In this document: in pieces, positions 1 through 64,000 of the stretch
How positions within the stretch are numbered: the stretch's first letter is position 1
Layout of the letters: each line of letters begins with the position of its first letter
Source of the DNA: Bacteroidia bacterium
Lineage (GTDB): Bacteria; Bacteroidota; Bacteroidia; Flavobacteriales; Flavobacteriaceae
Length of the DNA stretch: 64,000 nucleotides
Reading direction: 5' to 3'
Assembly: GCA_030431055.1 (NCBI GenBank)
Contig: JAUIJA010000010.1
Coordinates: 1-64,000, forward strand
Made by a program: the position numbers and the translations under genes
The notes under the pieces: generated by a model
The model's input: the letters and a program-made list of their open reading frames with translations, nothing else
What the model was told of the DNA's origin: nothing
Databases searched by the model: none

Positions 1-299
1 CGTGTTAATGCTAGATTATTGCTTACATCGATAGACGTTAAATTATTATTGTAACAATCTAATCGTGTAATGTTTATAAATTCTTCTATTCCTGTTAAGT
101 CTGAAATTGACAAACCATTAATTAATAATTCACCAGAAAATGCTTGTGCTTCTGCAACCGAAATTTCGCTATCACTATTAGTATTAATAGCTGCGTCTGC
201 TAATAAATAGCTTTTAAAATTAGCATCGGGAATGTTTACATTTTGCGCATTAAGAGCAAAGGAAAATAATGCAATACTAAATAGTAAAATTTTCTTCAT
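1..299 (-). CDS. Secreted leucine-rich-repeat protein, 5' part only
   Basis: Not in the ORF track because the gene runs off the left edge. Reading the minus strand from the ATG at 299 gives a signal peptide (MKKILLFSIALFSFALNAQ), then NVNIPDANFKSYLLAD and a first leucine-rich repeat (LDCYNNNLTSIDVSNN). This start is typical of flavobacterial extracellular LRR proteins, many of which end in a type IX secretion sorting domain. That C-terminus would lie outside the window, so the secretion route is inference. About 99 residues are visible. Confidence 0.8.
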   Translation of the reverse strand, partial: MKKILLFSIALFSFALNAQNVNIPDANFKSYLLADAAINTNSDSEISVAEAQAFSGELLINGLSISDLTGIEEFINITRLDCYNNNLTSIDVSNNLALT

Positions 300-415
300 T
301 GTTTTTTTTTTAATTTATACAACAAAGAAACTTTATAAAAAGAAGACTACAATTGGCTATTTTGTGAAGTGTGTTAGTTTATTTCTAAAGCATTGATTTT
401 TATTTATAAAGTAAA

Positions 416-1171
416 TTACCAAAACGTATCTTTAATGACTTCTATAAATTCATCTTTTTTAGATTTTGCAATAGGAATTGTTTGTTTATTATCTAAAATT
501 AGGTAATCACCTTCATTTTTAATCAATTCTTTTACAAACATTAAATTGACTAAAAAACTTCTATGACATTTAAAAAATATCGGTTTGTTTTCTAATTGAT
601 CTGTGAAGAATTTTAAGGGTTTGCTTACCAATTTTGTTTCGCCTGCTTTTAAATGTACTTTTGTGTACATTCCGTCTGCCTCAAAATAGACAATGTCGTC
701 TAAATTCATAAACAAAATTCCTTTAGGAACATCTAATGCTATTTTTGTAATTGCTATTTGTTTTAAAGCTTGTTTTAGATTTTCTAATTTATTTCCTAAT
801 TCGTTTTTTTCAATTTCTAAGATTGCTTTTTGTGTGGCTTTAACTAATTCGATTTCATCAATGGGCTTTAAAAGATAATCTAAAGCATTTATCTTAAATG
901 CCTCTATTGCATATTGATGATAAGCTGTTGTAAAAATGATTTTAAAAGTGAAATTATCCTCATCAAAATACTTGCTTATTTCTAAACCATTTTCACCTGG
1001 CATTTGAATATCTAGATATACAATATCTATTTTATTTTGCTTAATAATAGCAACTCCATCTTCTAAATTTGAAGTTTCAAAATAAGTTGTAAATTGAGGA
1101 AAATTCTCCTTTAAAAAAGTTTTAATTAAACTTCTAGCACTATTTTCATCATCTATTATTATACAGTTCAT
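416..1171 (-). CDS. LytTR-family response regulator
   Basis: A 251-residue LytR/AlgR-type transcription factor. The N-terminal receiver domain (about 1-120) has the acidic pair DDE at 7-9, the likely phosphoacceptor Asp54 in YLDIQMPGENG, and the conserved Lys102 in LLKPID. A LytTR DNA-binding domain (about 145-247) follows, recognisable from FFKCHRSFLVNL. The gene starts 6 bp downstream of the histidine kinase stop on the same strand, so the two form a cognate two-component pair. The target genes cannot be read from the sequence. Confidence 0.93.
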   Translation of the reverse strand: MNCIIIDDENSARSLIKTFLKENFPQFTTYFETSNLEDGVAIIKQNKIDIVYLDIQMPGENGLEISKYFDEDNFTFKIIFTTAYHQYAIEAFKINALDYLLKPIDEIELVKATQKAILEIEKNELGNKLENLKQALKQIAITKIALDVPKGILFMNLDDIVYFEADGMYTKVHLKAGETKLVSKPLKFFTDQLENKPIFFKCHRSFLVNLMFVKELIKNEGDYLILDNKQTIPIAKSKKDEFIEVIKDTFW

Positions 1172-1177
1172 TTTCTC

Positions 1178-4051
1178 TTATTTAGAAATTTTAATTATAA
1201 CAGTTGTTCCTGATGGATTATTAAATTGATCATGTTTATCTTTAATTTCAACTGAAATGTTTTTTTTATAATTTTTGTTTATTAGCTCAATGCGCTTTGT
1301 TGTAGCTTTTGTAGCAAATGATTTATACTCGTTTTCTTTATTTTGAGTTGCTTCCCTTCCTACTCCATTATCGTCTATAATTATTTCAATAAAATCAGTT
1401 TTTTGATGAAAGCAAACTACGATTTTCTTATTTCCATTTTTATTACTCAATCCGTGCTTAATAGCGTTTTCTATGAAAGGTTGTAGTAATAATGACGGAA
1501 TTTTTACATCGGATATTAATAAACTATCATCATATTTTATATCATATTCAAAATCTGCTTCAAACCTATTTTTTTCTAAAGAAAGATATAGTTCTAATGT
1601 TTCTACTTCTTCTTTTAATGATATTTCGTTTACCTGACTTTGTTCTAAATACAAGCGCATTAATCTGGAAAATTTTACCAAATATGAACTCGCTAATTTT
1701 CGTTCGTTTGTTACAATATAATCTTGGATTGAATTTAACGCATTAAAAATAAAATGCGGATTCATTTGAGAACGCAAATTTTCTAATTGAAGAGAAGTCA
1801 TTCTTTTATCGATTAATAATTCAGAAATCTCTCTGTTTTTCTTTGTAAGTTTTACTCTATTTACAACAGTAATTATTGTAATTAATATTATTACTATTGT
1901 AAGTCCTATTAATAACAAAAACCACATTGTTTCCCAAAAAGGTTGCTTTACAACAATTCCTAATTCGATTTTTTTATTTTCATTCTTTAAGACTTCATCT
2001 ACATAATAAGGAAAAACTTCGAAAACATAATTACCTGGAGGAATTGATAGATATTTTACCGAACGCTCTTCATCTTCAATTTGTTTCCAAGAATTATCAT
2101 AGTTTTTTAACCTATACTTGTATGATATATTTTCGGAATTATTAAATGCATTTGAATTAAAAGAAAATTTAATATTGTTTTTCTCGTGAGTTAATTCAAT
2201 TCTTTCGTTAAAATTAATTTCTTTATCTAAAACAGTTACTGATGTAAAATAAGCATCTGGAATTTCAGTTTGTCGAGTATTTAATACATCTTTTTTAATA
2301 CTAAAGATTTCTTTATTACTAGTATACAATAATTCGTTAGCAAGTATTTCTAATGTTTCTATTGTACTTTCTATTCCACTGTTTCGCGTATTATAAAGAG
2401 TCTCTTTAAAATTATTTTCAATATCAATCTTTATTAATCCTTTTTCAGTTACTAACCAAACCTCATTTTCAAATGCTTTTACAAACTTAATTTCTTTAGG
2501 AACAAAGTTTTTAAATTGGTATTTTGAAACCTTATCATTTTTAAAGAAAAATAAACTATTACTTACTCCAGAAAACCAAACCGTTTGATTACTTGTTTGC
2601 ACTATTGATGTTGCATAAAAAACTTCATCATTGTATTTTAAAATCGACTTTTTTTCATCATTAAATTTATATACACCATTTGCAGTTGCAATAAAAAACT
2701 CTTTTGTAGAATTACTATAAAGTGAAGTATAAGCTCTAGAATCATCAACTGTTTTTTCTTTAACTTGATTGTTTTTAAAACTATATAAAACCGATTCATT
2801 GTATGTTAAGTACAATACTTTATCATCGATAATTTTTATATCCTTTGCAACATTAAAAAGCGATGTCTTTGTAAATGTCTTGTTTCTTAAATCATAAATA
2901 AAACTTTCGTTATTATTAACACCAATATAAATTAATGCTTTTTCTTGGTCTATTTCAATTGCAGAAATGATGTTTTTTGTTGGAACTTTTAAGAAATTGG
3001 TAATTCCATTATCTGAATTAAATAATAGCAAGTAACCCAAATCGGTGTAAAAAATAACTTCGTTATTACTTTTAACTTTTGAACCTACAATATATCCGTA
3101 TTTTTTGTAGTTATAATTATTTGAAAATAAATTTAAGTTGGGAACCACTTTAATTCCATCTTTTAGTGTTGCAAACCAATAATTATTTTCAGAGTCTTTA
3201 TAAACATAACTTACTTTGTTCTCTTTAAAAAATGTGTTCTTGTAAATGAAACTTTCATTTTCATAAGTAAATAAATGTGTGCCATTATAAGAAAGTACAA
3301 AAACCTTATTATCAATAACATTTACATTAATCAATCGCTCGAAAGCTTGGTTTTTAAGTGAATTGACTTGACTAATTCCTGCTTTAGTTATTTTATAGAA
3401 ATTTCCTTTTCCATTATTTTCTGTAAACAAAAAACAAGCTGAATTTACTTTAAAAAGTATAGGTTTAGATGATGATTTATTTATTTGCAAATTGGAAATT
3501 AAAGTGATTTTATTCGTAGAAAAATCAAATCTAAAAATATCATTTTCATTATCTACAAAATATCCTTTTCCATTTACATAACAATATGTTAAAGCTGGTT
3601 TATCGCTAAGCTTAATTGTTTTCTTTTCAGTTGAACTATAAATTCCTTTTGACGAAAATAAATAAACAGATTTGTCTTTAACAGTAAACTGACTTAATCT
3701 TCCTCTTAAAATCGAATTAAAATCATCATATAAATGGATACTATCATTTTTTAAGTAAAAGAATTGTCCGAATAAGTTATTAAACCACAACTTCCCTTCT
3801 TCGTCAATTTGAAGATTAAAAACTGTATTTCCTTTTTGTTGTTCGTTTCTTACTTTTTTAAAATTTCTTCCATCATATTTTAATAGACCATTTTCAGATG
3901 AAAGCCATTTAGTTTTATTAGGAGTTTCAATTAAATCATAAAATTCATTACTATATTTACTTAACTCATCTCCAAATTCATAAACAACTGGAGTTTGAGA
4001 AAATAAAATAGTAGAAACAATCAAAAATGTTATTGTAAAACAATACTTCAT
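1178..4051 (-). CDS. Propeller-type sensor histidine kinase (LytS-like His_kinase family)
   Basis: A 957-residue membrane sensor. It has a signal peptide (MKYCFTITFLIVSTILFSQ) and a long periplasmic two-component-regulator beta-propeller (WFNNLFGQ, WFATLKDGI, VWFSGV repeats). A Y_Y_Y domain (YKYRLKNYDNSWKQI) and one transmembrane helix near residues 708-735 follow. The cytoplasmic kinase has the H-box MNPHFIFNALNSIQDY near residue 765 and an ATPase region with NAIKHG and DNGVG. This arrangement matches LytS/YehU-class kinases that pair with LytTR regulators, here the next gene. The ligand is unknown. Confidence 0.93.
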   Translation of the reverse strand: MKYCFTITFLIVSTILFSQTPVVYEFGDELSKYSNEFYDLIETPNKTKWLSSENGLLKYDGRNFKKVRNEQQKGNTVFNLQIDEEGKLWFNNLFGQFFYLKNDSIHLYDDFNSILRGRLSQFTVKDKSVYLFSSKGIYSSTEKKTIKLSDKPALTYCYVNGKGYFVDNENDIFRFDFSTNKITLISNLQINKSSSKPILFKVNSACFLFTENNGKGNFYKITKAGISQVNSLKNQAFERLINVNVIDNKVFVLSYNGTHLFTYENESFIYKNTFFKENKVSYVYKDSENNYWFATLKDGIKVVPNLNLFSNNYNYKKYGYIVGSKVKSNNEVIFYTDLGYLLLFNSDNGITNFLKVPTKNIISAIEIDQEKALIYIGVNNNESFIYDLRNKTFTKTSLFNVAKDIKIIDDKVLYLTYNESVLYSFKNNQVKEKTVDDSRAYTSLYSNSTKEFFIATANGVYKFNDEKKSILKYNDEVFYATSIVQTSNQTVWFSGVSNSLFFFKNDKVSKYQFKNFVPKEIKFVKAFENEVWLVTEKGLIKIDIENNFKETLYNTRNSGIESTIETLEILANELLYTSNKEIFSIKKDVLNTRQTEIPDAYFTSVTVLDKEINFNERIELTHEKNNIKFSFNSNAFNNSENISYKYRLKNYDNSWKQIEDEERSVKYLSIPPGNYVFEVFPYYVDEVLKNENKKIELGIVVKQPFWETMWFLLLIGLTIVIILITIITVVNRVKLTKKNREISELLIDKRMTSLQLENLRSQMNPHFIFNALNSIQDYIVTNERKLASSYLVKFSRLMRLYLEQSQVNEISLKEEVETLELYLSLEKNRFEADFEYDIKYDDSLLISDVKIPSLLLQPFIENAIKHGLSNKNGNKKIVVCFHQKTDFIEIIIDDNGVGREATQNKENEYKSFATKATTKRIELINKNYKKNISVEIKDKHDQFNNPSGTTVIIKISK

Positions 4052-4160
4052 AATTTTGTAAAAATAGAAATACTAATCTGGAAGCTCAATAACAATTTCT
4101 AAAATCATTAAAAAAGTTTCTAAATATTCGTAATTTTAATAAAAGAACTTATTAAACAAG

Positions 4161-4485
4161 ATGCAAAAATATTCCATCATAATTCATCCAAGTGAAACTG
4201 TTTTAGAAGAAGTTAAACAGATGAAAGAATTGTTAGCTTCAAAAATTTCCATATCCAGTAAAAATTAAAAGTAACGAACCGCATATTTCCATTGGCAGAA
4301 GAATTTCTCCCGAAAAATTAAATATTGCTAAAAGTCTATTTCCTGAAAACCCAAATATCAATTTTAACTGTAATAATTTGGCATTACGCGTTTTTAATCA
4401 AGTAAGAAAACAGTTTGATATTATAGAAACTTTTCCGTTTTTAGAACAAGAATCCCAAGAATTAATACAAGGAAGTCTGTTTTAA
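4161..4485 (+). pseudogene. Remnant of a 2'-5' RNA ligase-like (2H phosphoesterase) gene
   Basis: From the ATG at 4161 the frame reads MQKYSIIIHPSETVLEEVKQ and stops at ASKISISSKN. Switching frame at the AAAAATTT run near 4240 continues as KFPYPVKIKSNEPHISIGRR to NFNCNNLALRVFNQ and ends QGSLF at 4485. The single PHISIG matches an HxS/T motif of 2H phosphoesterases, and the ends resemble the Bacteroidota 2'-5' RNA ligase family. The joined product is only about 107 residues against roughly 180 for the family, so one catalytic motif is missing as well as the frame being broken. A sequencing error would explain the frameshift but not the short length. Confidence 0.55.
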
Positions 4486-4491
4486 ATTACT

Positions 4492-4499
4492 TAATTTTG
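4492..4499 (+). promoter_or_regulatory. -7 promoter box of the SseB gene
   Basis: TAATTTTG is an exact TAnnTTTG match 21 bp before the SseB start, right after the pseudogene stop. No clear -33 TTG lies at the right distance. Confidence 0.45.
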
Positions 4500-4520
4500 T
4501 TGTCTCAATAAAAAGACAAA

Positions 4521-4958
4521 ATGAATACATCTAAGCCTGAAATAGAATTTCAACCTGATAATACCAACTTACTTACAGCAATTAAAGCTTTTAGAAACGA
4601 CCAAAATGAAGAAACATTTATGGCTGTTTTAAATGAATTACAAGGAAATAACGCTTTTTTATTAGTTCCTACAACCGAACCAATCGTAGGAAAAGATAGA
4701 AATGAAGAAGGTTGGTCAACCATAGAAAAAGGCACACAAATGTCGTTTACTTCGGTTTTTGAAGTTGAAGGTCAAAAAGTATTAGGTGCGTTTACTTCTC
4801 AAAATACATTAACAAATTGGGCAAATGAAACGAAACCTTTCGCCTCACTTCCTGCAAAAGATGTTTTAGATATAGCGATGCAAAATAATATTGAACGCAT
4901 TGTTATAGATAGTAATCAAGAAACAATGTTTGTTTTGGGAAGAACGATTTCTAAGTAA
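4521..4958 (+). CDS. sseB: SseB family protein
   Basis: A 145-residue single-domain protein matching the N-terminal SseB fold: an NELQGNNAFLLVPT start, then TSVFEVEGQKVLGAFTSQNTLTNW, and a C-terminal RIVIDSNQE-TMFVLGR strand. SseB in Escherichia coli is linked to serine tolerance, but the biochemical role of the family is unclear and no catalytic residues can be named. The gene is a monocistron with its own -7 box and converges on the small gene at 4971. Confidence 0.8.
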   Translation: MNTSKPEIEFQPDNTNLLTAIKAFRNDQNEETFMAVLNELQGNNAFLLVPTTEPIVGKDRNEEGWSTIEKGTQMSFTSVFEVEGQKVLGAFTSQNTLTNWANETKPFASLPAKDVLDIAMQNNIERIVIDSNQETMFVLGRTISK

Positions 4959-4970
4959 TTATTAGAATTT

Positions 4971-5186
4971 TCAATTTACTTTATTTTTTAGATGTTCTAC
5001 TAAAACTTGATACTTACTAATTTCTCGCAAAAAAACTTTATTTGTAGTATTATCTATTAAATCGTTTATTTTATCTGATAAATTGGCTAATTTTTCTTTA
5101 GCCAAATCATGTTTTTTTGATGCTAAAGCGTCAATAATTTCTTGAGTGTCGTTTTTTAAAATATCAAATATGAAGTTTATGTTCAT
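4971..5186 (-). CDS. Hypothetical protein, 71 aa
   Basis: A short soluble protein predicted to be mainly helical (DTQEIIDALASKKHDLAKEKL, then NKVFLREISKYQVLVEHLKNKV). There is no signal peptide or recognisable domain. It sits 16 bp downstream of the methyltransferase gene on the same strand and may be cotranscribed. I do not recognise a family. Confidence 0.6.
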   Translation of the reverse strand: MNINFIFDILKNDTQEIIDALASKKHDLAKEKLANLSDKINDLIDNTTNKVFLREISKYQVLVEHLKNKVN

Positions 5187-5202
5187 TGGCTTTATAATGA
5201 AA

Positions 5203-6810
5203 TTATCCTTTTAACAAATTTATACTCACAGTTGCGTAATCTGTATTTGGGAATTTTTTGAAATATACTGGATCGGGTTGTAAACCTACTTCGGCTGCAA
5301 TTTTGTGTAATACATCAATTTCTACAATAAACTGGTCTGAAAATCCATGCGTAGCATCGTAAGCTGTTGCTGCGGTTTTTCCAATATTTTGTGAAGTTAA
5401 TTTTGGAGAGATTGTATGTAATTCAATCATTAACAATCCGAATTTTTCAACATAAGGCGACCATTTCTTGAAATGTTCAAATAAGTTTTCTTCGACCAAA
5501 TTATTAGAAATTCTTTCACCTCGATGTGCAAAAGCTCCTGTTGAAGTTGAAATTCTACTCGGATTCATATTTTTAGGGTTTTCCCATATTCTATTATGAT
5601 CTAAAAACGTTCTAACATTTAATAAATCACCTAATGAAATCTTATAATTTTCCATTAAATCGGCAGCGAGTAAATCAGGATTTCCAATATCTCCCCAAAC
5701 TACTTTTGCCCAAATATCGGCCTTGATTAAATTAGCACGTGTTACTTTTAAAGCAGCTTGGTTATAATCAGCACCAACTAAAAACAATGGATAATCATCA
5801 AGTAATTTCCCTCTTAAAGTATGACGTTCAATTACCTCAAAAATATGTTGAAGAAAAGCACCATTTCCACAACCCATATCTAAAATTCCTTTTGGCTGTA
5901 AATCAATTGGTTGATTAAATAATTCGATTATAATTTCATCAATTACTTTAAAATATGTTGCATGCGCTCCTCCACTTCCCCAAACATTCATTTCTCTGTT
6001 TACATGCTTTTCTTCTTCATGAATAGCTATTTCACGCAGTGCAGAAGCATTTCCAAACAACATTTGGTTCAGTTTTTTAAACATTGGTAAATAAGAAACC
6101 GTTACTCCATAAGCTGTAGCTCTTTTGGCAAAAAACAAACCTTTTTCGGTAAATTGATAATTTCCGTTTTTATGTATAAACCAATCTAAATGCGTAAAGA
6201 AATCTAAAATAACTTTGAACGTTTCGGGATCTTTGTGAAACTCTTGCGCTTTAAACGAAGTTTCCATAAAGTATTTATGAAACATTCCGGTCATTCCAAG
6301 GCTGACTACAATTGGCGCAACAAGATAACCTTCAATATGTTTTAAGATTTGCTGTTGAATTGCTAATTCATCTTTGTTTGCAGAAAACGTAATTCCGAAG
6401 TTGTTTCTAAACTTATCAAACAAGTTTGAAACTCTATTAATATGTGTGTTTTCAATTTGAACCGAAGTAAAAAAATCAGTTTCTTCGAGTATTTTAACTA
6501 CATCTTCATAAAGATAAAAGTTTGAAAAAACATATTCACTTTTACTATTAGTTGAAACTTGAACCGAGTTGTTTTGATTGTCAACCAAATAACTTAAAAA
6601 TCCTTGTGAAGCTAAAACTCTTAAACCAACATTTAAATAGCCCTCATTTGCGTTAAAATGATTTGAAAGTTCTTCTAATTTAACCGTTTCCTTTTCTAAT
6701 AGAAAATCTAAAATCCCTTTTTGTTTGAGATAATGAGCTGTTGGTGCAACGGCTAATCCGTCTAAATGCAAAAATATTTGTTGGCGTAATTCATTTTTAT
6801 CAATTACCAT
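5203..6810 (-). CDS. Class I SAM-dependent methyltransferase with two winged-helix segments
   Basis: A 535-residue protein. The SAM-binding motif I is ILDMGCGNGAF near residue 310, followed by FLVGADYNQAALKV (motif II region) and KVVWGDIGNPD. The N-terminal half holds two similar winged-helix-like segments, HLDGLAVAPTAHYLKQKGIL near residue 15 and HIEGYLVAPIVVSLGMTGMF near 155. These look like an internal duplication of the dimerisation domain seen in O-methyltransferases and polyketide-associated enzymes. The substrate is unknown. No biosynthetic cluster surrounds it, so a stand-alone role is likely. Confidence 0.75.
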   Translation of the reverse strand: MVIDKNELRQQIFLHLDGLAVAPTAHYLKQKGILDFLLEKETVKLEELSNHFNANEGYLNVGLRVLASQGFLSYLVDNQNNSVQVSTNSKSEYVFSNFYLYEDVVKILEETDFFTSVQIENTHINRVSNLFDKFRNNFGITFSANKDELAIQQQILKHIEGYLVAPIVVSLGMTGMFHKYFMETSFKAQEFHKDPETFKVILDFFTHLDWFIHKNGNYQFTEKGLFFAKRATAYGVTVSYLPMFKKLNQMLFGNASALREIAIHEEEKHVNREMNVWGSGGAHATYFKVIDEIIIELFNQPIDLQPKGILDMGCGNGAFLQHIFEVIERHTLRGKLLDDYPLFLVGADYNQAALKVTRANLIKADIWAKVVWGDIGNPDLLAADLMENYKISLGDLLNVRTFLDHNRIWENPKNMNPSRISTSTGAFAHRGERISNNLVEENLFEHFKKWSPYVEKFGLLMIELHTISPKLTSQNIGKTAATAYDATHGFSDQFIVEIDVLHKIAAEVGLQPDPVYFKKFPNTDYATVSINLLKG

Positions 6811-6880
6811 AAGAGTAGCTTTTTCTCAAAAATAAGAAAAATCTTAATGCTAAAAACCTAATGGCTTGTTAAGAATCCTA

Positions 6881-7015
6881 CTATTTATCATTTAATTTTT
6901 TCAAAATAGCTTTTCTCTTCTCCTTGAGAGTATTTTTAGCTTCTTGCTCTTTTTGCTTCTTATTATCGACTTTTTTCTTGTGAGCTAAGCGATTGGTTTC
7001 GTTTCTCCTTCCCAT
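6881..7015 (-). CDS. Small Lys-rich hypothetical protein, 44 aa
   Basis: The ORF track extends to 7063 inside the upstream gene. The likely start is the ATG at 7015 (MGRRNETNRLAHKKK), one base after the upstream stop, so the pair would be translationally coupled. The product is almost entirely charged (Lys, Glu, Asn), has no membrane segment, and looks like a helical nucleic-acid- or ribosome-associated peptide. That role is only an inference from composition. Confidence 0.5.
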   Translation of the reverse strand: MGRRNETNRLAHKKKVDNKKQKEQEAKNTLKEKRKAILKKLNDK

Positions 7016-7016
7016 A

Positions 7017-7559
7017 TCATGAATATTCTTGCTTAATTTCGTGTAAAGTTTTATTTGTTGCAATTAATTGTTCACAAATATCTTTTCTGGTGATTTCAAC
7101 ATCATCTATCTCTAAATATTTTGCCCAAGAATCGTCTTTCAGAATTTCCTTTATTTGTTTAATGCGTTTTGCCGTTTCCGATGCATTTCTGAGCGTTTCA
7201 TCATTGAAACTTGAATTGTTTTTATGCTGAAACAAAACCGATTTATCTTTCCAATTAACTTCTACATAAAACAACCTTTCCTTTTCATTATTTGGATAAA
7301 AGTCTGTCCAATTTGCGAAACCCACACGTTTATATTGATTTACCTTTTCTTCATTTGAAATTAATCGCCAACGACAATTTGCAGCTCTTCCCCAATGATT
7401 TGAAACTCGGTAAACACCTTCTTCGGTAAAGTAATAACTGCTTCCCGATTTGCTTGTATAAGATAACTTTAATTCATTTAAAGAATTTCGAGAAACTTCT
7501 ATAAAATCACAAAATGTGTGTTTGTGAAAATTGGAACGATTATATTTTTTTTTCTCCAC
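7017..7559 (-). CDS. Hypothetical protein, 180 aa
   Basis: A soluble protein without signal peptide. Visible features are an aromatic and basic N-terminal half (SSYYFTEEGVYRVSNHWGRAANCRWRL, shown here as a description of that region) and a helical C-terminus (ETAKRIKQIKEILKDDSWAKYLEI). I recognise no catalytic motif and do not assign a family. It is followed at once by the small basic gene at 6881-7015. Confidence 0.6.
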   Translation of the reverse strand: MEKKKYNRSNFHKHTFCDFIEVSRNSLNELKLSYTSKSGSSYYFTEEGVYRVSNHWGRAANCRWRLISNEEKVNQYKRVGFANWTDFYPNNEKERLFYVEVNWKDKSVLFQHKNNSSFNDETLRNASETAKRIKQIKEILKDDSWAKYLEIDDVEITRKDICEQLIATNKTLHEIKQEYS

Positions 7560-7641
7560 TTAAGCTTTTAAATCTAAATATCCTTGCTATTCAATTAAAT
7601 TTCTTTCAACAAAATTATAAAAATTGATGAAATATATTAAA

Positions 7642-7655
7642 GTGACATTTGTTAC
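7642..7655. promoter_or_regulatory. Candidate Crp/Fnr operator upstream of its own gene
   Basis: GTGACATTTGTTAC is an inverted repeat GTRAC-N4-GTTAC with one mismatch. A TATCTTTA box (near TAnnTTTG) starts 24 bp after it at 7679. The centre would lie about 41-43 bp before the expected transcription start, the usual place for a class II activator. A second copy precedes the MBL-rhodanese gene. Confidence 0.5.
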
Positions 7656-7717
7656 ATAACTAGATATAAATAATAACTTATCTTTACTGAATCTAAAGCA
7701 GTAAATTTAATCACAAA

Positions 7718-8350
7718 ATGAAAGACATCTTAAAAGAAGCTTACGGTTACATTTTTGAAGAATCTTTATTAGAAGAAATAGCATCCGTTGCAACATATAA
7801 AGAATTTAAAGCCGATGATTATCTAATTGAAATTGGCGATTATATTAAAATGATGCCTTTGCTTTTAAATGGAGCAATTAAAATTCTTCGCGAAGACGAT
7901 AATGGCGATGAATTACTATTATATTTCTTAGAAAGAGGCGATACTTGCGCCATGACATTAACATGTTGCATGGGACAATCTAAAAGTAAGATTAGAGCAA
8001 TTGCTGAAACTAATGGTTCACTATTAATGATTCCTGTTGAAAAAATGGAAGAATGGCTCACAAAATATAAAACTTGGAGAAATTTTGTATTTGATAGTTA
8101 TAATATTCGCTTAAAAGAAATGTTAGAAGCAATCGACACCTTAGCTTTTATGAACTTAGATGAGCGTTTATATAAATATCTTACTGATAAAGCAAAAGTT
8201 TTAGGTGATACAGAAATACATAACACACATCAACAAATTGCTTACGAATTACATACTTCTAGAGTTGTTATTTCTCGTTTATTGAAAAGTTTAGAATTAC
8301 AAGGCAAAATTAAATTACATAGAAATAAAATAGAAGTCTTAGAGTTATAA
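7718..8350 (+). CDS. Crp/Fnr family transcriptional regulator
   Basis: A 210-residue regulator with an N-terminal cyclic-nucleotide-binding beta-roll (about 25-115), a long dimerisation helix and a C-terminal winged HTH (THQQIAYELHTSRVVISRLLKSLE, about 170-195). It lacks the N-terminal Fe-S cysteines of Fnr. Its only cysteines are C77, C83 and C84 in TCAMTLTCCMGQSKS, a position suited to thiol or persulfide sensing. That role is inference, supported by the sulfur genes downstream. It overlaps tauE by one base (TAATG). Confidence 0.88.
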   Translation: MKDILKEAYGYIFEESLLEEIASVATYKEFKADDYLIEIGDYIKMMPLLLNGAIKILREDDNGDELLLYFLERGDTCAMTLTCCMGQSKSKIRAIAETNGSLLMIPVEKMEEWLTKYKTWRNFVFDSYNIRLKEMLEAIDTLAFMNLDERLYKYLTDKAKVLGDTEIHNTHQQIAYELHTSRVVISRLLKSLELQGKIKLHRNKIEVLEL

Positions 8351-9138
8351 TGGAAATATTAGGATATTTTGTAGCATTACTTATTGGTTTAGTATTAGGT
8401 TTAACAGGTGGTGGAGGCTCAATGTTAGCAGTACCTGTTTTAGTTTACATAATGCTATTAGATCCTGTAATTGCAACTGGATATTCTTTGTTTATTGTAG
8501 GAACAACTTCAATTTTTGGGGCGTTTCAAAACTTTAGAAAAGGCTTTGTCGATATTCAAAAAGGATTTATTTTTGCTATTCCATCTTTTATAGGAGTTTA
8601 CTTAACCAGAAGTTTTATAGTTCCAATAATTCCCAATGAAATTATAACCACTTCTAATTTCACCCTTACAAAGGGAACTTTTTTAATGTTATTTTTTGCT
8701 GTAATTATGTTTTTAGCAGCAATGTCAATGTTAAAAAAGAAAAAAATTGAAGTAGCTGAAATTGCCGAAAAAGAAGCTTCAACTTTAGTTTTAATGCTAC
8801 AAACTTTTATAATTGGAATTGTAATTGGTTTAGTTGGTGCTGGTGGTGGTTTTCTTATTATTCCTTCATTAGTTTTATTTGCCAAACTTCCTATGAAGAA
8901 AGCTATTGGTACTTCATTATTAATAATTGCTATGAATTCATTGATAGGATTTATAGGTGATATTCAAAATTTAGAAATAAATTGGTTATTTTTACTAAGT
9001 TTTACAGCCATATCCATTATTGGGATATTCTTAGGAACATTTCTTAATAAATTTATTAACGAAAATCAGTTAAAAAAAGGCTTTGCTTATTTCGTTTTAA
9101 TTATGGCTTTTATAATTCTCTATAAAGAATTAATGTAA
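8350..9138 (+). CDS. Sulfite exporter TauE/SafE family permease
   Basis: A 262-residue membrane protein with about seven to eight hydrophobic helices. It shows the two glycine-rich TauE/SafE repeat signatures, GLVLGLTGGGGSMLAVPVL at the N-terminus and GLVGAGGGFLIIPSLVLF in the middle. The family exports or imports small organosulfur or sulfite anions. Its place between a Crp/Fnr regulator and a persulfide-dioxygenase-like enzyme supports export of sulfite made by the latter. The exact substrate is inferred from context. Confidence 0.88.
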   Translation: MEILGYFVALLIGLVLGLTGGGGSMLAVPVLVYIMLLDPVIATGYSLFIVGTTSIFGAFQNFRKGFVDIQKGFIFAIPSFIGVYLTRSFIVPIIPNEIITTSNFTLTKGTFLMLFFAVIMFLAAMSMLKKKKIEVAEIAEKEASTLVLMLQTFIIGIVIGLVGAGGGFLIIPSLVLFAKLPMKKAIGTSLLIIAMNSLIGFIGDIQNLEINWLFLLSFTAISIIGIFLGTFLNKFINENQLKKGFAYFVLIMAFIILYKELM

Positions 9139-9148
9139 CATTAGTTAC
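9135..9148. promoter_or_regulatory. Candidate Crp/Fnr operator upstream of the MBL-rhodanese gene
   Basis: GTAACATTAGTTAC is a perfect inverted repeat GTAAC-N4-GTTAC overlapping the tauE stop codon. TAATTTTA starts 23 bp after it at 9171 as a candidate -7 box. The spacing is within one base of that at the 7642 site. Confidence 0.5.
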
Positions 9149-9202
9149 GGATTTTTAGACAATTACATTTTAATTTTACAACTCAATAAAATATACACAA
9201 AT

Positions 9203-10612
9203 ATGAAAGTAGAACAAATATATACAGGATGTATTGCTCACGCAGCTTACTATATTGAAAATAACGGAGAAGTAGCAATTTTTGATCCATTACGTGAAGT
9301 TCAGCCTTATATTGATAGAGCTGAAAAAGACAATGCAAAAATTAAATATATTTTTGAAACGCATTTTCATGCAGATTTTGTTTCGGGACATTTAGATTTA
9401 GCTAAAAAAACAGGTGCTGAAATTGTATACGGACCAACAGCAAAACCAAATTTCGACTGTATCGTTGCCGAAGACAATCAAGAGTTTAAAGTTGGAAACT
9501 ATACGATTAAAGCCATGCATACACCAGGTCATACATTAGAAAGTACAACATATTTATTAATTGATGAAAACGGAAATCAGCACGGAATTATCACAGGTGA
9601 TACTTTATTCATTGGTGATGTTGGTCGTCCTGATTTAGCTCAAAAACTTGTTGAAGACTTAACACAAGATGTTTTAGCTGAAAAACTTTATTACTCTTTA
9701 CGTAATAAAATCATGCCTCTTTCAGATGACTTAATAGTTTATCCAAATCATGGAGCTGGTAGTGCTTGTGGTAAAAACATGAGTAAAGAAACTACCGATA
9801 CTTTAGGCAATCAAAAAAAGACAAATTATGCTTTAAGAGCAGATATGACTTTAGAAGAATTCAAAAAAGAATTATTAGATGGGTTAACTCCTCCTCCAGC
9901 CTATTTTCCGCAAAATGTAATGATGAACATTCAAGGTTATGAAAGTTTAGATGATGTCATAGCAGAAGGAAATAAGCCGCTTACTCCAAAAGAGTTTGAA
10001 GCAGTTGCTAACCAAACAGAAGCGTTAATTCTAGACGTAAGAAACGAAAAAGACTTTGTAAAAGAACATATTCCTAGCTCGATATTTATTGGACTCCACG
10101 GACAATTTGCTCCATGGGTTGGAGCTTTAATAAAAGATGTAAAACAGCCTATTTTATTAATCACTCCAGAAGGAAAAGAAGAAGAAACCATCACACGTTT
10201 ATCTCGCGTTGGGTTTGATAATACCTTAGGTTATTTAAAAGGCGGAATTGAAGCTTGGAAATCAGCTGGTTTTGAAACCGATTCAGTAAAATCTGTTTCT
10301 CCAGAAGAATTTGCAAAACATTACGAAAACACTATTACTATTGATGCAAGAAAACCGAGTGAATTTCAGGCAGAAAAAGTTGAAAAAGCAATTAATATTC
10401 CTTTAGATTATATCAATGAGCACTTAGCCGAAGTACCAAAAGACGATACTTTTTATGTGCATTGTGCTGGTGGTTATCGCTCTGTAATTTGGGCTTCAAT
10501 TATGAAGTCTAGAGGTTATCACAATATGATAAATGTTGAAAAAGGTATGGCTGGAATTAGAAATACTGATATTCCACTTACAAATTATGCTTGCCCATCT
10601 ACATTAAAATAA
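9203..10612 (+). CDS. MBL-fold metallohydrolase with two rhodanese domains (persulfide dioxygenase-like)
   Basis: A 469-residue protein. The N-terminal metallo-beta-lactamase domain carries ETHFHADFVSGH, MHTPGHT and TGDTLFIGDVGRPD, the metal-binding pattern of ETHE1-like persulfide dioxygenases. Two rhodanese domains follow at about 265-355 and 370-465. The first lacks the active-site cysteine (LLITPEGKEEE where Cys is expected). The second has it in VHCAGGYRS, Cys421. Known relatives oxidise glutathione or other low-molecular-weight persulfide to sulfite. With TauE next door this suggests oxidation followed by export. In this organism the thiol could be bacillithiol, since bshB1 is in the window. 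Confidence 0.88.
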   Translation: MKVEQIYTGCIAHAAYYIENNGEVAIFDPLREVQPYIDRAEKDNAKIKYIFETHFHADFVSGHLDLAKKTGAEIVYGPTAKPNFDCIVAEDNQEFKVGNYTIKAMHTPGHTLESTTYLLIDENGNQHGIITGDTLFIGDVGRPDLAQKLVEDLTQDVLAEKLYYSLRNKIMPLSDDLIVYPNHGAGSACGKNMSKETTDTLGNQKKTNYALRADMTLEEFKKELLDGLTPPPAYFPQNVMMNIQGYESLDDVIAEGNKPLTPKEFEAVANQTEALILDVRNEKDFVKEHIPSSIFIGLHGQFAPWVGALIKDVKQPILLITPEGKEEETITRLSRVGFDNTLGYLKGGIEAWKSAGFETDSVKSVSPEEFAKHYENTITIDARKPSEFQAEKVEKAINIPLDYINEHLAEVPKDDTFYVHCAGGYRSVIWASIMKSRGYHNMINVEKGMAGIRNTDIPLTNYACPSTLK

Positions 10613-10631
10613 TTTTTTAAGAGTTTATTAT

Positions 10632-10666
10632 AAAATCAGACTAACTATTGTTGGTCTGATTTTTTT
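10632..10666 (+). terminator. Rho-independent terminator after the MBL-rhodanese gene
   Basis: Stem AAAATCAGAC/GTCTGATTTT with a short loop, followed by a T tract. Confidence 0.8.
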
Positions 10667-10739
10667 ATGAAAAAATTAATAGAATTACTTATCAAAAGCT
10701 TAATATTTTAAATATTTTTGTGGAAATTAAAACTAGAGA

Positions 10740-11858
10740 ATGAAAAAAATTATAACAACTATTGCGCTTACAGCAATGATGTTTTCTTGTAATAAAGAAA
10801 CACAAACAGGATACGAAATTTCTGGAACAGCAAACGGAATTGAAAACGGAACTAAAATTTATCTTCAAGTTCAAGGTGAAAACGAATTAATTCCTAAAGA
10901 TACAGTTGCTGTTGAAAACAATGCATTTAGCTTTAAAGGTAATGCCGAAAATACACAAATAGGTTTCTTAACTGTTGAAGGAAATAACGGAATTCCATTT
11001 ATATTAGAAAACGGAAAAATTACAATTTCATTTAGTAAAGACTCTATTAGAGATGCTAAAATTTCAGGAACAACAGAAAATGAATTGTTCCAGTCATTTG
11101 GAAAAAGAAATAAAGAAGTTTACAGTAGAATAACTGATTTTCAAAAAGTAAATCAGCAAAAATTCATGACTGCTCAAAGTAGTAATGATACTGTAACAAT
11201 GAAGCAACTTCAAGATGAATTAAAAACAATTCAAGAAGAACTAAAAACAATTCCTAATGAATTTATTACTGAAAATCCAAGTAGCTTTTTAAGTGTGATT
11301 TTAACGCAAAACTCATTAATGCAACAATTTATTACAATTGATGAAGCTAGTGAAAACTTCAAAAAGTTTGATGCAAAATATGCAGAAACAGCTCCTTATA
11401 AAGCACTTGAAAAAATGATTAAAGCAGCTACATCTGTAGAAATAGGTAAAAAAGCGCCAGATTTTTCTGCTCCATCACCAGAAGGAAAAAATATTTCTTT
11501 AAATGAGTCTTTAGGAAAAGTTACTATTATCGATTTTTGGGCTTCTTGGTGCGGACCATGTCGTATGGAAAACCCTAATGTTGTAGCTTTATATAATGAA
11601 TTACACGAAAAAGGCTTAAACATTATTGGTGTATCACTAGATAGAGACGCTACTAAATGGAAAGAAGCGATAGAAAAAGACGGTTTAACTTGGAATCATG
11701 TTTCAAATTTAAAGTTTTGGCAAGATCCAATTGCAGAAATGTATAACGTAAAAGCTATTCCTGCTACTTTTATTTTAGATGAAAACGGCGTAATCGTTGC
11801 AAAAGATTTAAGAGGTGTAGAACTAAAAGCTAAAGTTGAAGAATTATTGAACAAATAA
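10740..11858 (+). CDS. TlpA-like thiol-disulfide oxidoreductase lipoprotein with DUF4369 domain
   Basis: A 372-residue lipoprotein (signal MKKIITTIALTAMMFSC with lipobox Cys). An N-terminal DUF4369 beta domain (GYEISGTANGIENGTKIYL) is followed by a helical linker. The C-terminal thioredoxin fold has the redox motif WASWCGPCRMENP and a cis-Pro region KAIPATFILDENG. It probably reduces or isomerises periplasmic thiols, such as cytochrome apoproteins. It has its own terminator, and a terminator separates it from the sulfur genes, so it is a separate transcription unit. Confidence 0.9.
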   Translation: MKKIITTIALTAMMFSCNKETQTGYEISGTANGIENGTKIYLQVQGENELIPKDTVAVENNAFSFKGNAENTQIGFLTVEGNNGIPFILENGKITISFSKDSIRDAKISGTTENELFQSFGKRNKEVYSRITDFQKVNQQKFMTAQSSNDTVTMKQLQDELKTIQEELKTIPNEFITENPSSFLSVILTQNSLMQQFITIDEASENFKKFDAKYAETAPYKALEKMIKAATSVEIGKKAPDFSAPSPEGKNISLNESLGKVTIIDFWASWCGPCRMENPNVVALYNELHEKGLNIIGVSLDRDATKWKEAIEKDGLTWNHVSNLKFWQDPIAEMYNVKAIPATFILDENGVIVAKDLRGVELKAKVEELLNK

Positions 11859-11884
11859 TCTCTTTTACATCTTAATTTTTATAT

Positions 11885-11917
11885 AAAAACTCCCAATTGG
11901 GAGTTTTTATTTTTTTC
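11885..11917 (+). terminator. Rho-independent terminator after tlpA-like gene
   Basis: AAAACTCCC-AATT-GGGAGTTTT followed by a T-rich run. Confidence 0.8.
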
Positions 11918-11963
11918 ATAACCAACAACTTACAAAAAACGTGTAAAAATTGTAAAAAATTGA

Positions 11964-11994
11964 TTGTTTTGTAATAAAAACAATTCTATATTTG
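11964..11994 (+). promoter_or_regulatory. Promoter of tRNA-Tyr
   Basis: TTG, a 20-bp spacer and TATATTTG fit the Bacteroidota -33/-7 consensus. The tRNA begins 28 bp after the -7 box. Confidence 0.65.
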
Positions 11995-12022
11995 CAACCG
12001 CTTAATCAAATAAGCAACGGCT

Positions 12023-12104
<82 letters not shown>

Positions 12105-12168
12105 CAAAGAAAAAATCTCAGAATATGTTAAAAGTTTACTTTTATAAATGTTTTGGGATTTTTTGTTT

Positions 12169-12187
12169 GAGTAAGGTTTCCTTACTC
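12169..12187. other. Perfect hairpin GAGTAAGG-TTT-CCTTACTC
   Basis: An 8-bp stem with a 3-nt loop downstream of tRNA-Tyr, without a T tract. The right arm end (TACTC) could instead pair with GAGTA at about 12195. The function is unknown. Confidence 0.35.
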
Positions 12188-12214
12188 ACGATCACGAGTA
12201 AAGCCAGTAATCAA

Positions 12215-12249
12215 TAAAAAAAGCTCAAGTGAAAACTTGAGCTTTTTTT
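12215..12249 (+). terminator. Terminator between tRNA-Tyr and the SIMPL gene, probably bidirectional
   Basis: AAAAAAGCTCAAGT-GAAA-ACTTGAGCTTTTTT has A and T tracts on both sides of a long stem, so it can act in either direction. Confidence 0.75.
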
Positions 12250-12265
12250 ATACATATATTAAATT

Positions 12266-12293
12266 GAGATTTCTCGACTCCGCTCGAAATGAC
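12266..12293. repeat. Short palindromic repeat, CTCGACTCCGCTCGA type
   Basis: GAGATTTCTCGACTCCGCTC-GAAATGAC contains an imperfect palindrome around CTCGA-CTCCG-CTCGA. Its reverse complement closely matches the sequence inside purL at 36936-36962. Confidence 0.65.
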
Positions 12294-12307
12294 AAAAAAA
12301 CTTACAC

Positions 12308-12997
12308 TTACTCCATTTCAAAAACAACAGAAACCGTTGAAATAATTTCTATTTCACCTATAGCTAAAGTTTCTCTATTCATCCCTGCTCCTTCTGAATC
12401 AGCTGCCATTGCATAGGTCTTAAACACAGGTTGTGGGTAATTAGTTCTTGAATTATCCGATATTGAAATTGCTTTTCCAACTTTCTGATTTAATACCGAA
12501 ACGTAATCTTCTGCTTTCCTTTTAGCATCAAGAATAGCTTCTCTCCTAGCTTGTGATTCTAATTCTTTAATTTTTGACGATTTAAAGTTTACTCCGCTTA
12601 TGTTATTAATTCCAGATTCTACTAAATCCATCATTAAAGCATCATATTTAGACAAGTCTTTCAAGTTAATTTTCAGCGTTTGATTCGCTTGGTAAATTTG
12701 CTTCTTTGTCTTATAATCATAAGTTTTATGTAAAGAAACGCGTTGCGTTTGAAAATCGGTTTTTGGTACTTTGTGTTTTTTAATCACTTTTAAAACTGCA
12801 TCAGCAATTTCGTCGTTTTGCTTTTTAACTTCAGTTGCGTCTTTACCAGTATTTTGAACACCTAATGTAATTAATGCTTCATCTGGGATTACTTTTATCT
12901 TTCCTTCTCCTGAAACCGAAATTGACGGAAATTGTTTCATTTCTTGTGCTTGTACCATAGTTGTTATTAATGTTAGTACTAAAAATATTTTCTTCAT
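12308..12997 (-). CDS. SIMPL domain-containing protein (DUF541), exported
   Basis: A 229-residue protein with a signal peptide (MKKIFLVLTLITTMVQAQ). The SIMPL/DUF541 domain starts SISVSGEGKIKVIPDEALITLGV and ends GEIEIISTVSVVFEME. The family forms periplasmic or outer-membrane-associated oligomers; in E. coli the homologue YggE affects oxidative stress. It is the second gene on the minus strand after the rhomboid gene, 42 bp apart going upstream, and both may be monocistronic. Confidence 0.88.
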   Translation of the reverse strand: MKKIFLVLTLITTMVQAQEMKQFPSISVSGEGKIKVIPDEALITLGVQNTGKDATEVKKQNDEIADAVLKVIKKHKVPKTDFQTQRVSLHKTYDYKTKKQIYQANQTLKINLKDLSKYDALMMDLVESGINNISGVNFKSSKIKELESQARREAILDAKRKAEDYVSVLNQKVGKAISISDNSRTNYPQPVFKTYAMAADSEGAGMNRETLAIGEIEIISTVSVVFEME

Positions 12998-13039
12998 AAC
13001 TTTAAATTTTAGTTTTCTAAATTCAATTATAATGCCAAA

Positions 13040-13681
13040 CTATAGTTTGTTCTTCTTTTGAATGTAAAATAAAATAACAATTGGAATTAAAAGTAAAACA
13101 ACCATTTTAGTATTGGTATAAACCATTTGTGGTTCTTTTAGTAGCGTTACCAAATAACCACCAATTGCTCCTCCAAAATGCGCTGTGTGACCTATATTAT
13201 CAGCTCGTGATTTCATTCCGTATAAAGAATACAACAAATAAACTATTCCGAAAATATAACCTGGAATTGGAATTGGTATAAAAAACATATACAAACTCAT
13301 TTCTGGATATAATAGAATTGAACTGTAAATAATACCTGTTACCGCTCCAGAGGCACCAACAGCTCTGTAATAATATTCATCTTTATGAATGTAAAATGTA
13401 AGTAAACTTCCTGCTACTAAACTTGCAAAATAAACTATAAGAAAATAATTAGCACCAAAAGTATTAATAACAACAGGTGCAAAGAAATAAAGCGTTAACA
13501 TGTTAAACGCTAAATGCGTAATATCTACATGTAAAAAACCCGAAGTTAACATTCTTATTTGTTCTCCAGCTTTTATGCTTCCTAAATGAAATTCGTATTT
13601 TCTAAAGAAACTTGTATCGCTAAAACCTTTTAAACTTACTAATACATTTATTCCTATTAAGACTATTAAAACTAAATCCAT
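13040..13681 (-). CDS. Rhomboid family intramembrane serine protease
   Basis: A 213-residue protein with about six transmembrane helices. Rhomboid hallmarks are visible: HVDITHLAFNM (HxxxHxxxN in TM2), the catalytic serine in VGASGAVTG (GxSG), and the catalytic histidine in HTAHFGGAIGG. No accessory cytosolic domain is present. The substrate is unknown. It diverges from the acyltransferase gene with a 67-bp intergenic region. Confidence 0.92.
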   Translation of the reverse strand: MDLVLIVLIGINVLVSLKGFSDTSFFRKYEFHLGSIKAGEQIRMLTSGFLHVDITHLAFNMLTLYFFAPVVINTFGANYFLIVYFASLVAGSLLTFYIHKDEYYYRAVGASGAVTGIIYSSILLYPEMSLYMFFIPIPIPGYIFGIVYLLYSLYGMKSRADNIGHTAHFGGAIGGYLVTLLKEPQMVYTNTKMVVLLLIPIVILFYIQKKNKL

Positions 13682-13725
13682 TTGTTTTTTTAGTAAAATT
13701 ACAAATCCGAAAACGATTAATAAAG

Positions 13726-13733
13726 TATATTTG
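13726..13733 (+). promoter_or_regulatory. -7 box of the acyltransferase gene
   Basis: TATATTTG, an exact TAnnTTTG match, 15 bp before the ATG. The -33 element is not clear. Confidence 0.5.
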
Positions 13734-13748
13734 TAAAAATAAATTTAC

Positions 13749-14630
13749 ATGCAGCGAATTCTGTTTTACATTGTTTATGCTTTTCTTTGGGTAATTTCAA
13801 TATTACCTTTTCCTATATTTTATTTTGTTTCCGATTGTATTTATGTACTTGTTTATAGAATTATTGGATACCGAAAAAAAACGGTTAGAGCTAACATAAA
13901 ACTTACGTTACCTCATCTTTCAGACAAAGAAGTTTTACAAGTCGAAAAGAAGTTTTATCATCATATGTGCGATATGTTTATGGAGATGATAAAAACCATG
14001 AATATTTCAGAAAAGGAAATAAAAAAAAGGTTCACTTTTACCAACATTGATGTTTTTCATGAATATGAAGCAAAAAACAAAAGTGTAATTGTTATGTATG
14101 CACACTATGCAAGTTGGGAGTGGTCAATAGCATTAGTTCCGTATGCAAAATATACTTGCTTCGGAATATATAAGAAAATTAAAAATCCTTATTTTGATAA
14201 AATGGTTCGAGATATTCGTTCAAAATTTGGTGGTTTTTTAATTGATACGAAATCAACTGTAAAAACAATAAAAGAAAACGAATCAAAAGGAATTTTAGGT
14301 GTTTATGGATTTATTAGTGACCAAACACCATCTCTTAGCAAAGCAAAGTATTGGAATAATTTTATGGGGCATTATGTTCCTATTCATACTGGAAGTGAAA
14401 ATTTAGCTCGCGAACTTGATATGAATGTTTTGTACATGAAAGTTATGAAAACAAAACGCGGACATTACGAAGCAACTTTTATTCCTATTACGGATGATGC
14501 TAAATCAATGCCTGAAAATGAAATAACAAATCGCTTTATAAGAGAAGTAGAAAAACAAATTTATGAAACTCCTGAATATTATTTCTGGACACATAAAAGA
14601 TGGAAATTTAAAAAAGAAAAAGCTCAGTAA
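13749..14630 (+). CDS. Lysophospholipid / lipid A acyltransferase (LpxL/HtrB family)
   Basis: A 293-residue protein with an N-terminal membrane anchor (FYIVYAFLWVISILPFPIFYF). The acyltransferase HX4E motif is HYASWE, and a second block (ISDQTPSLSKAKY) matches the LpxL/HtrB lipid A late acyltransferase family. It would transfer an acyl chain to a lipid A precursor, or to another membrane lipid in Bacteroidota, at the inner membrane. The terminator overlaps its stop codon. Confidence 0.88.
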   Translation: MQRILFYIVYAFLWVISILPFPIFYFVSDCIYVLVYRIIGYRKKTVRANIKLTLPHLSDKEVLQVEKKFYHHMCDMFMEMIKTMNISEKEIKKRFTFTNIDVFHEYEAKNKSVIVMYAHYASWEWSIALVPYAKYTCFGIYKKIKNPYFDKMVRDIRSKFGGFLIDTKSTVKTIKENESKGILGVYGFISDQTPSLSKAKYWNNFMGHYVPIHTGSENLARELDMNVLYMKVMKTKRGHYEATFIPITDDAKSMPENEITNRFIREVEKQIYETPEYYFWTHKRWKFKKEKAQ

Positions 14631-14647
14631 AAACTGAGCTTTTTTAT
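14616..14647. terminator. Bidirectional terminator overlapping a stop codon
   Basis: AAAAAGCTCAGT-aaaa-ACTGAGCTTTTTT lies between converging genes. Its left arm contains the last codons and the TAA of the acyltransferase gene. The minus-strand aminotransferase ends one base after it. Confidence 0.75.
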
Positions 14648-16132
14648 CTATAATTGAAACCAATCTTCTACTTTATCTTTTATTGATTTATTAAAATCTT
14701 TGTGTGTGAATTCGTTCGTATGATTATCATATTGATAATCTTCTTTCCAATCTTTATGGTTTTCTGCCAAAGAAATTATCGCATCGCAAACGTATTCAAT
14801 TTCTTTATTAGTTGTTGTTGGATGAATCGACATACGAATCCAACCTGGTTTTTTCTCTAAATCTCCAGCTGAAATTTGACAAACAATTGAATTTGAAGTT
14901 TCCTGATCTACGTGCAATAAATAATGTCCGTAAGTTCCAGCACAACTACAACCACCGCGTGTTTGAATTCCGAATTTATCATTCAATAATTTTACACCTA
15001 AGTTATAATGTAAATCATCAATATAAAACGAAATTACTCCTAATCGTTCTTCGTGTTGTGGAGCTAGAATATTAATATTCTCAACATTTCCTAACCTTGA
15101 AAAGATATATGAAACCAATTCATGCTCTCTCTCTAATATATTTTGTACGCCCATTTGCTCCTTCAAGTTAATAGCTAGAGCTGTTTTAATAACTTGAAGA
15201 AAACCTGGTGTTCCACCATCTTCTCTATCTTCAATACTATCAATATAATGATGTTGTCCCCAAGGGTTTGTCCATTTCACTGTTCCGCCTCCTGGACAAT
15301 CAGGAATGTTATTTTTGTATAAATTTTTATTAAAAACCATTACACCACTAGTTCCTGGTCCGCCTAAAAATTTGTGAGGTGAAAAGAAAATAGCATCTAA
15401 ATACGCGTCTTTATCTTCTGGATGCATATTCATTTCAACATAAGGTCCGGAACACGCAAAATCTACAAAACAAACACCGTTATTTTGATGCATAATTTTA
15501 GCTACTTCGTGATAAGGCGTTTTAATTCCTGTAACATTTGAACAACCAGTTATTGAAGCTATTTTAAAGCTTCTATCTTGATATTGTTCAACAGTTTTTC
15601 TAAATGCTTCTAAGCAAAATAAACCTTCATCATTTGCTGGAACAACTACAACATCAGCAATAGTTTCTAACCAAGATGTTTGATTAGAATGATGTTCCAT
15701 ATGCGAAATAAAAATTATTGGTTTAATTGCATCTGGAATTTGTGTATACTCTTTTAAGTTTTCTGAAATTCGTAAACCTAGAATTCGCTGTAATTTATTT
15801 ACAACTCCAGTCATTCCAGTTCCATTTGTTATTAAAACATCATTTTCATTAGCGTTTACATGTTTTTTAATAATGTGACGCGCTTCATGATAAGCAAATG
15901 TCATGGCTGTTCCTGTAACCGAAGTTTCAGTGTGTGTATTTGCTACAAACGGACCAAATTCATTTATCAATTTATCTTCTATTGGTTGGTACAAACGACC
16001 GCTTGCTGTCCAATCGGTATAAATTATATTTTTAATACCATAAGGAGATTCAAAAGTTTCGTTAATACCAATAATGTTCTCACGAAATTTTTGAAAATAT
16101 TGTTCTAATTGTGTTGTACTTGTAGTTTTCAT
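14648..16132 (-). CDS. Aminotransferase class V-fold PLP-dependent enzyme
   Basis: A 494-residue protein if started at the ATG at 16132 (MKTTSTTQLEQYFQKF). The longer ORF start would lie inside rluD and is not needed. It is a cysteine desulfurase-like fold type I enzyme with the PLP lysine in FFSPHKFLGGPG, GTGMTGVVNKL for phosphate binding and a Cys-rich TRGGCSCAGTYGH region. It is longer than SufS/IscS (about 400 residues), so it is better placed as a general class V enzyme than a dedicated desulfurase. It lies 10 bp after rluD in the PASTA-rluD operon. Confidence 0.83.
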   Translation of the reverse strand: MKTTSTTQLEQYFQKFRENIIGINETFESPYGIKNIIYTDWTASGRLYQPIEDKLINEFGPFVANTHTETSVTGTAMTFAYHEARHIIKKHVNANENDVLITNGTGMTGVVNKLQRILGLRISENLKEYTQIPDAIKPIIFISHMEHHSNQTSWLETIADVVVVPANDEGLFCLEAFRKTVEQYQDRSFKIASITGCSNVTGIKTPYHEVAKIMHQNNGVCFVDFACSGPYVEMNMHPEDKDAYLDAIFFSPHKFLGGPGTSGVMVFNKNLYKNNIPDCPGGGTVKWTNPWGQHHYIDSIEDREDGGTPGFLQVIKTALAINLKEQMGVQNILEREHELVSYIFSRLGNVENINILAPQHEERLGVISFYIDDLHYNLGVKLLNDKFGIQTRGGCSCAGTYGHYLLHVDQETSNSIVCQISAGDLEKKPGWIRMSIHPTTTNKEIEYVCDAIISLAENHKDWKEDYQYDNHTNEFTHKDFNKSIKDKVEDWFQL

Positions 16133-16142
16133 AATCACAAGA

Positions 16143-17153
16143 TTAATCTTCGATTTGTTGGGCTTTTGAATATACTCTCCATTTTTCGACACATTCCACC
16201 ATATCTGCAGGAATTTCGGTCTCAAAACGCATAAATTCTTTCGTTATAGGATGTTCAAAACCTAAAGTTCTCGCGTGTAGTGCTTGTCTTGGTAACACCT
16301 TAAAACAATTATCTACAAACTGCTTATATTTGGTAAACGTAGTTCCTTTTAAAATTCTATCACCACCATAACGTTCATCATTAAATAATGTATGTCCGAT
16401 GTACTTCATATGAACACGAATTTGGTGAGTTCTTCCTGTTTCTAATCGGCATGAAATTAAGGTTACATAACCTAATCTTTCCAAAACTTTATAATGTGTA
16501 ACTGCAGGTTTTCCTTTTTCTCCATCAGGATAAACAGCCATTTGCATTCTGTTAGTTTCGTGTCTGTCTATATTTCCTTCTATTGTGCCTTCTTCTTCCT
16601 CTACATCACCCCAAACTATGGCAACATATTCTCTTTCTGAAGTTTTTTCTGCAAACTGTTTTGACAAATAATCCATTGCCATTTCAGTTTTTGCAACTAC
16701 TAATAATCCAGAAGTATCTTTATCTATGCGATGTACTAATCCGGGACGATTAGAGCTGTTCATTGGTAAATTATCAAAATGATACGCTAAAGCATTAACT
16801 AAAGTTCCGCTGTAATTTCCATGTCCGGGATGCACAACCATTCCAGCAGGTTTATTTACTACAATTAATTGGTCATCTTCATAAACAATATCAAGCGGAA
16901 TATTTTCGCCTTTTAATAGATGTTCATATGGTGGATGCTCTAAAAATAACTGAACAGTATCTCCTGGTTTTACTTTGTAGTTTGATTTAACCGATTCATC
17001 ATTAACTTTTACATTACCAGAATCTGCAGCTTTTTGAATTTTACTACGCGTAGAATTTTCAATTAAATTCATTAAAAATTTATCTACACGTAATGGTTGT
17101 TGACCATTTGCAACTTCAAACCGATGATGTTCATACAATTCATCGTTTTCCAT
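16143..17153 (-). CDS. rluD: RluD-type 23S rRNA pseudouridine synthase
   Basis: The S4 domain (LRVDKFLMNLIENSTRSKIQKAADSG) is followed by the RluA-family catalytic domain with catalytic Asp in RPGLVHRIDKDTSGLLVVA and the later GRTHQIRVHMKYIGHTLFND. RluD modifies positions 1911, 1915 and 1917 of helix 69 in E. coli. I chose the start MENDELYEHH at 17153, 7 bp after the PASTA stop. MKEFNNDEMEND at 17177, overlapping that stop, is the alternative. Cotranscribed with the PASTA gene. Confidence 0.92.
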   Translation of the reverse strand: MENDELYEHHRFEVANGQQPLRVDKFLMNLIENSTRSKIQKAADSGNVKVNDESVKSNYKVKPGDTVQLFLEHPPYEHLLKGENIPLDIVYEDDQLIVVNKPAGMVVHPGHGNYSGTLVNALAYHFDNLPMNSSNRPGLVHRIDKDTSGLLVVAKTEMAMDYLSKQFAEKTSEREYVAIVWGDVEEEEGTIEGNIDRHETNRMQMAVYPDGEKGKPAVTHYKVLERLGYVTLISCRLETGRTHQIRVHMKYIGHTLFNDERYGGDRILKGTTFTKYKQFVDNCFKVLPRQALHARTLGFEHPITKEFMRFETEIPADMVECVEKWRVYSKAQQIED

Positions 17154-17160
17154 TTCGTCA

Positions 17161-17763
17161 TTATTGAACTCCTTCATCGTCATTATTGTTGTCAAATGTA
17201 TTTTCGATATAATATTCTTTTCCATCGCCAAGAACAAAATCAACCGTAGAGTTTTTCTTAACTTTATCTCCCGATTTTAGTACTTTTCCTTTTTGGGTAA
17301 CACTCAATACTTCATCTTTAGCAATATGTGGTTTGTACGTAATTTTTCCTTCTTTTAAACCTAATGACTTTATATTAGCACTAACTTGACGGAAAGTTTT
17401 TCCTTTTAAAGCTGGTAACGTAACATCATCATATTCTCCAGCATTAATTTTTACATAAATCTTACGTCCGTTTTTAACAGTACTTTCAGCTTTTGGGTCT
17501 TGTTCTACAACTGAATATGGTGGCATGTCACTATTAAAATTAACAGTATCTAAAAGTATTAACTGTAACCCTAAATCTTCTAACTTTTCTTTAGCAATTT
17601 CAACTTTCATTTTAGATAAATCTGGAACAGGAATTTCTTCTCCATGATTAGTCGTAATATCTAAATATTTTAATAATCCAAATACTAAAACAACTACTAC
17701 AGCAAGTGCAATTGCTAGATGTTTAAAAAACGTTTTACTCGTTAAAAATTTTAGTAAATTCAT
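17161..17763 (-). CDS. Membrane-anchored PASTA domain protein
   Basis: The ORF is trimmed to MNLLKFLTSKTFFKHLAI at 17763, because the longer form would overlap ddl on the other strand. It has 200 residues: one transmembrane helix (IALAVVVVLVFGLLKYL) followed by PASTA repeats (VPDLSKMKVEIAKEKLEDLG, LPALKGKTFRQVSANIKSLG). There is no kinase domain. PASTA domains bind peptidoglycan fragments, which fits with divergent ddl in cell-wall synthesis. Starts an operon with rluD. Confidence 0.88.
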   Translation of the reverse strand: MNLLKFLTSKTFFKHLAIALAVVVVLVFGLLKYLDITTNHGEEIPVPDLSKMKVEIAKEKLEDLGLQLILLDTVNFNSDMPPYSVVEQDPKAESTVKNGRKIYVKINAGEYDDVTLPALKGKTFRQVSANIKSLGLKEGKITYKPHIAKDEVLSVTQKGKVLKSGDKVKKNSTVDFVLGDGKEYYIENTFDNNNDDEGVQ

Positions 17764-17779
17764 AAAAGATGTATTTTGG

Positions 17780-17787
17780 CAAATATA
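17780..17787 (-). promoter_or_regulatory. -7 box of the PASTA-rluD operon
   Basis: CAAATATA on the plus strand reads TATATTTG on the minus strand, 16 bp before the PASTA start. Confidence 0.5.
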
Positions 17788-17847
17788 ACACTTATAGTTC
17801 TCAATAAATAATGTAATTTTGTTATTTATATTTAATAACGATTTTAC

Positions 17848-18825
17848 ATGATAAATGTTGCTATCATTATGGGAGGTTATTCTAGCGAATTTGAAATCTC
17901 TCTTAAAAGTGGAAATGTGGTCTATCAAAATTTAGACAATAAGAAATTCCAACTTTATCGCGTTCACATTTTAGAAAACAAATGGGTTTATGTAGATGAC
18001 AGCAATAAAGAATTTCCTATAAATAAACACGATTTTTCGGTTGAAGTAAATGGAACTAAAATCACTTTTGATGTAGTTTTTAATGCTATACACGGAACTC
18101 CTGGTGAAGATGGTTTAATGCAAGCTTATTTTGAATTGTTGAAACTTCCACAAACATCCTGTGAAATGTATCAAGCAGCATTAACTTTTAATAAACGAGA
18201 TTTATTATCTGTTTTAAAACCATACGGAATTAAAACTGCAACTTCTTTCTATTTAAACAAAGGAGATGAATTCAGCGAAAATCAAATTATTGAAAAAGTA
18301 GGTTTACCTTGTTTTGTTAAGCCAAATAAAGCAGGTTCGAGTTTCGGAATTTCTAAAGTAAAAACAAAAGAAGAATTATTACCAGCAATTGAATTTGCAT
18401 ATAAAGAAGATAATGAAATTATTATCGAAAGTTTCTTAGACGGAACAGAAGTTTCTGTTGGTGTAATAACCTATAAAGGAGAAATTAAAGTTTTACCTAT
18501 GACAGAAATTGTTTCGGAAAATGATTTCTTTGATTACGAAGCGAAATACTTAGGAAAATCTCAAGAAATAACACCAGCTCGCATTTCAGAAGAAGTACGA
18601 AATAAAATTGCTCAAGCTGCTAAAAAGTCTTATGAAATTTTAAAAATGAGTGGTTTTTCACGAAGTGAATTTATCGTTGTTAACGGTGAGCCTCATATGC
18701 TTGAAATGAATACCGTTCCTGGTTTAACAGCAGAAAGTATTTTACCGCAACAAGCAAAAGAAGCTGGAATTTCTCTTGCAGAATTATTTGAAAATGCTAT
18801 AACAGAAGCTTTAGCAAAAAAATAA
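17848..18825 (+). CDS. ddl: D-alanine--D-alanine ligase
   Basis: A 325-residue ATP-grasp ligase that makes D-Ala-D-Ala for peptidoglycan. It shows the N-terminal MGGYSSEFEISLKSG block, AIHGTPGEDGLMQAYFE, PCFVKPNKAGSSFGISKV for ATP binding, and C-terminal EMNTVPGLTAESILPQQA. The length is standard. Divergent from the PASTA-rluD operon with an 84-bp intergenic region. Probably cotranscribed with the next two genes (16-bp and 3-bp gaps). Confidence 0.96.
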   Translation: MINVAIIMGGYSSEFEISLKSGNVVYQNLDNKKFQLYRVHILENKWVYVDDSNKEFPINKHDFSVEVNGTKITFDVVFNAIHGTPGEDGLMQAYFELLKLPQTSCEMYQAALTFNKRDLLSVLKPYGIKTATSFYLNKGDEFSENQIIEKVGLPCFVKPNKAGSSFGISKVKTKEELLPAIEFAYKEDNEIIIESFLDGTEVSVGVITYKGEIKVLPMTEIVSENDFFDYEAKYLGKSQEITPARISEEVRNKIAQAAKKSYEILKMSGFSRSEFIVVNGEPHMLEMNTVPGLTAESILPQQAKEAGISLAELFENAITEALAKK

Positions 18826-18841
18826 CTTACATCAGAAAAAC

Positions 18842-19366
18842 ATGAAATATTTTAAACTTATAGCAATTATTACTTTATCAATTTATTCTCAATTTTCTTT
18901 TTCTCAAATTAAAATTAAAGAACAAAAAAGTATAGAGTTAAACCAACAAATTTCTGACGAAGTTCAAACGTTACCAAAAGATCAATTACAAGCTATAAAA
19001 GAAAATTACAATTGGAAAAAAAAGCAATTTCTAATCGTTAATTTTAAAAATTTACAAACAAAATGTAGTTATGATATTTATGAAGATGTTGTAAAAGCTT
19101 ATAATTTGTATGAAAAGAAAGCTTTTGAAAAAATCGATCTGTCAAATTGTAGAAACATTTTTATTTATGCAGATAAAGCTTTGGCAAAACCAATATTAGA
19201 CAACAAAACTCATTTTGAAGATATCGGATTATATTTCATGAAGCATTATTTCAATCAAGATAAAACTTGTGTTGGTGTTTTAGTAATGAATCAAAAAGGA
19301 GAATATTTGGTAAAAGCTGAAGAATACAATACTTTTACGATAACCGAAATGATGGAAAAACTTTAA
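18842..19366 (+). CDS. Exported hypothetical protein between ddl and coaD
   Basis: A 174-residue protein with a signal peptide (MKYFKLIAIITLSIYSQFSFSQ) and a mature part of mixed alpha/beta character. There are two cysteines near the middle (KCSYDIYEDVV, DLSNCRNIFIYAD) and one near KTCVGVLVMNQKGEYLV. I do not recognise a domain, although the region from LIVNFKN to the end could be a thioredoxin-like or similar fold. The tight position between ddl and coaD implies cotranscription. Confidence 0.7.
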   Translation: MKYFKLIAIITLSIYSQFSFSQIKIKEQKSIELNQQISDEVQTLPKDQLQAIKENYNWKKKQFLIVNFKNLQTKCSYDIYEDVVKAYNLYEKKAFEKIDLSNCRNIFIYADKALAKPILDNKTHFEDIGLYFMKHYFNQDKTCVGVLVMNQKGEYLVKAEEYNTFTITEMMEKL

Positions 19367-19369
19367 TTA

Positions 19370-19828
19370 ATGACAAGAAAAGCAATATTTCCTGGTTCTT
19401 TTGATCCAATCACAAACGGACATTATGATATTATTAAAAGAGGTGCTTCTCTTTTTGATGAAGTTGTTGTAGCTATTGGTATTAATGCCGAAAAAAAATA
19501 TATGTTTTCTCTAGAAGACAGAAAGCGTTTTATTGAAGAAGCATTTAAAGACGAACCAAAAGTTCGCGTAATAACTTATACTGGTTTAACTATCGATTTG
19601 TGTAAAAAAGAAAAAGCCGATTTCATTTTACGTGGTTTACGAAACCCTGCCGATTTTGAGTTTGAAAAAGCAATTGCACATACAAACAGAAGTCTTTCAG
19701 AAATTGAAACTGTTTTCTTATTAACAGCTGCCAGAACATCGTATATTTCATCAAGTATAGTTCGCGATGTTTTAAGAAATGGTGGCGATATTAGTAAATT
19801 AGTTCCAAAGTCTGTTTTAAGTAAATAA
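19370..19828 (+). CDS. coaD: Phosphopantetheine adenylyltransferase
   Basis: A 152-residue nucleotidyltransferase of coenzyme A synthesis. It has the N-terminal FPGSFDPITNGHYDII motif, ADFILRGLRNPADFEFE, and the C-terminal TSYISSSIVRDV (ISSS/T motif). The length matches the CoaD family. Starts 3 bp after the preceding stop. Confidence 0.97.
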   Translation: MTRKAIFPGSFDPITNGHYDIIKRGASLFDEVVVAIGINAEKKYMFSLEDRKRFIEEAFKDEPKVRVITYTGLTIDLCKKEKADFILRGLRNPADFEFEKAIAHTNRSLSEIETVFLLTAARTSYISSSIVRDVLRNGGDISKLVPKSVLSK

Positions 19829-19908
19829 ACTGAAATTACTTCATACTTTAATTTAAAATTGAATTCCTTACCTTTGCCCACTTTTAAGCGAAAAAGGTAA
19901 AATTCATT

Positions 19909-21450
19909 ATGCAAAAAGTATTTAATTTATTCGATTTTAAACAAAAAGTAGATTATAGAACCGAAATCCTTGCTGGCTTAACTGTTGCTATGACCATGAT
20001 TCCTGAATCGCTGTCATTTGCAATATTAGCAGGTTTTCCTCCTCTTGTAGGGCTATATGGAGCTTTTATTATGGGATTAATTACGGCTATTTTAGGTGGT
20101 CGACCTGGATTGATTTCAGGTGGAGCTGGTGCTACTGTAATTGTTCTTATTGCATTAATGAAATCACATGGCTTAGAATATGTTTTCGGTGCTATTATTA
20201 TTGCTGGTTTACTACAAATCCTTGTAGGTGTTTTTAAGTTAGGTAAGTTTATTCGTTTAGTTCCACAGCCAGTAATGTATGGCTTTGTAAACGGTTTAGC
20301 TGTAGTTATTTTTATGTCTCAGTTAGAACAATTCAAAACTATTATCAATGGAGAAACTTCTTGGTTAAGTGGTAGTCCTTTATTAATCATGACAGGTTTA
20401 GTGGCTTTAACTATTGCAATAGTTATAGGTTTTCCTAAGATCACTAAAAAAATACCTTCTTCTCTAGTTGCTATTTTAGTAGTATTTGGAATTGTTTTAC
20501 TTTTCGGAATTGAAACAAAACAAGTAAAAGACATTGCTTCTATTAGTGGAAGTTTACCTCCATTTCATATACCTGAAATTCCATTAACTTGGGAAACTTT
20601 AAAAATTATTTTTCCTTACGGTTTAGTAATGGCCGCAGTTGGATTAACAGAAGGTTTATTAACACTTAACTTAGTTGATGAAATTACAGCTACAAAAGGA
20701 AGTAGTAACCGAGAATGCTTAGCACAAGGAACTGCTAATATTGCAAATGGTTTTTTCTTCGGAATGGGTGGTTGTCCTATGATTGCTCAAACATTAGTTA
20801 ATTTATCAGCAGGATCTAGAGCTAGGTTATCAGGAATTATTGGTGCTTTAACTATTTTAATTATTATTTTAGTAGGTGCACCTATAATTGAATTATTGCC
20901 GATGGCTGCTCTTACGGGAGTTATGATTATGGTAGCCATAGGAACTTTTGAATGGGCTAGTTTTAAAACTTTAAAAAGAATGCCTAAATCAGATATTTTT
21001 GTGATGTTAATTGTTACTTTAATTACGATTTTCATGCATAATTTAGCTTTAGCAGTATTAATAGGTGTAATTATTTCAGCTTTAGTTTTTGCCTGGGAAA
21101 ATGCAAAACGCATTAGAGCACGAAAATTTGTAGATGAAGACGGTATAAAGCATTATGAAATTTACGGTCCATTATTTTTTGGTTCAACAACAGCTTTTGC
21201 CGAAAAATTTGATATTACTAACGACCCAAATGAGGTTATTATAGATTTTGCCGAAAGTAGAATTGCTGATATGAGTGCTATTGAAGCTGTAAATTCGTTA
21301 ACAAATCGTTATGCTAAAGTTGGTAAAAAAGTACATTTACGTCATTTAAGCAAAGATTGTATTAAACTACTAAATAATGCCGAAGCAATTATTGATGTTA
21401 ACATTTTAGAAGACCCAACCTACAAAGTTGCAGTCGATGAAATTAAATAA
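19909..21450 (+). CDS. SulP family anion transporter with STAS domain
   Basis: A 513-residue permease. A SulP core of 12-14 helices starts with AGLTVAMTMIPESLSFAILAG and GGRPGLISGGAGATVIV. A STAS domain lies at about 410-505 (HYEIYGPLFFGSTTAFAEKF, IIDFAESRIADMSAIEAVN). It moves sulfate, bicarbonate or another anion; the substrate cannot be told from sequence. There is no carbonic anhydrase beside it, in contrast to the second SulP at 48.9 kb. An exact -7 box TACCTTTG lies at 19869. Confidence 0.9.
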   Translation: MQKVFNLFDFKQKVDYRTEILAGLTVAMTMIPESLSFAILAGFPPLVGLYGAFIMGLITAILGGRPGLISGGAGATVIVLIALMKSHGLEYVFGAIIIAGLLQILVGVFKLGKFIRLVPQPVMYGFVNGLAVVIFMSQLEQFKTIINGETSWLSGSPLLIMTGLVALTIAIVIGFPKITKKIPSSLVAILVVFGIVLLFGIETKQVKDIASISGSLPPFHIPEIPLTWETLKIIFPYGLVMAAVGLTEGLLTLNLVDEITATKGSSNRECLAQGTANIANGFFFGMGGCPMIAQTLVNLSAGSRARLSGIIGALTILIIILVGAPIIELLPMAALTGVMIMVAIGTFEWASFKTLKRMPKSDIFVMLIVTLITIFMHNLALAVLIGVIISALVFAWENAKRIRARKFVDEDGIKHYEIYGPLFFGSTTAFAEKFDITNDPNEVIIDFAESRIADMSAIEAVNSLTNRYAKVGKKVHLRHLSKDCIKLLNNAEAIIDVNILEDPTYKVAVDEIK

Positions 21451-21468
21451 GAATAGAACAACTTTCAT

Positions 21469-21507
21469 AAAAAAAGCCCTTAACAAAATAATTGTAAGGG
21501 CTTTTTA
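21469..21507. terminator. Bidirectional terminator between SulP and the efflux operon
   Basis: AAAAAGCCCTTA/TAAGGGCTTTTT stem with A and T tracts, placed between converging genes. Confidence 0.8.
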
Positions 21508-21546
21508 ATTAAACAAACAACTTAATATTAATATGAGAAAACAATA

Positions 21547-22989
21547 TTAATTCCATCCACCACCTAAGGCTCTATATATATTTACCTTGGCGTTTAATTG
21601 TTTCATTTTAACTTCAATTAATTCAAACTTAGATTCTAAGGCTTCTCTTTGTGTTAAAAGAACTTCCATATAATCAGCACGTGCTGAACTAAATAAATTA
21701 TTTGAAATTTGAACCGATTGATCTAAAGCAATAACTTGTTGCGATTTAAAATCAAATGTTTTATCCATATTTTTAATCATCGAAATTTGATTAGCAACCT
21801 CAACATAAGCGTTTAAAATTGTTCTTTCGTAATTAAAAACTGCCTGGATTTGTTTTGCATTTGCATTTTTATAAGATGCTTTTATTGCATTTCTATTAAT
21901 TAATGGTGCAACTAAATCTCCTGCTACAGAATATAATAATGATTGTGGTGTTTTTATTAAATATTTTGGATCAAAAGCTTGAAAACCAACTCCTGCAGAA
22001 ATTCCAAAAGAAGGATAAAATCTAGCCTTTGCAGATTTTATATCTAATTTTGTAGCCGCAAGTTCTAACTCAGCCTGTTTAATATCTGGTCTATTTGATA
22101 ATAAATCTGAAGGTAAACCAGTACTGATTTTATCAATACTTAAATTTGTAAAAATAGTTGTATCTCTTTCTACATGTTGTGGAAATCTACCTACTAGAAA
22201 ATTAATCTTGTTTTCAGTTTCTACAATTTTCTGCTCGATATTAAACTGTAAACTTTTAGTATTTAATAATTGAGCTTCAAATCTTTTAACTGCTAATTCA
22301 GTAACTCGTGCCGATTCTTTTTGAAGTTTAACAATTCTCAAAGCATTCGCTTGAATTTCAATATTCTGTTTAATTAATTCTAATTGATTATCAAGCGCCA
22401 ATAATTCATAATATGAATTTGCTATTTCTGCAATTAAATTGGTAACTACAAAGTTTTTGCCTTCAACACTTGCTAGATATCTACTAACTGCAGCTCTTTT
22501 AGCATTATGCAATTTTCCCCATACATCAACTTCCCAACTTGCGAAAGCTCCAAACATATAATTAGGAAGTGGTTCTGGTGTTTCAATTCCAGGTTTAATT
22601 TCTGTTGTTGCATCATTTGCGCCTTGACTTGTATACCTTCCCACTTTTTCAACTTCTGCTGAACCTTTTAAACCAACAAACGGTAAATACTCACCTTTTC
22701 TCGCTCTAATTTCATTTTGAGAAATTTGAATTTCTTGCAATGTAATATTCAATTCCTGATTATTACTTAATGCTTCTTCAATTAATGTGCTTAAATACTG
22801 GTCGGCAAAATACTCTTTCCACTGAATTTTACCCGAATTTAAAGTATCAGTTGTATTTGCATATTGTTCAGGAACAGTTGTATTTGCATCTTTTTGCACA
22901 ACATTAGGAGTTTTACAACCCACTACACTAATTAGTAAGTAGGTTGCTCCTAAATATGCTATTAATTTTTTATTAACTAATTTCATCAT
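21547..22989 (-). CDS. TolC-like outer membrane efflux lipoprotein (NodT family)
   Basis: Trimmed to MMKLVNKKLIAYLG at 22989, giving 480 residues, because the longer ORF start overlaps the RND gene. Lipoprotein signal with Cys in SVVGCKTPN. Two outer membrane factor repeats carry FASWEVDVWGKLHNAKRAA and LLSNRPDIKQAELELAAT. It is the outer-membrane channel of the tripartite efflux pump encoded with the two upstream genes, 13 bp after the RND stop. Confidence 0.92.
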   Translation of the reverse strand: MMKLVNKKLIAYLGATYLLISVVGCKTPNVVQKDANTTVPEQYANTTDTLNSGKIQWKEYFADQYLSTLIEEALSNNQELNITLQEIQISQNEIRARKGEYLPFVGLKGSAEVEKVGRYTSQGANDATTEIKPGIETPEPLPNYMFGAFASWEVDVWGKLHNAKRAAVSRYLASVEGKNFVVTNLIAEIANSYYELLALDNQLELIKQNIEIQANALRIVKLQKESARVTELAVKRFEAQLLNTKSLQFNIEQKIVETENKINFLVGRFPQHVERDTTIFTNLSIDKISTGLPSDLLSNRPDIKQAELELAATKLDIKSAKARFYPSFGISAGVGFQAFDPKYLIKTPQSLLYSVAGDLVAPLINRNAIKASYKNANAKQIQAVFNYERTILNAYVEVANQISMIKNMDKTFDFKSQQVIALDQSVQISNNLFSSARADYMEVLLTQREALESKFELIEVKMKQLNAKVNIYRALGGGWN

Positions 22990-23002
22990 AGTATTTTTCA
23001 GT

Positions 23003-26000
23003 TTATTCTTCTTCCTCTTCCGGGAAACTATCCATTTGATGTACAAAATCTTCACTTAACGAAGTTTCATCTTCATCTTTAATTAATTTTCTTCCATCTG
23101 CTAATGTTCCAAAAATGAAATATAAACCTGGAACAATTACAACTCCGAAAATAGTACCAAATAACATTCCTCCTAAAGCAGATGCTCCAATTGTTCTATT
23201 ACCAATGGCTCCTGCTCCACTAGCAATAATTAAAGGAATTAAACCTGCGATAAAGGCAAACGATGTCATTAAAATTGGTCTAAACCTTACTTTTGCTCCT
23301 TCAATAGCAGCATCGAGTATTGTATAACCTTCGCTACGTTTTTGCATAGCAAACTCTACAATAAGTACAGCGTTTTTACCGAGTAAACCTACTAGCATTA
23401 TAAGTCCGATTTGTGCATAGATATCGTTTTCTAACCCCATCATTTTAAGTAAAAAGAAGGAACCAAATACTCCAACTGGCAATGAAAAGATTACAGAAAG
23501 TGGAATGATAAAACTTTCATATTGAGCTGCTAGTACAAAATAAACAAATGCTAATACGATTAAGAAAATATAAAGCGACTCATTTCCTCTGTTTGACTCA
23601 TCATAAGAAAGTCCTTCCCATGCAATATCATAGCCTCTTGGTAATGTTTGAGCTGCAACTTCTCTAATTGCTTGAATAGCATCTGCAGTTGTGTAACCTT
23701 TTGCAGGTAAACCACGAATTGCAGCTGAATTATACATATTATAACGAGTTACTTCATTTGGCCCTTGTGTTTTCTTAAGCTTCATAAAAGCAGAATATGG
23801 AACCATTTCTCCATGATCATTTTTAACAAATAAGTTTAAAATATCAGATGGAAGTCTTCTATATTTAGGATCAGATTGAACATAAACTTTAAAGAAACGT
23901 CCGAATTTAATAAATCCTTGTTCGTAAGTACTACCAATTAAGATATTTAGATTTTCCATTGCTTTACCAATAGAAACTCCTTTTTGCATAGCTAAATCAT
24001 TATTAATTTCAAGTTCGTATTGAGGGTAATTTGCGGCGAAAAACGTAAACAAACCTGTTAATTCTTTTCGCTTAGATAAATTAACCATTAACTCCTTATT
24101 AATCTTATCAAAATCTTGATAATCTGTATCTGTAGTTTTATCTAATAAACGCATAGAAAAACCTCCAGAAGAACCGAAACCAGGAATTGCCGGTGGTTCG
24201 AAAAACTCGATAACAGCACCTAATCCTCTTGACTTTTCTTCAAGCTCTTCCATGATTTCTTTTACATCGTGTTTTCTATCTGACCATTTTTTCAAGTTAA
24301 TTAAACAAGTACCTGCATTAGAACCACGACCTTCTGTCATAATTTCATATCCTGCAAGTGAAGATACTGATTCTACTCCGTCAACTTCTTCACAAATTTT
24401 TTGCAGTTTTTGTGCCACAAGATTTGTTCTTTCTAAAGTTGCCCCTGGTGGTGTTTGAATAATAGCATAAATTGTTCCTTGATCTTCACTTGGAATAAAT
24501 CCTGAAGGTAAAATTTGGTTTTCAAAAACAATTCCTGCACAGAATGCTAGTAAAATTCCGAATGTTAACCATCTTCTATTAACAATAGATTTTAGAATAT
24601 TTACATATCTACCAGTTAAACGATCAAACCAGCTATTAAATTTATCAAATGCTCTAGTTAAAAAGTTTCCTTTTGATTCTTTTCCGTGATTATTCTTCAA
24701 TAAAATAGCACAAAGAACTGGGGTTAATGTAAGTGCAATAATTGCAGAGATTACAATCGAACTTGCCATAGTTATTGAAAACTGTCTGTAAAATGTTCCT
24801 ACAGGACCAGACATGAAAGATATAGGTAAAAATACCGATACCATTACCGCAGTAATTGCTATAATTGCTCCACTTATTTCACTCAATACTTTTTTAACTG
24901 CTACATAAGGTGTGATATGTGGATCTTCTTCAAACTTGGCATGGACAGCTTCTACAACAACAATTGCATCATCGACAACAATACCAATTGCTAATACTAA
25001 AGCAAATAATGTTACTAAGTTTATCGACAATCCGAAGAACTGGATGACGAAAAATGCTCCAATTAAGGATACAGGTACAGCTAAAATAGGAATTAAAGTA
25101 GAACGCCAATCTCCTAAAAAGACAAATACTACTAAAGCAACTAATATAAAGGCATCTCGTAATGTATGAATTACTTGCTCGATAGAAGCGTCTAAGAATT
25201 GAGAAACATCATAACTAATTTTATAATCCATTCCTGGCGGGAATGTTTTTTTCATTTCCTCTAACTTAGCTTTAACTTCTTCAATTACATCACTCGCATT
25301 ACTACCATAATTTTGTTTTAATACCATTGCAGCAGAAGGATGTCCATCTAAATTTGAATAAATATCAAAGAATTCACTTCCTAATTCTACAGTTGCGATA
25401 TCTTTTAAATGAATACTTTCACCTTCTGAATTTGCTCTAATAATAACATTTTCATATTGTTTAGGTTCATTATACCTTCCTTTATATGTTAAAACATATT
25501 CTAAAGATTGCGCTTGAATACCAGAACTTCTACCAATACGACCTGGACGTCCAACAATACTCTGCTCTTGTAAAGCTTCCATTACTTCATCTATAGAAAT
25601 ATTGTAAGCTCTCATTCTATCTGGTTTTAACCAAACACGCATAGCATATCGTCTACTTCCTAAAATTTGCGTTCTTGATACACCTTTTACCCTATTAATT
25701 TCAGGTATCATTTTAACATTAGCATAGTTGTACAAGAACTTTTCATCCATATTCTCTTTATCTTTAGAATATAGATTTACATACATTAACATACTCGGCT
25801 GAATAGGTGTAATAATAACACCCTCACGCTGCACTAATTCAGGTAGTAAAGGCATTACTTGGTCAACCCGAGTTTTTACCCTAATTACAGCTTGATTAGG
25901 ATCTGTTCCTGGTTCAAAAATAATTCTAAGTGTTGCTTCACCAGCACTTGTTGCATCAGTAGCCATATAACGCATTCCTTGTACTCCATTTAATGAGTTT

Positions 26001-26197
26001 TCAAGGGTAATTAACGTTGATTTTACTAACACATCGGCACTTGCTCCTGGATAAGCAATAAATATATTTACGGTTGTTGGTGCAATTTGGGGAAACTGCG
26101 AAATTGGCAATTTTTTAATTGCTAACGACCCTACGAAAAGTATTATAATCGAAATTACTATCGCAAAAACGGGTCTATGTATAAATCTATTAAACAT
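23003..26197 (-). CDS. RND multidrug efflux inner-membrane transporter (HAE1, AcrB-like)
   Basis: A 1064-residue proton-driven transporter with the full AcrB architecture. It starts FNRFIHRPVFAIVISIIIL and has QFPQIAPTTVNIF and the TM4 proton-relay region LALVLAIGIVVDDAIVVVEAVH with the Asp pair. The second half carries GLLGKNAVLIVEFA. The acidic C-terminus ends in FPEEEEE. Substrates could be drugs, bile-like compounds or lipids. Middle gene of the three-gene operon. Confidence 0.95.
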   Translation of the reverse strand: MFNRFIHRPVFAIVISIIILFVGSLAIKKLPISQFPQIAPTTVNIFIAYPGASADVLVKSTLITLENSLNGVQGMRYMATDATSAGEATLRIIFEPGTDPNQAVIRVKTRVDQVMPLLPELVQREGVIITPIQPSMLMYVNLYSKDKENMDEKFLYNYANVKMIPEINRVKGVSRTQILGSRRYAMRVWLKPDRMRAYNISIDEVMEALQEQSIVGRPGRIGRSSGIQAQSLEYVLTYKGRYNEPKQYENVIIRANSEGESIHLKDIATVELGSEFFDIYSNLDGHPSAAMVLKQNYGSNASDVIEEVKAKLEEMKKTFPPGMDYKISYDVSQFLDASIEQVIHTLRDAFILVALVVFVFLGDWRSTLIPILAVPVSLIGAFFVIQFFGLSINLVTLFALVLAIGIVVDDAIVVVEAVHAKFEEDPHITPYVAVKKVLSEISGAIIAITAVMVSVFLPISFMSGPVGTFYRQFSITMASSIVISAIIALTLTPVLCAILLKNNHGKESKGNFLTRAFDKFNSWFDRLTGRYVNILKSIVNRRWLTFGILLAFCAGIVFENQILPSGFIPSEDQGTIYAIIQTPPGATLERTNLVAQKLQKICEEVDGVESVSSLAGYEIMTEGRGSNAGTCLINLKKWSDRKHDVKEIMEELEEKSRGLGAVIEFFEPPAIPGFGSSGGFSMRLLDKTTDTDYQDFDKINKELMVNLSKRKELTGLFTFFAANYPQYELEINNDLAMQKGVSIGKAMENLNILIGSTYEQGFIKFGRFFKVYVQSDPKYRRLPSDILNLFVKNDHGEMVPYSAFMKLKKTQGPNEVTRYNMYNSAAIRGLPAKGYTTADAIQAIREVAAQTLPRGYDIAWEGLSYDESNRGNESLYIFLIVLAFVYFVLAAQYESFIIPLSVIFSLPVGVFGSFFLLKMMGLENDIYAQIGLIMLVGLLGKNAVLIVEFAMQKRSEGYTILDAAIEGAKVRFRPILMTSFAFIAGLIPLIIASGAGAIGNRTIGASALGGMLFGTIFGVVIVPGLYFIFGTLADGRKLIKDEDETSLSEDFVHQMDSFPEEEEE

Positions 26198-26223
26198 TGT
26201 TTCTCTTTTTAAGATTTGTTAGA

Positions 26224-27306
26224 CTACTCTGCGTATAATTCTAAACTTGATAATACTTTTTCGGGTTTTAAAACCTCGTATTCAATTTTTTGATTTTCCT
26301 CTACTAAACGTAAACCTTCAAGTAAGATTTTATCATCAGTTTTTAATCCTTCTGAAATTGCATAAATATGGGGTAGCTCAGCTCCAATAGTAATAATTCG
26401 TGATTTTACTTCATGATTCTTATCGATAACAAAAACATATTTTTTATCCAAAACTTCAAAAGTTGCCTTTTGAGGAATTAACAACATTCCTTTTACTGGT
26501 AATGTTACTTGAACGCTTCCCGTTTCACCATGTCTTAATAAACCTTTTGGGTTTGGAAAGGTTGCTCTAAAAGGAATATTTCCTGTTTCATTATCGAAGT
26601 CAGCTTCAATAGTTTCTACTACTCCTGTATAATCAAAAAACTGATTATTTGCCATTAATAAATTTACTTTAGCTTTTTCATCACTATTGCGTTGCGAAAT
26701 TTTATAATCTAAATATTCAGCTTCTGGAACATTATAGTAAACCCACATTTTACTATTATCTGAAAGGTTTGTTAGTAAATCTCCTTCTTCAATTAAACTT
26801 CCCAATCGAACATGAAATTTATCAATTATCCCATCAAATGGTGCTCTAATTTCTGTAAATTGAACATGAACCTCTGCTAAAGCTAATTCAGCATTTGCTT
26901 TGTCTAATTTAGCCTTAGCCATAGCCAATTCATTTGGTGCTACAACATTATTTTCGGCTAATTTTTTTGTGTTTTGATATTCTATTTCTACAAAATTTGC
27001 TTCAGCTTTAGCTTTTTGTAATTCAGCTTGATAAAGCTTAGGCATAATTTGAAATAGTAATTGACCTTTTTTCACATATTGACCTTCATCAACATAAATC
27101 TTCTCTAAATAACCTCTTTCTTGGGCTCTAATTTCTATATGTTGAATAGAATGGATTTGTGATACATAATCTTTTGTTACTATAGTATCCTTTTGAATAG
27201 GATTAGTCACTAAGAATTTTACTTCTTCTTCTTTTTCTTTCTTCTCTGTTTTACAACTTGCTAACAACAAGCCACAGAAACTCATAAGTAATAGAGTTTT
27301 CTTCAT
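26224..27306 (-). CDS. RND efflux periplasmic adaptor (membrane fusion protein)
   Basis: Started at MKKTLLLMSFCGLLLASC (27306), a lipoprotein signal, giving 360 residues. The longer ORF start has no signal value. Features are the lipoyl halves around SQIHSIQHIEIRAQERGYLE and VHVQFTEIRAPFDGIID, a coiled-coil hairpin (LYQAELQKAKAEANFVEIEYQNTKK as the description of that span) and a beta-barrel with VPEAEYLDY. First gene of the efflux operon, 26 bp before the RND gene. Confidence 0.92.
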   Translation of the reverse strand: MKKTLLLMSFCGLLLASCKTEKKEKEEEVKFLVTNPIQKDTIVTKDYVSQIHSIQHIEIRAQERGYLEKIYVDEGQYVKKGQLLFQIMPKLYQAELQKAKAEANFVEIEYQNTKKLAENNVVAPNELAMAKAKLDKANAELALAEVHVQFTEIRAPFDGIIDKFHVRLGSLIEEGDLLTNLSDNSKMWVYYNVPEAEYLDYKISQRNSDEKAKVNLLMANNQFFDYTGVVETIEADFDNETGNIPFRATFPNPKGLLRHGETGSVQVTLPVKGMLLIPQKATFEVLDKKYVFVIDKNHEVKSRIITIGAELPHIYAISEGLKTDDKILLEGLRLVEENQKIEYEVLKPEKVLSSLELYAE

Positions 27307-27365
27307 TTGTTTGTTTATTAAAATTGATATGGTGATTTTGCGTATAAACACAATGTATTAATTCA

Positions 27366-27423
27366 TAATCATTTATAAATAATGATTACAAAGTACAAGT
27401 AGTACAAGGTAAATTATTACCTT
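27366..27423. promoter_or_regulatory. Two palindromes upstream of the efflux operon
   Basis: TAATCATT-TATAAAT-AATGATTA (27366-27388) and AAGGTAA-ATTA-TTACCTT (27406-27423) are perfect inverted repeats between the efflux operon start and the stop of the gene at 27431. They could be operators of an unseen regulator (no TetR or MarR gene is adjacent), or the second could be part of a weak terminator. Confidence 0.4.
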
Positions 27424-27430
27424 ATAAAAA

Positions 27431-27832
27431 TCATAATCTAAATACTCTAAAAGGAATGAAGAGTGAATCTAGTGAAGTAAAATGACTAAAGTAGTTTCCT
27501 AAAAAGCCATTTTGAGGTATATTTAAAAGATTACCTAAAGGAATTGAAACGATATAGTTTCTAAAGTATTCTTTTATTTGTAAATGTAATAATTTATCAT
27601 TTTCGTCTTGTTCTTCAACTTCGTCATCTAGTTCATTATTCTCAGAAAAATATTTTAAAGATGATTTAAGGGAAGTAGAAAAGGCTCTTTTTTGAGGAGA
27701 GTTTTGTTGTAAACCTGTAGTTACAGAGTCTTGGCTTTCTAAATATTGTACCGTCGTAGTAAACAATAAAATGTTTATGCTTAAAAGTGTTAAGCATATC
27801 GACATAAAATATTTTAGTGAAGTGTTACTCAT
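27431..27832 (-). CDS. Hypothetical protein with N-terminal membrane segment, 133 aa
   Basis: The N-terminus is hydrophobic (YFMSICLTLLSINILLFTTTV), either a signal or an anchor. It is followed by a polar, acidic stretch (NNELDDEVEEQDENDK) and a C-terminus rich in Phe and Leu (FLGNYFSHFTSLDSLFIPFRVF). I recognise no family. It lies upstream of the efflux operon on the same strand but is separated from it by the palindromes. Confidence 0.55.
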   Translation of the reverse strand: MSNTSLKYFMSICLTLLSINILLFTTTVQYLESQDSVTTGLQQNSPQKRAFSTSLKSSLKYFSENNELDDEVEEQDENDKLLHLQIKEYFRNYIVSIPLGNLLNIPQNGFLGNYFSHFTSLDSLFIPFRVFRL

Positions 27833-27916
27833 TTCGATACAAAATTATGTAAAGTTAAAATGAGAGCAAACTTTTTTTTCATAACAACTTGTTAATAAAC
27901 TATTATTTAAAATATT

Positions 27917-28501
27917 TTACTCAAACAACAACTTAATATTCTCATACGAATTTTCTAAAATAGACGGAATATCTTTTGGGTTAATCCACGCTACTTTTTC
28001 AATGCCTTCTTCGATTTGACCTTGTGGAGTTCCGTCAAAATCAGATTTCATTTCAAACCAATAGGTTTGTTTTAACTTATAACGTCCGTTACGTTTAAAA
28101 ACATGATAGGTTTTTGGCAACTTCTTTACAATCGACAAGCCGTTTACACCAGTTTCCTCTTCTACTTCACGCATTGCGGTTTCTTCCATCGTTTCATTTT
28201 TCTCGGTTCCACCTTTTGGCAAATCCCATTTTCCATTTCTGAAAATAAATAAAACTTCACCTTTCTTATTAAAAACCAATCCACCACCCGCTTTAACCAC
28301 AGGAATTTTAGCTTTCAACGTTTTCATAATCAGCTTTTCATCAGGATGATATAAGAAAGCTTTCTGAATTTTATTTTGAAAAATCTTTACAATAAGCTTC
28401 TTAATATCAACACTTTCCAAAAGAAAAAGTTGAAAATCAGTTTCCTTTTGAACTTCATTAGTCAAAAAAAGTGGCTTATCGTTGACAAAAACTTTATACA
28501 T
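27917..28501 (-). CDS. NUDIX hydrolase
   Basis: Started at MYKVFVNDKPLFLTNEV (28501), 194 residues. The NUDIX box GGTEKNETMEETAMREVEEETG is complete (GX5EX7REUXEEXG). It hydrolyses a nucleoside diphosphate linked to another moiety; the substrate is unknown. The start lies only 7 bp from the divergent pyrE start. A PRPP- or nucleotide-linked housekeeping role is possible but not shown. Confidence 0.92.
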   Translation of the reverse strand: MYKVFVNDKPLFLTNEVQKETDFQLFLLESVDIKKLIVKIFQNKIQKAFLYHPDEKLIMKTLKAKIPVVKAGGGLVFNKKGEVLFIFRNGKWDLPKGGTEKNETMEETAMREVEEETGVNGLSIVKKLPKTYHVFKRNGRYKLKQTYWFEMKSDFDGTPQGQIEEGIEKVAWINPKDIPSILENSYENIKLLFE

Positions 28502-28504
28502 TTG
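28497..28504 (+). promoter_or_regulatory. -7 box of pyrE
   Basis: TACATTTG is an exact TAnnTTTG match whose last base is 4 nt before the pyrE ATG. It overlaps the NUDIX start codon. Transcription would begin at or next to the ATG, so a leaderless mRNA is possible. Confidence 0.5.
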
Positions 28505-28508
28505 TAGT

Positions 28509-29156
28509 ATGATTTTTGATAACAACACAGCTAAAAAAACAGCCGAATTGCTTTTACAAATAAACGCAATTAAATTAAATTCTAAAAATCCTTTTACATG
28601 GGCTTCAGGCTGGAAGTCTCCAATTTATTGTGACAATAGGATTGTGCTTTCATTTCCACCTGTTCGCAACTATATTCGCGAAGCGTTTGCTAAGCATATT
28701 GAGGAAAAATTTGGTAAACCCGATGTTATTGCTGGAGTAGCAACTGGCGCTATTGGAATTGGCATACTTGTTGCTGAATATATGGGACTTCCGTTTGTAT
28801 ATGTTCGTCCGGAACCTAAAAAACATGGACGCCAAAATCAAGTGGAAGGTTTTTTACAAAAAGGACAAAATGTTGTCGTTGTAGAAGATTTAATTAGTAC
28901 TGGTGGAAGTAGTTTACAAGCTGTTGAAGCCTTACGTAATGAAGGTGCAAACGTGAAAGGAATGGCAGCAATATTTACTTACGGATTTGATATTTCGGTA
29001 GAAAAAATTGCCACAGCTAATTTAGATGTATTTACATTGAGTAATTATAATGCTTTACTAGAAGAAGCGGTTGAAAAAAAATATATTTCGGAAGGAGAAC
29101 TAATTACGCTTCAAGATTGGCGTAAAAATCCTTCTGAATGGGATGTAGAAGTTTAA
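28509..29156 (+). CDS. pyrE: Orotate phosphoribosyltransferase
   Basis: Started at MIFDNNTAKKTAELLLQINA (28509), 215 residues. The PRPP-binding loop is VVVVEDLISTGGSS, and FTWASGWKSPIYCDNR matches the orotate-binding N-terminus. It converts orotate and PRPP to OMP in pyrimidine synthesis. Divergent from the NUDIX gene, and followed 23 bp later by the SRPBCC gene. Confidence 0.95.
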   Translation: MIFDNNTAKKTAELLLQINAIKLNSKNPFTWASGWKSPIYCDNRIVLSFPPVRNYIREAFAKHIEEKFGKPDVIAGVATGAIGIGILVAEYMGLPFVYVRPEPKKHGRQNQVEGFLQKGQNVVVVEDLISTGGSSLQAVEALRNEGANVKGMAAIFTYGFDISVEKIATANLDVFTLSNYNALLEEAVEKKYISEGELITLQDWRKNPSEWDVEV

Positions 29157-29179
29157 TAAAAAATAGAAAAAGAATAAAA

Positions 29180-29572
29180 ATGAATTTAGAAAGTCCAAAA
29201 GTAACTGTAGATAAATCGGCTGAATATATTTTCAATGCCTTAACTGATGTTAAAAATTTTGAAAAATTAATGCCTGAAAATATTGCTAAGTTTGAAGTAA
29301 TTGATGAAAATTGTTTCGAATTTGGTTTAAAAGGAATGCCAGAAATTAAATTGGTAAAAAAAGAAGCTACACCAAATGATAGAATTGTTTTAGGAGCTGC
29401 GTCAAGTAAATTACCTTTTACTTTAACTGGAATTTTAACAGAGCTTGATATTGAAAAAACTGAAATTCAATTACAGTTTGAAGGCGATTTTAACCCAATG
29501 ATGGCAATGATGGTAAAAGGTCCAATTGGTAAGTTTATTGAAACGCTTGCTAGCAATATGCACAAATTATAA
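29180..29572 (+). CDS. SRPBCC family protein
   Basis: Started at MNLESPKVTVDKSAEYIFNALTD (29180), 130 residues, a START/Bet v1-like fold. It has the SRPBCC entry SPKVTVDKSAEYIFNAL and a C-terminal amphipathic helix MMAMMVKGPIGKFIETLASNM. It probably binds a small hydrophobic ligand, with no catalytic residues evident. It follows pyrE in a likely operon. A terminator comes right after it. Confidence 0.8.
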   Translation: MNLESPKVTVDKSAEYIFNALTDVKNFEKLMPENIAKFEVIDENCFEFGLKGMPEIKLVKKEATPNDRIVLGAASSKLPFTLTGILTELDIEKTEIQLQFEGDFNPMMAMMVKGPIGKFIETLASNMHKL

Positions 29573-29591
29573 TTCTTATTTTAGAATATTT

Positions 29592-29619
29592 AAAACTCCC
29601 ACTTGTTGGGAGTTTTTTT
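29592..29619 (+). terminator. Terminator after the pyrE-SRPBCC operon
   Basis: AAAACTCCC-acttgtt-GGGAGTTTTTTT. Confidence 0.8.
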
Positions 29620-29623
29620 GTAC

Positions 29624-29650
29624 AAAAAAAGCCTAGATTTCTCTAGGCTA
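29624..29650 (-). terminator. Terminator of tRNA-His
   Basis: AGCCTAG-atttct-CTAGGCT. The minus-strand transcript ends in a T tract. Confidence 0.75.
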
Positions 29651-29654
29651 TTTG

Positions 29655-29729
29655 GGTGAAAGACCGGTCTCGAACCGGCGACCTCCTGAACCACAATCAG
29701 GCGCTCTAACCAACTGAGCTACAATCACC
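29655..29729 (-). tRNA. tRNA-His (GTG)
   Basis: On the minus strand the sequence opens GGTGATTGTAGCTCAGTTGG and has anticodon GTG in GATTGTGGTT and a T loop GGTTCGAGACC. The extra 5' G pairs with C73, as in bacterial tRNA-His. CCA is not encoded. Confidence 0.95.
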
Positions 29730-29768
29730 ATTTTTGATTACAAATGCAAATTATTGCTTTTGCGAGTG

Positions 29769-29799
29769 CAAATATAGTACAATTACTATTTCTTACAAA
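29769..29799 (-). promoter_or_regulatory. Promoter of tRNA-His
   Basis: On the minus strand TTTG, a 19-bp spacer and TATATTTG match the Bacteroidota consensus, with the tRNA starting about 40 bp downstream. Confidence 0.7.
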
Positions 29800-29815
29800 C
29801 AAAAAAACAGTTTTT

Positions 29816-30535
29816 TTATCGTAAATCTGCTAAACTGTTGACTGCCAAATATCTTTCTGTTGTAAATCCTTCTGCAAAGTCTACTCCTACTATTCTTCCT
29901 AGATCTTGAGCACGATAAGTAATACTATCTAAAAAGTTTTTAGAAGTAATTGGTGAAACTGGTTCTTTTGAATCGGGATTGTAAAATTGAGAATCGTATG
30001 CCATAACAGCATCTATTTTCTTTTGCATAAATGTAGAAACATCAACCACAAAGTCTGGTTCAATATTTTCCCATTGAATGTAGTGATATACTACTTTTGG
30101 TCGCCAAGCCTGTTGGTTTTCTCCGTTTAATTCCGTTTCAATTTTTCGCAAACCTGATAAAAAACAAGCATCAGAAACTAATTTACTTCCTTTTCCATGA
30201 TCGATATGTCGGTCGTGAATAGCATTGCATAAAACAATTTCTGGTTGGTATTTACGAATCATTTTAATGATTTCTAACTGATGTTTTTCGTCATTTACAA
30301 AAAAACCATCTCTGAAACCTAAATTTTCACGAACAGCAACTTCTAAAATTTCTGCCGCTTTTGCCGCTTCTTTATCTCTAATTTCCGCCGAACCACGAGT
30401 TCCTAACTCACCACGAGTTAAATCAATAATTCCTACTTTTTTTCCTAATGAAATTTCTTTTGCAATTGTCCCGCTACAACCTAATTCAACATCATCAGGA
30501 TGTGCGCCAAAGGCTAATATATCTAATTTAATCAT
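29816..30535 (-). CDS. bshB1: Bacillithiol biosynthesis deacetylase BshB1
   Basis: A 239-residue zinc deacetylase that removes acetyl from GlcNAc-malate in bacillithiol synthesis. It shows the LmbE/PIG-L signature AFGAHPDDVELGCSG with zinc ligands, LTRGELGTRGS, and HDRHIDHGKGSKLV with the third ligand. It overlaps the isochorismate synthase stop by 4 bp, so they are coupled. Its presence indicates that bacillithiol is the low-molecular-weight thiol here. Confidence 0.93.
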   Translation of the reverse strand: MIKLDILAFGAHPDDVELGCSGTIAKEISLGKKVGIIDLTRGELGTRGSAEIRDKEAAKAAEILEVAVRENLGFRDGFFVNDEKHQLEIIKMIRKYQPEIVLCNAIHDRHIDHGKGSKLVSDACFLSGLRKIETELNGENQQAWRPKVVYHYIQWENIEPDFVVDVSTFMQKKIDAVMAYDSQFYNPDSKEPVSPITSKNFLDSITYRAQDLGRIVGVDFAEGFTTERYLAVNSLADLR

Positions 30536-31590
30536 AATACTTTTTTAATCGTTTTCGATTTGTTTACCGTTTCAAAAAACTCTAATTCTGGATTGCTATC
30601 TTTTGTTATTCCGCAACCAACATAAATATTAGCCTTGTTGTTCTCGATTTTCATACATCTCAAATTTACAAATAAATCAGAGTTTTCACTTTCTAAATTT
30701 TCAGCTTCGTAATTTAATTCGCCTAAAAAACCAGCATAAAACTCGCGATTGTAACCTTCATTTTCAACAATAAAATCTTTTGCTTTTTCCTTAGGAAATC
30801 CACAAACTGCTGGAGTTGGATGCAAAACTTTCAAAACTTCGCCTAATTGTGATTTATCCTCCATTTTTGCAGAAATATCAGTTTTAATATGTAATAAATT
30901 TCCTGCTTGATGAGTATAAGGTTTAGAAACCGACTTTTCAGCAATAAATGGTTCTAAACTTTCAAGAATAAAATTGGTTACTAATTGTTGTTCAACTTTT
31001 TCCTTATCGCCCCAATCTTCATCAATTTCATCTTTCATTTTCGTTCCTGCTAGAGCAACTGTTTCAATTGAATTACCACAAACTTTTAGCAATTGTTCTG
31101 GAGTTGCGCCAATCCACAAACCTATTTCTGGATGAAAAACACAATATTTAAAAGCCGTAGGATAAAACTGAACCAATTTTTGAAAAGTTTCTACTAAATT
31201 AAAACCAGTGATTACTTGTATTTCCTTTCTTGAAACAACAATTTTATTACAAGTTCCACTTTCAATTTTAGAAATAGCTTCACTGACTAAAGTTTCAAAC
31301 TTTTGTTTTGCTTCTTCTGAACAAGAATCTTTTAATTCTGGATTAGCTTCAATCCTTTCAAAATCATTTTCAGTCGAAAGTTGAGCGCATTTATCTAATG
31401 GAAAAAAAATCTTTTTATCAGAAGTAAATGAATTTAAGATAAAACCTTTTTGGTTAAAGTTTTCATGAAAATTCAAGCTTGAATCTTCTTGAAACAATCC
31501 AAAACTAATAGAAGAATTAGGCTTTGAATAAATTACAAAAGGCAAATTTTGATTGTAATGTTGAGAAACTTTCTGAAAGAAATCGGACAT
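30532..31590 (-). CDS. menF: Isochorismate synthase
   Basis: A 352-residue chorismate-binding enzyme with KIVVSRKE, FHPEIGLWIGATPEQLL, PTPAVCGFPKEKAKDFI, REFYAGFLGE and VNLRCM. It is shorter than typical MenF, as is common in Bacteroidota. It makes isochorismate, most likely for menaquinone; a siderophore (EntC) role is less likely without ent genes. Starts 1 bp after the hotdog thioesterase stop. Confidence 0.88.
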   Translation of the reverse strand: MSDFFQKVSQHYNQNLPFVIYSKPNSSISFGLFQEDSSLNFHENFNQKGFILNSFTSDKKIFFPLDKCAQLSTENDFERIEANPELKDSCSEEAKQKFETLVSEAISKIESGTCNKIVVSRKEIQVITGFNLVETFQKLVQFYPTAFKYCVFHPEIGLWIGATPEQLLKVCGNSIETVALAGTKMKDEIDEDWGDKEKVEQQLVTNFILESLEPFIAEKSVSKPYTHQAGNLLHIKTDISAKMEDKSQLGEVLKVLHPTPAVCGFPKEKAKDFIVENEGYNREFYAGFLGELNYEAENLESENSDLFVNLRCMKIENNKANIYVGCGITKDSNPELEFFETVNKSKTIKKVL

Positions 31591-31591
31591 T

Positions 31592-32014
31592 TTATTTTCT
31601 TCTTGGTAAAACCATATTGGACAATTTACAAAGTGAAATTAGCTTTCCTTCTTCATCTTCAATTCTAATTTCCCACAAATGCAAAGTTCTTCCTTTATGA
31701 ATAATTTTAGCTGTTCCGTAAACAGTACCTTCTCGTTTTGCTTTTAAATGATTTGCCGAAATCTCAATTCCTCTTACTTCTTGTAATTCAGGATTGATGA
31801 ACATAATCGAAGCCGCACTTCCTACACTTTCTGCTAGCGCAACACTTGCTCCGCCATGCAATAATCCCATAGGTTGATGAACTCTAGGATTTACAGGCAT
31901 TTTAGCTTTTAAAAAATCTTCACCAGCATCTATAAATTCTATTTCTAAAGTTTCCATTAAAGTGTTTTTAGAAATCTTTTTACATACTTCTAAAAAATGA
32001 TTTTTATCGAACAT
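31592..32014 (-). CDS. PaaI family hotdog thioesterase
   Basis: A 140-residue hotdog protein with VHQPMGLLHGGASVALAESVGS and the HLKAKREGTVYGTAKIIHKGR strand. Next to isochorismate synthase it may be the DHNA-CoA thioesterase of menaquinone synthesis (MenI role). That is inference from context. First gene of a three-gene operon with isochorismate synthase and bshB1. Confidence 0.85.
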   Translation of the reverse strand: MFDKNHFLEVCKKISKNTLMETLEIEFIDAGEDFLKAKMPVNPRVHQPMGLLHGGASVALAESVGSAASIMFINPELQEVRGIEISANHLKAKREGTVYGTAKIIHKGRTLHLWEIRIEDEEGKLISLCKLSNMVLPRRK

Positions 32015-32128
32015 AAATATTTTTTCAGTAAAAATAAGACTAAATTTTGGCTTGAAAAAGTGATAAACTAAAAGGAATAAATTTCCGTTGTATATAAAAA
32101 GTATTATTTTTACCTAAAATTGTTTTTA

Positions 32129-33694
32129 ATGAAGCATTATATTTTTGCGTTAATTGGTTTATTTACCATTATACTTTCCTCTTGTAGAAGTGATTTTGAT
32201 TTCAAATCAGATGTTGGAAATCTTGGTTTTTCTAGAGATACTGTATATCTAGATACTGTTTTTACAGAAATAGGTTCGAGTACATACACTCTAAAAGTTT
32301 ACAACAAAACTGATAACAATATTTCAATTCCACAGCTTCGATTAGGTAATGGTGAAAATTCAAAATATCGCTTAATGGTTGATGGAATGCCAGGAAAGGT
32401 TTTTGAAAATGTAGAACTTTTGGCCGATGATAGTTTATTCGTTTTTATTGAAGTTACAGCAGAAATCGAAGATGCTGACCCAACTGATTTTTTATATACC
32501 GATCAAATTTTATTTGGCAACGGAATAACAGACCAAAAAGTAGAATTGGTAACTTTAATTCAAGATGCTTATTTTATTTATCCGCAAAGAACTCAAAATC
32601 CTGATGAAACATACACTTACGAATCTTTAAATTTAGGTGTTGATGAAGAAGGAAGTCCTATAACCATTCGCGGACAGTATTTAGATTCAGCAGATCCAGA
32701 TAATGGAAACGAATTACATTGGACCAATACAAAACCTTACGTTATTTATGGTTATGCTGCCGTTCCTCCTAATGAAACTTTGATTGTAGATGCTGGAGCT
32801 AGGGTTCATTTTCATGCTGAATCTGGTTTAATTATAGCTAACAATGCGTCACTTCAAGTTAACGGAAGCACATCAGTAACAGAAGATTTAGAAAATGAAG
32901 TGATTTTTGAAGGCGATCGTTTAGAACCTAATTTTTCTGATGTTCCAGGACAATGGGGAGCAATTTGGTTTACACAAGGAAGTACAAATAATACACTTTC
33001 AAATTTAACTATAAAGAATGCAACTGTTGGAATGCTTGTTTCTGGAAATGATGGAACTCCTACTCCAACAATCGACATGGAAAATGTTCAAATTTATAAT
33101 TGCTCAAACGTTGGGATTTTAGCTCGAACAGGAAATATGGTTGGAAGAAATGTAGTCATAAATAATTGTGGAGAAACAGCTTTTGCTGGAACTTTTGGCG
33201 GAAGTTACGATTTCACACATTGTACATTTGCTAACTATTGGCCTATTCCTAATCAGTATTGTGTTATTTTAGACGATTACGACGGTGACCCAACATATTA
33301 TGCATTAACAAAGGCAGATTTTAAAAATTGTATTGTTTATGGTTCGCCTAATTTATCACTTTCAATAAATAAAAACGGAACTGACCCTAATTTCAACTTT
33401 AATTTTGATAGTTGCTTGATTAAATTTATTGATGTTGGAAACCAATTTTCTTCAATTTCAGAATATGATTTTACAGGTTCACATTATACTAATTGTATTA
33501 TTGCTACTAATTATTCATCAAATCAACCAGATTTTAAAAATACTGATGAAAATGAAATGATAATTGGTGAAGATTCTGCAGCAAAAGGAACAGCAAATAG
33601 TAGCCATTCTACTTTTAATGATATTTTAGATAACCCAAGAAATTCAACTACAGGTTACGATATTGGCGCTTATAATTTCATTATCTTTGAGTAA
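32129..33694 (+). CDS. Lipoprotein with right-handed beta-helix region
   Basis: Started at MKHYIFALIGLFTIILSSC (32129), a lipoprotein signal, 521 residues. After an N-terminal beta-sandwich-like part (RDTVYLDTVFTEIGSSTYTLK) come repeated short strands such as NTLSNLTIKNATVGMLVSGN and NVQIYNCSNVGILART, which suggest a right-handed parallel beta-helix. Probably surface-exposed; the ligand is unknown. There is no sorting domain at the C-terminus. Confidence 0.75.
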   Translation: MKHYIFALIGLFTIILSSCRSDFDFKSDVGNLGFSRDTVYLDTVFTEIGSSTYTLKVYNKTDNNISIPQLRLGNGENSKYRLMVDGMPGKVFENVELLADDSLFVFIEVTAEIEDADPTDFLYTDQILFGNGITDQKVELVTLIQDAYFIYPQRTQNPDETYTYESLNLGVDEEGSPITIRGQYLDSADPDNGNELHWTNTKPYVIYGYAAVPPNETLIVDAGARVHFHAESGLIIANNASLQVNGSTSVTEDLENEVIFEGDRLEPNFSDVPGQWGAIWFTQGSTNNTLSNLTIKNATVGMLVSGNDGTPTPTIDMENVQIYNCSNVGILARTGNMVGRNVVINNCGETAFAGTFGGSYDFTHCTFANYWPIPNQYCVILDDYDGDPTYYALTKADFKNCIVYGSPNLSLSINKNGTDPNFNFNFDSCLIKFIDVGNQFSSISEYDFTGSHYTNCIIATNYSSNQPDFKNTDENEMIIGEDSAAKGTANSSHSTFNDILDNPRNSTTGYDIGAYNFIIFE

Positions 33695-33715
33695 ACCAAT
33701 AAAACTAATTAAATC

Positions 33716-33901
33716 ATGAAAAACAATTTTTAACAATTGCATTAGTTGTGTTAACATTTACTTCTTGTAAAAAAGAAGAAAATAACCAAAAAAGTAATTA
33801 CTTATATTGACGAAAACAACCAAAAAATGGAAATGTATGATACGGGTTATGATGGAAAAGAATTTAAGAATATGGAAATCATAATGACACGCAAAAAATA
33901 A
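33716..33901 (+). pseudogene. Small lipoprotein gene broken by two frameshifts
   Basis: The ATG at 33716 gives MKNNF and a stop. Adding one A to the AAAAA run restores MKKQFLTIALVVLTFTSCKKEENN, a lipoprotein signal. Near the AAAAAA run at about 33788 the frame changes again to VITYIDENNQKMEMYDTGYDG and ends ...IMTRKK at 33901. The complete protein would have about 62 residues. Both breaks are in A runs, so sequencing or assembly error is an alternative to true decay. Confidence 0.6.
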
Positions 33902-33919
33902 TAGTTATTATTCTTATGA

Positions 33920-33950
33920 AAATGCACAAGTAAAACTTGTGCATTTTTTA
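33920..33950 (+). terminator. Terminator upstream of purL
   Basis: AATGCACAAG-taaaa-CTTGTGCATTTTTT. Confidence 0.75.
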
Positions 33951-33984
33951 TTTACAAAAACTTCTAACTTTCAACTTTTTGAGA

Positions 33985-33992
33985 TAAATTTG
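33985..33992 (+). promoter_or_regulatory. -7 box of purL
   Basis: TAAATTTG, an exact match, 31 bp before the purL ATG. Confidence 0.5.
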
Positions 33993-34023
33993 CACTTTCA
34001 ACAACACAACTAAAATACACACC

Positions 34024-37000
34024 ATGATTCATTTCTTCGGAAACCAATCCAATGTAGTTTATGCGGTACAATCGCAAAACGAATTATCGACTGAAGATAT
34101 CAACAAATTAAACTGGTTGTTTAACTCGCAACTAGATAACACTTACACGAAAATAAACACTAAAGAAGCATCGCTTGATGCTTTTTTTGTTGGACCTCGT
34201 GCAGCTATGGTAACGCCTTGGAGCACAAATGCCGTTGAAATTACTCAAAATATGGGTATTTCTGGAATTATTCGTATTGAGGAGTTTCAAGTTGTGAATG
34301 CTGATTTTTCAGATTTCGATCCGATGTTATCTCAAAAATATTCGGAATTACACCAAGAAATTTATACTATCAATATTCAACCAGAACCAATTTTAGAAAT
34401 TGAAGATATTGAGGCTTATAACCAACAAGAAGGTTTGGCTTTAAGTCCTGAAGAAGTTGAATACTTACATAACTTATCCAACAAAATAGGAAGAAAATTA
34501 ACGGATTCTGAAATCTTTGCTTTCTCTCAAGCGAATTCAGAACACTGTCGTCACAAAATTTTCAACGGAACATTTATTATTGATGGTGAAGAAAAACCAA
34601 CTTCATTATTCAAATTAATTAAGAAAACATCTGAAACGCATCCAAACGATATTGTTTCAGCTTATAAAGATAACGTAGCGTTTGTAAAAGGACCTAAAGC
34701 AACTCAATTTGCTCCTAAAAGCGCTGATAAACCAGATTTTTATGAGGAAAAAGAATTTGATTCGGTTTTATCATTAAAAGCAGAAACACACAACTTCCCT
34801 ACTACGGTTGAGCCTTTCAATGGTGCTGCAACAGGTTCTGGCGGTGAAATTCGTGACCGTTTAGCAGGTGGACAAGGTTCGTTGCCTTTAGCTGGAACTG
34901 CTGTTTACATGACGTCTTATTCTCGTTTAGAAGAAACGCGTCCTTGGGAAAAAGGAATGGACGAAAGAAAATGGTTATATCAAACACCAATGGACATCTT
35001 AATTAAAGCATCAAATGGAGCTTCTGATTTTGGAAATAAATTCGGTCAACCATTAATTACTGGTTCTGTTTTAACTTTCGAACACGAAGAAGAAGCTCGC
35101 AAATTAGGTTTCGATAAAGTAATAATGTTAGCTGGTGGTGTTGGATACGGAAAATTAGATCAAGCGATAAAACACGAACCTAAAGAAAGAGATAAAATCG
35201 TTATTTTAGGTGGTGAAAATTATAGAATTGGAATGGGTGGTGCTGCGGTTTCATCTGCAGATACTGGTGCTTTTGGTTCTGGAATTGAATTAAATGCGAT
35301 TCAACGTTCCAACCCTGAAATGCAAAAACGTGCTGCTAATGCTATTCGTGGTTTAGTAGAAAGCGATAACAATCCTATTGTTTCAATTCATGATCATGGT
35401 GCTGGTGGACACTTAAACTGTTTATCAGAATTAGTTGAAGAAACAGGAGGGTTAATCGATTTAGATAAATTACCTATTGGTGACCCTACCCTTTCCGCTA
35501 AAGAAATTATTGGTAACGAATCTCAAGAAAGAATGGGATTAGTTATCGGTGAAAAAGATATTGATATTTTACAAAGAGTTTCAGAAAGAGAGCGTTCTCC
35601 AATGTATACTGTTGGTGATGTTACTAACGACCATAGATTTACATTTGAATCGAAAACGACTGGTGCAAAACCAATGGATTATGCTTTAGAAGATTTCTTC
35701 GGAAGTTCTCCCAAAACAATTATGAACGACAAAAATGTGGCTCGTAATTATGCAAATCCAGATTATTCAATTTCAGAAATACCAAATTACTTAAACCAAG
35801 TTTTACAATTAGAAGCGGTTGCTTGTAAAGATTGGTTAACGAATAAAGTTGACCGTTGTGTTGGTGGACGTGTTGCAAAACAACAATGTGCTGGTCCATT
35901 ACAACTGCCTTTAAATAACGTAGGTGTGATGGCATTAGACTTCAAAGGAAAAGAAGGAATTGCTACGACTATCGGACACTCACCTGTTTCAGCTATTGTT
36001 GATCCTGTTGCGGGTTCTAAAAATTCAATTGGTGAAGCTTTATCTAACTTAGTTTGGGCGCCATTAAAAGATGGTTTACAATCGGTTTCGTTATCGGCAA
36101 ACTGGATGTGGGCTTGTAAAAATGAAGGTGAAGATGCTCGTTTATACGACGCTGTTCAAGGTTGTTCAGAATTTGCTATTGAATTAGGAATCAATATTCC
36201 AACTGGAAAAGATTCGTTATCCATGAAACAAAAATATCCACATGATGAAGTAATTGCACCTGGAACGGTTATTATTTCAGCTATTGGAAATTGTTCAAAT
36301 ATTACTAAAGTAGTAGAGCCTGTATTAAAAAGAAATGGTGGCAACATTTACTACTTAAATTTATCGCAAGATTCTTTTAAATTAGGTGGAAGTTCATTCT
36401 ATCAAATTTTAAATAAAGTAGGTTCGGAAGTTCCAACTGTTAAAAATGCAGATTATTTCAAAAAAGCGTTTAATACGTTACAAGATTTAATCAAAGAAAG
36501 AAAAATTAAAGCAGGACACGATATTGGAAGTGGTGGTTTAATCACAACTTTATTAGAAATGTCGTTTGCAGAAGTTGGCGTTGGTGCCAACTACGATTTA
36601 TCTGTTTTAGGAGAATCTGATTCTGCAAAAGCTTTATTCAATGAAAATATTGCTGTTGTTTTCCAAGCAGATGCTGAAGTTGAAGCCGCTTTCAAAGCAA
36701 ACGGAATTGAAATTTTCAATATTGGTTCGGTTGTAGAAGGTGATTTTGTTTCAATCAAAAATGGAAATGATAACTTCAATTTCTCAGTTATTGAAACGAG
36801 AGATACTTGGTACAAAACATCATATTTATTAGATACAAAACAATCTCGTAATGGCATGGCAGAAGCGCGTTATGCGAACTATAAAAACCAACCATTAGAA
36901 TTTACGTTCCCTAAAGATTTTACTGGAGCTAAACCTGTCATCTCGAGCGGAGTCGAGAGACCAAAAGCAGCTATTATTCGTGAAAAAGGAAGTAATTCGG

Positions 37001-37707
37001 AACGTGAAATGGCAAATGCTATGTATTTAGCTGGATTTGATGTAAAAGATGTACACATGACCGATTTAATTTCGGGTCGTGAAACTTTAGAAGATATTCA
37101 GTTTATTGGTGCTGTTGGTGGATTCTCTAACTCAGACGTTTTAGGTTCTGCTAAAGGTTGGGCTGGAGCTTTCTTATACAACGAAAAAGCTAATACAGCA
37201 TTGAAAAACTTCTTCAAAAGAGAAGACACACTTTCTGTTGGAATTTGTAATGGATGTCAGTTATTAATGGAATTAGAGTTGATCAATCCAGAACATGAAG
37301 TACATGGAAAAATGCATCACAATACTTCAAACAAACACGAAAGTGGCTTTACTTCAGTGAAAATTCAAAAGAATAATTCTGTAATGTTATCTTCATTAGA
37401 AGGATTAACGTTAGGCGTTTGGATTTCACATGGAGAAGGAAAATTTAAATTACCTTATCCTGAAGACAAATACAATATTGTAGCCAAATATGCTTACGAA
37501 GGTTATCCTGCAAATCCTAATGGTTCAGATTTCAATACGGCTATGATGTGTGATACAACAGGAAGACATTTAGTAATGATGCCACATATTGAACGTTCGA
37601 CTTTCCCATGGAACTGGGCAAATTATCCAGAACGCGGACAAAAAGACGAAGTTTCTCCATGGTTAGAAGCATTTGTAAATGCTAGAAAATGGATTGAAAA
37701 AAAATAA
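34024..37707 (+). CDS. purL: Phosphoribosylformylglycinamidine synthase (large single-chain PurL)
   Basis: A 1227-residue enzyme that makes FGAM from FGAR, glutamine and ATP in purine synthesis. Visible are the AIRS-type halves (FSQANSEHCRHKIF, KAETHNFPTTVEPFNGAATG, GKDSLSMKQKYP) and a C-terminal class I glutaminase domain with Cys near residue 1075 in SVGICNGCQLLMEL and the HGEGKF loop. At about residues 972-979 a palindromic-repeat-like sequence encodes VISSGVER just before the glutaminase start PKAAIIREKG. The rest has standard length. Confidence 0.96.
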   Translation: MIHFFGNQSNVVYAVQSQNELSTEDINKLNWLFNSQLDNTYTKINTKEASLDAFFVGPRAAMVTPWSTNAVEITQNMGISGIIRIEEFQVVNADFSDFDPMLSQKYSELHQEIYTINIQPEPILEIEDIEAYNQQEGLALSPEEVEYLHNLSNKIGRKLTDSEIFAFSQANSEHCRHKIFNGTFIIDGEEKPTSLFKLIKKTSETHPNDIVSAYKDNVAFVKGPKATQFAPKSADKPDFYEEKEFDSVLSLKAETHNFPTTVEPFNGAATGSGGEIRDRLAGGQGSLPLAGTAVYMTSYSRLEETRPWEKGMDERKWLYQTPMDILIKASNGASDFGNKFGQPLITGSVLTFEHEEEARKLGFDKVIMLAGGVGYGKLDQAIKHEPKERDKIVILGGENYRIGMGGAAVSSADTGAFGSGIELNAIQRSNPEMQKRAANAIRGLVESDNNPIVSIHDHGAGGHLNCLSELVEETGGLIDLDKLPIGDPTLSAKEIIGNESQERMGLVIGEKDIDILQRVSERERSPMYTVGDVTNDHRFTFESKTTGAKPMDYALEDFFGSSPKTIMNDKNVARNYANPDYSISEIPNYLNQVLQLEAVACKDWLTNKVDRCVGGRVAKQQCAGPLQLPLNNVGVMALDFKGKEGIATTIGHSPVSAIVDPVAGSKNSIGEALSNLVWAPLKDGLQSVSLSANWMWACKNEGEDARLYDAVQGCSEFAIELGINIPTGKDSLSMKQKYPHDEVIAPGTVIISAIGNCSNITKVVEPVLKRNGGNIYYLNLSQDSFKLGGSSFYQILNKVGSEVPTVKNADYFKKAFNTLQDLIKERKIKAGHDIGSGGLITTLLEMSFAEVGVGANYDLSVLGESDSAKALFNENIAVVFQADAEVEAAFKANGIEIFNIGSVVEGDFVSIKNGNDNFNFSVIETRDTWYKTSYLLDTKQSRNGMAEARYANYKNQPLEFTFPKDFTGAKPVISSGVERPKAAIIREKGSNSEREMANAMYLAGFDVKDVHMTDLISGRETLEDIQFIGAVGGFSNSDVLGSAKGWAGAFLYNEKANTALKNFFKREDTLSVGICNGCQLLMELELINPEHEVHGKMHHNTSNKHESGFTSVKIQKNNSVMLSSLEGLTLGVWISHGEGKFKLPYPEDKYNIVAKYAYEGYPANPNGSDFNTAMMCDTTGRHLVMMPHIERSTFPWNWANYPERGQKDEVSPWLEAFVNARKWIEKK
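36936..36962. repeat. Palindromic repeat-like sequence in frame within purL
   Basis: GTCATCTCGAGCGGAGTCGAGAGACC contains TCTCGA-GCGGAG-TCGAGA and matches the reverse complement of the intergenic repeat at 12266-12293 over most of its length. It keeps the purL frame open and encodes VISSGVER. Confidence 0.7.
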
Positions 37708-37728
37708 AGAATTCCTTTTTAATGAATT

Positions 37729-37760
37729 AAAAGGTTACTAAAAAATTAGTAACCTTTTTT
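37729..37760 (+). terminator. Terminator after purL
   Basis: AAAAGGTTACTA-aaaaat-TAGTAACCTTTTTT. It abuts the TATGC-type palindrome at 37762. Confidence 0.8.
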
Positions 37761-37761
37761 C

Positions 37762-37775
37762 TTATGCATGCATAA
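37762..37775. promoter_or_regulatory. Candidate MarR operator upstream of the acyl-CoA ligase gene
   Basis: TTATGC-AT-GCATAA is a perfect palindrome sharing the core TATGC-N2-GCATA with the site over the marR promoter. It lies about 105 bp before the ligase ATG, some 75-80 bp upstream of a TAATTTG-like box at 37850-37857. Confidence 0.5.
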
Positions 37776-37880
37776 CATTTTATTTTTCAATACTTTAGAA
37801 ATTAACAATTATCATATTCATAATTAATTGGTTAATTTATTTTATTTTTATAATTTGCGTACATATAAATTCGATAAAAT

Positions 37881-39653
37881 ATGAGCCAAATTACTCGCTT
37901 ATTTGATTTTCCTTATTACCAACTGGAAAAATACAATCTAAATGATGCTTTAGTTACAAAAAAAGGCAGCGAATGGATTAAAACTTCTACCAAAGAATAT
38001 TTAGAAAAAGCAAATGCAATTTCAAGAGCTTTATTAAGACTTGGAATTCAAAAAGATGATAAAGTTGCTATTATTTCTTCTAACAATAGAACCGAATGGC
38101 ATATAACTGATATTGGTGTATTACAAACTGGTGCACAAACTGTACCTATGTATCCAACAATTTCCGCAGAAGATTATGAATATATTTTAAATCACTCGGA
38201 ATCAAAGTACGTTTTCGTTTCAGACGATGAAGTATATGAAAAACTACAATCTATCAAATCGAATGTAGCTTCATTAAAAGAAGTTTATTCATACAATAAA
38301 GTTTCGGGTTGTAAAAATTGGTCAGAATTGTTAACTCTTGGAGAAGATAATTCTAATCAAGCTGAAGTAGAATCAAGAAAAGACAATGTAACAACAACTG
38401 ATTTAGCTACTATAATTTATACTTCTGGTACAACAGGAAGACCAAAAGGTGTTATGTTAACGCATCAAAATATTGTTTCTGATGTTTTAATGAGTGCACC
38501 TAGAGTTCCTTTAAGAGCTGGAGATACAAGAGCGTTGAGCTTCTTACCTATTTGTCATATTTTCGAAAGAATGCTGACATATTTATATCAGTATTACGGA
38601 ATCTCAATTTACTTTGCTGAAAGTATTGAAAAAATATCTGATAATTTAAAAGAAGTTCATCCACATGTAATGTCAGTTGTTCCTAGACTTCTTGAAAAAG
38701 TATATGACAAAATCTATGCTAAAGGAGCCGATTTAACTGGGATTAAAAAGAAATTATTCTTTTGGGCATTAGATTTAGGAATGGACTACAAACCATACAA
38801 AGAGAACGGTTGGTGGTATGAAACTAAATTAAAATTAGCGCGTAAACTTATCTTCTCAAAATGGCAAGAAGGTTTAGGTGGCGAATTAGAACTATTAGTT
38901 TGTGGAAGTGCTGCTTTACAAGCACGTTTAGCAAAAGTTTTTTGCGCTGCTAATATTCCTGTTATGGAAGGTTATGGTTTAACCGAAACTTCTCCTGTAA
39001 TTTCAGTAAATGATATGAGAAACAACGGCTTCAGAGTTGGAACCGTAGGTAAAGTTTTAGATGGCGTTGAAGTTAAAATAGCCGAAGATGGCGAAATTCT
39101 TTGTAAAGGACCAAATGTTATGATTGGCTATTATAAAGATGAAGAAAAAACAAACGAAGCACTTCAAAATGGATATTTCCATACTGGCGATATTGGAGAA
39201 ATTGATAAAGATGGTTTCCTTAAAATTACTGATCGTAAAAAAGAAATGTTTAAAACTTCAGGTGGAAAATATGTTGCACCACAAGTCTTAGAAAACGCCT
39301 TTAAACAATCTCGTTTTATTGAACAAATCATGGTTATTGGTGAAGGTCAAAAAATGCCTGCAGCTATTGTACAACCAAGTTTTGAATTTTTAGCAGAATG
39401 GTCACAAAGAAAAGGTCTTGATCTAGGAAAAACTAATAATGAGATTGTTTCAAACGAAAGAGTTATTAAAAGAATACAAAGAGAGATCGATGAAATTAAT
39501 GAACGTTTTGGTAATTGGGAAAAAGTTAAGCGCATTGAATTAACTCCTGATATTTGGTCTGTAGAAGCTGGTCACCTTACTCCTACAATGAAATTGAAAC
39601 GAAAAATTATTTTAGAGAAATATAAAGATTTATACGATAAAATCTACAATTAA
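37881..39653 (+). CDS. Long-chain acyl-CoA ligase (AMP-forming)
   Basis: A 590-residue ANL-family enzyme that activates fatty acids with ATP and CoA. The AMP-binding motif is IIYTSGTTGRPKG. Others are VMEGYGLTETSP, the motif GYFHTGDIGEIDKDGFLKITDRKKE and the catalytic Lys region GHLTPTMKLKR. It resembles the FadD/FAA long-chain type. It precedes the beta-oxidation operon and shares its palindrome, so it supplies its substrate. Confidence 0.93.
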   Translation: MSQITRLFDFPYYQLEKYNLNDALVTKKGSEWIKTSTKEYLEKANAISRALLRLGIQKDDKVAIISSNNRTEWHITDIGVLQTGAQTVPMYPTISAEDYEYILNHSESKYVFVSDDEVYEKLQSIKSNVASLKEVYSYNKVSGCKNWSELLTLGEDNSNQAEVESRKDNVTTTDLATIIYTSGTTGRPKGVMLTHQNIVSDVLMSAPRVPLRAGDTRALSFLPICHIFERMLTYLYQYYGISIYFAESIEKISDNLKEVHPHVMSVVPRLLEKVYDKIYAKGADLTGIKKKLFFWALDLGMDYKPYKENGWWYETKLKLARKLIFSKWQEGLGGELELLVCGSAALQARLAKVFCAANIPVMEGYGLTETSPVISVNDMRNNGFRVGTVGKVLDGVEVKIAEDGEILCKGPNVMIGYYKDEEKTNEALQNGYFHTGDIGEIDKDGFLKITDRKKEMFKTSGGKYVAPQVLENAFKQSRFIEQIMVIGEGQKMPAAIVQPSFEFLAEWSQRKGLDLGKTNNEIVSNERVIKRIQREIDEINERFGNWEKVKRIELTPDIWSVEAGHLTPTMKLKRKIILEKYKDLYDKIYN

Positions 39654-39734
39654 TTTTAAAGGTTAGCCTAAGTTCAAATGCCTTTTTGAACGATTTTATG
39701 ATAACTGAATATTAAATTTTTCAAAAAACACAAA

Positions 39735-39758
39735 AAATACTATGCGTGCATAGTATTT
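39735..39758. promoter_or_regulatory. Candidate MarR operator overlapping the marR-fad promoter
   Basis: AAATACTATGC-GT-GCATAGTATTT has perfect 11-bp arms. It lies just upstream of the exact -7 box TATATTTG (39764-39771), covering the -33 position, so a bound regulator would block the promoter. The marR ATG is at 39798. Confidence 0.65.
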
Positions 39759-39763
39759 TTTTT

Positions 39764-39771
39764 TATATTTG
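39764..39771 (+). promoter_or_regulatory. -7 box of the marR-fadNAE operon
   Basis: TATATTTG, an exact match, 5 bp after the operator palindrome and 26 bp before the marR ATG. Confidence 0.6.
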
Positions 39772-39797
39772 GTAAAAATTATTCCAACTACCAAATA

Positions 39798-40253
39798 ATG
39801 AAGGATAAAACGATAGATTATGTACTTCGTCTAACTTGGCAAGCCGTTGCTAGAATGTATAATGAAGAAGCTTCTAAATACGGAGCAACTATGGCAACAG
39901 GATTTGCTCTTTTAAGTATAGACAGAGAAAAAGGAACTCCTTCTACTGCTCTTGGTCCAAAAATGGGAATGGAAGCCACTAGTTTAACTAGAACGCTTAA
40001 ATCAATGGAAGAAAAAGGACTCATTATCCGAAAAAAAAATCCAGAAGATGGCCGTGGTGTACTAATTCATTTAACCAAAGAAGGCTTAGAAAAAAGAGAA
40101 CTTTCAAAAAGTACAGTTCTAAGATTTAACGAAACAATTAAAGAAAATATAACAGATGAAAAACTACAACATTTTATGGAAGTAGCTGATGTTATTAACG
40201 ACCTTATTTCAGATAAAAAAATATTTACCAACAAAAAAGATAAAAACAACTAA
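39798..40253 (+). CDS. MarR family transcriptional regulator
   Basis: A 151-residue winged-HTH regulator (recognition region MGMEATSLTRTLKSMEEKGLIIRKKN, wing PEDGRGVLIHLTKEG). It is the first gene of the fad operon, one base before fadN, and sits under a palindrome it probably binds. The effector is likely an acyl-CoA or fatty acid, inferred from its neighbours. Confidence 0.92.
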   Translation: MKDKTIDYVLRLTWQAVARMYNEEASKYGATMATGFALLSIDREKGTPSTALGPKMGMEATSLTRTLKSMEEKGLIIRKKNPEDGRGVLIHLTKEGLEKRELSKSTVLRFNETIKENITDEKLQHFMEVADVINDLISDKKIFTNKKDKNN

Positions 40254-40254
40254 C

Positions 40255-42645
40255 ATGAAACGTAATATTAAAAAAGTTGCGGTTATTGGTTCTGGTATTA
40301 TGGGAAGCGGTATAGCTTGTCATTTTGCTAATATTGGTGTCGAAGTTTTACTTTTAGACATTGTACCAAGAGAACTTACTGAAACCGAACAAAAAAAAGG
40401 TCTTTCTCTTGAAGATAAGGCTGTTAGAAATCGTTTAGTTAATGATCATTTAAAAAATGCATTAAAATCTAAACCTTCTCCTATTTATGATCAAAAGTTT
40501 GCCAATAGAATTACTACTGGTAACACTACTGATGATATGGAAAAAATCAAAGATGTAGATTGGATTATTGAAGTTGTAGTAGAGCGTTTAGATATTAAAC
40601 AATCTGTTTTTGAACAAGTTGAAAAATATAGAAAACCAGGAACTTTAATTACTTCAAATACTTCTGGTATTCCTATTCAGTTTATGAGTGAAGGAAGAAG
40701 CGAAGATTTCCAACAACATTTCTGTGGAACACACTTCTTCAATCCAGCTCGTTACTTAAAATTATTTGAAATCATTCCTGGGCCAAAAACTTCTCAAGAC
40801 GTTTTAGATTTCTTAAATGGTTATGGAGAAAAATTCTTAGGAAAAACTTCTGTTGTAGCAAAAGATACTCCAGCTTTTATTGGTAACCGTATTGGTATTT
40901 TCGGAATTATGAGTTTATTCCACCAAGTAAAAGAAATGGGACTAACCATTGAAGAAGTTGATAAATTAACTGGTCCAGTTATTGGCCGACCAAAATCAGC
41001 TACTTTTAGAACTGTAGATGTAGTTGGTTTAGATACTTTAGTTCATGTTGCAAACGGAATTTACGACAATTGTCCTAATGACGAAGCACATGATTTATTC
41101 AAACTTCCAGGCTTCATCAATACAATGATGGAAAACAAATGGTTAGGAAGTAAAACTAAACAAGGTTTCTACAAAAAAGAAGGAAAAGAAATTTTAGCTT
41201 TAGATTTAGATACTTTAGAATATCGTCCTTCTAAAAAAGCAAAATTTGCAACTTTAGAATTAACAAAGAATATAGACAAACCAATTGATAGATTTAAAGT
41301 TCTAGTTGGTGGTAAAGATAAGGCTGGAGAATTTTATCGTAAAAACTTCTCGGCTATGTTTGCTTATTGTTCAAACAGAATTTCTGAAATTACAGACGAT
41401 TTTTACAAAATCGACGATGCTATGAAAGCTGGTTTCGGTTGGGAAAATGGACCTTTCGAAATTTGGGATGCTGTAGGTGTAGAAAAAGGAATTGAATTAA
41501 TGAAAGCTGAAGGTTATGAACCTGCAGCTTGGGTTACAGAAATGTTAGCTTCTGGAAACACTTCTTTCTATTCTGTAAAAGATGGAGCTACTCACTTCTA
41601 CTCTATCAACAACAAACAAGTTGAAAAAATACCTGGACAAGATGCATTTATCATCTTAAATAATATTAGAGAAAGTAAAAAAGTTTGGAATAACCAAGAG
41701 TCTATTATTACTGATTTAGGTGACGGAATTTTGAACTTAGAATTTACTTCTAAAATGAATTCAATTGGAGCTGGTGTTCTTCAAGGAATCAACAAAGCTA
41801 TCGATATGGCTGAAAAAGGCTATAACGGATTAGTTATTGGTAATCAAGATGCTAATTTCTCTGTTGGTGCCAACTTAGGAATGATTTTTATGTTAGCTGT
41901 TGAGCAAGAATATGACGAAATGAACATGGCTATCAAAATGTTCCAAGATACAATGATGCGTTGTCGCTATTCAGCTATTCCAGTAATTGCAGCTCCACAC
42001 GGAATGACTCTTGGTGGTGGTTGTGAGTTAACTATGCATGCTGACAGAGCTGTTGCCGCTGCTGAAACTTATATTGGTTTAGTAGAATTCGGTGTTGGAC
42101 TAATCCCTGGTGGTGGTGGTTCTAAAGAAATGGCTTTACGTGCTGCTGATACTTTCCGTAAAAACGACGTTGAATTAAACGTTTTACAAGAGTACTTCTT
42201 AACTGTTGGTATGGCAAAAGTTGCTACTTCGGCTTATGAAGGTTTCGATACTGGAGTTTTACAAAAAGGAAGAGATATTGTTGTAGTAAATAAAGACCGT
42301 CAAATAGCTACAGCTAAAAAAGTAGCTTTACAAATGGCAGAAATGGGTTATACACAACCAGTACGCAGAAACGATGTTAAAGTTTTAGGAAAACAAGCTT
42401 TAGGTATGTTCTTAGTTGGAACAGATAGTATGGAAGCTGGTAAATACATTTCAGAACACGATAAGAAAATTGCAAACAAATTGGCTTATGTAATGGCCGG
42501 TGGTGATTTATCTGAACCTACTCTTGTTTCTGAACAATACTTATTAGACCTAGAAAGAGAAGCGTTCTTAAGTTTAACTACTGAACGTAAAACTTTAGAA
42601 AGAGTTCAACATATGTTAACTAAAGGGAAACCATTAAGAAACTAA
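40255..42645 (+). CDS. fadN: 3-hydroxyacyl-CoA dehydrogenase / enoyl-CoA hydratase (FadN type)
   Basis: Started at MKRNIKKVAVIGSGIMGSGIA (40255), 796 residues; the ORF start upstream would overlap marR. The N-terminal NAD-binding dehydrogenase (GSGIMGSG, HFFNPARYLKLFEIIPG) is followed by dehydrogenase C-terminal domains and a C-terminal enoyl-CoA hydratase (GGGCELTMHADRAVAAAET, GLIPGGGGSKE). This order, dehydrogenase first, is as in Bacillus FadN and opposite to E. coli FadB. It carries out the hydration and dehydrogenation steps of beta-oxidation. Confidence 0.93.
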   Translation: MKRNIKKVAVIGSGIMGSGIACHFANIGVEVLLLDIVPRELTETEQKKGLSLEDKAVRNRLVNDHLKNALKSKPSPIYDQKFANRITTGNTTDDMEKIKDVDWIIEVVVERLDIKQSVFEQVEKYRKPGTLITSNTSGIPIQFMSEGRSEDFQQHFCGTHFFNPARYLKLFEIIPGPKTSQDVLDFLNGYGEKFLGKTSVVAKDTPAFIGNRIGIFGIMSLFHQVKEMGLTIEEVDKLTGPVIGRPKSATFRTVDVVGLDTLVHVANGIYDNCPNDEAHDLFKLPGFINTMMENKWLGSKTKQGFYKKEGKEILALDLDTLEYRPSKKAKFATLELTKNIDKPIDRFKVLVGGKDKAGEFYRKNFSAMFAYCSNRISEITDDFYKIDDAMKAGFGWENGPFEIWDAVGVEKGIELMKAEGYEPAAWVTEMLASGNTSFYSVKDGATHFYSINNKQVEKIPGQDAFIILNNIRESKKVWNNQESIITDLGDGILNLEFTSKMNSIGAGVLQGINKAIDMAEKGYNGLVIGNQDANFSVGANLGMIFMLAVEQEYDEMNMAIKMFQDTMMRCRYSAIPVIAAPHGMTLGGGCELTMHADRAVAAAETYIGLVEFGVGLIPGGGGSKEMALRAADTFRKNDVELNVLQEYFLTVGMAKVATSAYEGFDTGVLQKGRDIVVVNKDRQIATAKKVALQMAEMGYTQPVRRNDVKVLGKQALGMFLVGTDSMEAGKYISEHDKKIANKLAYVMAGGDLSEPTLVSEQYLLDLEREAFLSLTTERKTLERVQHMLTKGKPLRN

Positions 42646-42649
42646 AATT

Positions 42650-43840
42650 ATGAAAACAGCATATATAGTAAAAGCATATAGAACAGCAGTAGGAAAAGCA
42701 CCTAAAGGAGTTTTTCGCTTTAAAAGACCAGATGAGTTAGCTGCTGAAACTATCGAACACATGATGAGTGAGTTACCTAATTTCGACAAAACTCGTATTG
42801 ACGATGTTATTGTAGGTAACGCAATGCCAGAAGCAGAACAAGGTTTAAATGTAGGGCGTCTTATCTCATTAATGGGGTTAAAAGTTGAAGATGTTCCTGG
42901 TGTAACTGTAAATAGATATTGTGCTTCAGGTTCTGAAACTATTGCAATGGCAACTGCAAAAATTCAATCAGGAATGGCTGATTGTATTATTGCTGGTGGT
43001 GCAGAAAGTATGAGTTACATTCCTATGGGAGGATACAAACCTACTCCGGATTATAAAATCGCTGCTCAAGGTCACGAAGATTATTACTGGGGAATGGGAT
43101 TAACTGCTGAAGCAGTAGCAAATCAATTTAATGTTTCTCGAGAAGATCAAGATGAATTTGCTTTTAATTCACACATGAAAGCCTTAAAGGCACAAGCTGA
43201 TGGCAAGTTTGATAAGCAAATTGTTCCAATCGATGTTGAACATACTTTTGTAAACGAAAACGGAAAAAAAGAAACAAAAACTTATACTGTTGGAAAAGAT
43301 GAAGGTCCTAGAGCAGGAACTTCAGTTGAAGCATTAGCAAAACTTCGTCCAGTTTTTGCTGCAGACGGAAGTGTAACTGCTGGTAACTCCTCTCAAATGA
43401 GTGATGGAGCTGCTTTTGTATTAGTAATGAGCGAAGAAATGGTAAAAGAATTAAATCTAGAACCAATTGCTCGTTTAGTAAATTATGCAGCAGCTGGTGT
43501 TGAGCCTCGCATTATGGGAATTGGTCCTGTAAAAGCAGTGCCAAAAGCACTAAAACAAGCAGGTTTAAAACAATCAGATATCGATTTAATTGAGCTAAAT
43601 GAAGCTTTTGCATCTCAATCATTAGCAGTAATAAGAGAATTAGATTTAAACCCAGAAATCATTAATGTAAATGGTGGAGCAATTGCTTTAGGTCACCCTC
43701 TTGGTTGTACTGGTGCAAAGTTAGCCGTTCAATTATTTGATGAAATGCGTTTACGCAATAGCAATAATAAATACGGAATGGTAACTATGTGTGTAGGTAC
43801 AGGTCAAGGTGCAGCAGCTATTTATGAATTTTTAAAATAA
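42650..43840 (+). CDS. fadA: Acetyl-CoA acyltransferase (3-ketoacyl-CoA thiolase)
   Basis: A 396-residue thiolase with the acylated Cys in [12 protein letters not shown], the His region in [17 protein letters not shown] and the C-terminal Cys in [10 protein letters not shown]. It cleaves 3-ketoacyl-CoA with CoA. Starts 4 bp after fadN. Confidence 0.95.
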
Positions 43841-43863
43841 ACCAACAAAAAAACTATAAAATC

Positions 43864-45654
43864 ATGGCAGATATATTAAGAGGAGGTCAATTCCTTGTAA
43901 AAGAAACGAAATGTGAAGATATTTTCACTCCAGAAGATTTTTCAGAAGAGCAAGTTATGATGCGCGATTCTGTTAAAGAATTCGTTGATAAAGAATTATG
44001 GGCTAACAAAGAGCGTTTTGAAAAGAAAGATTATGCTCTTACAGAAGAATGTATGCGTAAAGCTGGAGATTTAGGCTTTTTAAGTGTTGCCGTTCCTGAA
44101 GCTTATGGCGGAATGGGAATGGGATTTGTAAACACCGTATTAGTTTGTGATTACATTTCTGGTGCAACAGGTTCATTTTCTACAGCTTTTGGAGCACATA
44201 CAGGAATTGGTACTATGCCAATTACTTTATATGGAACAGAAGAACAAAAACAAAAATACGTTCCTAAATTAGCTTCTGGTGAGTGGTTTGGTGCTTACTG
44301 TTTAACAGAACCTGGAGCTGGTTCAGATGCAAATTCTGGTAAAACTAAAGCAGTTTTATCTGAAGATGGGTCTCATTACAAAATTACAGGTGGAAAAATG
44401 TGGATTTCAAATGCTGGTTTCTGTAATTTATTCATTGTATTTGCTCGTATTGAAGATGATAAAAACATTACTGGTTTTATTGTTGAAAACGATCCTTCAA
44501 ACGGAATTTCACTAGGAGATGAAGAACATAAATTAGGTATTCGCTCCTCTTCTACTCGTCAAGTTTTCTTTAACGAAACTAAAGTACCTGTTGAAAATAT
44601 GTTAGCAGGTCGTGGCGAAGGTTTTAAAATCGCAATGAATGCATTAAACGTTGGTCGTATTAAGTTAGGTGCGGCTTGTTTAGATGCACAAAGAAGAACG
44701 ATTTCAGAATCAGTAAAATATGCTAACGAAAGAATTCAGTTTAAAACTCCTATTTCAAGTTTTGGAGCAATAAAAGCAAAAATTGCTGAAATGGCAACTG
44801 CTGCTTATGCTGGCGAAAGTGCTACTTATCGTGCTGCAGCAGATATTCAAAAAAGAATTGAAATTAGACAAAGCGAAGGAAACTCTCATCAAGAAGCTGA
44901 ATTAAAAGGTGTTGAAGAGTTTGCAATTGAATGTTCTATCTTAAAAGTTGCGATTTCTGAAGATATTCAAAATTGTTCTGATGAAGGTATTCAAATCTTT
45001 GGTGGAATGGGATTCTCTGAAGATACTCCAATGGAAAGTGCTTGGAGAGATGCTCGTATAGCGCGTATTTACGAAGGTACAAACGAAATTAACCGTATGC
45101 TTTCTGTAGGAATGTTAATTAAAAAAGCGATGAAAGGTCACGTTGATTTATTAGGTCCGGCTATGGCTGTAGCCGAAGAATTAATGGGAATTCCTTCATT
45201 TGACGTGCCAGATTACACAGAGCTTTTTGCAGAAGAAAAAGAAATGATTGTGAAGCTTAAAAAAGCATTCTTAATGGTTGCTGGTGCTGCAGTTCAAAAA
45301 TTTGGACAAGAGTTAGAAGAACACCAACAATTATTAATGGCTGCTGCTGATATGTTAATTGAAATCTATATGGCAGAAAGTACAATTTTACGTACTGAAA
45401 AGTTAGTTAAGAAAGTTGGCGAAGATAAAGCTCAAGAACAAATTGCTATGGCTAAGTTGTATTTATACAATGCTGTAGATATCATTAACGCAAAAGGAAA
45501 AGAAGGTGTTGTTTCTTTCGCTGAAGGTGATGAACAACGCATGATGTTAATGGGATTACGCCGCTTTACAAAATATGTAAATATGCCAAATGTAGTTGGC
45601 TTAAGAAACAAAATTGCTGATAAAGTAATTGCTGAAAATGCGTATTGCTTTTAA
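43864..45654 (+). CDS. fadE: Acyl-CoA dehydrogenase
   Basis: A 596-residue flavoprotein, longer than the 380-residue mitochondrial type and close to Bacillus FadE. It has CLTEPGAGSDANSGKT for FAD binding, KMWISNAGFCNLFIVFAR and the catalytic Glu in RIYEGTNEINRMLSVG. The extended C-terminal helical domain is present. It does the first oxidation of beta-oxidation. Last gene of the operon, 23 bp after fadA. Confidence 0.94.
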   Translation: MADILRGGQFLVKETKCEDIFTPEDFSEEQVMMRDSVKEFVDKELWANKERFEKKDYALTEECMRKAGDLGFLSVAVPEAYGGMGMGFVNTVLVCDYISGATGSFSTAFGAHTGIGTMPITLYGTEEQKQKYVPKLASGEWFGAYCLTEPGAGSDANSGKTKAVLSEDGSHYKITGGKMWISNAGFCNLFIVFARIEDDKNITGFIVENDPSNGISLGDEEHKLGIRSSSTRQVFFNETKVPVENMLAGRGEGFKIAMNALNVGRIKLGAACLDAQRRTISESVKYANERIQFKTPISSFGAIKAKIAEMATAAYAGESATYRAAADIQKRIEIRQSEGNSHQEAELKGVEEFAIECSILKVAISEDIQNCSDEGIQIFGGMGFSEDTPMESAWRDARIARIYEGTNEINRMLSVGMLIKKAMKGHVDLLGPAMAVAEELMGIPSFDVPDYTELFAEEKEMIVKLKKAFLMVAGAAVQKFGQELEEHQQLLMAAADMLIEIYMAESTILRTEKLVKKVGEDKAQEQIAMAKLYLYNAVDIINAKGKEGVVSFAEGDEQRMMLMGLRRFTKYVNMPNVVGLRNKIADKVIAENAYCF

Positions 45655-45681
45655 TAGCAACATTTTGGTTTAGTTTGTTTG

Positions 45682-45717
45682 AAAAAAAGCTGTCAAAAAT
45701 TTGACAGCTTTTTTTAT
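45682..45717. terminator. Terminator after fadE, bidirectional
   Basis: AAAAAAAGCTGTCAAA-aat-TTTGACAGCTTTTTTT lies between the converging fadE and antiporter genes. Confidence 0.8.
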
Positions 45718-45740
45718 TTTATGTTATCATTTAAATTATT

Positions 45741-46967
45741 TTACTTAGTGACAGGTGGTTCTATAACGTCGGTATCATCTTCTAATAATTCTTTTTTATC
45801 TTTGACTTCTTGTTTATTAAAGATTAAACCTATCATCATTATTAATGCAGATAGCACAATTATTTGAATAATTAAAGCCTTATTCACAATAGGAATTTTA
45901 CTTGCTTCTGGAATACTTAAAAACAATAAAATTGTAATTAATCCTCTTGGAGCAATAAACAATAAAGGCATTAACTTAACTTTAAATATTTTTAACTGAA
46001 TTGCTCTTACTAAATAAATTACAATTAAAATTCCAATCGCGATTTCAATAGTATATGGATTTAAAATTTCTTCTGTTTTCATTAAAAAACCAAATAACAA
46101 GAAAAATAACGATCGAATTAAAAATGCAGCCTCTATAACTAATTCTTTAAACTTTCCTACTTCTCTTTCCAGTACATTAGGTTTCAATTTTTGAATAAAT
46201 TTAAACCGTTGTAACTCGTCAAAGTTACCCATAAATAAACCAAAAAGCATAATAAAAATTAAAGCTGGTAAATGGTAAACTTCTGAAATAGCAAAAATTA
46301 AAATTATTAATAAAATAATAGGAGCAAACTTCACATGATGATCAATTCTGCTTAACAAGAACGCTAAAAATGCTGTTGCGATAAATGAAATTACAATCAT
46401 AATTAGAATTTGTAAGCCAAAATGCCCAACTGTATCTAAATTAATAACAGAATTTAAAGCTAAAAAATTAAAAAATAAGACTCCTAAAATATCAGATAAG
46501 CTACTCTCATAAATAGCAAACTCTTTACTAAATAAGTTTAAGTTACCCACACTCGATATTGCAATAGCACTACTTATAATACATAACGGAATAGCATTTA
46601 ATAAACCTTGTTTATAATCTGCGTCTAAGAAATAGTAAAAAAAGTGACCTATTGCAAAAGCCGTTATAATTAAAGGAACAACTGCTGTTATAAATGTTTT
46701 TCCTACGAAAGGAAGCTTTCGTTTATTTAAGTTTAATTCTAATGAACCTTCTAAAACGATTAAAACTAATCCTAATGTTCCAAAAAACGGCAACAATGGA
46801 TTCAAATCTGGAATTACAATATGCAAAACATCTGTTGCTTGACGAACAACCCAACCTAAAAGCAATAACAAAATTACCGAAGGAATCTTTGTTTTTGAAG
46901 ATGTTATGGTAAAAAAATAAGCAAGAAGTAATAAAACACAAACTGTGATTATAATTGTAATGTTCAT
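45741..46967 (-). CDS. Cation:proton antiporter (CPA family)
   Basis: A 408-residue protein with about 12 transmembrane helices. Motifs FGTLGLVLIVLEGSLELNL and ISSAIAISSVGNLN fit the Na+(K+)/H+ exchanger family. There is no TrkA-N regulatory domain; it ends with a short charged tail (KELLEDDTDVIEPPVTK). It probably exchanges Na+ or K+ for protons; the ion is not set by sequence. Monocistronic, divergent from the LETM1-related gene. Confidence 0.88.
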   Translation of the reverse strand: MNITIIITVCVLLLLAYFFTITSSKTKIPSVILLLLLGWVVRQATDVLHIVIPDLNPLLPFFGTLGLVLIVLEGSLELNLNKRKLPFVGKTFITAVVPLIITAFAIGHFFYYFLDADYKQGLLNAIPLCIISSAIAISSVGNLNLFSKEFAIYESSLSDILGVLFFNFLALNSVINLDTVGHFGLQILIMIVISFIATAFLAFLLSRIDHHVKFAPIILLIILIFAISEVYHLPALIFIMLFGLFMGNFDELQRFKFIQKLKPNVLEREVGKFKELVIEAAFLIRSLFFLLFGFLMKTEEILNPYTIEIAIGILIVIYLVRAIQLKIFKVKLMPLLFIAPRGLITILLFLSIPEASKIPIVNKALIIQIIVLSALIMMIGLIFNKQEVKDKKELLEDDTDVIEPPVTK

Positions 46968-47035
46968 GAATTCTCTTTTTTAGCAAGATAAAAAAATAGT
47001 TTCAAAAACTTAACACTCTAAGCTAAAGATTTTAT

Positions 47036-47043
47036 TAAATTTG
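47036..47043 (+). promoter_or_regulatory. -7 box of the LETM1-related gene
   Basis: TAAATTTG, an exact match, 18 bp before the ATG. Confidence 0.5.
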
Positions 47044-47060
47044 TTTATCACACATTAACT

Positions 47061-48257
47061 ATGATTAACCCATCTACAAACGGCTGGATTGAAAAATTTT
47101 TTCAAGAATGTGACGGTCAATTTCTTAACTACGGAAATGACTATCATTTTTTTTACGATCAAATTCGAAAATCTGGTTTTATATATGGTTATTGTGTTTC
47201 TATTCCTCTAAAAAAAGAATTATCATTAGAGCGAAACTCTCAAGATGAAATTATAAAAATTGGACTACTTAACGCTCTTTTTTCAGTTTATAATATTGTA
47301 AAACAGAATAATGACGTTGAAAATTTCGTTTCGTTAGCAAATGCTTTTTATAAAACTATCCAACATGAAAATTATAATTTTTTAAACAGGCTATTATCGA
47401 GCGGAAATAATTATTCAAAACTTGAAGCTGTAATTAATAACAGAGTACAAACCAATGCAAATTTTGTAAGTAAAAATTTCTCTCACATTATTACAAATGC
47501 TTTACTTTTTGTAGATGTTTTGGCTTTTCATCATTTTTTAGTCTACGGAAAGATTACTTCAAAATACATTAAAGAAATCGAATTATGTACAATTAATTTA
47601 ATTATGTTAGCTTTTAATGTGAAAATTAATAAAAGTAAATATGATGAATTGTTGATTAAACTTTTTGAAAATTCTTTGCGTTTTACAAAAATTGATACTG
47701 TTCAAAATCCTAACTTGGAAAATCTAAAATTAAAAAACTATCTGTTTGAAATTGAAAAATTATATTTATTAGATTTAACAGAAATGGCTTTATGGAGTGA
47801 TGAAAAACTAGACCATAATGAACAGGAATACTTAAAAGAAATTGCTCTACAATTAAATTTACCTAATTATGACGTTACTAAGAGCTGCCAAAATATAGAT
47901 GAGTTTATACAGCAGTATAAAGATGAAATTCCGTATTTTAACTATTCAAATCCGGTAAAACATTTTTATGATCAAACTAATAAAACAGTAACAAAATTAA
48001 TTACTAGAAACAGAAAGCGATTAACAAAGGAAATTTCTCAAAGTAGGGAATTAATGGTTTTATTGGCTCAATCTACTTCGAGAGAACTTGATGAAGAAGA
48101 AAAAAAGAAAGTAAAAAAACAACTACTCGAAATTTGTAAAACAATTCCATCTTTAACTATTTTTTTACTTCCTGGTGGCGGAATTTTATTACCTATATTA
48201 ATAAAGTACATTCCGCAATTATTGCCTTCTGCTTTTAATGAAAATCTTGAAGATTAA
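47061..48257 (+). CDS. LETM1-related protein
   Basis: A 398-residue protein. The middle has a TerB-like helical segment (MALWSDEKLDHNEQEYLKEIALQL). The C-terminus matches the LETM1-like fold with RNRKRLTKEISQSRELMVLLAQS and a hydrophobic end TIFLLPGGGILLPILIKYIP, the membrane segment being near the C-terminus. Relatives in Bacteroidota are annotated as LETM1-related biofilm-associated proteins. LETM1 in mitochondria affects K+/H+ exchange, and the neighbour here is a cation/proton antiporter. Function is not established. Confidence 0.7.
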   Translation: MINPSTNGWIEKFFQECDGQFLNYGNDYHFFYDQIRKSGFIYGYCVSIPLKKELSLERNSQDEIIKIGLLNALFSVYNIVKQNNDVENFVSLANAFYKTIQHENYNFLNRLLSSGNNYSKLEAVINNRVQTNANFVSKNFSHIITNALLFVDVLAFHHFLVYGKITSKYIKEIELCTINLIMLAFNVKINKSKYDELLIKLFENSLRFTKIDTVQNPNLENLKLKNYLFEIEKLYLLDLTEMALWSDEKLDHNEQEYLKEIALQLNLPNYDVTKSCQNIDEFIQQYKDEIPYFNYSNPVKHFYDQTNKTVTKLITRNRKRLTKEISQSRELMVLLAQSTSRELDEEEKKKVKKQLLEICKTIPSLTIFLLPGGGILLPILIKYIPQLLPSAFNENLED

Positions 48258-48264
48258 TTGAAAT

Positions 48265-48296
48265 AAAAAGCGATACAAATTTGTATCGCTTTTTTA
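48265..48296. terminator. Terminator after the LETM1-related gene, bidirectional
   Basis: AAAAAGCGATACAAA-TTTGTATCGCTTTTTT. Confidence 0.8.
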
Positions 48297-48312
48297 TAAT
48301 TCTGTATAAATA

Positions 48313-48942
48313 TTATTCGTAAAAATTTACTTCACCCGAAGTAATATCATACATTGCTCCTATAATTTTAATTTCGCCATTTTTTTCCATTTCAGAAAGT
48401 ATAGGACTTTCATTATGAATTCTTTCAATTGTTAATTCTACATTTTTCTTAGATACTTCATCAACAAAATCAAGATTTCCAGAATTTCTTAAACTTTCAT
48501 CTTTTGGTTCTGCAACTGCGTTAACAGCTGGTGCAATTTTTTGAATTAACTTTGTTAAATTCCCCATTTCGGCATGATCACAAGCTCCTTTTATAGCGCC
48601 ACAACTCGTATGTCCTAATACCACGATAAGTTTAGTTCCTGCTAATTTACAAGCAAACTCCATACTTCCTAAAATATCTTCGTTAACAAAGTTACCTGCT
48701 ATTCTTACGCTAAAAATATCACCAAGACCTTGGTCAAAAACTAATTCAGCCGAAACTCTAGAATCAATACAACTCAAAATAGTAGCAAAAGGAAATTGTC
48801 CTTCTTTAGTTGCGTTTACTTGCTCTAATAAGTTTCTATTGGCTTTTAAGTTATTTTGAAATCTTACATTTCCTTCTTTTAAAAACTGCAACGCTTTTTC
48901 TGGTGTCATTGTAGCTTGTGTTTCTTTTGTATGTGCTTTCAT
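48313..48942 (-). CDS. Beta-class carbonic anhydrase
   Basis: A 209-residue zinc enzyme converting CO2 to bicarbonate. Zn ligands Cys and Asp are in SCIDSRVSAEL, and His and Cys in LGHTSCGAIKGAC. FVNEDILGSMEFA completes the family pattern. Starts 6 bp after the SulP stop; the two likely work together. Confidence 0.95.
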   Translation of the reverse strand: MKAHTKETQATMTPEKALQFLKEGNVRFQNNLKANRNLLEQVNATKEGQFPFATILSCIDSRVSAELVFDQGLGDIFSVRIAGNFVNEDILGSMEFACKLAGTKLIVVLGHTSCGAIKGACDHAEMGNLTKLIQKIAPAVNAVAEPKDESLRNSGNLDFVDEVSKKNVELTIERIHNESPILSEMEKNGEIKIIGAMYDITSGEVNFYE

Positions 48943-48948
48943 TTTATC

Positions 48949-50541
48949 TTAATTTGATCCGTTAGTTTTAATTTTGTCTAATTTTAAAAAGTTTGTAAAA
49001 CTCTCGATATTGTCAACATCTCCTCTTTCTGATTGAATATGAACCCAAATGTTCTTATTTCTTGCTTGAATTAAGAAATTATCTAAAATTTCAACAATAT
49101 CATAATCTAGAAAAACAGTTTTTCTAATGTCTAAATTTAATCTTGAATTTTCTGGCAAACTAAATAACTCACTCTGAATTGCAGCTTTATTTAAAAATGT
49201 AACTTCTTCAGCTAAAGTCATTTTTACAGTTAAATTGTCATTTGCAGCTTGTTCTTTATGTAAAAAGTGAGAGTTTTGATAACTTTTAATTGCTATTACA
49301 ACTAATCCTGCTGCTAATCCTAAACCTACACCAATTAATAAATCGGTAAAAACAATTCCTAAAACTGTAATGATAAATGGAATAAACTGTTTCCAACCTA
49401 ATTTATACATTTTTGAAAACAAACTTGGGTTTGCTAGCTTATATCCTACGATTAATAAAACTGCAGCTAAAACAGATAAAGGGATTTTATTTAATAATGT
49501 AGGAATTAAAATTACAGAAAGTAATAATAAAAAACCGTGAATTATAGTAGATAACTTAGATTTTGCTGAAGATTGAATATTAGCGGAACTTCTTACAATC
49601 ACCTGAGTTACTGGTAAACCACCTATTAAACCAGAAATCATATTTCCTGTTCCTTGAGCTATTAATTCTCTGTTTGTAGGCGTAACATTTTTTTCAGGAT
49701 CAAGTTTATCAGTAGCTTCAACACTTAAAAGAGTTTCAATACTTGCTACAACCGCTATTGTAAAGGCTGTAACCCAAACTTTATAATTTGTAATGACTGA
49801 AAAATTTGGCGAACTAAATTGGTCTAAAAAATCTGAAACACTGTTAGGTATAGGAACATTAACCAAGTGACTACTTCCTATTGAAAATGTACTATGATTT
49901 AAAGTAAACACAAAAAATAGTATACCTAAAACAACTGCAACTAGAGGTCCTTGAATAAGTTGAAAAATACGTCCTTTTTTTGACAATACTTTATCCCACA
50001 ATAATAAAACACCTAAACTGATAAAACCAATTAAAGCTGCACCAGGATGAACGTGTTCTATTGTATTAAATAATTCATCAAAAGTATTATGACCATCTGA
50101 TTCAAAAAATTCTAAGTCCCAAGCTGAACTTTCGTCATATCCAAAAAAGTTTGGAATTTGCTTTAAAATAATAATTAATCCAATTCCTGTAAGCATTCCT
50201 TTAATTACAGATGACGGAAAATAATAACCAATTACACCTGCTTTAGCAATACCTAATAAAATTTGGAATGCACCTGCTATAACAACTGCAAGTAAGAAGT
50301 TATTAAAACCTCCTAAATCGCCTATTGCAACGATTACAATAGCTGCTAAACCCGCTGCTGGACCACTAACCCCTAACCTGGAACCACTAATTGCACCAAC
50401 AACAACTCCACCAATAATACCAGCGATAAGCCCTGAAAAAAGAGGTGCACCACTGGCTAATGCAATACCTAAACACAAAGGTAAAGCTATAAAGAAAACA
50501 ACAATACTCGCCGGAATATCGTTCTTTAAATATTTAAACAT
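48949..50541 (-). CDS. SulP family transporter paired with carbonic anhydrase
   Basis: A 530-residue permease with DIPASIVVFFIALPLCLGIALASG and GVSGPAAGLAAIVIV, then a STAS-like C-terminus (EVTFLNKAAIQSELFSLP, LDIRKTVFLDYDIVEIL). The carbonic anhydrase right after it supports bicarbonate as substrate, by analogy with BicA-like SulP proteins. A hypothetical gene of 96 residues lies 49 bp upstream. Confidence 0.9.
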   Translation of the reverse strand: MFKYLKNDIPASIVVFFIALPLCLGIALASGAPLFSGLIAGIIGGVVVGAISGSRLGVSGPAAGLAAIVIVAIGDLGGFNNFLLAVVIAGAFQILLGIAKAGVIGYYFPSSVIKGMLTGIGLIIILKQIPNFFGYDESSAWDLEFFESDGHNTFDELFNTIEHVHPGAALIGFISLGVLLLWDKVLSKKGRIFQLIQGPLVAVVLGILFFVFTLNHSTFSIGSSHLVNVPIPNSVSDFLDQFSSPNFSVITNYKVWVTAFTIAVVASIETLLSVEATDKLDPEKNVTPTNRELIAQGTGNMISGLIGGLPVTQVIVRSSANIQSSAKSKLSTIIHGFLLLLSVILIPTLLNKIPLSVLAAVLLIVGYKLANPSLFSKMYKLGWKQFIPFIITVLGIVFTDLLIGVGLGLAAGLVVIAIKSYQNSHFLHKEQAANDNLTVKMTLAEEVTFLNKAAIQSELFSLPENSRLNLDIRKTVFLDYDIVEILDNFLIQARNKNIWVHIQSERGDVDNIESFTNFLKLDKIKTNGSN

Positions 50542-50590
50542 AAATTTGATTTTTTAATTTAAAAACTTTTTAATAAGACTAACTACGTTT

Positions 50591-50881
50591 TTAAATTAAC
50601 TCGGGAGGTGGTAATACAATAGTAAATGAAAATTTACATTCTAATTGTTCGTCTAATAAAACAAACTCTTTTTTAAATGAGGATTCGAAAAAGAAATTAG
50701 CTAAAATACTTTCATTTTCATAAACCATTTTAATTTCATTAAAACTCGAAATATTTTCTTCTTCTTCTGTTGTATTAAAAAAGTATGAAATATCTGCTCC
50801 TTTATCAACAATACTAACTAATGTAGGTAATGTTATAAAAGACAAAAATAAAACTAATACTATTTTAACAATTAATTTCAT
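50591..50881 (-). CDS. Hypothetical single-span or exported protein, 96 aa
   Basis: Started at MKLIVKIVLVLFLSFITLPTLVS (50881), which gives a signal peptide or N-terminal helix. The rest is polar and acidic (FFNTTEEEENISSFNEIKM) and ends with IVLPPPELI. I do not recognise it. It may be the first gene of a transcript with SulP and carbonic anhydrase. Confidence 0.55.
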   Translation of the reverse strand: MKLIVKIVLVLFLSFITLPTLVSIVDKGADISYFFNTTEEEENISSFNEIKMVYENESILANFFFESSFKKEFVLLDEQLECKFSFTIVLPPPELI

Positions 50882-50929
50882 ACTTGACAAAAATACAAAA
50901 CTGTTTGTTTATTTAGACTCTAAATAGTA

Positions 50930-50962
50930 AAAAAAAACCTCAAAAAAATTGAGGTTTTTTTT
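50930..50962 (-). terminator. Terminator of dps
   Basis: AACCTCAA-aaaaa-TTGAGGTT with T tracts on both strands. dps ends 12 bp away on the minus strand. Confidence 0.75.
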
Positions 50963-50974
50963 ATATTGGTTTAA

Positions 50975-51454
50975 TTATAATTCTTCGTTTAACCAAGCTT
51001 TCATCATCCAAATTGTTTTTTCTTGCTCGGTTATGAAATCACTCATCATTGAATTTGTACCTTCATCTGAAATTTCTCCAGATGCATCTAAAATTTTTCT
51101 TTCAATTTGTAGTAAGCTCGATAATGAATTTACGACTAAATTGACAGCTTTTTCATCATTATTGATATTTTTTCCAACTTCTAATTGGTTTACTTCAATA
51201 TAATCTGCAAAAGTATGTAATGGTGTTCCTCCTAAAGTTAAAATACGCTCCGCTATTTCATCTATTTTAACTTGAGAATCATCATATAATTCTTCAAATT
51301 TCATATGCAATTCAAAAAATTTTCTACCTCTAATATTCCAGTGTAAACCTCTTAAATTCTGATAATAAACTTGAAAATTAGCTAACAATATATTTAAATC
51401 CTTTGTTAGTGATTTAGACTCTTCAATTGGTAATCCTAATGTATTAGTTTTCAT
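50975..51454 (-). CDS. dps: Dps family ferritin-like DNA protection protein
   Basis: A 159-residue ferritin-like four-helix protein. The ferroxidase ligands at the subunit interface are in HWNIRGRKFFELHMKFEELYDD (His, His, Asp/Glu spacing). It oxidises Fe(II) with peroxide and stores iron, protecting DNA. It diverges from oxyR, which probably controls it. Confidence 0.94.
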   Translation of the reverse strand: MKTNTLGLPIEESKSLTKDLNILLANFQVYYQNLRGLHWNIRGRKFFELHMKFEELYDDSQVKIDEIAERILTLGGTPLHTFADYIEVNQLEVGKNINNDEKAVNLVVNSLSSLLQIERKILDASGEISDEGTNSMMSDFITEQEKTIWMMKAWLNEEL

Positions 51455-51535
51455 AATGTATGTTGTTATTTTTTTAAGTTATTCAAATTTACAAAATCTT
51501 AAGACAAGAATAGCATAAGCTAAATTGATAATTAT

Positions 51536-51543
51536 TATATTTG
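51536..51543 (+). promoter_or_regulatory. -7 box of oxyR
   Basis: TATATTTG, an exact match, 16 bp before the ATG, in the dps-oxyR divergent region. Confidence 0.5.
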
Positions 51544-51559
51544 CATAAAATATCTCTAT

Positions 51560-52498
51560 ATGACAATTACACAACTTCACTATGTTTTAGCAGTTGCAGA
51601 ACATCAGAACTTTACATTAGCTGCCGAAAAATGCTTTGTAACACAACCAACACTTAGTATGCAAATACAAAAGTTAGAAGATGAACTAGGAATACAAATT
51701 TTTGATAGAAGTAAAAAACCTATTTCATTAACCGAAATTGGAAAAAAAATAGTTATTCAAGCACAAAACATTGTAAATGAAGCCGATAGAATTAAAGATA
51801 TTGTAGATCAACAAAAAGGATTTATAGGTGGAGAATTTAGAGTTGGAATTATTCCTACTATTACTCCTACTCTTTTACCTATGTTCTTGAATAATTTTAT
51901 TCATAAATATCCAAAAGTTAATTTAATTATCGAAGAATTAACAACAGAAGAAATTATAAGTAAACTAAAAAAAGGACATTTAGATTGTGCTATAGCAGCA
52001 ACTCCACTTGATGAAGAAAACATTAAAGAAGTAGTTTTATATTATGAGCCTTTTGTAGCTTATATTTCTGAAGATCATAAAAGCATCAATAAGAAAGAAA
52101 TTGAAATTGACGATTTAGACTTAGATCACATTTTACTTTTACAAGACGGACATTGCTTTAGAAATGGAATTATTAATCTTTGTAAAAACAATAAATATAT
52201 AGCAGATAGTCATTTTCAATTAGAAAGTGGAAGTTTTGAAACTTTAGTTAAATTAGTAGATGAAGGTTTAGGAACTACTCTATTACCCTACTTACATACT
52301 TTAAACTTGAACGAAAAAAGCAAGAAAAAACTGAAACCATTTAGCAATCCGAAACCAGCTCGTGAAGTTAGTTTATTGTATCCTAAAAACGAATTGAAAA
52401 TTCACATTATCGATGCACTTAGAAACACTATTAATGGCGTTGTAAAAGGAGCGATTGCTTTTCAAGATGTAGAAATTATCAGTCCGAAATTAAAGTAA
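51560..52498 (+). CDS. oxyR: OxyR, peroxide-sensing LysR regulator
   Basis: A 312-residue LysR regulator. The HTH (TLAAEKCFVTQPTLSMQIQKLEDELG) is followed by a regulatory domain with DGHCFRNGIINLC, in which Cys199 and Cys208 fall on the same numbers as in E. coli OxyR. H2O2 would oxidise these to a disulfide. Divergent from dps, a classical OxyR target. Confidence 0.95.
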   Translation: MTITQLHYVLAVAEHQNFTLAAEKCFVTQPTLSMQIQKLEDELGIQIFDRSKKPISLTEIGKKIVIQAQNIVNEADRIKDIVDQQKGFIGGEFRVGIIPTITPTLLPMFLNNFIHKYPKVNLIIEELTTEEIISKLKKGHLDCAIAATPLDEENIKEVVLYYEPFVAYISEDHKSINKKEIEIDDLDLDHILLLQDGHCFRNGIINLCKNNKYIADSHFQLESGSFETLVKLVDEGLGTTLLPYLHTLNLNEKSKKKLKPFSNPKPAREVSLLYPKNELKIHIIDALRNTINGVVKGAIAFQDVEIISPKLK

Positions 52499-52500
52499 TA

Positions 52501-52532
52501 AAAAAAGGAGCTATTTCTAGCTCCTTTTATTT
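52501..52532. terminator. Terminator between oxyR and the 64-aa gene
   Basis: AAAAAGGAGCTA-tttc-TAGCTCCTTTTATTTT. Confidence 0.75.
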
Positions 52533-52536
52533 TAGG

Positions 52537-52731
52537 TTAGTTAATATAAATCAAACATTGTTTTAATTCGGGTTTCTCTTTTGTAAATTGTAATAACCAT
52601 TCTGTTAATTGGTCAACTTCATAAGGCAATAATATTTTTAAAGCCTTTTCTAATTCTTTACAAAATAGATTGGGGTCGAAACTTACTCTTTCAAGTACAG
52701 ATTTTGTGTACGAATACATCGATCTTGCCAT
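52537..52731 (-). CDS. Conserved hypothetical protein, 64 aa
   Basis: A small soluble helical protein (MARSMYSYTKSVLERVSFDPNL, then KILLPYEVDQLTEWLLQF). This protein appears widely conserved in flavobacteria to my recollection, but has no assigned function. Converges on oxyR. Confidence 0.7.
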   Translation of the reverse strand: MARSMYSYTKSVLERVSFDPNLFCKELEKALKILLPYEVDQLTEWLLQFTKEKPELKQCLIYIN

Positions 52732-52847
52732 ACTTAGATAGATATAAAATTAAATTAAACATTATAAGAACGTGTTGTAAATATATAAAAAATAACGTTT
52801 ATTTTTTGAGGATATTACGACTAAAATGCTAATTATTTGTTAACAAT

Positions 52848-53510
52848 TTATTTACAAGCTCGTAACATTTCTCTTTTCCCAGGAGCACCTGGCAACTTTT
52901 CAACCTGAAAACCAGCACTTAACATTGCTTTTTTAATACTTGTTCGGCAAGCATAAGTAACTAAAATTCCATTCGGTAAAAGTGCACAAAACATTTTCTT
53001 AAAGATTTCTTCACTCCATAATTCGGGTTGAACAGGAAATCCGAAAGCATCAAAATAGATTAAATCATATTTTTCTACATCGTCAATATCTTGAAAAAAC
53101 TGTTTCCGTTTTGTTAATGTGAATGTTTCGTTTAATTGTTGTGTTTTTTCCCAACATGAGCTGTGAATTTCATCAAACACATCTTTATATTTATCAGCCT
53201 TTAATTGTTCAACATAATTGAGTTGGCCAACTTCTTCTTTTGAAATAGGATATGCTTCTACTCCAACGTAATCAATTTTTAAATTTCGTTTATGGCTTTC
53301 TAAAAAAGTTATAAAAGAATTCAAACCTGTTCCAAAACCAATTTCTAAAATAGAAACCTCAGAATTATCCTTAAAATTATTTAATCCGCTTTTAATAAAA
53401 ACATGATAGGCTTCCTGTATAGCACCGTGTTTGGAATGATAACTTTCATCCCAATCTTCAATATAAATGGTTGTAGATCCGTCGTTCGTTGTTACAATTT
53501 TTCTTTTCAC
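52848..53510 (-). CDS. mnmD: tRNA (mnm5s2U34) methyltransferase MnmD
   Basis: A 220-residue SAM methyltransferase. Motif I region is ILEIGFGTGLNSFITFLE, then YFDAFGFPVQPELWSEE, which is the DUF752/MnmC1 family. It methylates nm5s2U to mnm5s2U in the tRNA wobble position. The FAD-dependent MnmC2 half is absent, as in other stand-alone MnmD proteins. Confidence 0.9.
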   Translation of the reverse strand: MKRKIVTTNDGSTTIYIEDWDESYHSKHGAIQEAYHVFIKSGLNNFKDNSEVSILEIGFGTGLNSFITFLESHKRNLKIDYVGVEAYPISKEEVGQLNYVEQLKADKYKDVFDEIHSSCWEKTQQLNETFTLTKRKQFFQDIDDVEKYDLIYFDAFGFPVQPELWSEEIFKKMFCALLPNGILVTYACRTSIKKAMLSAGFQVEKLPGAPGKREMLRACK

Positions 53511-53543
53511 AATTAAATTTTTGACCTAAGTTACTATTCAAAT

Positions 53544-53649
53544 CGTCAATTTGAGTGAAATTCCAAAGGAATTTTGTATCGAAAATAAGATTTGAAGAAT
53601 CTAAAATTGTTCTCGATAATATTTTCTAACGAAAATCACTCGAACTGAC
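53544..53649. repeat. Palindromic repeat of about 106 bp (copy 1)
   Basis: Ends CGTCAATTTGAGTG and CACTCGAACTGACA are inverted repeats. Sequence and length match the copy at 59226-59330, with shared GAAATTC, GAATTTT and TTGTTCTCGATA blocks. No gene is inside. Confidence 0.8.
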
Positions 53650-53683
53650 AAAAAAAAGTTTAAGATTGCTCTTAAACTTTTTC
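53650..53683 (-). terminator. Terminator of the cytochrome gene
   Basis: AAAAAGTTTAAG-attgct-CTTAAACTTTTT, next to the end of the minus-strand cytochrome gene. Confidence 0.7.
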
Positions 53684-53687
53684 TGTA

Positions 53688-54149
53688 TTAGTTAATGTAT
53701 AATTTTTTAATCTTCGGAATTGGTCCGCCACATTTTACTTCGTGACATCTTATACAAGCATCAATTCCATTGTTAAAATGCTCTTTTGCATTTTCAGGAT
53801 CTTTATAAATTAATTCTTGAGCTTCTATAAATTTCTTGGCTTGTGTATTAAAAAATTCATCTTTATCAGTTTCATCAGTTAAAACTGCTTCATGAATTCT
53901 CGTAAAATGTTGTGGAAATTTACCAATTGTATCGCCTTTCAAAATTCTGTCTTTTAAACGCTCATTATCAACATACATTTGCTCCATTAGCGCAGCCATT
54001 TCACTCATTTCATACATTTCAAAACCATCATCATTTGTTTTAGTTTCAGATGTACAAGCTTCTTTATCTTCGGCTTTAGCTTCTTCTTTTTTATCTTGAC
54101 AAGAAACTAAAACAATAGCAGAAAAAATTAGATATAAAAACCTTTTCAT
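53688..54149 (-). CDS. Cytochrome c-like lipoprotein
   Basis: A 153-residue lipoprotein (MKRFLYLIFSAIVLVSC). A single haem-binding CxxCH is near the C-terminus: IDACIRCHEVKCGGPIPKI. A helical body precedes it (EMAALMEQMYVDNERLKDRI), similar in outline to cytochrome c' four-helix proteins. It probably carries electrons or senses ligand in the periplasm. Overlaps the DUF4920 gene by one base (TAATG). Confidence 0.75.
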   Translation of the reverse strand: MKRFLYLIFSAIVLVSCQDKKEEAKAEDKEACTSETKTNDDGFEMYEMSEMAALMEQMYVDNERLKDRILKGDTIGKFPQHFTRIHEAVLTDETDKDEFFNTQAKKFIEAQELIYKDPENAKEHFNNGIDACIRCHEVKCGGPIPKIKKLYIN

Positions 54150-54658
54150 TATTGTTTTGCAATTAAAACACCATCAGCCATAAATGAATACGTAACTTGT
54201 GGCTCAGTAATACTATCGATTGCTTCTTGAGATTTTCCTTCGTCTTTAGCATAATGCTTTAGCTCATCTACAGAAATAACACTTACAAATGCTTTACCAT
54301 TTACAATTGCTTCTTTTTCTTGAGCATTTTTAGGAACGAAAAATCCGTAATCTTTGAATTTTACAAATGCTTGTTCATCTTCTTCAAGACCTAAAGTCAT
54401 CCAACAACCTTTCTTTTGACAAACTTCGTCGATAGAAGATTTAAACTTAACGTTTAAAGTATCACCTTCTTTTAAATCTTTAAATTTTGCCATCATTTCA
54501 GCAGAAGAAATTGCTTCGTCTTGAGAAATTGAATCTCCAAAAACAGCATACTCTACAACATTTTCTACTACTTCATTTGTTTCAACTTCTTGTTTTGTTT
54601 CTTCTTTACAGCTTGCTAAAACAGCAACTGCAGCTAACGTAAGTACAATATTTTTCAT
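54149..54658 (-). CDS. DUF4920 lipoprotein
   Basis: A 169-residue lipoprotein (MKNIVLTLAAVAVLASC) with an OB-like DUF4920 domain, YAVFGDSISQDEAISSAEM. Two cysteines, VCQKKGCWMTLG, could bind metal or form a disulfide. Translationally coupled to the cytochrome gene downstream; a joint periplasmic redox role is inferred. Confidence 0.82.
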   Translation of the reverse strand: MKNIVLTLAAVAVLASCKEETKQEVETNEVVENVVEYAVFGDSISQDEAISSAEMMAKFKDLKEGDTLNVKFKSSIDEVCQKKGCWMTLGLEEDEQAFVKFKDYGFFVPKNAQEKEAIVNGKAFVSVISVDELKHYAKDEGKSQEAIDSITEPQVTYSFMADGVLIAKQ

Positions 54659-54778
54659 TTTTTTCTTTAATAAATTTCAACAAAAATAAGCTAATTCTTT
54701 AAAAATCACTCATTAAAAAGTTAATAATCTCTTAAATTAAAATACAATAATTACCAAAAAAGTAGTCAGTTTTTTTGT

Positions 54779-54786
54779 TACTTTTG
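54779..54786 (+). promoter_or_regulatory. -7 box of ilvE
   Basis: TACTTTTG, an exact match, with a 5' leader of about 70 bp before the ATG. Confidence 0.45.
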
Positions 54787-54859
54787 CAAAAGAATACAAA
54801 ATTATAGGTTTCAGTTAAAACTTCTCAAAATCTATAGTCAACTTAGACATCTTATCCTT

Positions 54860-55927
54860 ATGGAAATTAAAACTTTAAAAAACATCGGCATTACTTTGTC
54901 GCCAACTTCAAAAATTAACGAAGTAGATTTTAACAATATATCTTTTGGCACAACTTTTACAGACCACATGCTGGTTTGTGAATTTGCAAATGGCGAATGG
55001 TTACAGCCTGAAATTACGCCTTATGCACCTTTTATGATGGATCCATCGGCAAAAGTTTTTCACTATGGTCAAGCTATTTTTGAAGGAATGAAAGCTTACA
55101 AAGATGAGCAAGACGATGTTTGGTTATTTCGTCCAGATGAAAACTATCATAGATTTAATAAAAGTGCTGCACGATTATGTATGCCAGAAGTTCCTGAAGA
55201 CATTTTCTTAGGTGGCTTAAAAAAACTATTGGAAATTGAGAAAAACTGGGTAAAAAAAGATAACGGAAGTTCGCTTTACATTCGTCCTTTTATGTTTGCT
55301 TCAGGAAAAGGTGTTGTTGCTGCTCCAGGACAATATTATAAATTCATGATAATTCTTTCGCCAGCTAAGGCTTACTATTCTGGTGAAGTTAAAGTACTAA
55401 TTGCAGAACATTACAGTAGAGCGGCAAATGGCGGAATTGGTGCTGCTAAAGCTGCTGGAAACTATGCTGCACAGTTTTATCCAACGAAATTGGCCAATGA
55501 AAAAGGTTACCAACAAGTAATTTGGACTGATGATGCTACGCATACCAAATTAGAAGAAGCAGGAACAATGAACCTTTTCTTTAGAATTAACGATACTTTA
55601 TATACTGCACCTACTAGCGAGCGTATTCTTGACGGAATTACACGTAAAAGTTTAATTGACTTAGCAAAACGCGAAAATATTAAAGTTGAAGTTCGTTCAG
55701 TTTTAGTAGATGAATTAATTGAAGCTTCTAAAAATGGAAGTTTGAAAGAAATTTTTGGAGCTGGAACTGCCGCAGTTGTTAACCCAATTGTAGGTTTTGG
55801 TTACAAAGATGAATATTATGAATTACCAAAACTTGACAACTCATTTGCGTTAGATTTAAAAGCAAAACTAACGAACATACAATACAAAAAAGCGGAAGAT
55901 ACTTTCGGCTGGACAGTTAAAGTTTAG
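54860..55927 (+). CDS. ilvE: Branched-chain amino acid aminotransferase
   Basis: A 355-residue class IV aminotransferase. It has FHYGQAIFEGMKAYK, the PLP Lys region GAAKAAGNYAAQFYPTK and LEEAGTMNLFF. Interconverts Leu, Ile and Val with their keto acids. Longer than E. coli IlvE, in line with the BCAT form found in many Bacteroidota. Own terminator downstream. Confidence 0.95.
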   Translation: MEIKTLKNIGITLSPTSKINEVDFNNISFGTTFTDHMLVCEFANGEWLQPEITPYAPFMMDPSAKVFHYGQAIFEGMKAYKDEQDDVWLFRPDENYHRFNKSAARLCMPEVPEDIFLGGLKKLLEIEKNWVKKDNGSSLYIRPFMFASGKGVVAAPGQYYKFMIILSPAKAYYSGEVKVLIAEHYSRAANGGIGAAKAAGNYAAQFYPTKLANEKGYQQVIWTDDATHTKLEEAGTMNLFFRINDTLYTAPTSERILDGITRKSLIDLAKRENIKVEVRSVLVDELIEASKNGSLKEIFGAGTAAVVNPIVGFGYKDEYYELPKLDNSFALDLKAKLTNIQYKKAEDTFGWTVKV

Positions 55928-55956
55928 TTTACAGTTTTAGTTACAGTAAACAGTTA

Positions 55957-55985
55957 AAAGGTTCCCAATTGGGAACCTTTTTTTG
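55957..55985 (+). terminator. Terminator of ilvE
   Basis: AAAAGGTTCCC-AATT-GGGAACCTTTTTTT. Confidence 0.8.
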
Positions 55986-56161
55986 TTATATTTTTTGTTA
56001 ACTATAAAATATGTTGTGAAAATTTATTAGATTTGAAAAGAATAAAACCTCACTTTTATGCGACCATTCATCCAATTTGGAATAAAAGTGGTAGAAAATA
56101 TTAGATTGTAGATAATTTTATAACAAACAAAACGCAAATTATTCATTTAAAACGTTCTCGC

Positions 56162-57781
56162 ATGAAACAAAAACTCAGGAAAATTAAAATCCTTTTTCTG
56201 CTCACAATTTTAAGTTTTGTGGGCTGTCAACCCGAAGAAGAAGTTGTCGAACAAAATAATTATCAAAATTCTTTCACAATTGAAAGAATTTCCGAAAATG
56301 AGTTTAAGAAAAAAGCTCCCAAAGCTTTCGGTAAAATGGAACTTCTTAAACAAAATTCTTCAAATAACACACATCAAAGAACAGTTAACATCAATAATGA
56401 GTTTAGTGTGGATACTGATGAAATTGTTCAAATAACAAAAGAAAATAAAGTTTCTTATACATTACCTATTTATAGAACTATCGAGAATGGATTAGTCGAA
56501 AATTTAGTTTTATCATTACAAAACGACAATTCTTTTTCTGCTAAAATTATTACTTATAATTTATCACAATCTGAAAAAGAACTTTTACAAAACGGTATAT
56601 TTGTTGATGTAAACAATAAAATGCAAGTACAAAATTTAGATAACGCTAATTCTATTGCTAGTGAGATTTTTGCTAGAAATTCATCGGATTGTTTTGAGGT
56701 ACAAACCGAATATGAAATGTGTTGTCATAATGTACACAGTACTTTAGATATTCAAAATGGTGAACGTTGCCAGTGCCCAAATCCTCCTACAGGATATACA
56801 TATACTATTACAGCAGTAACTTGTGAAGATGATAACGGTGGTGGTTCAAACCCTGTAGACTCAGATCCAACCGATTATACAGCGCCAGGTGATGACACTT
56901 CCTATGGTGGAGATGGAGATGGCTCAACTGGTTCCGGAACACCTAATGACGAAGAAAGTACTAATAACGAGAACGAGCCTGTTGATAATCTTGGTGAAGA
57001 AGATTTAACTTTACCTATTGTTAAAAATCCAACTCCTCCTACTCCTTGTGATGAATTGAATAAATTAACAAAAAATCCAAATTATCCTACTCATCCATTT
57101 ATGGATTCTAATGATAAAAGAATAAGAACTGCCATTATAAACATGAGTGATGAGTTATCTACTTCAAGTGAAGCAGGTTATGCTTTTTATAACCAAGGAA
57201 ATTATCCTGAATATGGACCTTACGCTAATTATACCCAACCTTCTGGTAATAATCATGTTTACTTTCCAAATAGGACATACCAATTTGGTACTATACATAC
57301 TCATCCTACTGTTGGTCATATTCCAATGTTTTCACATGATGATATTTATTCATTATTAAGTATAGCAGAATATTACAACTCTGGTCCTTTAGCAGTCTAT
57401 AATACTAGTGGAAACGATTTGTTTGTTTGCATAATGGTAGTGGAAATTGGCACATCAACATATACATATGCCATTAAAATTGATGACATTACTAAACTAC
57501 AAGCTTTAAATAACATACATCCAAATGGTAATGGAACAGATACGACTTGGGATGATTTTGGTGAGAATTTGAAAGAGTATTATGTAAATAGAGCTGATGG
57601 AGCCAATGGAAGTCCAAGTCAATATGAAAAAACATTTTTACAGTTTATACAAGATCAAGATTTAGGTGTATCTTTATATGAAATGGAACAAACGGGTTTT
57701 GGAACACCTAACGTACAAGAAAACTGGACAAAATTAGAATTAGACGGTAATGATCCACCAAAAGAAATACCTTGCAACTAA
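56162..57781 (+). CDS. Lipoprotein with C-terminal JAMM/MPN-like motif
   Basis: A 539-residue lipoprotein (MKQKLRKIKILFLLTILSFVGC). The N-terminal part (about 25-215) is a beta-rich domain with a Cys-rich patch (CFEVQTEYEMCCHN, CQCPNPP). A low-complexity linker rich in Gly, Asp, Ser, Thr, Pro and Glu spans about 225-290. The C-terminal domain has an upstream SEAGYAFY and then GTIHTHPTVGHIPMFSHDD (His379, His381), which fits the E...HxHP...SxxD pattern of JAB/MPN metallopeptidases. The spacing is one residue longer than the textbook JAMM motif. A surface peptidase or isopeptidase is possible; not shown. Confidence 0.55.
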   Translation: MKQKLRKIKILFLLTILSFVGCQPEEEVVEQNNYQNSFTIERISENEFKKKAPKAFGKMELLKQNSSNNTHQRTVNINNEFSVDTDEIVQITKENKVSYTLPIYRTIENGLVENLVLSLQNDNSFSAKIITYNLSQSEKELLQNGIFVDVNNKMQVQNLDNANSIASEIFARNSSDCFEVQTEYEMCCHNVHSTLDIQNGERCQCPNPPTGYTYTITAVTCEDDNGGGSNPVDSDPTDYTAPGDDTSYGGDGDGSTGSGTPNDEESTNNENEPVDNLGEEDLTLPIVKNPTPPTPCDELNKLTKNPNYPTHPFMDSNDKRIRTAIINMSDELSTSSEAGYAFYNQGNYPEYGPYANYTQPSGNNHVYFPNRTYQFGTIHTHPTVGHIPMFSHDDIYSLLSIAEYYNSGPLAVYNTSGNDLFVCIMVVEIGTSTYTYAIKIDDITKLQALNNIHPNGNGTDTTWDDFGENLKEYYVNRADGANGSPSQYEKTFLQFIQDQDLGVSLYEMEQTGFGTPNVQENWTKLELDGNDPPKEIPCN

Positions 57782-57794
57782 AAAAAATAAAATT

Positions 57795-58397
57795 ATGAAA
57801 AAAACACTTTTAATAATAATGTCTATTATATTTACAATTTCATGTAAAGGGCAAACAGTTTCTCTAACAACTCCTAGATATGAAGTGTCTCAAGGTGCTT
57901 ATTTTAAAGATTTAGACAATGATATGAATAAATTTGTAGGGACTTGGCAATATATTAATGGGAACCATACTTTAACAATAGTTCTTCAAAAGAAAACGTA
58001 TGTTTATAATGGGAAATATTATGAAGATTTACTTGTTGGAGAATACCGTTATGAAAGTAATGGAGTTGAAATAGTAAATACACTTTCTAATTTAATTAAT
58101 CCAGAGATTATAGGTAGAGAGCATGAAATTTCAGGAAGATTTATTCAACCTCATAATATGTATCCTATTTGTAATGATTGTTATCCAGATGAAAAGAGAT
58201 TTATGTTAAATTTTCATGATTCGGAGCGTAATTATTTATCATTATCAATGGTTTTACGATATCTACCTCAAAATACTGGAGAGCCAGAAAAGATGACAGC
58301 TACATTAATTTCAAATCATGGTGTTATGATACCAAATGAAAACTCACCTACAGAGCCTCGGATACCTTATGGGGAGTACTTAATGATTAAACAATAA
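57795..58397 (+). CDS. DUF6705-like lipoprotein
   Basis: Started at MKKTLLIIMSIIFTISC (57795), 200 residues. The lipocalin-like entry DMNKFVGTWQYINGNHTLTIVLQKK and NYLSLSMVLRYLP agree with the DUF6705 family of flavobacterial secreted proteins. Starts 13 bp after the JAMM-like lipoprotein, so the two are probably cotranscribed and may act together at the cell surface. Confidence 0.65.
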   Translation: MKKTLLIIMSIIFTISCKGQTVSLTTPRYEVSQGAYFKDLDNDMNKFVGTWQYINGNHTLTIVLQKKTYVYNGKYYEDLLVGEYRYESNGVEIVNTLSNLINPEIIGREHEISGRFIQPHNMYPICNDCYPDEKRFMLNFHDSERNYLSLSMVLRYLPQNTGEPEKMTATLISNHGVMIPNENSPTEPRIPYGEYLMIKQ

Positions 58398-58427
58398 AAA
58401 CTACTTGTAACACTGTATATATTCAAT

Positions 58428-58466
58428 AGCGACTTTTGTATCAACATAAAAGTCGCTTTGTTTTTG
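58428..58466 (+). terminator. Terminator after the lipoprotein pair
   Basis: AGCGACTTTT-gtatcaacat-AAAAGTCGCT followed by a T-rich tail. Confidence 0.65.
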
Positions 58467-58541
58467 TAAAGTTTTGTTTAAAAGGAAACTTTAGAAATGA
58501 TAAATTAAAAAAAACGAAAGTGTGCTCTATGATAAAAAACC

Positions 58542-58575
58542 AAAAAGCGCAAAAATTATTTTTGCGCTTTTTTTT
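58542..58575 (-). terminator. Terminator of the MazG-like gene
   Basis: AAAAAGCGCAAAAA-tta-TTTTTGCGCTTTTTTTT. It abuts the stop of the minus-strand gene and can act both ways. Confidence 0.7.
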
Positions 58576-58957
58576 ACTTCAAAATCTCTTCAAAATTCGG
58601 TTTAAAGTAATTTGGTCCTTTCATTACTTTGCCATCTTCGCGGTAAATAGGCTTTCCGTCTTGGCCTAGTTTACTCATATTTGAGCGTTGGATTTCATCA
58701 AAAACTTCTTCAATTTTGTATTGCATACCATGTTCTAAAATGGTTCCGCATAAAATATATAACATATCGCCCAATGCATCGGCAACTTCGGTTAAATCGT
58801 TATTTTTTGCCGCTTCTAAATATTCTTCGTTTTCCTCTTTCATTAAGTTAAAACGCAACATATTTATACGTTCGCCTAAATCGCCAACTGGTAAATGTTT
58901 TACGCCTAAACCAAACGATTCGTGAAATTGTTGTACGGCTTTTATTTGTTTCTCCAT
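58574..58957 (-). CDS. MazG-like nucleotide pyrophosphohydrolase
   Basis: A 127-residue single-domain all-alpha NTP-PPase. The metal-binding pattern is EENEEYLEAAKNNDLTEVADALGDMLYIL (EExxE and ExxD). It hydrolyses nucleotides to monophosphate and pyrophosphate, probably for pool cleaning. Shorter than E. coli MazG and closer to the dimeric MazG-like type. Confidence 0.88.
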   Translation of the reverse strand: MEKQIKAVQQFHESFGLGVKHLPVGDLGERINMLRFNLMKEENEEYLEAAKNNDLTEVADALGDMLYILCGTILEHGMQYKIEEVFDEIQRSNMSKLGQDGKPIYREDGKVMKGPNYFKPNFEEILK

Positions 58958-59006
58958 AATGCAAAATTTATTTATTTAAAAATACCGCAAATACATAAGC
59001 AATACT

Positions 59007-59014
59007 TACTTTTG
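59007..59014 (+). promoter_or_regulatory. -7 box of the 62-aa membrane gene
   Basis: TACTTTTG, an exact match, 16 bp before the ATG. Confidence 0.5.
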
Positions 59015-59030
59015 TAAAAAATTTATCACT

Positions 59031-59219
59031 ATGTTTTCAACAGGTCAATTATACTTTACGCTTTTCTTTGTAGTAGCTTTTATTGCTACGATGATTGTAG
59101 TTTATAGAAAAGATTTAAAGGAAATGAAAACACAATATAAAGGAACGTATTGGATATTAATAGGTTTCATCACTTTTATTCTTTTACTTATGGTGATAAA
59201 AACTTTCTTGAAAGATTAA
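59031..59219 (+). CDS. Small two-helix membrane protein, 62 aa
   Basis: Two transmembrane helices (YFTLFFVVAFIATMIVVY and YWILIGFITFILLLMVIKTF) join through a charged loop (RKDLKEMKTQYKG). There is no known function. Its promoter box supports expression. It is directly followed by the 105-bp repeat. Confidence 0.65.
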   Translation: MFSTGQLYFTLFFVVAFIATMIVVYRKDLKEMKTQYKGTYWILIGFITFILLLMVIKTFLKD

Positions 59220-59225
59220 TTCAAT

Positions 59226-59330
59226 CGTCAGTTCGAGTGAAATTCTGTAAGAATTTTATAACGAGAACTTATTAAATATTAAATTTTCCTTGTTCTCGAT
59301 ATATTTTTATAAAAATTACTCGAACTGACG
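59226..59330. repeat. Palindromic repeat of about 105 bp (copy 2)
   Basis: Perfect 13-bp terminal inverted repeats CGTCAGTTCGAGT/ACTCGAACTGACG. Strong similarity to the copy at 53544. It ends some 30 bp before the broken start of the next gene. No clear target-site duplication. Confidence 0.85.
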
Positions 59331-59360
59331 GAAAATAAAGTTTAACGATCAAATAAAAAT

Positions 59361-60377
59361 AAAATTGCCAAATATTTATTCTTACTTTTTGTATTACTAG
59401 CATTTGCTTTATTCGTTTTTATTTCCACACAACCCAATTCATTTTCTGTTTCAGAAACTCAAACTATAAACGCAAAAAAAGAGCAGCTATTCAGTTACGT
59501 TAACGATTTAAGTTCATGGAAAAATTGGTGGATTCCATTTTCTGGAGATAAAGAAAATATTAAAGCAGATAGTTTAAAAGTTGAGTATAGCAATAATATT
59601 CTTGAGAGAAAAAACAGTTTTGCTCAAGATTCTATTCACTTTACTATTACTGATAGCGATTTTAAAGGTAATAGTTCGTTAATTTTTACTTCTTTAGACG
59701 AAAACAAGTCTGAAATTATATGGAATATTACAGGCGAAATGTCTTTTAAAACAAAGTTTATTGCTTTTTTTAGAGGTGGAATGCAGAATATTCTAGATGA
59801 TGTTTTACAAGAATCGATGGAAAACATTAATAGCGAAATAAAATCTAACTTTGATGTGTTTTCCATTGCAATAAACGGATTTGAAACTAAAAGCGGAACC
59901 AACTACATTGCTATTAAAGATTCGATTATTACAAAAGATTTTGATGTAAAACGAAACCAGAATTTTAAAAAGTTGGGCGAATTTATCACTAGAGAAAATA
60001 TAACAGTAAACGGAAATCCGTTTGTGATTTTTAAACCCGATTCTACTAAATTTTTAAGTTGTATTCCAATTGCGACTGATTTAGCAACTTTAATTACTGA
60101 TTCTACGATTGTAAAAGGTAATTTCGAACCGTATTTAGCGTTAAAAACAACTTTAAAAGGAAATTATACAAATAGAAATAAAACTTGGAACGAAGCAAAA
60201 GAAGCTATAAAGAAAAGCAACTACAAAGAAAACAAAGTAGGTTTATTTATTGAAGTCTACAAAAATGAAAGTAAAAAATCGCCTTCAAAAAATGTAACTG
60301 AAATTTATATTCCTGTGATTGTAAACCAATCTAAAAAAGATTCGATACAAACTGAAAAAACTAAAGATTCTATATAA
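59361..60377 (+). pseudogene. SRPBCC (polyketide cyclase-like) membrane-anchored gene with lost start codon
   Basis: The track shows only 59739-60377, but the same frame is open from 59347 and encodes an N-terminal helix KIAKYLFLLFVLLAFALFVF and the SRPBCC opening FSYVNDLSSWKNWW. In full it has about 339 residues and normal SRPBCC/GyrI-like architecture. No in-frame ATG exists at the expected place: the DNA reads ATAAAATTGCC where ATGAAAATTGCC is expected, as if one G were deleted. It may be a pseudogene, may use ATT, or may be a sequence error. Confidence 0.6.
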
Positions 60378-60379
60378 CA

Positions 60380-60408
60380 AAAAAGCCGCTCTAATGAGCG
60401 ACTTTTTT
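60380..60408 (+). terminator. Terminator after the SRPBCC gene
   Basis: AAAAAAGCCGCTC-taat-GAGCGACTTTTTT. Confidence 0.75.
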
Positions 60409-60411
60409 GTT

Positions 60412-60520
60412 TGTCAATCTGAATTTATTTAGCTTCGCTGAATCTTCGATTTCAGATTCTATTTATTAGATTCCGACACGAGCGAAGCGAACTGACGAAG
60501 TAAACAAGTTCGGAATGACA
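60412..60520. repeat. Palindromic repeat of about 109 bp, second family
   Basis: Ends TGTCAATCTGAA and TTCGGAATGACA are inverted. The interior has AGCTTCGCTGAATC and GAGCGAAGCGAACTGACGAAG. Similar in length and GTCA ends to the 53544/59226 family but different inside. Confidence 0.65.
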
Positions 60521-60539
60521 TGAATCTTTTTTGAAGTTT

Positions 60540-61265
60540 TTATTTCACTTTTCTTTCTAAAATATCCATAATTACCGTTTCGGCTGCTTGTAAACCAAAA
60601 GCAGCTGGAATCCAACTATTTGTTCCGTAGAATGATTTTTTAAAATTAGTTCCATCAGTTAATTTCACACTTTCAGTATCTGGACGTTCATCAGAATAAA
60701 CAACCTTTACACCTTTTGAAATTCCTTCTTTTTTCAATCTTTTACGAACGTTTTTCGCTAACGGACAATAATCGGTTTTGCTAATATCACGAACTTTAAT
60801 TCGAGATGCTAAGAACTTTCCTCCTGCTCCCATATTACTTATAATACGAACTTTTTTACGTTTCGCAGCCATAATTAAGTTCAGCTTTGGCGTAACACTA
60901 TCAATACAATCCAAAACGTAATCGAAATCTTGTGTAACTAATTCAAAAGCTCTTTCAGGCGATAAAAACTCTTGAATTCGTGTTAATTGTAACTCCGGAT
61001 TTATATCTTGTAAACGATCACCTACAACGGTAACTTTTGGTTGGTCAACTGTTGAATGTAACGCTGGTAATTGTCGGTTCACGTTAGTAATATCAACCGT
61101 ATCGCCATCAACAATGGTCATTTTTCCCACACCTGCTCGTGCTAAAAATTCAGCTGCAAAACTTCCTACGCCACCTAATCCTACAACCATTACGTTTGCA
61201 TTAGTTAATTTTTCTAATCCTTCTGGTCTAAACAACAATTCTGCTCTTTCTTGCCACTTTGCCAT
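60540..61265 (-). CDS. tcdA: tRNA threonylcarbamoyladenosine dehydratase (TcdA)
   Basis: A 241-residue ThiF/E1-like enzyme that turns t6A37 into its cyclic form. Glycine-rich ATP loop VVGLGGVGSFAAEFLARAG, VDGDTVDITNVNRQ, and the SNMGAGGK region. The starting AKWQERAELLFRPEGLEKL is typical. Monocistronic or ahead of no other gene; it follows the tatD gene on the minus strand. Confidence 0.9.
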   Translation of the reverse strand: MAKWQERAELLFRPEGLEKLTNANVMVVGLGGVGSFAAEFLARAGVGKMTIVDGDTVDITNVNRQLPALHSTVDQPKVTVVGDRLQDINPELQLTRIQEFLSPERAFELVTQDFDYVLDCIDSVTPKLNLIMAAKRKKVRIISNMGAGGKFLASRIKVRDISKTDYCPLAKNVRKRLKKEGISKGVKVVYSDERPDTESVKLTDGTNFKKSFYGTNSWIPAAFGLQAAETVIMDILERKVK

Positions 61266-61302
61266 TTTTTTTAATTGTTTATTTGTTTTTTGTTTTATTG
61301 GG

Positions 61303-61956
61303 TTATTTGTTCAAATTGAAAACTTTAGAAAAATTAGTAAAAACTTGATGTTTTATTTCTTCCAAAGTTATTTGTTTATAATTTGCTGCTTTTTGATAGA
61401 CTTCTGTAATACTTTCTTCAATTGTATCGGTTTCTAAAAACAGTAAATCATTAGGCACAAATTTAAAAACCTTTTCTAAATCTGGATTACGCAATAAATA
61501 TTTTCCAAAAGAAAGATAAAATCCGTTATCCAAAAGACTTTTGGCTACTTGTTCATTTTTAGAAAATCCGTGAATAATCATAGGATTATCAATATTCATT
61601 TCTTTTTTAATTCCAATCACTTCTTGATACGCCGCAACACAATGTAAAATAATTGGTTTAGTAGTTTGTTGTACCAATTCTAGTTGTTGTTGGAAAACTT
61701 CTGTTTGAATTTGTAACGGAATTTCAATTCGCTTATCCAAACCACATTCGCCTAATGCCAAGCAATTTTCAGTTTTTAGCTTTTCGGATATTAACTTTAA
61801 ATCATCTTGTAAACGTTCTTGATTGATATACCAAGGGTGAATTCCAATAGAATACTGAGGAATTTCAGTTGAAAATTCCCAAGGATATTGGTTTACAACT
61901 TCTAAAATTTCTTCAGAATTTGAAAAATGATGTGTATGTAGATTGATAAATTGCAT
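61303..61956 (-). CDS. TatD family hydrolase
   Basis: A 217-residue TIM-barrel metal hydrolase with FINLHTHH (HxH metal site), LGECGLDK, PIILHCVAAYQEV and FLETDTIEES. It is short compared with the 250-260 residues of TatD, which is usual for this Bacteroidota subgroup. Nuclease activity is a family property. Overlaps the DUF1684 gene by one base. Confidence 0.88.
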   Translation of the reverse strand: MQFINLHTHHFSNSEEILEVVNQYPWEFSTEIPQYSIGIHPWYINQERLQDDLKLISEKLKTENCLALGECGLDKRIEIPLQIQTEVFQQQLELVQQTTKPIILHCVAAYQEVIGIKKEMNIDNPMIIHGFSKNEQVAKSLLDNGFYLSFGKYLLRNPDLEKVFKFVPNDLLFLETDTIEESITEVYQKAANYKQITLEEIKHQVFTNFSKVFNLNK

Positions 61957-62549
61957 TAATCGTGAAACCTTTTAACGCCAGCTTTAATCTCAATATCCAA
62001 ATCATTCTCTAACGGAACAATCGGACACGAATATTTGTAATTGTAAGCACAATATGGATTATAGGCTTTATTAAAATTTATAATTACCGTTTTAGATTTT
62101 GGAATTCGCATATCGAGATAACGTCCGCCTATGTACGTTTCCTTTCCGTTAGTTTTATCAGAAAAAGGTAAAAACAAGTAATCTTTAAATCCGGGTTTTC
62201 TCGATAATTCTATATTTTGATACACATTCAATTTGAATGGCTTTCCATCAATTTCAAAATGCAATTCGCCATACTTTTTATACATCGGCGTTCGTGAAGT
62301 TGACGTTTTCATTTTAAAAACCTTTTCTTTCTTCGTTCTCACAAAAGTAGCTTCAACAATATATTTTTTAGAAATTGGGTAAAAATCTAAAGCTTCAAAA
62401 TGTGCTAAATCTTCTTCAAGTAAAGGTGAATGTTCAGCATCTTTATATTCTGAGTTTAATTTCAGTTGAAATTCTTCTGCTTGTTTTACTTGATTTTCTT
62501 GTCCGAAAGTGAAAATTGAAAACAATACAACAACTAAATATTTATACAT
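61956..62549 (-). CDS. DUF1684 domain protein, exported
   Basis: A 197-residue protein with a signal peptide (MYKYLVVVLFSIFTFGQ). The DUF1684 region has DFYPISKKYIVEATFVRT, FLPFSDKTNGKETYIGGRYLD and the C-terminal FNKAYNPYCAYNYKYSCP. Its function is unknown. Upstream of tatD with a one-base overlap, so cotranslated. Confidence 0.85.
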   Translation of the reverse strand: MYKYLVVVLFSIFTFGQENQVKQAEEFQLKLNSEYKDAEHSPLLEEDLAHFEALDFYPISKKYIVEATFVRTKKEKVFKMKTSTSRTPMYKKYGELHFEIDGKPFKLNVYQNIELSRKPGFKDYLFLPFSDKTNGKETYIGGRYLDMRIPKSKTVIINFNKAYNPYCAYNYKYSCPIVPLENDLDIEIKAGVKRFHD

Positions 62550-62586
62550 TTTAATTTTTTGGTAAAAATAAGAAATCCTAATCTAA

Positions 62587-62642
62587 AACTTAAAATTTAG
62601 TTAAATAACTATTTTTATAGTTGGATAACTAAAAATATAGTT
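62587..62642. promoter_or_regulatory. Three BlaI-type operators spaced 20 bp apart
   Basis: Three 16-mers start at 62587, 62607 and 62627: AACTTAAAATTTAGTT, AACTATTTTTATAGTT and AACTAAAAATATAGTT. All share AACT...AGTT inverted ends. The exact 20-bp period is close to two helical turns, so repressor dimers could sit on one face. They overlap the blaI promoter. Confidence 0.75.
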
Positions 62643-62651
62643 GTAAGTTTG
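62621..62651 (+). promoter_or_regulatory. blaI promoter
   Basis: TTG (62621-62623), a 20-bp spacer and TAAGTTTG (62644-62651), exact for TAnnTTTG. The second and third operators cover the -33 and spacer region. Confidence 0.7.
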
Positions 62652-62680
62652 GTTTATCAATCGGATATACAAGTAATACT

Positions 62681-63040
62681 ATGCAAAAACTCACCAATAA
62701 AGAAGAAGAAATAATGCACATTTTATGGACGCTTAAAAAAGCGTTTGTAAAAGATGTTTTAGCTGAAATTACTGAAGACAAACCACATTATAATACACTT
62801 TCTACCATTATAAGAAACTTGGAAGAAAAAGGTTACGTTAGTCACAATGCTTACGGAAACACACATCAATACTTTCCAATTGTAAGTAAAGAAGATTATC
62901 GTAAAGGATTTATGAATACAGCGATTTCAAACTATTTTAATAATTCGTATAAAAATTTAGTTTCATTTTTTGCTGAAGAAGAAAAAATTTCGGCAGATGA
63001 ACTTCGTGAAATTTTAGATATAATCGAAAAGAAAAAATAA
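62681..63040 (+). CDS. blaI: BlaI/MecI/CopY family repressor
   Basis: A 119-residue winged-HTH repressor: LTNKEEEIMHILWTLKKAFVKDVL, then NTLSTIIRNLEEKGYVSHNAYG. The C-terminal helices mediate dimerisation. In beta-lactamase systems it is cleaved after the sensor protease is activated. It is 1 bp from the M56 gene, and tandem operators precede it. Confidence 0.93.
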   Translation: MQKLTNKEEEIMHILWTLKKAFVKDVLAEITEDKPHYNTLSTIIRNLEEKGYVSHNAYGNTHQYFPIVSKEDYRKGFMNTAISNYFNNSYKNLVSFFAEEEKISADELREILDIIEKKK

Positions 63041-63041
63041 T

Positions 63042-64000
63042 ATGGAAAATCTGCTATTTTACTTCTTAAAAGTTAACGCGATTTTGTCGTTGTTTTACGT
63101 TGTGTATTATCTTTTATTGCGAAAAGAAACCTTTTTTCAAGCCAATAGATTGTTTTTACTAGGAGGAATTGTTTCTGCGTTTGTAATTCCGCTTCTATCC
63201 TACTCTAAAGTAATTTGGATTGAGCCAACACCAATTAATTACAACGAGTTTATTCCTGTAAATAATTCAACTGAAAACATTTCTGCGATTCCAGAAGTTG
63301 CAAATTTCGATTGGAATTTTCTCTTCATTATGCTTTACGGATTAATTGTTACGATTTTATTAGCAAAAATAGTAGTTGAAGTAATTTCCTTTATTTCGGC
63401 TGTAAAATCAGGAAATAAAAATAAAGTCAACAAAGTAATTTTGGTTGAAACGTCGTTATTTGAAAATCCTTTTTCATTCTTTAACTATTTGGTTTACAAT
63501 AAATCAACTTTTACCAAAGAAGAATTAGAATTTATTATCACTCACGAAAGTATTCACATTAAACAATTACATTCTATAGATGTTTTAGTAAGTAAATTAG
63601 TTTCATTACTACTTTGGATAAATCCTATAGCTTGGTTGTATAGAAAAGCTATGCTTCAAAACTTAGAATTTATTGCTGATGCTGAAACTACAAAAGAATT
63701 ACAGAATTCATATAACTATCAAAAAACATTATTGAAATCTGTTTGCAATCAAAATAAATTATCAATCACAAATCAATTTTATCAATCATTAATCAAAAAA
63801 CGAATCGTTATGTTAAACACAAACCCTTCAAACAAAAGAAATTTATGGAAGTATTCGGTAATTCTTCCAATGTTAGTAGCTTTCTTTTTATTATATCAAG
63901 TGAAAACTATTGCGCAAGTTAAAGAAGCAAAATTTCCTAAAGTAATTGAAGAAGTTCAGGAAGTAAATCGTGTAGAATTAATTATAGACAAAAACACTTC
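63042..64000 (+). CDS. M56 family BlaR1-like metallopeptidase, 3' truncated by window edge
   Basis: Not in the ORF track because it has no stop inside the window. From the ATG at 63042 it encodes several transmembrane helices (MENLLFYFLKVNAILSLFYV, NFLFIMLYGLIVTILLAKIV) and the zinc site HESIH in FIITHESIHIKQLHSID. LEFIADAE provides the third ligand region. About 319 residues are visible. It is the likely sensor protease for BlaI; whether a penicillin-binding or TonB-like C-terminus follows cannot be seen. Confidence 0.92.
   Translation, partial: MENLLFYFLKVNAILSLFYVVYYLLLRKETFFQANRLFLLGGIVSAFVIPLLSYSKVIWIEPTPINYNEFIPVNNSTENISAIPEVANFDWNFLFIMLYGLIVTILLAKIVVEVISFISAVKSGNKNKVNKVILVETSLFENPFSFFNYLVYNKSTFTKEELEFIITHESIHIKQLHSIDVLVSKLVSLLLWINPIAWLYRKAMLQNLEFIADAETTKELQNSYNYQKTLLKSVCNQNKLSITNQFYQSLIKKRIVMLNTNPSNKRNLWKYSVILPMLVAFFLLYQVKTIAQVKEAKFPKVIEEVQEVNRVELIIDKNT

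Follow-up and report, generated by a model that had tools for sequence, protein, structure and literature searches.

The window, a 64,000-nucleotide stretch of DNA from a flavobacterial genome, appears to hold the core of a conserved reactive-sulfur regulon. A Crp/Fnr-family protein encoded there would serve as a class II activator and as a cysteine persulfide switch, a reading to which we assign a probability of roughly 0.7. The genes and promoter elements on which this reading is built are listed below.

7642-7655, strand not assigned: operator 1, GTGACATTTGTTAC, preceding the regulator gene (putative autoregulation)
7679-7686, + strand: -7-like promoter box TATCTTTA, starting 23 nt past operator 1
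7718-8350, + strand: Crp/Fnr-family regulator, 210 aa (Pfam PF00027 and PF13545; CRP-fold model)
8350-9138, + strand: TauE/SafE-family membrane exporter (Pfam PF01925, E 2.6e-45), same operon as the regulator
9135-9148, strand not assigned: operator 2, GTAACATTAGTTAC, preceding the PDO gene and overlapping the TauE stop codon
9171-9178, + strand: -7-like promoter box TAATTTTA, starting 22 nt past operator 2
9203-10612, + strand: CstB-type persulfide dioxygenase (PDO; Pfam, with full-length matches to PDB 3TP9 and 3R2U)

Operators and genes in the window

An earlier note on this DNA had placed GTRAC-N4-GTTAC ahead of the regulator and MBL-rhodanese genes, each site followed after 22-23 bp by a TAnnTTTA box and 54-62 bp past its end by the ATG. 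Both sites were found, and they are the only exact matches within the 64 kb window. The boxes start at the distances listed above, operator 1 ends 62 nt from the regulator ATG (7718), and operator 2 ends 54 nt from the MBL-rhodanese ATG (9203). The exporter gene said to lie in the operon between the two sites was likewise identified, and its start overlaps the regulator stop codon. Most near relatives have GTAAC-N4-GTAAC or GTAAC-N4-GTTAC at the same position before the regulator, with an identical TATCTTTA box 23 nt on. In most close relatives this site is the one-mismatch form GTAAC-N4-GTAAC, and in a few it is perfect; the window has GTGACATTTGTTAC.

In the PDO, a metallo-beta-lactamase fold precedes two rhodanese domains. 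By sequence, the catalytic Cys is present in the second rhodanese domain (HCAGGYRS) and absent from the first. The match to 3R2U (3e-55 over residues 4-452), which is the S. aureus CstB protein, places the enzyme in the CstB type. At 5203-6810 the window also encodes a protein with all three AprA-type domains (PF23525, PF23589, PF23526), which stands alone in this flavobacterial genome.

Conservation of the site ahead of sulfur genes

Motifs were counted in 80 loci, each with a gene for a relative of the regulator. These loci contained 93 exact GTAAC-N4-GTTAC sites, while 59 permuted pentamers gave a mean of 0.64 and a maximum of 5. The other spacers from 0 to 11 produced 0 to 5 matches in the same loci, and spacer 4 is thus essentially exclusive. 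The permuted-motif and spacer controls rule out a chance origin of the sites. Enrichment of the motif upstream of sulfur genes, which had been proposed as a check, was strongly positive.

When R/Y was allowed and regions of the window's own genome were added, 105 sites were placed. Repeats within genes were rejected as an explanation because only 1/105 sites lay inside an ORF of at least 100 aa. The downstream genes encode PDO (42), YeeE/YedE (14), TauE (11), SQR-like FAD proteins (8) and the regulator (5), and more rarely peroxiredoxin, a molybdopterin-type oxidoreductase or SulP. Names of target genes outside the window were assigned by reading the sequences.

Position of the site in the promoter

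Bacteroidetes promoters have a -7 element of the form TAnnTTTR. In 63/83 non-redundant promoters such a box begins 21-23 nt past the site, 22 nt being the most frequent distance. From the site centre to the -7 box centre downstream the distance is about 33 nt in most cases. If the box centre is taken as -7, the site centre falls near -40, and the -33 element lies under the operator. This is a class II layout, which the earlier note had read from sites placed near -41 to -43, and from it we infer activation by the regulator.

The same geometry could be read as that of a repressor released by persulfide. CstR, SqrR and BigR are repressors (PMC9774590; PMC12170894), and the site overlaps the position expected for the -33 element. 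However, the spacing of about 33 nt between the centres of site and -7 box, seen in most promoters, is the classical one for a class II activator, with the operator replacing the -33 element, and FisR is a known persulfide-responsive activator (PMC12170894). We consider repression improbable and prefer class II activation.

Evidence that the regulator reads the site

In genomes with a close orthologue of the regulator, 19/27 PDO loci had a site within 260 nt upstream, compared with 1/26 loci in genomes without one (Fisher p about 4e-7). The sole exception among the 26 was a Flavobacterium with a divergent, Glu-type orthologue, and 8/27 PDO loci in regulator-bearing genomes were without an exact site. 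Loci are partly related by descent, so this p-value and the one given below serve as guides. Whole-genome motif counts in 151 Flavobacteriaceae genomes were dominated by matches in coding sequences, and the reversed control was often higher. These counts were too noisy, and the test upstream of PDO was used instead.

The window regulator and its close relatives have the recognition helix SRVVISR, and other relatives have SREVISR. At least one GTGAC half-site was present in 10/10 sites of SREVISR (Glu-type) regulators versus 6/99 in Val-type loci (Fisher p about 1e-11, computed with 4/105). Residue 183 (Val/Glu) covaries with the third base of the half-site (A/G), and the same Val/Glu change separates NtcA (GTA) from CRP (GTG). 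Judging from this covariation, the window regulator almost certainly reads the GTRAC-N4-GTYAC site. The genome's two other clear Crp paralogues were rejected as readers of the site because their recognition helices, TATESCIRLL and TSRPTLNILL, differ.

Cysteines in the cyclic nucleotide cassette

Pfam scores for the regulator were 1.6e-10 (PF00027) and 6.6e-8 (PF13545), both over the cut-off, and its structure model (pLDDT 86.9 overall) gave CRP-fold matches with a TM of about 0.8. The protein has the N-terminal cNMP-binding beta-roll and C-terminal Crp-type HTH of the Crp/Fnr superfamily. By those defining features that can be tested in a sequence, it is a member of the superfamily outside CRP, FNR and NtcA. 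Regarding FNR, no N-terminal cluster cysteine ligands of the Fnr type are found in the regulator sequence. C77, C83 and C84, which the earlier note had pointed out, are its only cysteines. An FNR-like paralogue with N-terminal Cys is encoded elsewhere in the genome (contig C7). ATGAC-N4-GTCAT palindromes were seen at C1:6565 and C7:120285, the latter near the FNR-like regulator, and are perhaps the FNR site of this group.

NtcA of cyanobacteria is a class II activator with Val at the specificity position of its recognition helix and a GTA-N8-TAC site. The window regulator is similar in both respects, with Val in SRVVISR and a site of the GTA-N8-TAC type. Its score against the NtcA equivalog TIGR03697 was 48 bits, far under the cut-off of 245. 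NtcA senses 2-oxoglutarate, controls nitrogen genes and is without the C77/C83/C84 set.

In a profile alignment to CRP, the cAMP ligands E72 and R82 are not kept and are replaced by M79 and K89. C77 falls on I70, and C83 and C84 fall on F76 and E77 of the phosphate cassette. The model has a helix at residues 78-86, with a pLDDT of 71-75 in the cysteine stretch. All three cysteines are invariant in an alignment of 32 diverse orthologues. With the ligands replaced and cysteines in the cassette, cyclic nucleotide binding is unlikely, cAMP included, and a thiol switch formed by the cysteines is likely. An ordinary cAMP- or 2-oxoglutarate-type relative of CRP or NtcA, with the sulfur genes under nutrient control, would explain the CRP/NtcA-like fold and recognition helix. 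Given the lost ligands and a cassette filled by invariant cysteines, we regard this alternative as very improbable and retain the thiol switch.

Regulators of the Lutibacter branch are an exception to the cysteine pattern. They keep C77, have lost C83 and C84 and have gained a cysteine at position 90. C77 looks like the essential thiol, and in this branch the cysteines may react differently or a different thiol-reactive species may be the signal. These regulators precede YeeE/DUF6691, not PDO, and often a molybdenum-cofactor gene. The neighbourhood (L075, L079-L082, L084, L085, L087, L092) often has, beside YeeE/DUF6691, another Crp-like gene together with one for a MoaA-like protein. A link between sulfur transport and the molybdenum cofactor is possible there.

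Further sites in the genome

The window's genome contains 8 GTRAC-N4-GTYAC palindromes, compared with 3 for the reversed control, and 7/8 are found in gaps ahead of genes, most of which have sulfur or redox functions. Two of the eight are the operators of the window. One precedes a rhodanese gene elsewhere in the genome. On contig C31, a palindrome (L093:9688) heads a run made up of a small ORF, cydAB and an SQR-like gene, which diverges from a TonB-receptor run, and another (L093:14950) precedes a TolC-MFP-RND operon that includes a DUF2892-like gene. This arrangement suggests that a sulfide-resistant oxidase and an efflux system belong to the same regulon. A further palindrome (L093:19424) separates a cytochrome c peroxidase gene from a divergently oriented heme-protein gene and has a -7-like box on both sides. 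The palindrome at L095:6944 precedes the gene for a small HMA protein (CGGC; CxxC), directly behind YeeE/YedE-DUF6691 genes. The palindrome at C47:144164, between convergent genes, is probably due to chance and was discarded. The regulator probably acts on the rhodanese, cydAB-SQR-like, TolC-RND and HMA genes as well. A genome scan that included the box and allowed up to 2 mismatches gave 31/32 hits versus 18/15 in the control, which was too noisy for naming targets. A search for DsrE in the window's own genome found none.

The earlier note had described a compact unit for sensing, oxidation and export. That description holds insofar as the PDO gene and the regulator-TauE operon share matched operators. 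The unit is not self-contained, however, but part of a scattered regulon that also includes YeeE/YedE, SQR-like, rhodanese, cydAB and RND/TolC genes.

Some of these targets raise the question of the signal. With the same regulon and site, the cysteines could instead be ligands of a metal (copper, zinc or an Fe-S cluster) or a sensor of oxidants or electrophiles, the sulfur genes being one output of such a response. Cytochrome c peroxidase with the heme protein, the HMA CxxC protein, cydAB, TolC-RND and peroxiredoxin would all be suitable targets for such a protein, and some relatives adjoin chrA or peroxiredoxin genes. The commonest targets are nevertheless by far PDO, YeeE/YedE, TauE and SQR-like genes, and proteobacterial relatives are found mainly ahead of DUF2892-YeeE-PDO operons. 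Many relatives also have just two bare cysteines (C-x5-C), a small number for holding a cluster, although one could be shared across a dimer. A metal or redox signal is therefore unlikely, if less so than repression, and a persulfide signal is favored.

Proposed mechanism

We propose that a Crp/Fnr homodimer binds GTRAC-N4-GTYAC near -40, at promoters with a -7 box and no free -33 element. It would activate its own operon (regulator plus TauE) and the CstB-type PDO gene. Persulfide, which SQR-like enzymes would make, or polysulfide would modify C77 together with C83 and/or C84, perhaps as a di-, tri- or tetrasulfide bridge. This modification would switch the dimer into a DNA-binding or activating state. 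PDO and rhodanese would then convert persulfide to sulfite and thiosulfate, and TauE and YeeE would move sulfur species.

Comparison with known persulfide regulators

CstR of the S. aureus cst operon controls a gene set of TauE, CstB-type PDO, rhodanese and SQR. As proposed for the window regulator, it is a cysteine-based sensor over TauE/PDO/rhodanese/SQR genes, but it belongs to the CsoR family and is an all-helical tetrameric repressor, whereas the window regulator is of the Crp/Fnr type and its site has class II spacing. CstR, SqrR/BigR and FisR are the persulfide regulators described for such genes (PMC9774590; PMC12170894; PMC7315123). SqrR/BigR, of the ArsR family, sense persulfide through two cysteines and regulate PDO, YeeE/YedE and SQR genes (PMC12170894, PMC7315123). 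They are repressors of an unrelated fold, while the window regulator has a CRP fold and is a probable activator. FisR is a cysteine-based activator of sulfide oxidation genes (PMC12170894) and needs sigma-54 and ATPase activity, in contrast to the window promoters, which have a Bacteroidetes-type TAnnTTTG box. The nearest report concerns Acinetobacter, in which a Crp-like protein is persulfidated, with unknown effect (PMC7315123). In the literature searched, which left out preprints and most subscription journals, no dedicated Crp/Fnr persulfide regulator was found, nor was a persulfide-responsive PDO regulator in Bacteroidota.

Members of the persulfide-regulator class control PDO, SQR, rhodanese or YeeE genes, which for the window regulator is seen in binding-site position only. 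They also have at least two conserved cysteines that could be bridged, and these are present in the 32 orthologues, the Lutibacter branch being the exception. The window regulator apparently represents an undescribed class of sulfur switch, with persulfide sensing and activation as its presumed properties. Of 151 Flavobacteriaceae genomes sampled, almost every one from a different genus, 118 had a good orthologue (E < 1e-60). If the proposal is true, a very common group would have this protein as its general switch for sulfide stress. The regulator family offers a ready-made regulon, a code for binding in which Val/Glu goes with A/G, and a spacer change from N4 to N3 that occurs in nature.

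Relatives beyond Bacteroidota

The best PDB match of the regulator, by both sequence and fold, was 3DV8, a Crp/Fnr protein of Eubacterium rectale from structural genomics. The two proteins have C77 and C83 (C-x5-C) in common. 3DV8 differs in having no assigned function and no C84, and its closest plasmid relative does not sit in a sulfur operon. A plasmid search with the 3DV8 sequence returned relatives in Paracoccus, Thioclava, Ruegeria, Tritonibacter, Azospirillum, Thiothrix and others. Those examined carry C-x5-C, and in the Rhodobacterales and Chelativorans relatives examined this pair makes up the only two cysteines. Among the Firmicutes relatives examined, no clear sulfur operon neighbourhood was found.

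In Rhodobacterales the regulator gene is followed by DUF2892, YeeE, DUF6691, an MBL-fold protein, and a tyrosine-phosphatase-like sulfurtransferase/FAD protein or SulP. Plasmid relatives of Rhodobacterales and others that adjoin DUF2892-YeeE-DUF6691-PDO operons come with GTGAC-N3-GTCAC sites. The plasmid loci contained 15 exact GTRAC-N3-GTYAC sites, mostly in the gap between regulator and operon or before the upstream gene, and none at spacers 1, 2 or 5-8. All three N4 sites in the plasmid set came from two Bacteroidota plasmids.

We lean, with somewhat less confidence than for the window itself, towards a Crp/Fnr class that crosses phyla, in which the cAMP cassette has become a dithiol (C-x5-C) persulfide switch. 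It would activate PDO/YeeE/SQR operons through GTRAC-N4-GTYAC in Bacteroidota and GTGAC-N3-GTCAC in Proteobacteria, where other bacteria use CstR, SqrR/BigR or FisR. The GTGAC half-sites with spacer 3 (L130-L136, L198-L209; mostly Proteobacteria) form a site one base pair shorter than the usual Crp/Fnr dimer site.

Follow-up and report, generated by a model that had tools for sequence, protein, structure and literature searches.

A conserved array of tandem dyads over the blaI-M56 promoter of Flavobacteriaceae: predicted BlaI operators of an apparently undescribed layout

Background

Close to the end of the 64,000-nucleotide stretch of flavobacterial DNA that was analysed here (the window), the gene for a BlaI/MecI-family repressor is preceded by three 16-bp dyads in tandem. 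The locus raises the question whether these dyads are the operators through which BlaI controls its own operon, and whether their arrangement is particular to this genome or shared by its relatives. An earlier note on this DNA, made from the letters alone, had proposed the former and could not place a three-operator array with this half-site in a flavobacterium.

Results and discussion

The array, its promoter and the adjoining genes

The features of the locus, with positions in the window, are the following:

61956..62549, minus strand: divergent DUF1684 gene (PF07920, E=5.2e-48), start codon 37 bp from O1
62587..62602, no strand: candidate operator O1, AACTTAAAATTTAGTT, a 16-bp dyad with 9/10 of the consensus arm positions
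62607..62622, no strand: candidate operator O2, AACTATTTTTATAGTT, a 16-bp dyad overlapping the -33 TTG
62621..62623, plus strand: -33 element TTG, straddling the end of O2, with TTG at the equivalent place in 64/80 aligned Flavobacteriaceae arrays
62627..62642, no strand: candidate operator O3, AACTAAAAATATAGTT, a 16-bp dyad between the -33 and -7 elements
62644..62651, plus strand: -7 element TAAGTTTG, the position of TAnnTTTG being nearly fixed relative to the last operator in relatives
62681..63040, plus strand: blaI, encoding a 119-aa BlaI/MecI-family repressor (PF03965, E=2.6e-32, residues 4-116)
63042..63998, continuing past the window, plus strand: gene of an M56 (BlaR1-like) membrane metallopeptidase (PF05569, E=7.7e-12)

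All three dyads have the form AACT-N8-AGTT, start 20 bp apart and are separated by gaps of 4 bp, which bears out the coordinates and spacing given in the earlier note. The inner N6 consists of A/T only in all three and the outer ACTA/TAGT arms are kept; measured against the full AACTA/TAGTT arms, O1 departs in its left arm, which reads AACTT, and across relatives O1 combines a degenerate left arm with a nearly invariant right arm. The earlier note was equally right to lay the last two sites over the -33 TTG and the spacer: O2 overlaps the TTG and O3 lies wholly within the 20-bp spacer between the -33 and -7 elements, 38 bp ahead of the blaI start codon (62681). The Bacteroidota promoter consensus is TTTG/TANNTTTG, with transcription starting 4-5 nt past the -7 element (PMC6847099), and the start is therefore predicted near 62656, downstream of the entire array. 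The fourth base of the -7 box is G here, as in 67% of the aligned array promoters; G at this position is reported as virtually absent from F. johnsoniae promoters (PMC6847099), and here it could point to a weak promoter or to the use of a different holoenzyme.

The encoded BlaI is the product of the only PF03965 gene in the genome and aligns with MecI (1sd6/1okr) across residues 4-118 (E about 4e-12); its AlphaFold model is of low confidence (mean pLDDT 51), with a winged-helix-like order of helices and strands. It contains no cysteine and hence no CXC motifs. The staphylococcal cleavage pair N101-F102 aligns to F96-F97, of which only the F is kept, and because the N-F pair is F-F here, the route of inactivation may differ from the staphylococcal one. 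The operators of S. aureus BlaI/MecI and of CopY have the inner core TACANNTGTA, which is absent from all three dyads; operator types differ among BlaI relatives, and we do not take this core as family-defining.

The full M56 protein measures 616 aa in the contig (L040 3043-4893; PF05569, 6.8e-12) and contains HESIH, an HExxH motif. No Pfam match to a penicillin-binding sensor domain was found in this protein or in those of seven relatives, and two of these seven, L104 5362-7617 and L122 5363-6973, both encoded beside blaI, have a TonB-receptor plug domain at the place of the penicillin-binding sensor of BlaR1. The divergent DUF1684 gene is a possible but unsupported second target; it was rejected as a conserved co-target, since it is seldom a neighbour in those relatives that keep the array. 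At the contig end, beyond the window, lies an open reading frame (L040 5649-6167) whose product appears similar to a serine site-specific recombinase in its C-terminal portion.

Uniqueness of the array in the genome

The phased doublet (AACTN8AGTTN4AACTN8AGTT) occurred in none of 200,000 first-order Markov sequences modelled on the same 131-bp intergenic region, and without mismatches it is found in the 2.43-Mb genome at the blaI array alone, as two overlapping doublets. No doublet at one mismatch was found across the 2.43-Mb genome, and at up to three mismatches the 63 whole-genome matches (59 for the reversed-pattern control) represent background. The single dyad AACTAN6TAGTT is present 8 times, against 10 for the control, and besides the two in the array its copies comprise five intragenic and one intergenic (L006) occurrences; a regulon search in this genome with the single motif was rejected because of this chance frequency. 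The earlier note had considered that the motif might be common at unrelated genes across the genome, which is not what we found, an outcome that favours the operator reading: since the single dyad is at chance level and the doublet unique, it is the array, rather than the single motif, that constitutes the signal and marks one promoter in the genome. Because this array is the sole one, the blaI-M56 operon is probably the main target of BlaI here.

Conservation in Flavobacteriaceae

The arrangement that the earlier note could not place proved to be standard for the blaI-M56 operons of Flavobacteriaceae, and common in Bacteroidia. We searched for it in three ways: i) a pattern search among 199 relatives recovered the doublet in 91, versus 2 for the reversed pattern, and 29 of the 30 loci inspected carried the array upstream of blaI-M56, the remaining one (L036) lying at a contig end; ii) a protein-based search yielded 80 named loci (Flavobacterium, Winogradskyella, Algibacter, Psychroserpens and MAGs), and wherever DNA upstream of the operon was available, which was so for 79 Flavobacteriaceae blaI-M56 loci, at least two dyads exactly 20 bp apart preceded the first blaI; and iii) in a family sample of 201 genomes, about one per genus, the doublet was present in 98 genomes (97 of 200 genera) and the reversed control in none. 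Ten Flavobacterium genomes (L077, L099, L102, L109, L115, L119, L120, L121, L124, L126) have a tandem duplication of blaI-M56 that shares a single array.

Within the family sample the doublet follows the repressor: it was found in 94 of the 112 genomes with an ortholog of this BlaI, in 4 of the 43 with only more distant BlaI matches and in none of the 46 with neither (94/112 with versus 4/89 without the ortholog, Fisher p=4e-33, species not being independent). The exact doublet is absent from 18 of the 112 ortholog-containing genomes.

The array also keeps its place on the promoter. The -7 box (TAnnTTTG) begins 17 bp past the start of the last operator in 74 of the 80 aligned arrays (16 bp in 4), while its distance to the ATG varies among relatives from about 40 to over 200 bp. 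Across the 79-80 aligned promoters the information content is highest in the dyad arms (1.84 bits) and almost as high in the -7 box (1.79 bits), but lower in the inner N6 (1.23 bits) and the flanks (0.33 bits), these bits, like the conservation counts, being inflated and not independent because the aligned loci share ancestry.

These constraints bear on a reading in which the repeats work at the RNA level, forming leader hairpins or a terminator, instead of being DNA operators. As RNA the region does fold better than its shuffles (z=-3.9), which is to be expected of an array of palindromes; however, it is from the last operator, and not from the ATG, that the -7 box stands at a steady distance. 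Moreover, the whole array precedes the -7 box and, with the start predicted above, would not be transcribed from the blaI promoter, on which ground we reject the RNA reading as highly improbable.

Spread and spacing in the class Bacteroidia

BlaI-M56 pairs are widespread across Flavobacteriaceae and other Bacteroidia. When 295 Bacteroidia genomes were scanned, without regard to their genes, for pairs of exact dyads separated by any gap from 0 to 25 (26 allowed gaps), the gap was exactly 4 in 43 of the 58 dyad pairs counted among the listed matches, with the reversed control present in 4 genomes; 25 of the 28 scan loci inspected were situated at a blaI gene. Families beyond Flavobacteriaceae mostly have two dyads, with three in some (L172; L180, with AACTG arms). 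In family f55 (G508, G595, G623, G672, G475) two dyads with a 4-bp gap are accompanied by a third, 12-17 bp away, and the three-dyad places G508:C18 and G475:C6 were confirmed as blaI promoters.

With respect to inner N, gap and period, 124 loci have the combination 6, 4, 20, three have 7, 4, 21 and six, of the xTTxAS class described below, have 5, 4, 19. The earlier note had read the exact phasing as repressor dimers cooperating on one face of the DNA. The 20-bp spacing holds at this locus, but the period in relatives is 19, 20 or 21 with the 4-bp gap constant, and therefore an edge-to-edge contact between dimers explains the spacing better than helical phase.

The same invariant gap can be taken to favour another register, in which the dimers would sit on TAGTT-N4-AACTA across the gaps (62598-62611 and 62618-62631), giving two operators with the outer half-sites left over. 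TAGTTN4AACTA occurs in the window at those two places only, and its N4 is the spacing that stays invariant while inner N is 5, 6 or 7. We nevertheless judge this register unlikely: it strands two conserved arms, the arrays opening with AACTA and closing with TAGTT; the N6 dyads are kept at loci where the gap is 1, 2, 5, 6, 7 or 12-17; one locus (L169) has a single N6 dyad; and the N6 register is also that of CTACA-NN-TGTAG, the classical operator type seen with relatives of BlaI within Bacteroidia.

Covariation with the recognition helix

The half-site changes along with the recognition helix of the associated BlaI. AACTAN6TAGTT was found upstream of 131 of the 155 BlaI with helix xNTxST and of 5 of the 30 in all other helix classes (p=7e-13, a value that is descriptive only because the classes were drawn after the first alignments had been inspected). 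Among the 24 xNTxST exceptions, many lie inside tandem operons or have their array at a greater distance upstream. TTCGTAN4TACGAA precedes 8 of the 9 BlaI with helix xTTxAS, and the classical TCTACANNTGTAGA type precedes 5 of the 11 with helix xTTxxT/STxxT. The xTTxAS proteins form a second BlaI class (L171, L175, L183, L216, L225, L228) with TACGA/TCGTA operators, mostly at a 19-bp period.

Assays apart, this covariation of repressor and operator is in our view the strongest indication that BlaI would be the protein that binds. It weighs against the suggestion that the sites belong to some other regulator by which blaI happens to be controlled, and so does the occurrence of the array where an ortholog of this BlaI occurs. 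A point in favour of such a regulator is that arrays stand ahead of other genes than blaI in some genera; all in all we give this suggestion very little credence.

Other possible targets

A few other genera also have such arrays in front of genes that are not accompanied by blaI, or that are placed before it. PF00144 beta-lactamase-family serine hydrolases lie directly downstream of a phased array in L191 (1562-2968) and L205 (1519-2964), and in L205 blaI follows the PF00144 gene in the same direction. PF00144 also covers many hydrolases other than beta-lactamases. The suggestion in the earlier note that a beta-lactamase might be among the targets thus finds a parallel in these two relatives, though not in the genome studied here, which holds no second array. 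An S41-family peptidase gene stands behind the array at L198, and genes of outer-membrane or secreted proteins stand behind those at L193, L195, L199, L202 and L204. A non-blaI array at L133/L196 was rejected as a target, being a long, terminator-like inverted repeat just after an HU-like gene.

A proposed mechanism

Conservation, position and recognition-helix covariation give strong comparative support to the three dyads as predicted operators of BlaI at the promoter of its gene, and we consider this assignment very probable. The likely mechanism is an autorepression of blaI-M56 through cooperative binding, from which the M56 protease would release the operon. The genomes themselves show where the sites lie and how they are spaced, how far they are conserved, that they stand at blaI and that they vary together with BlaI; that BlaI binds, does so cooperatively and represses, that M56 relieves the repression, and what kind of signal it answers, we infer as follows. 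One BlaI dimer would occupy each AACTA-N6-TAGTT dyad, making contact via the N-terminus of the recognition helix (H-Y-N-T-L-S-T), and neighbouring dimers, held at the fixed 4-bp edge-to-edge gap, would probably bind cooperatively. Dimers on O2 and O3 would lie over the -33 element and over the spacer between it and the -7 box, and so block transcription of blaI-M56, with the weaker O1 extending the assembly. The M56 membrane protease would sense an envelope signal and inactivate BlaI, either directly or through other proteases, upon which the operon would be derepressed.

Relation to known systems

Autoregulation of BlaI through several operators is established in other systems. In bla and mec of B. 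licheniformis and S. aureus, BlaI dimers likewise occupy several operators (three in B. licheniformis, OP1-OP3) and blaI likewise adjoins a membrane metalloprotease gene; unlike the array here, they act on a divergent beta-lactamase gene as well (PMC3305447). The BlaR1 of bla/mec, moreover, has a penicillin-binding sensor domain, and the M56 protein here is without one. The cop operators of CopY/CopR, repressors of the same superfamily, resemble the array in that two of them often lie over the promoter, but differ in sequence (RNYKACANNTGTMRNY), in their distance of 24-39 bases and in the metal-sensing CXC motifs of the repressor (PMC7253601). Similar in half-site are BlaI_1845 and BlaI_0696 of C. 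thermocellum, for which DAP-seq gave GACTAT/GTCTAT, close to AACTA, and targets with two ordered pairs (PMC8457756). These repressors resemble the system predicted here in their autoregulation via ordered inverted-repeat pairs (four protomers there) and in their small regulons; they differ in having two pairs, not three, and in belonging to a different phylum, and in the text consulted we found no mention of a fixed 4-bp gap (PMC8457756).

In the open-access literature we found no description of a Bacteroidota BlaI operator, of the binding or expression of any Bacteroidota BlaI, or of a BlaI-M56 signal, and an earlier one in subscription journals is possible. As far as we found, three things are new: the half-site of Bacteroidia together with its tandem arrangement at a fixed gap, the form with three dyads at a Bacteroidota promoter, and how deeply the array is conserved.

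Conclusions

The array is real, functional-looking and deeply conserved, an apparently undescribed version of a known kind of self-repressing switch. More tentatively, and leaning slightly the other way, we entertain the wider possibility that Bacteroidia have a BlaI operator code of their own (AACTA/TAGTT tandem dyads, the gap being fixed at 4 bp), serving a BlaI-M56 switch that senses the envelope without beta-lactam sensing via a penicillin-binding domain, which in some genera would also control secreted serine hydrolases and outer-membrane proteins. Since the sensor is without a penicillin-binding domain, what these cells sense becomes a question. The fixed-gap array would provide a clean test of dimer-dimer cooperativity in the BlaI family, and the rule formed by half-site, fixed gap, promoter placement and recognition-helix match would make the targets of BlaI-M56 systems predictable from sequence.
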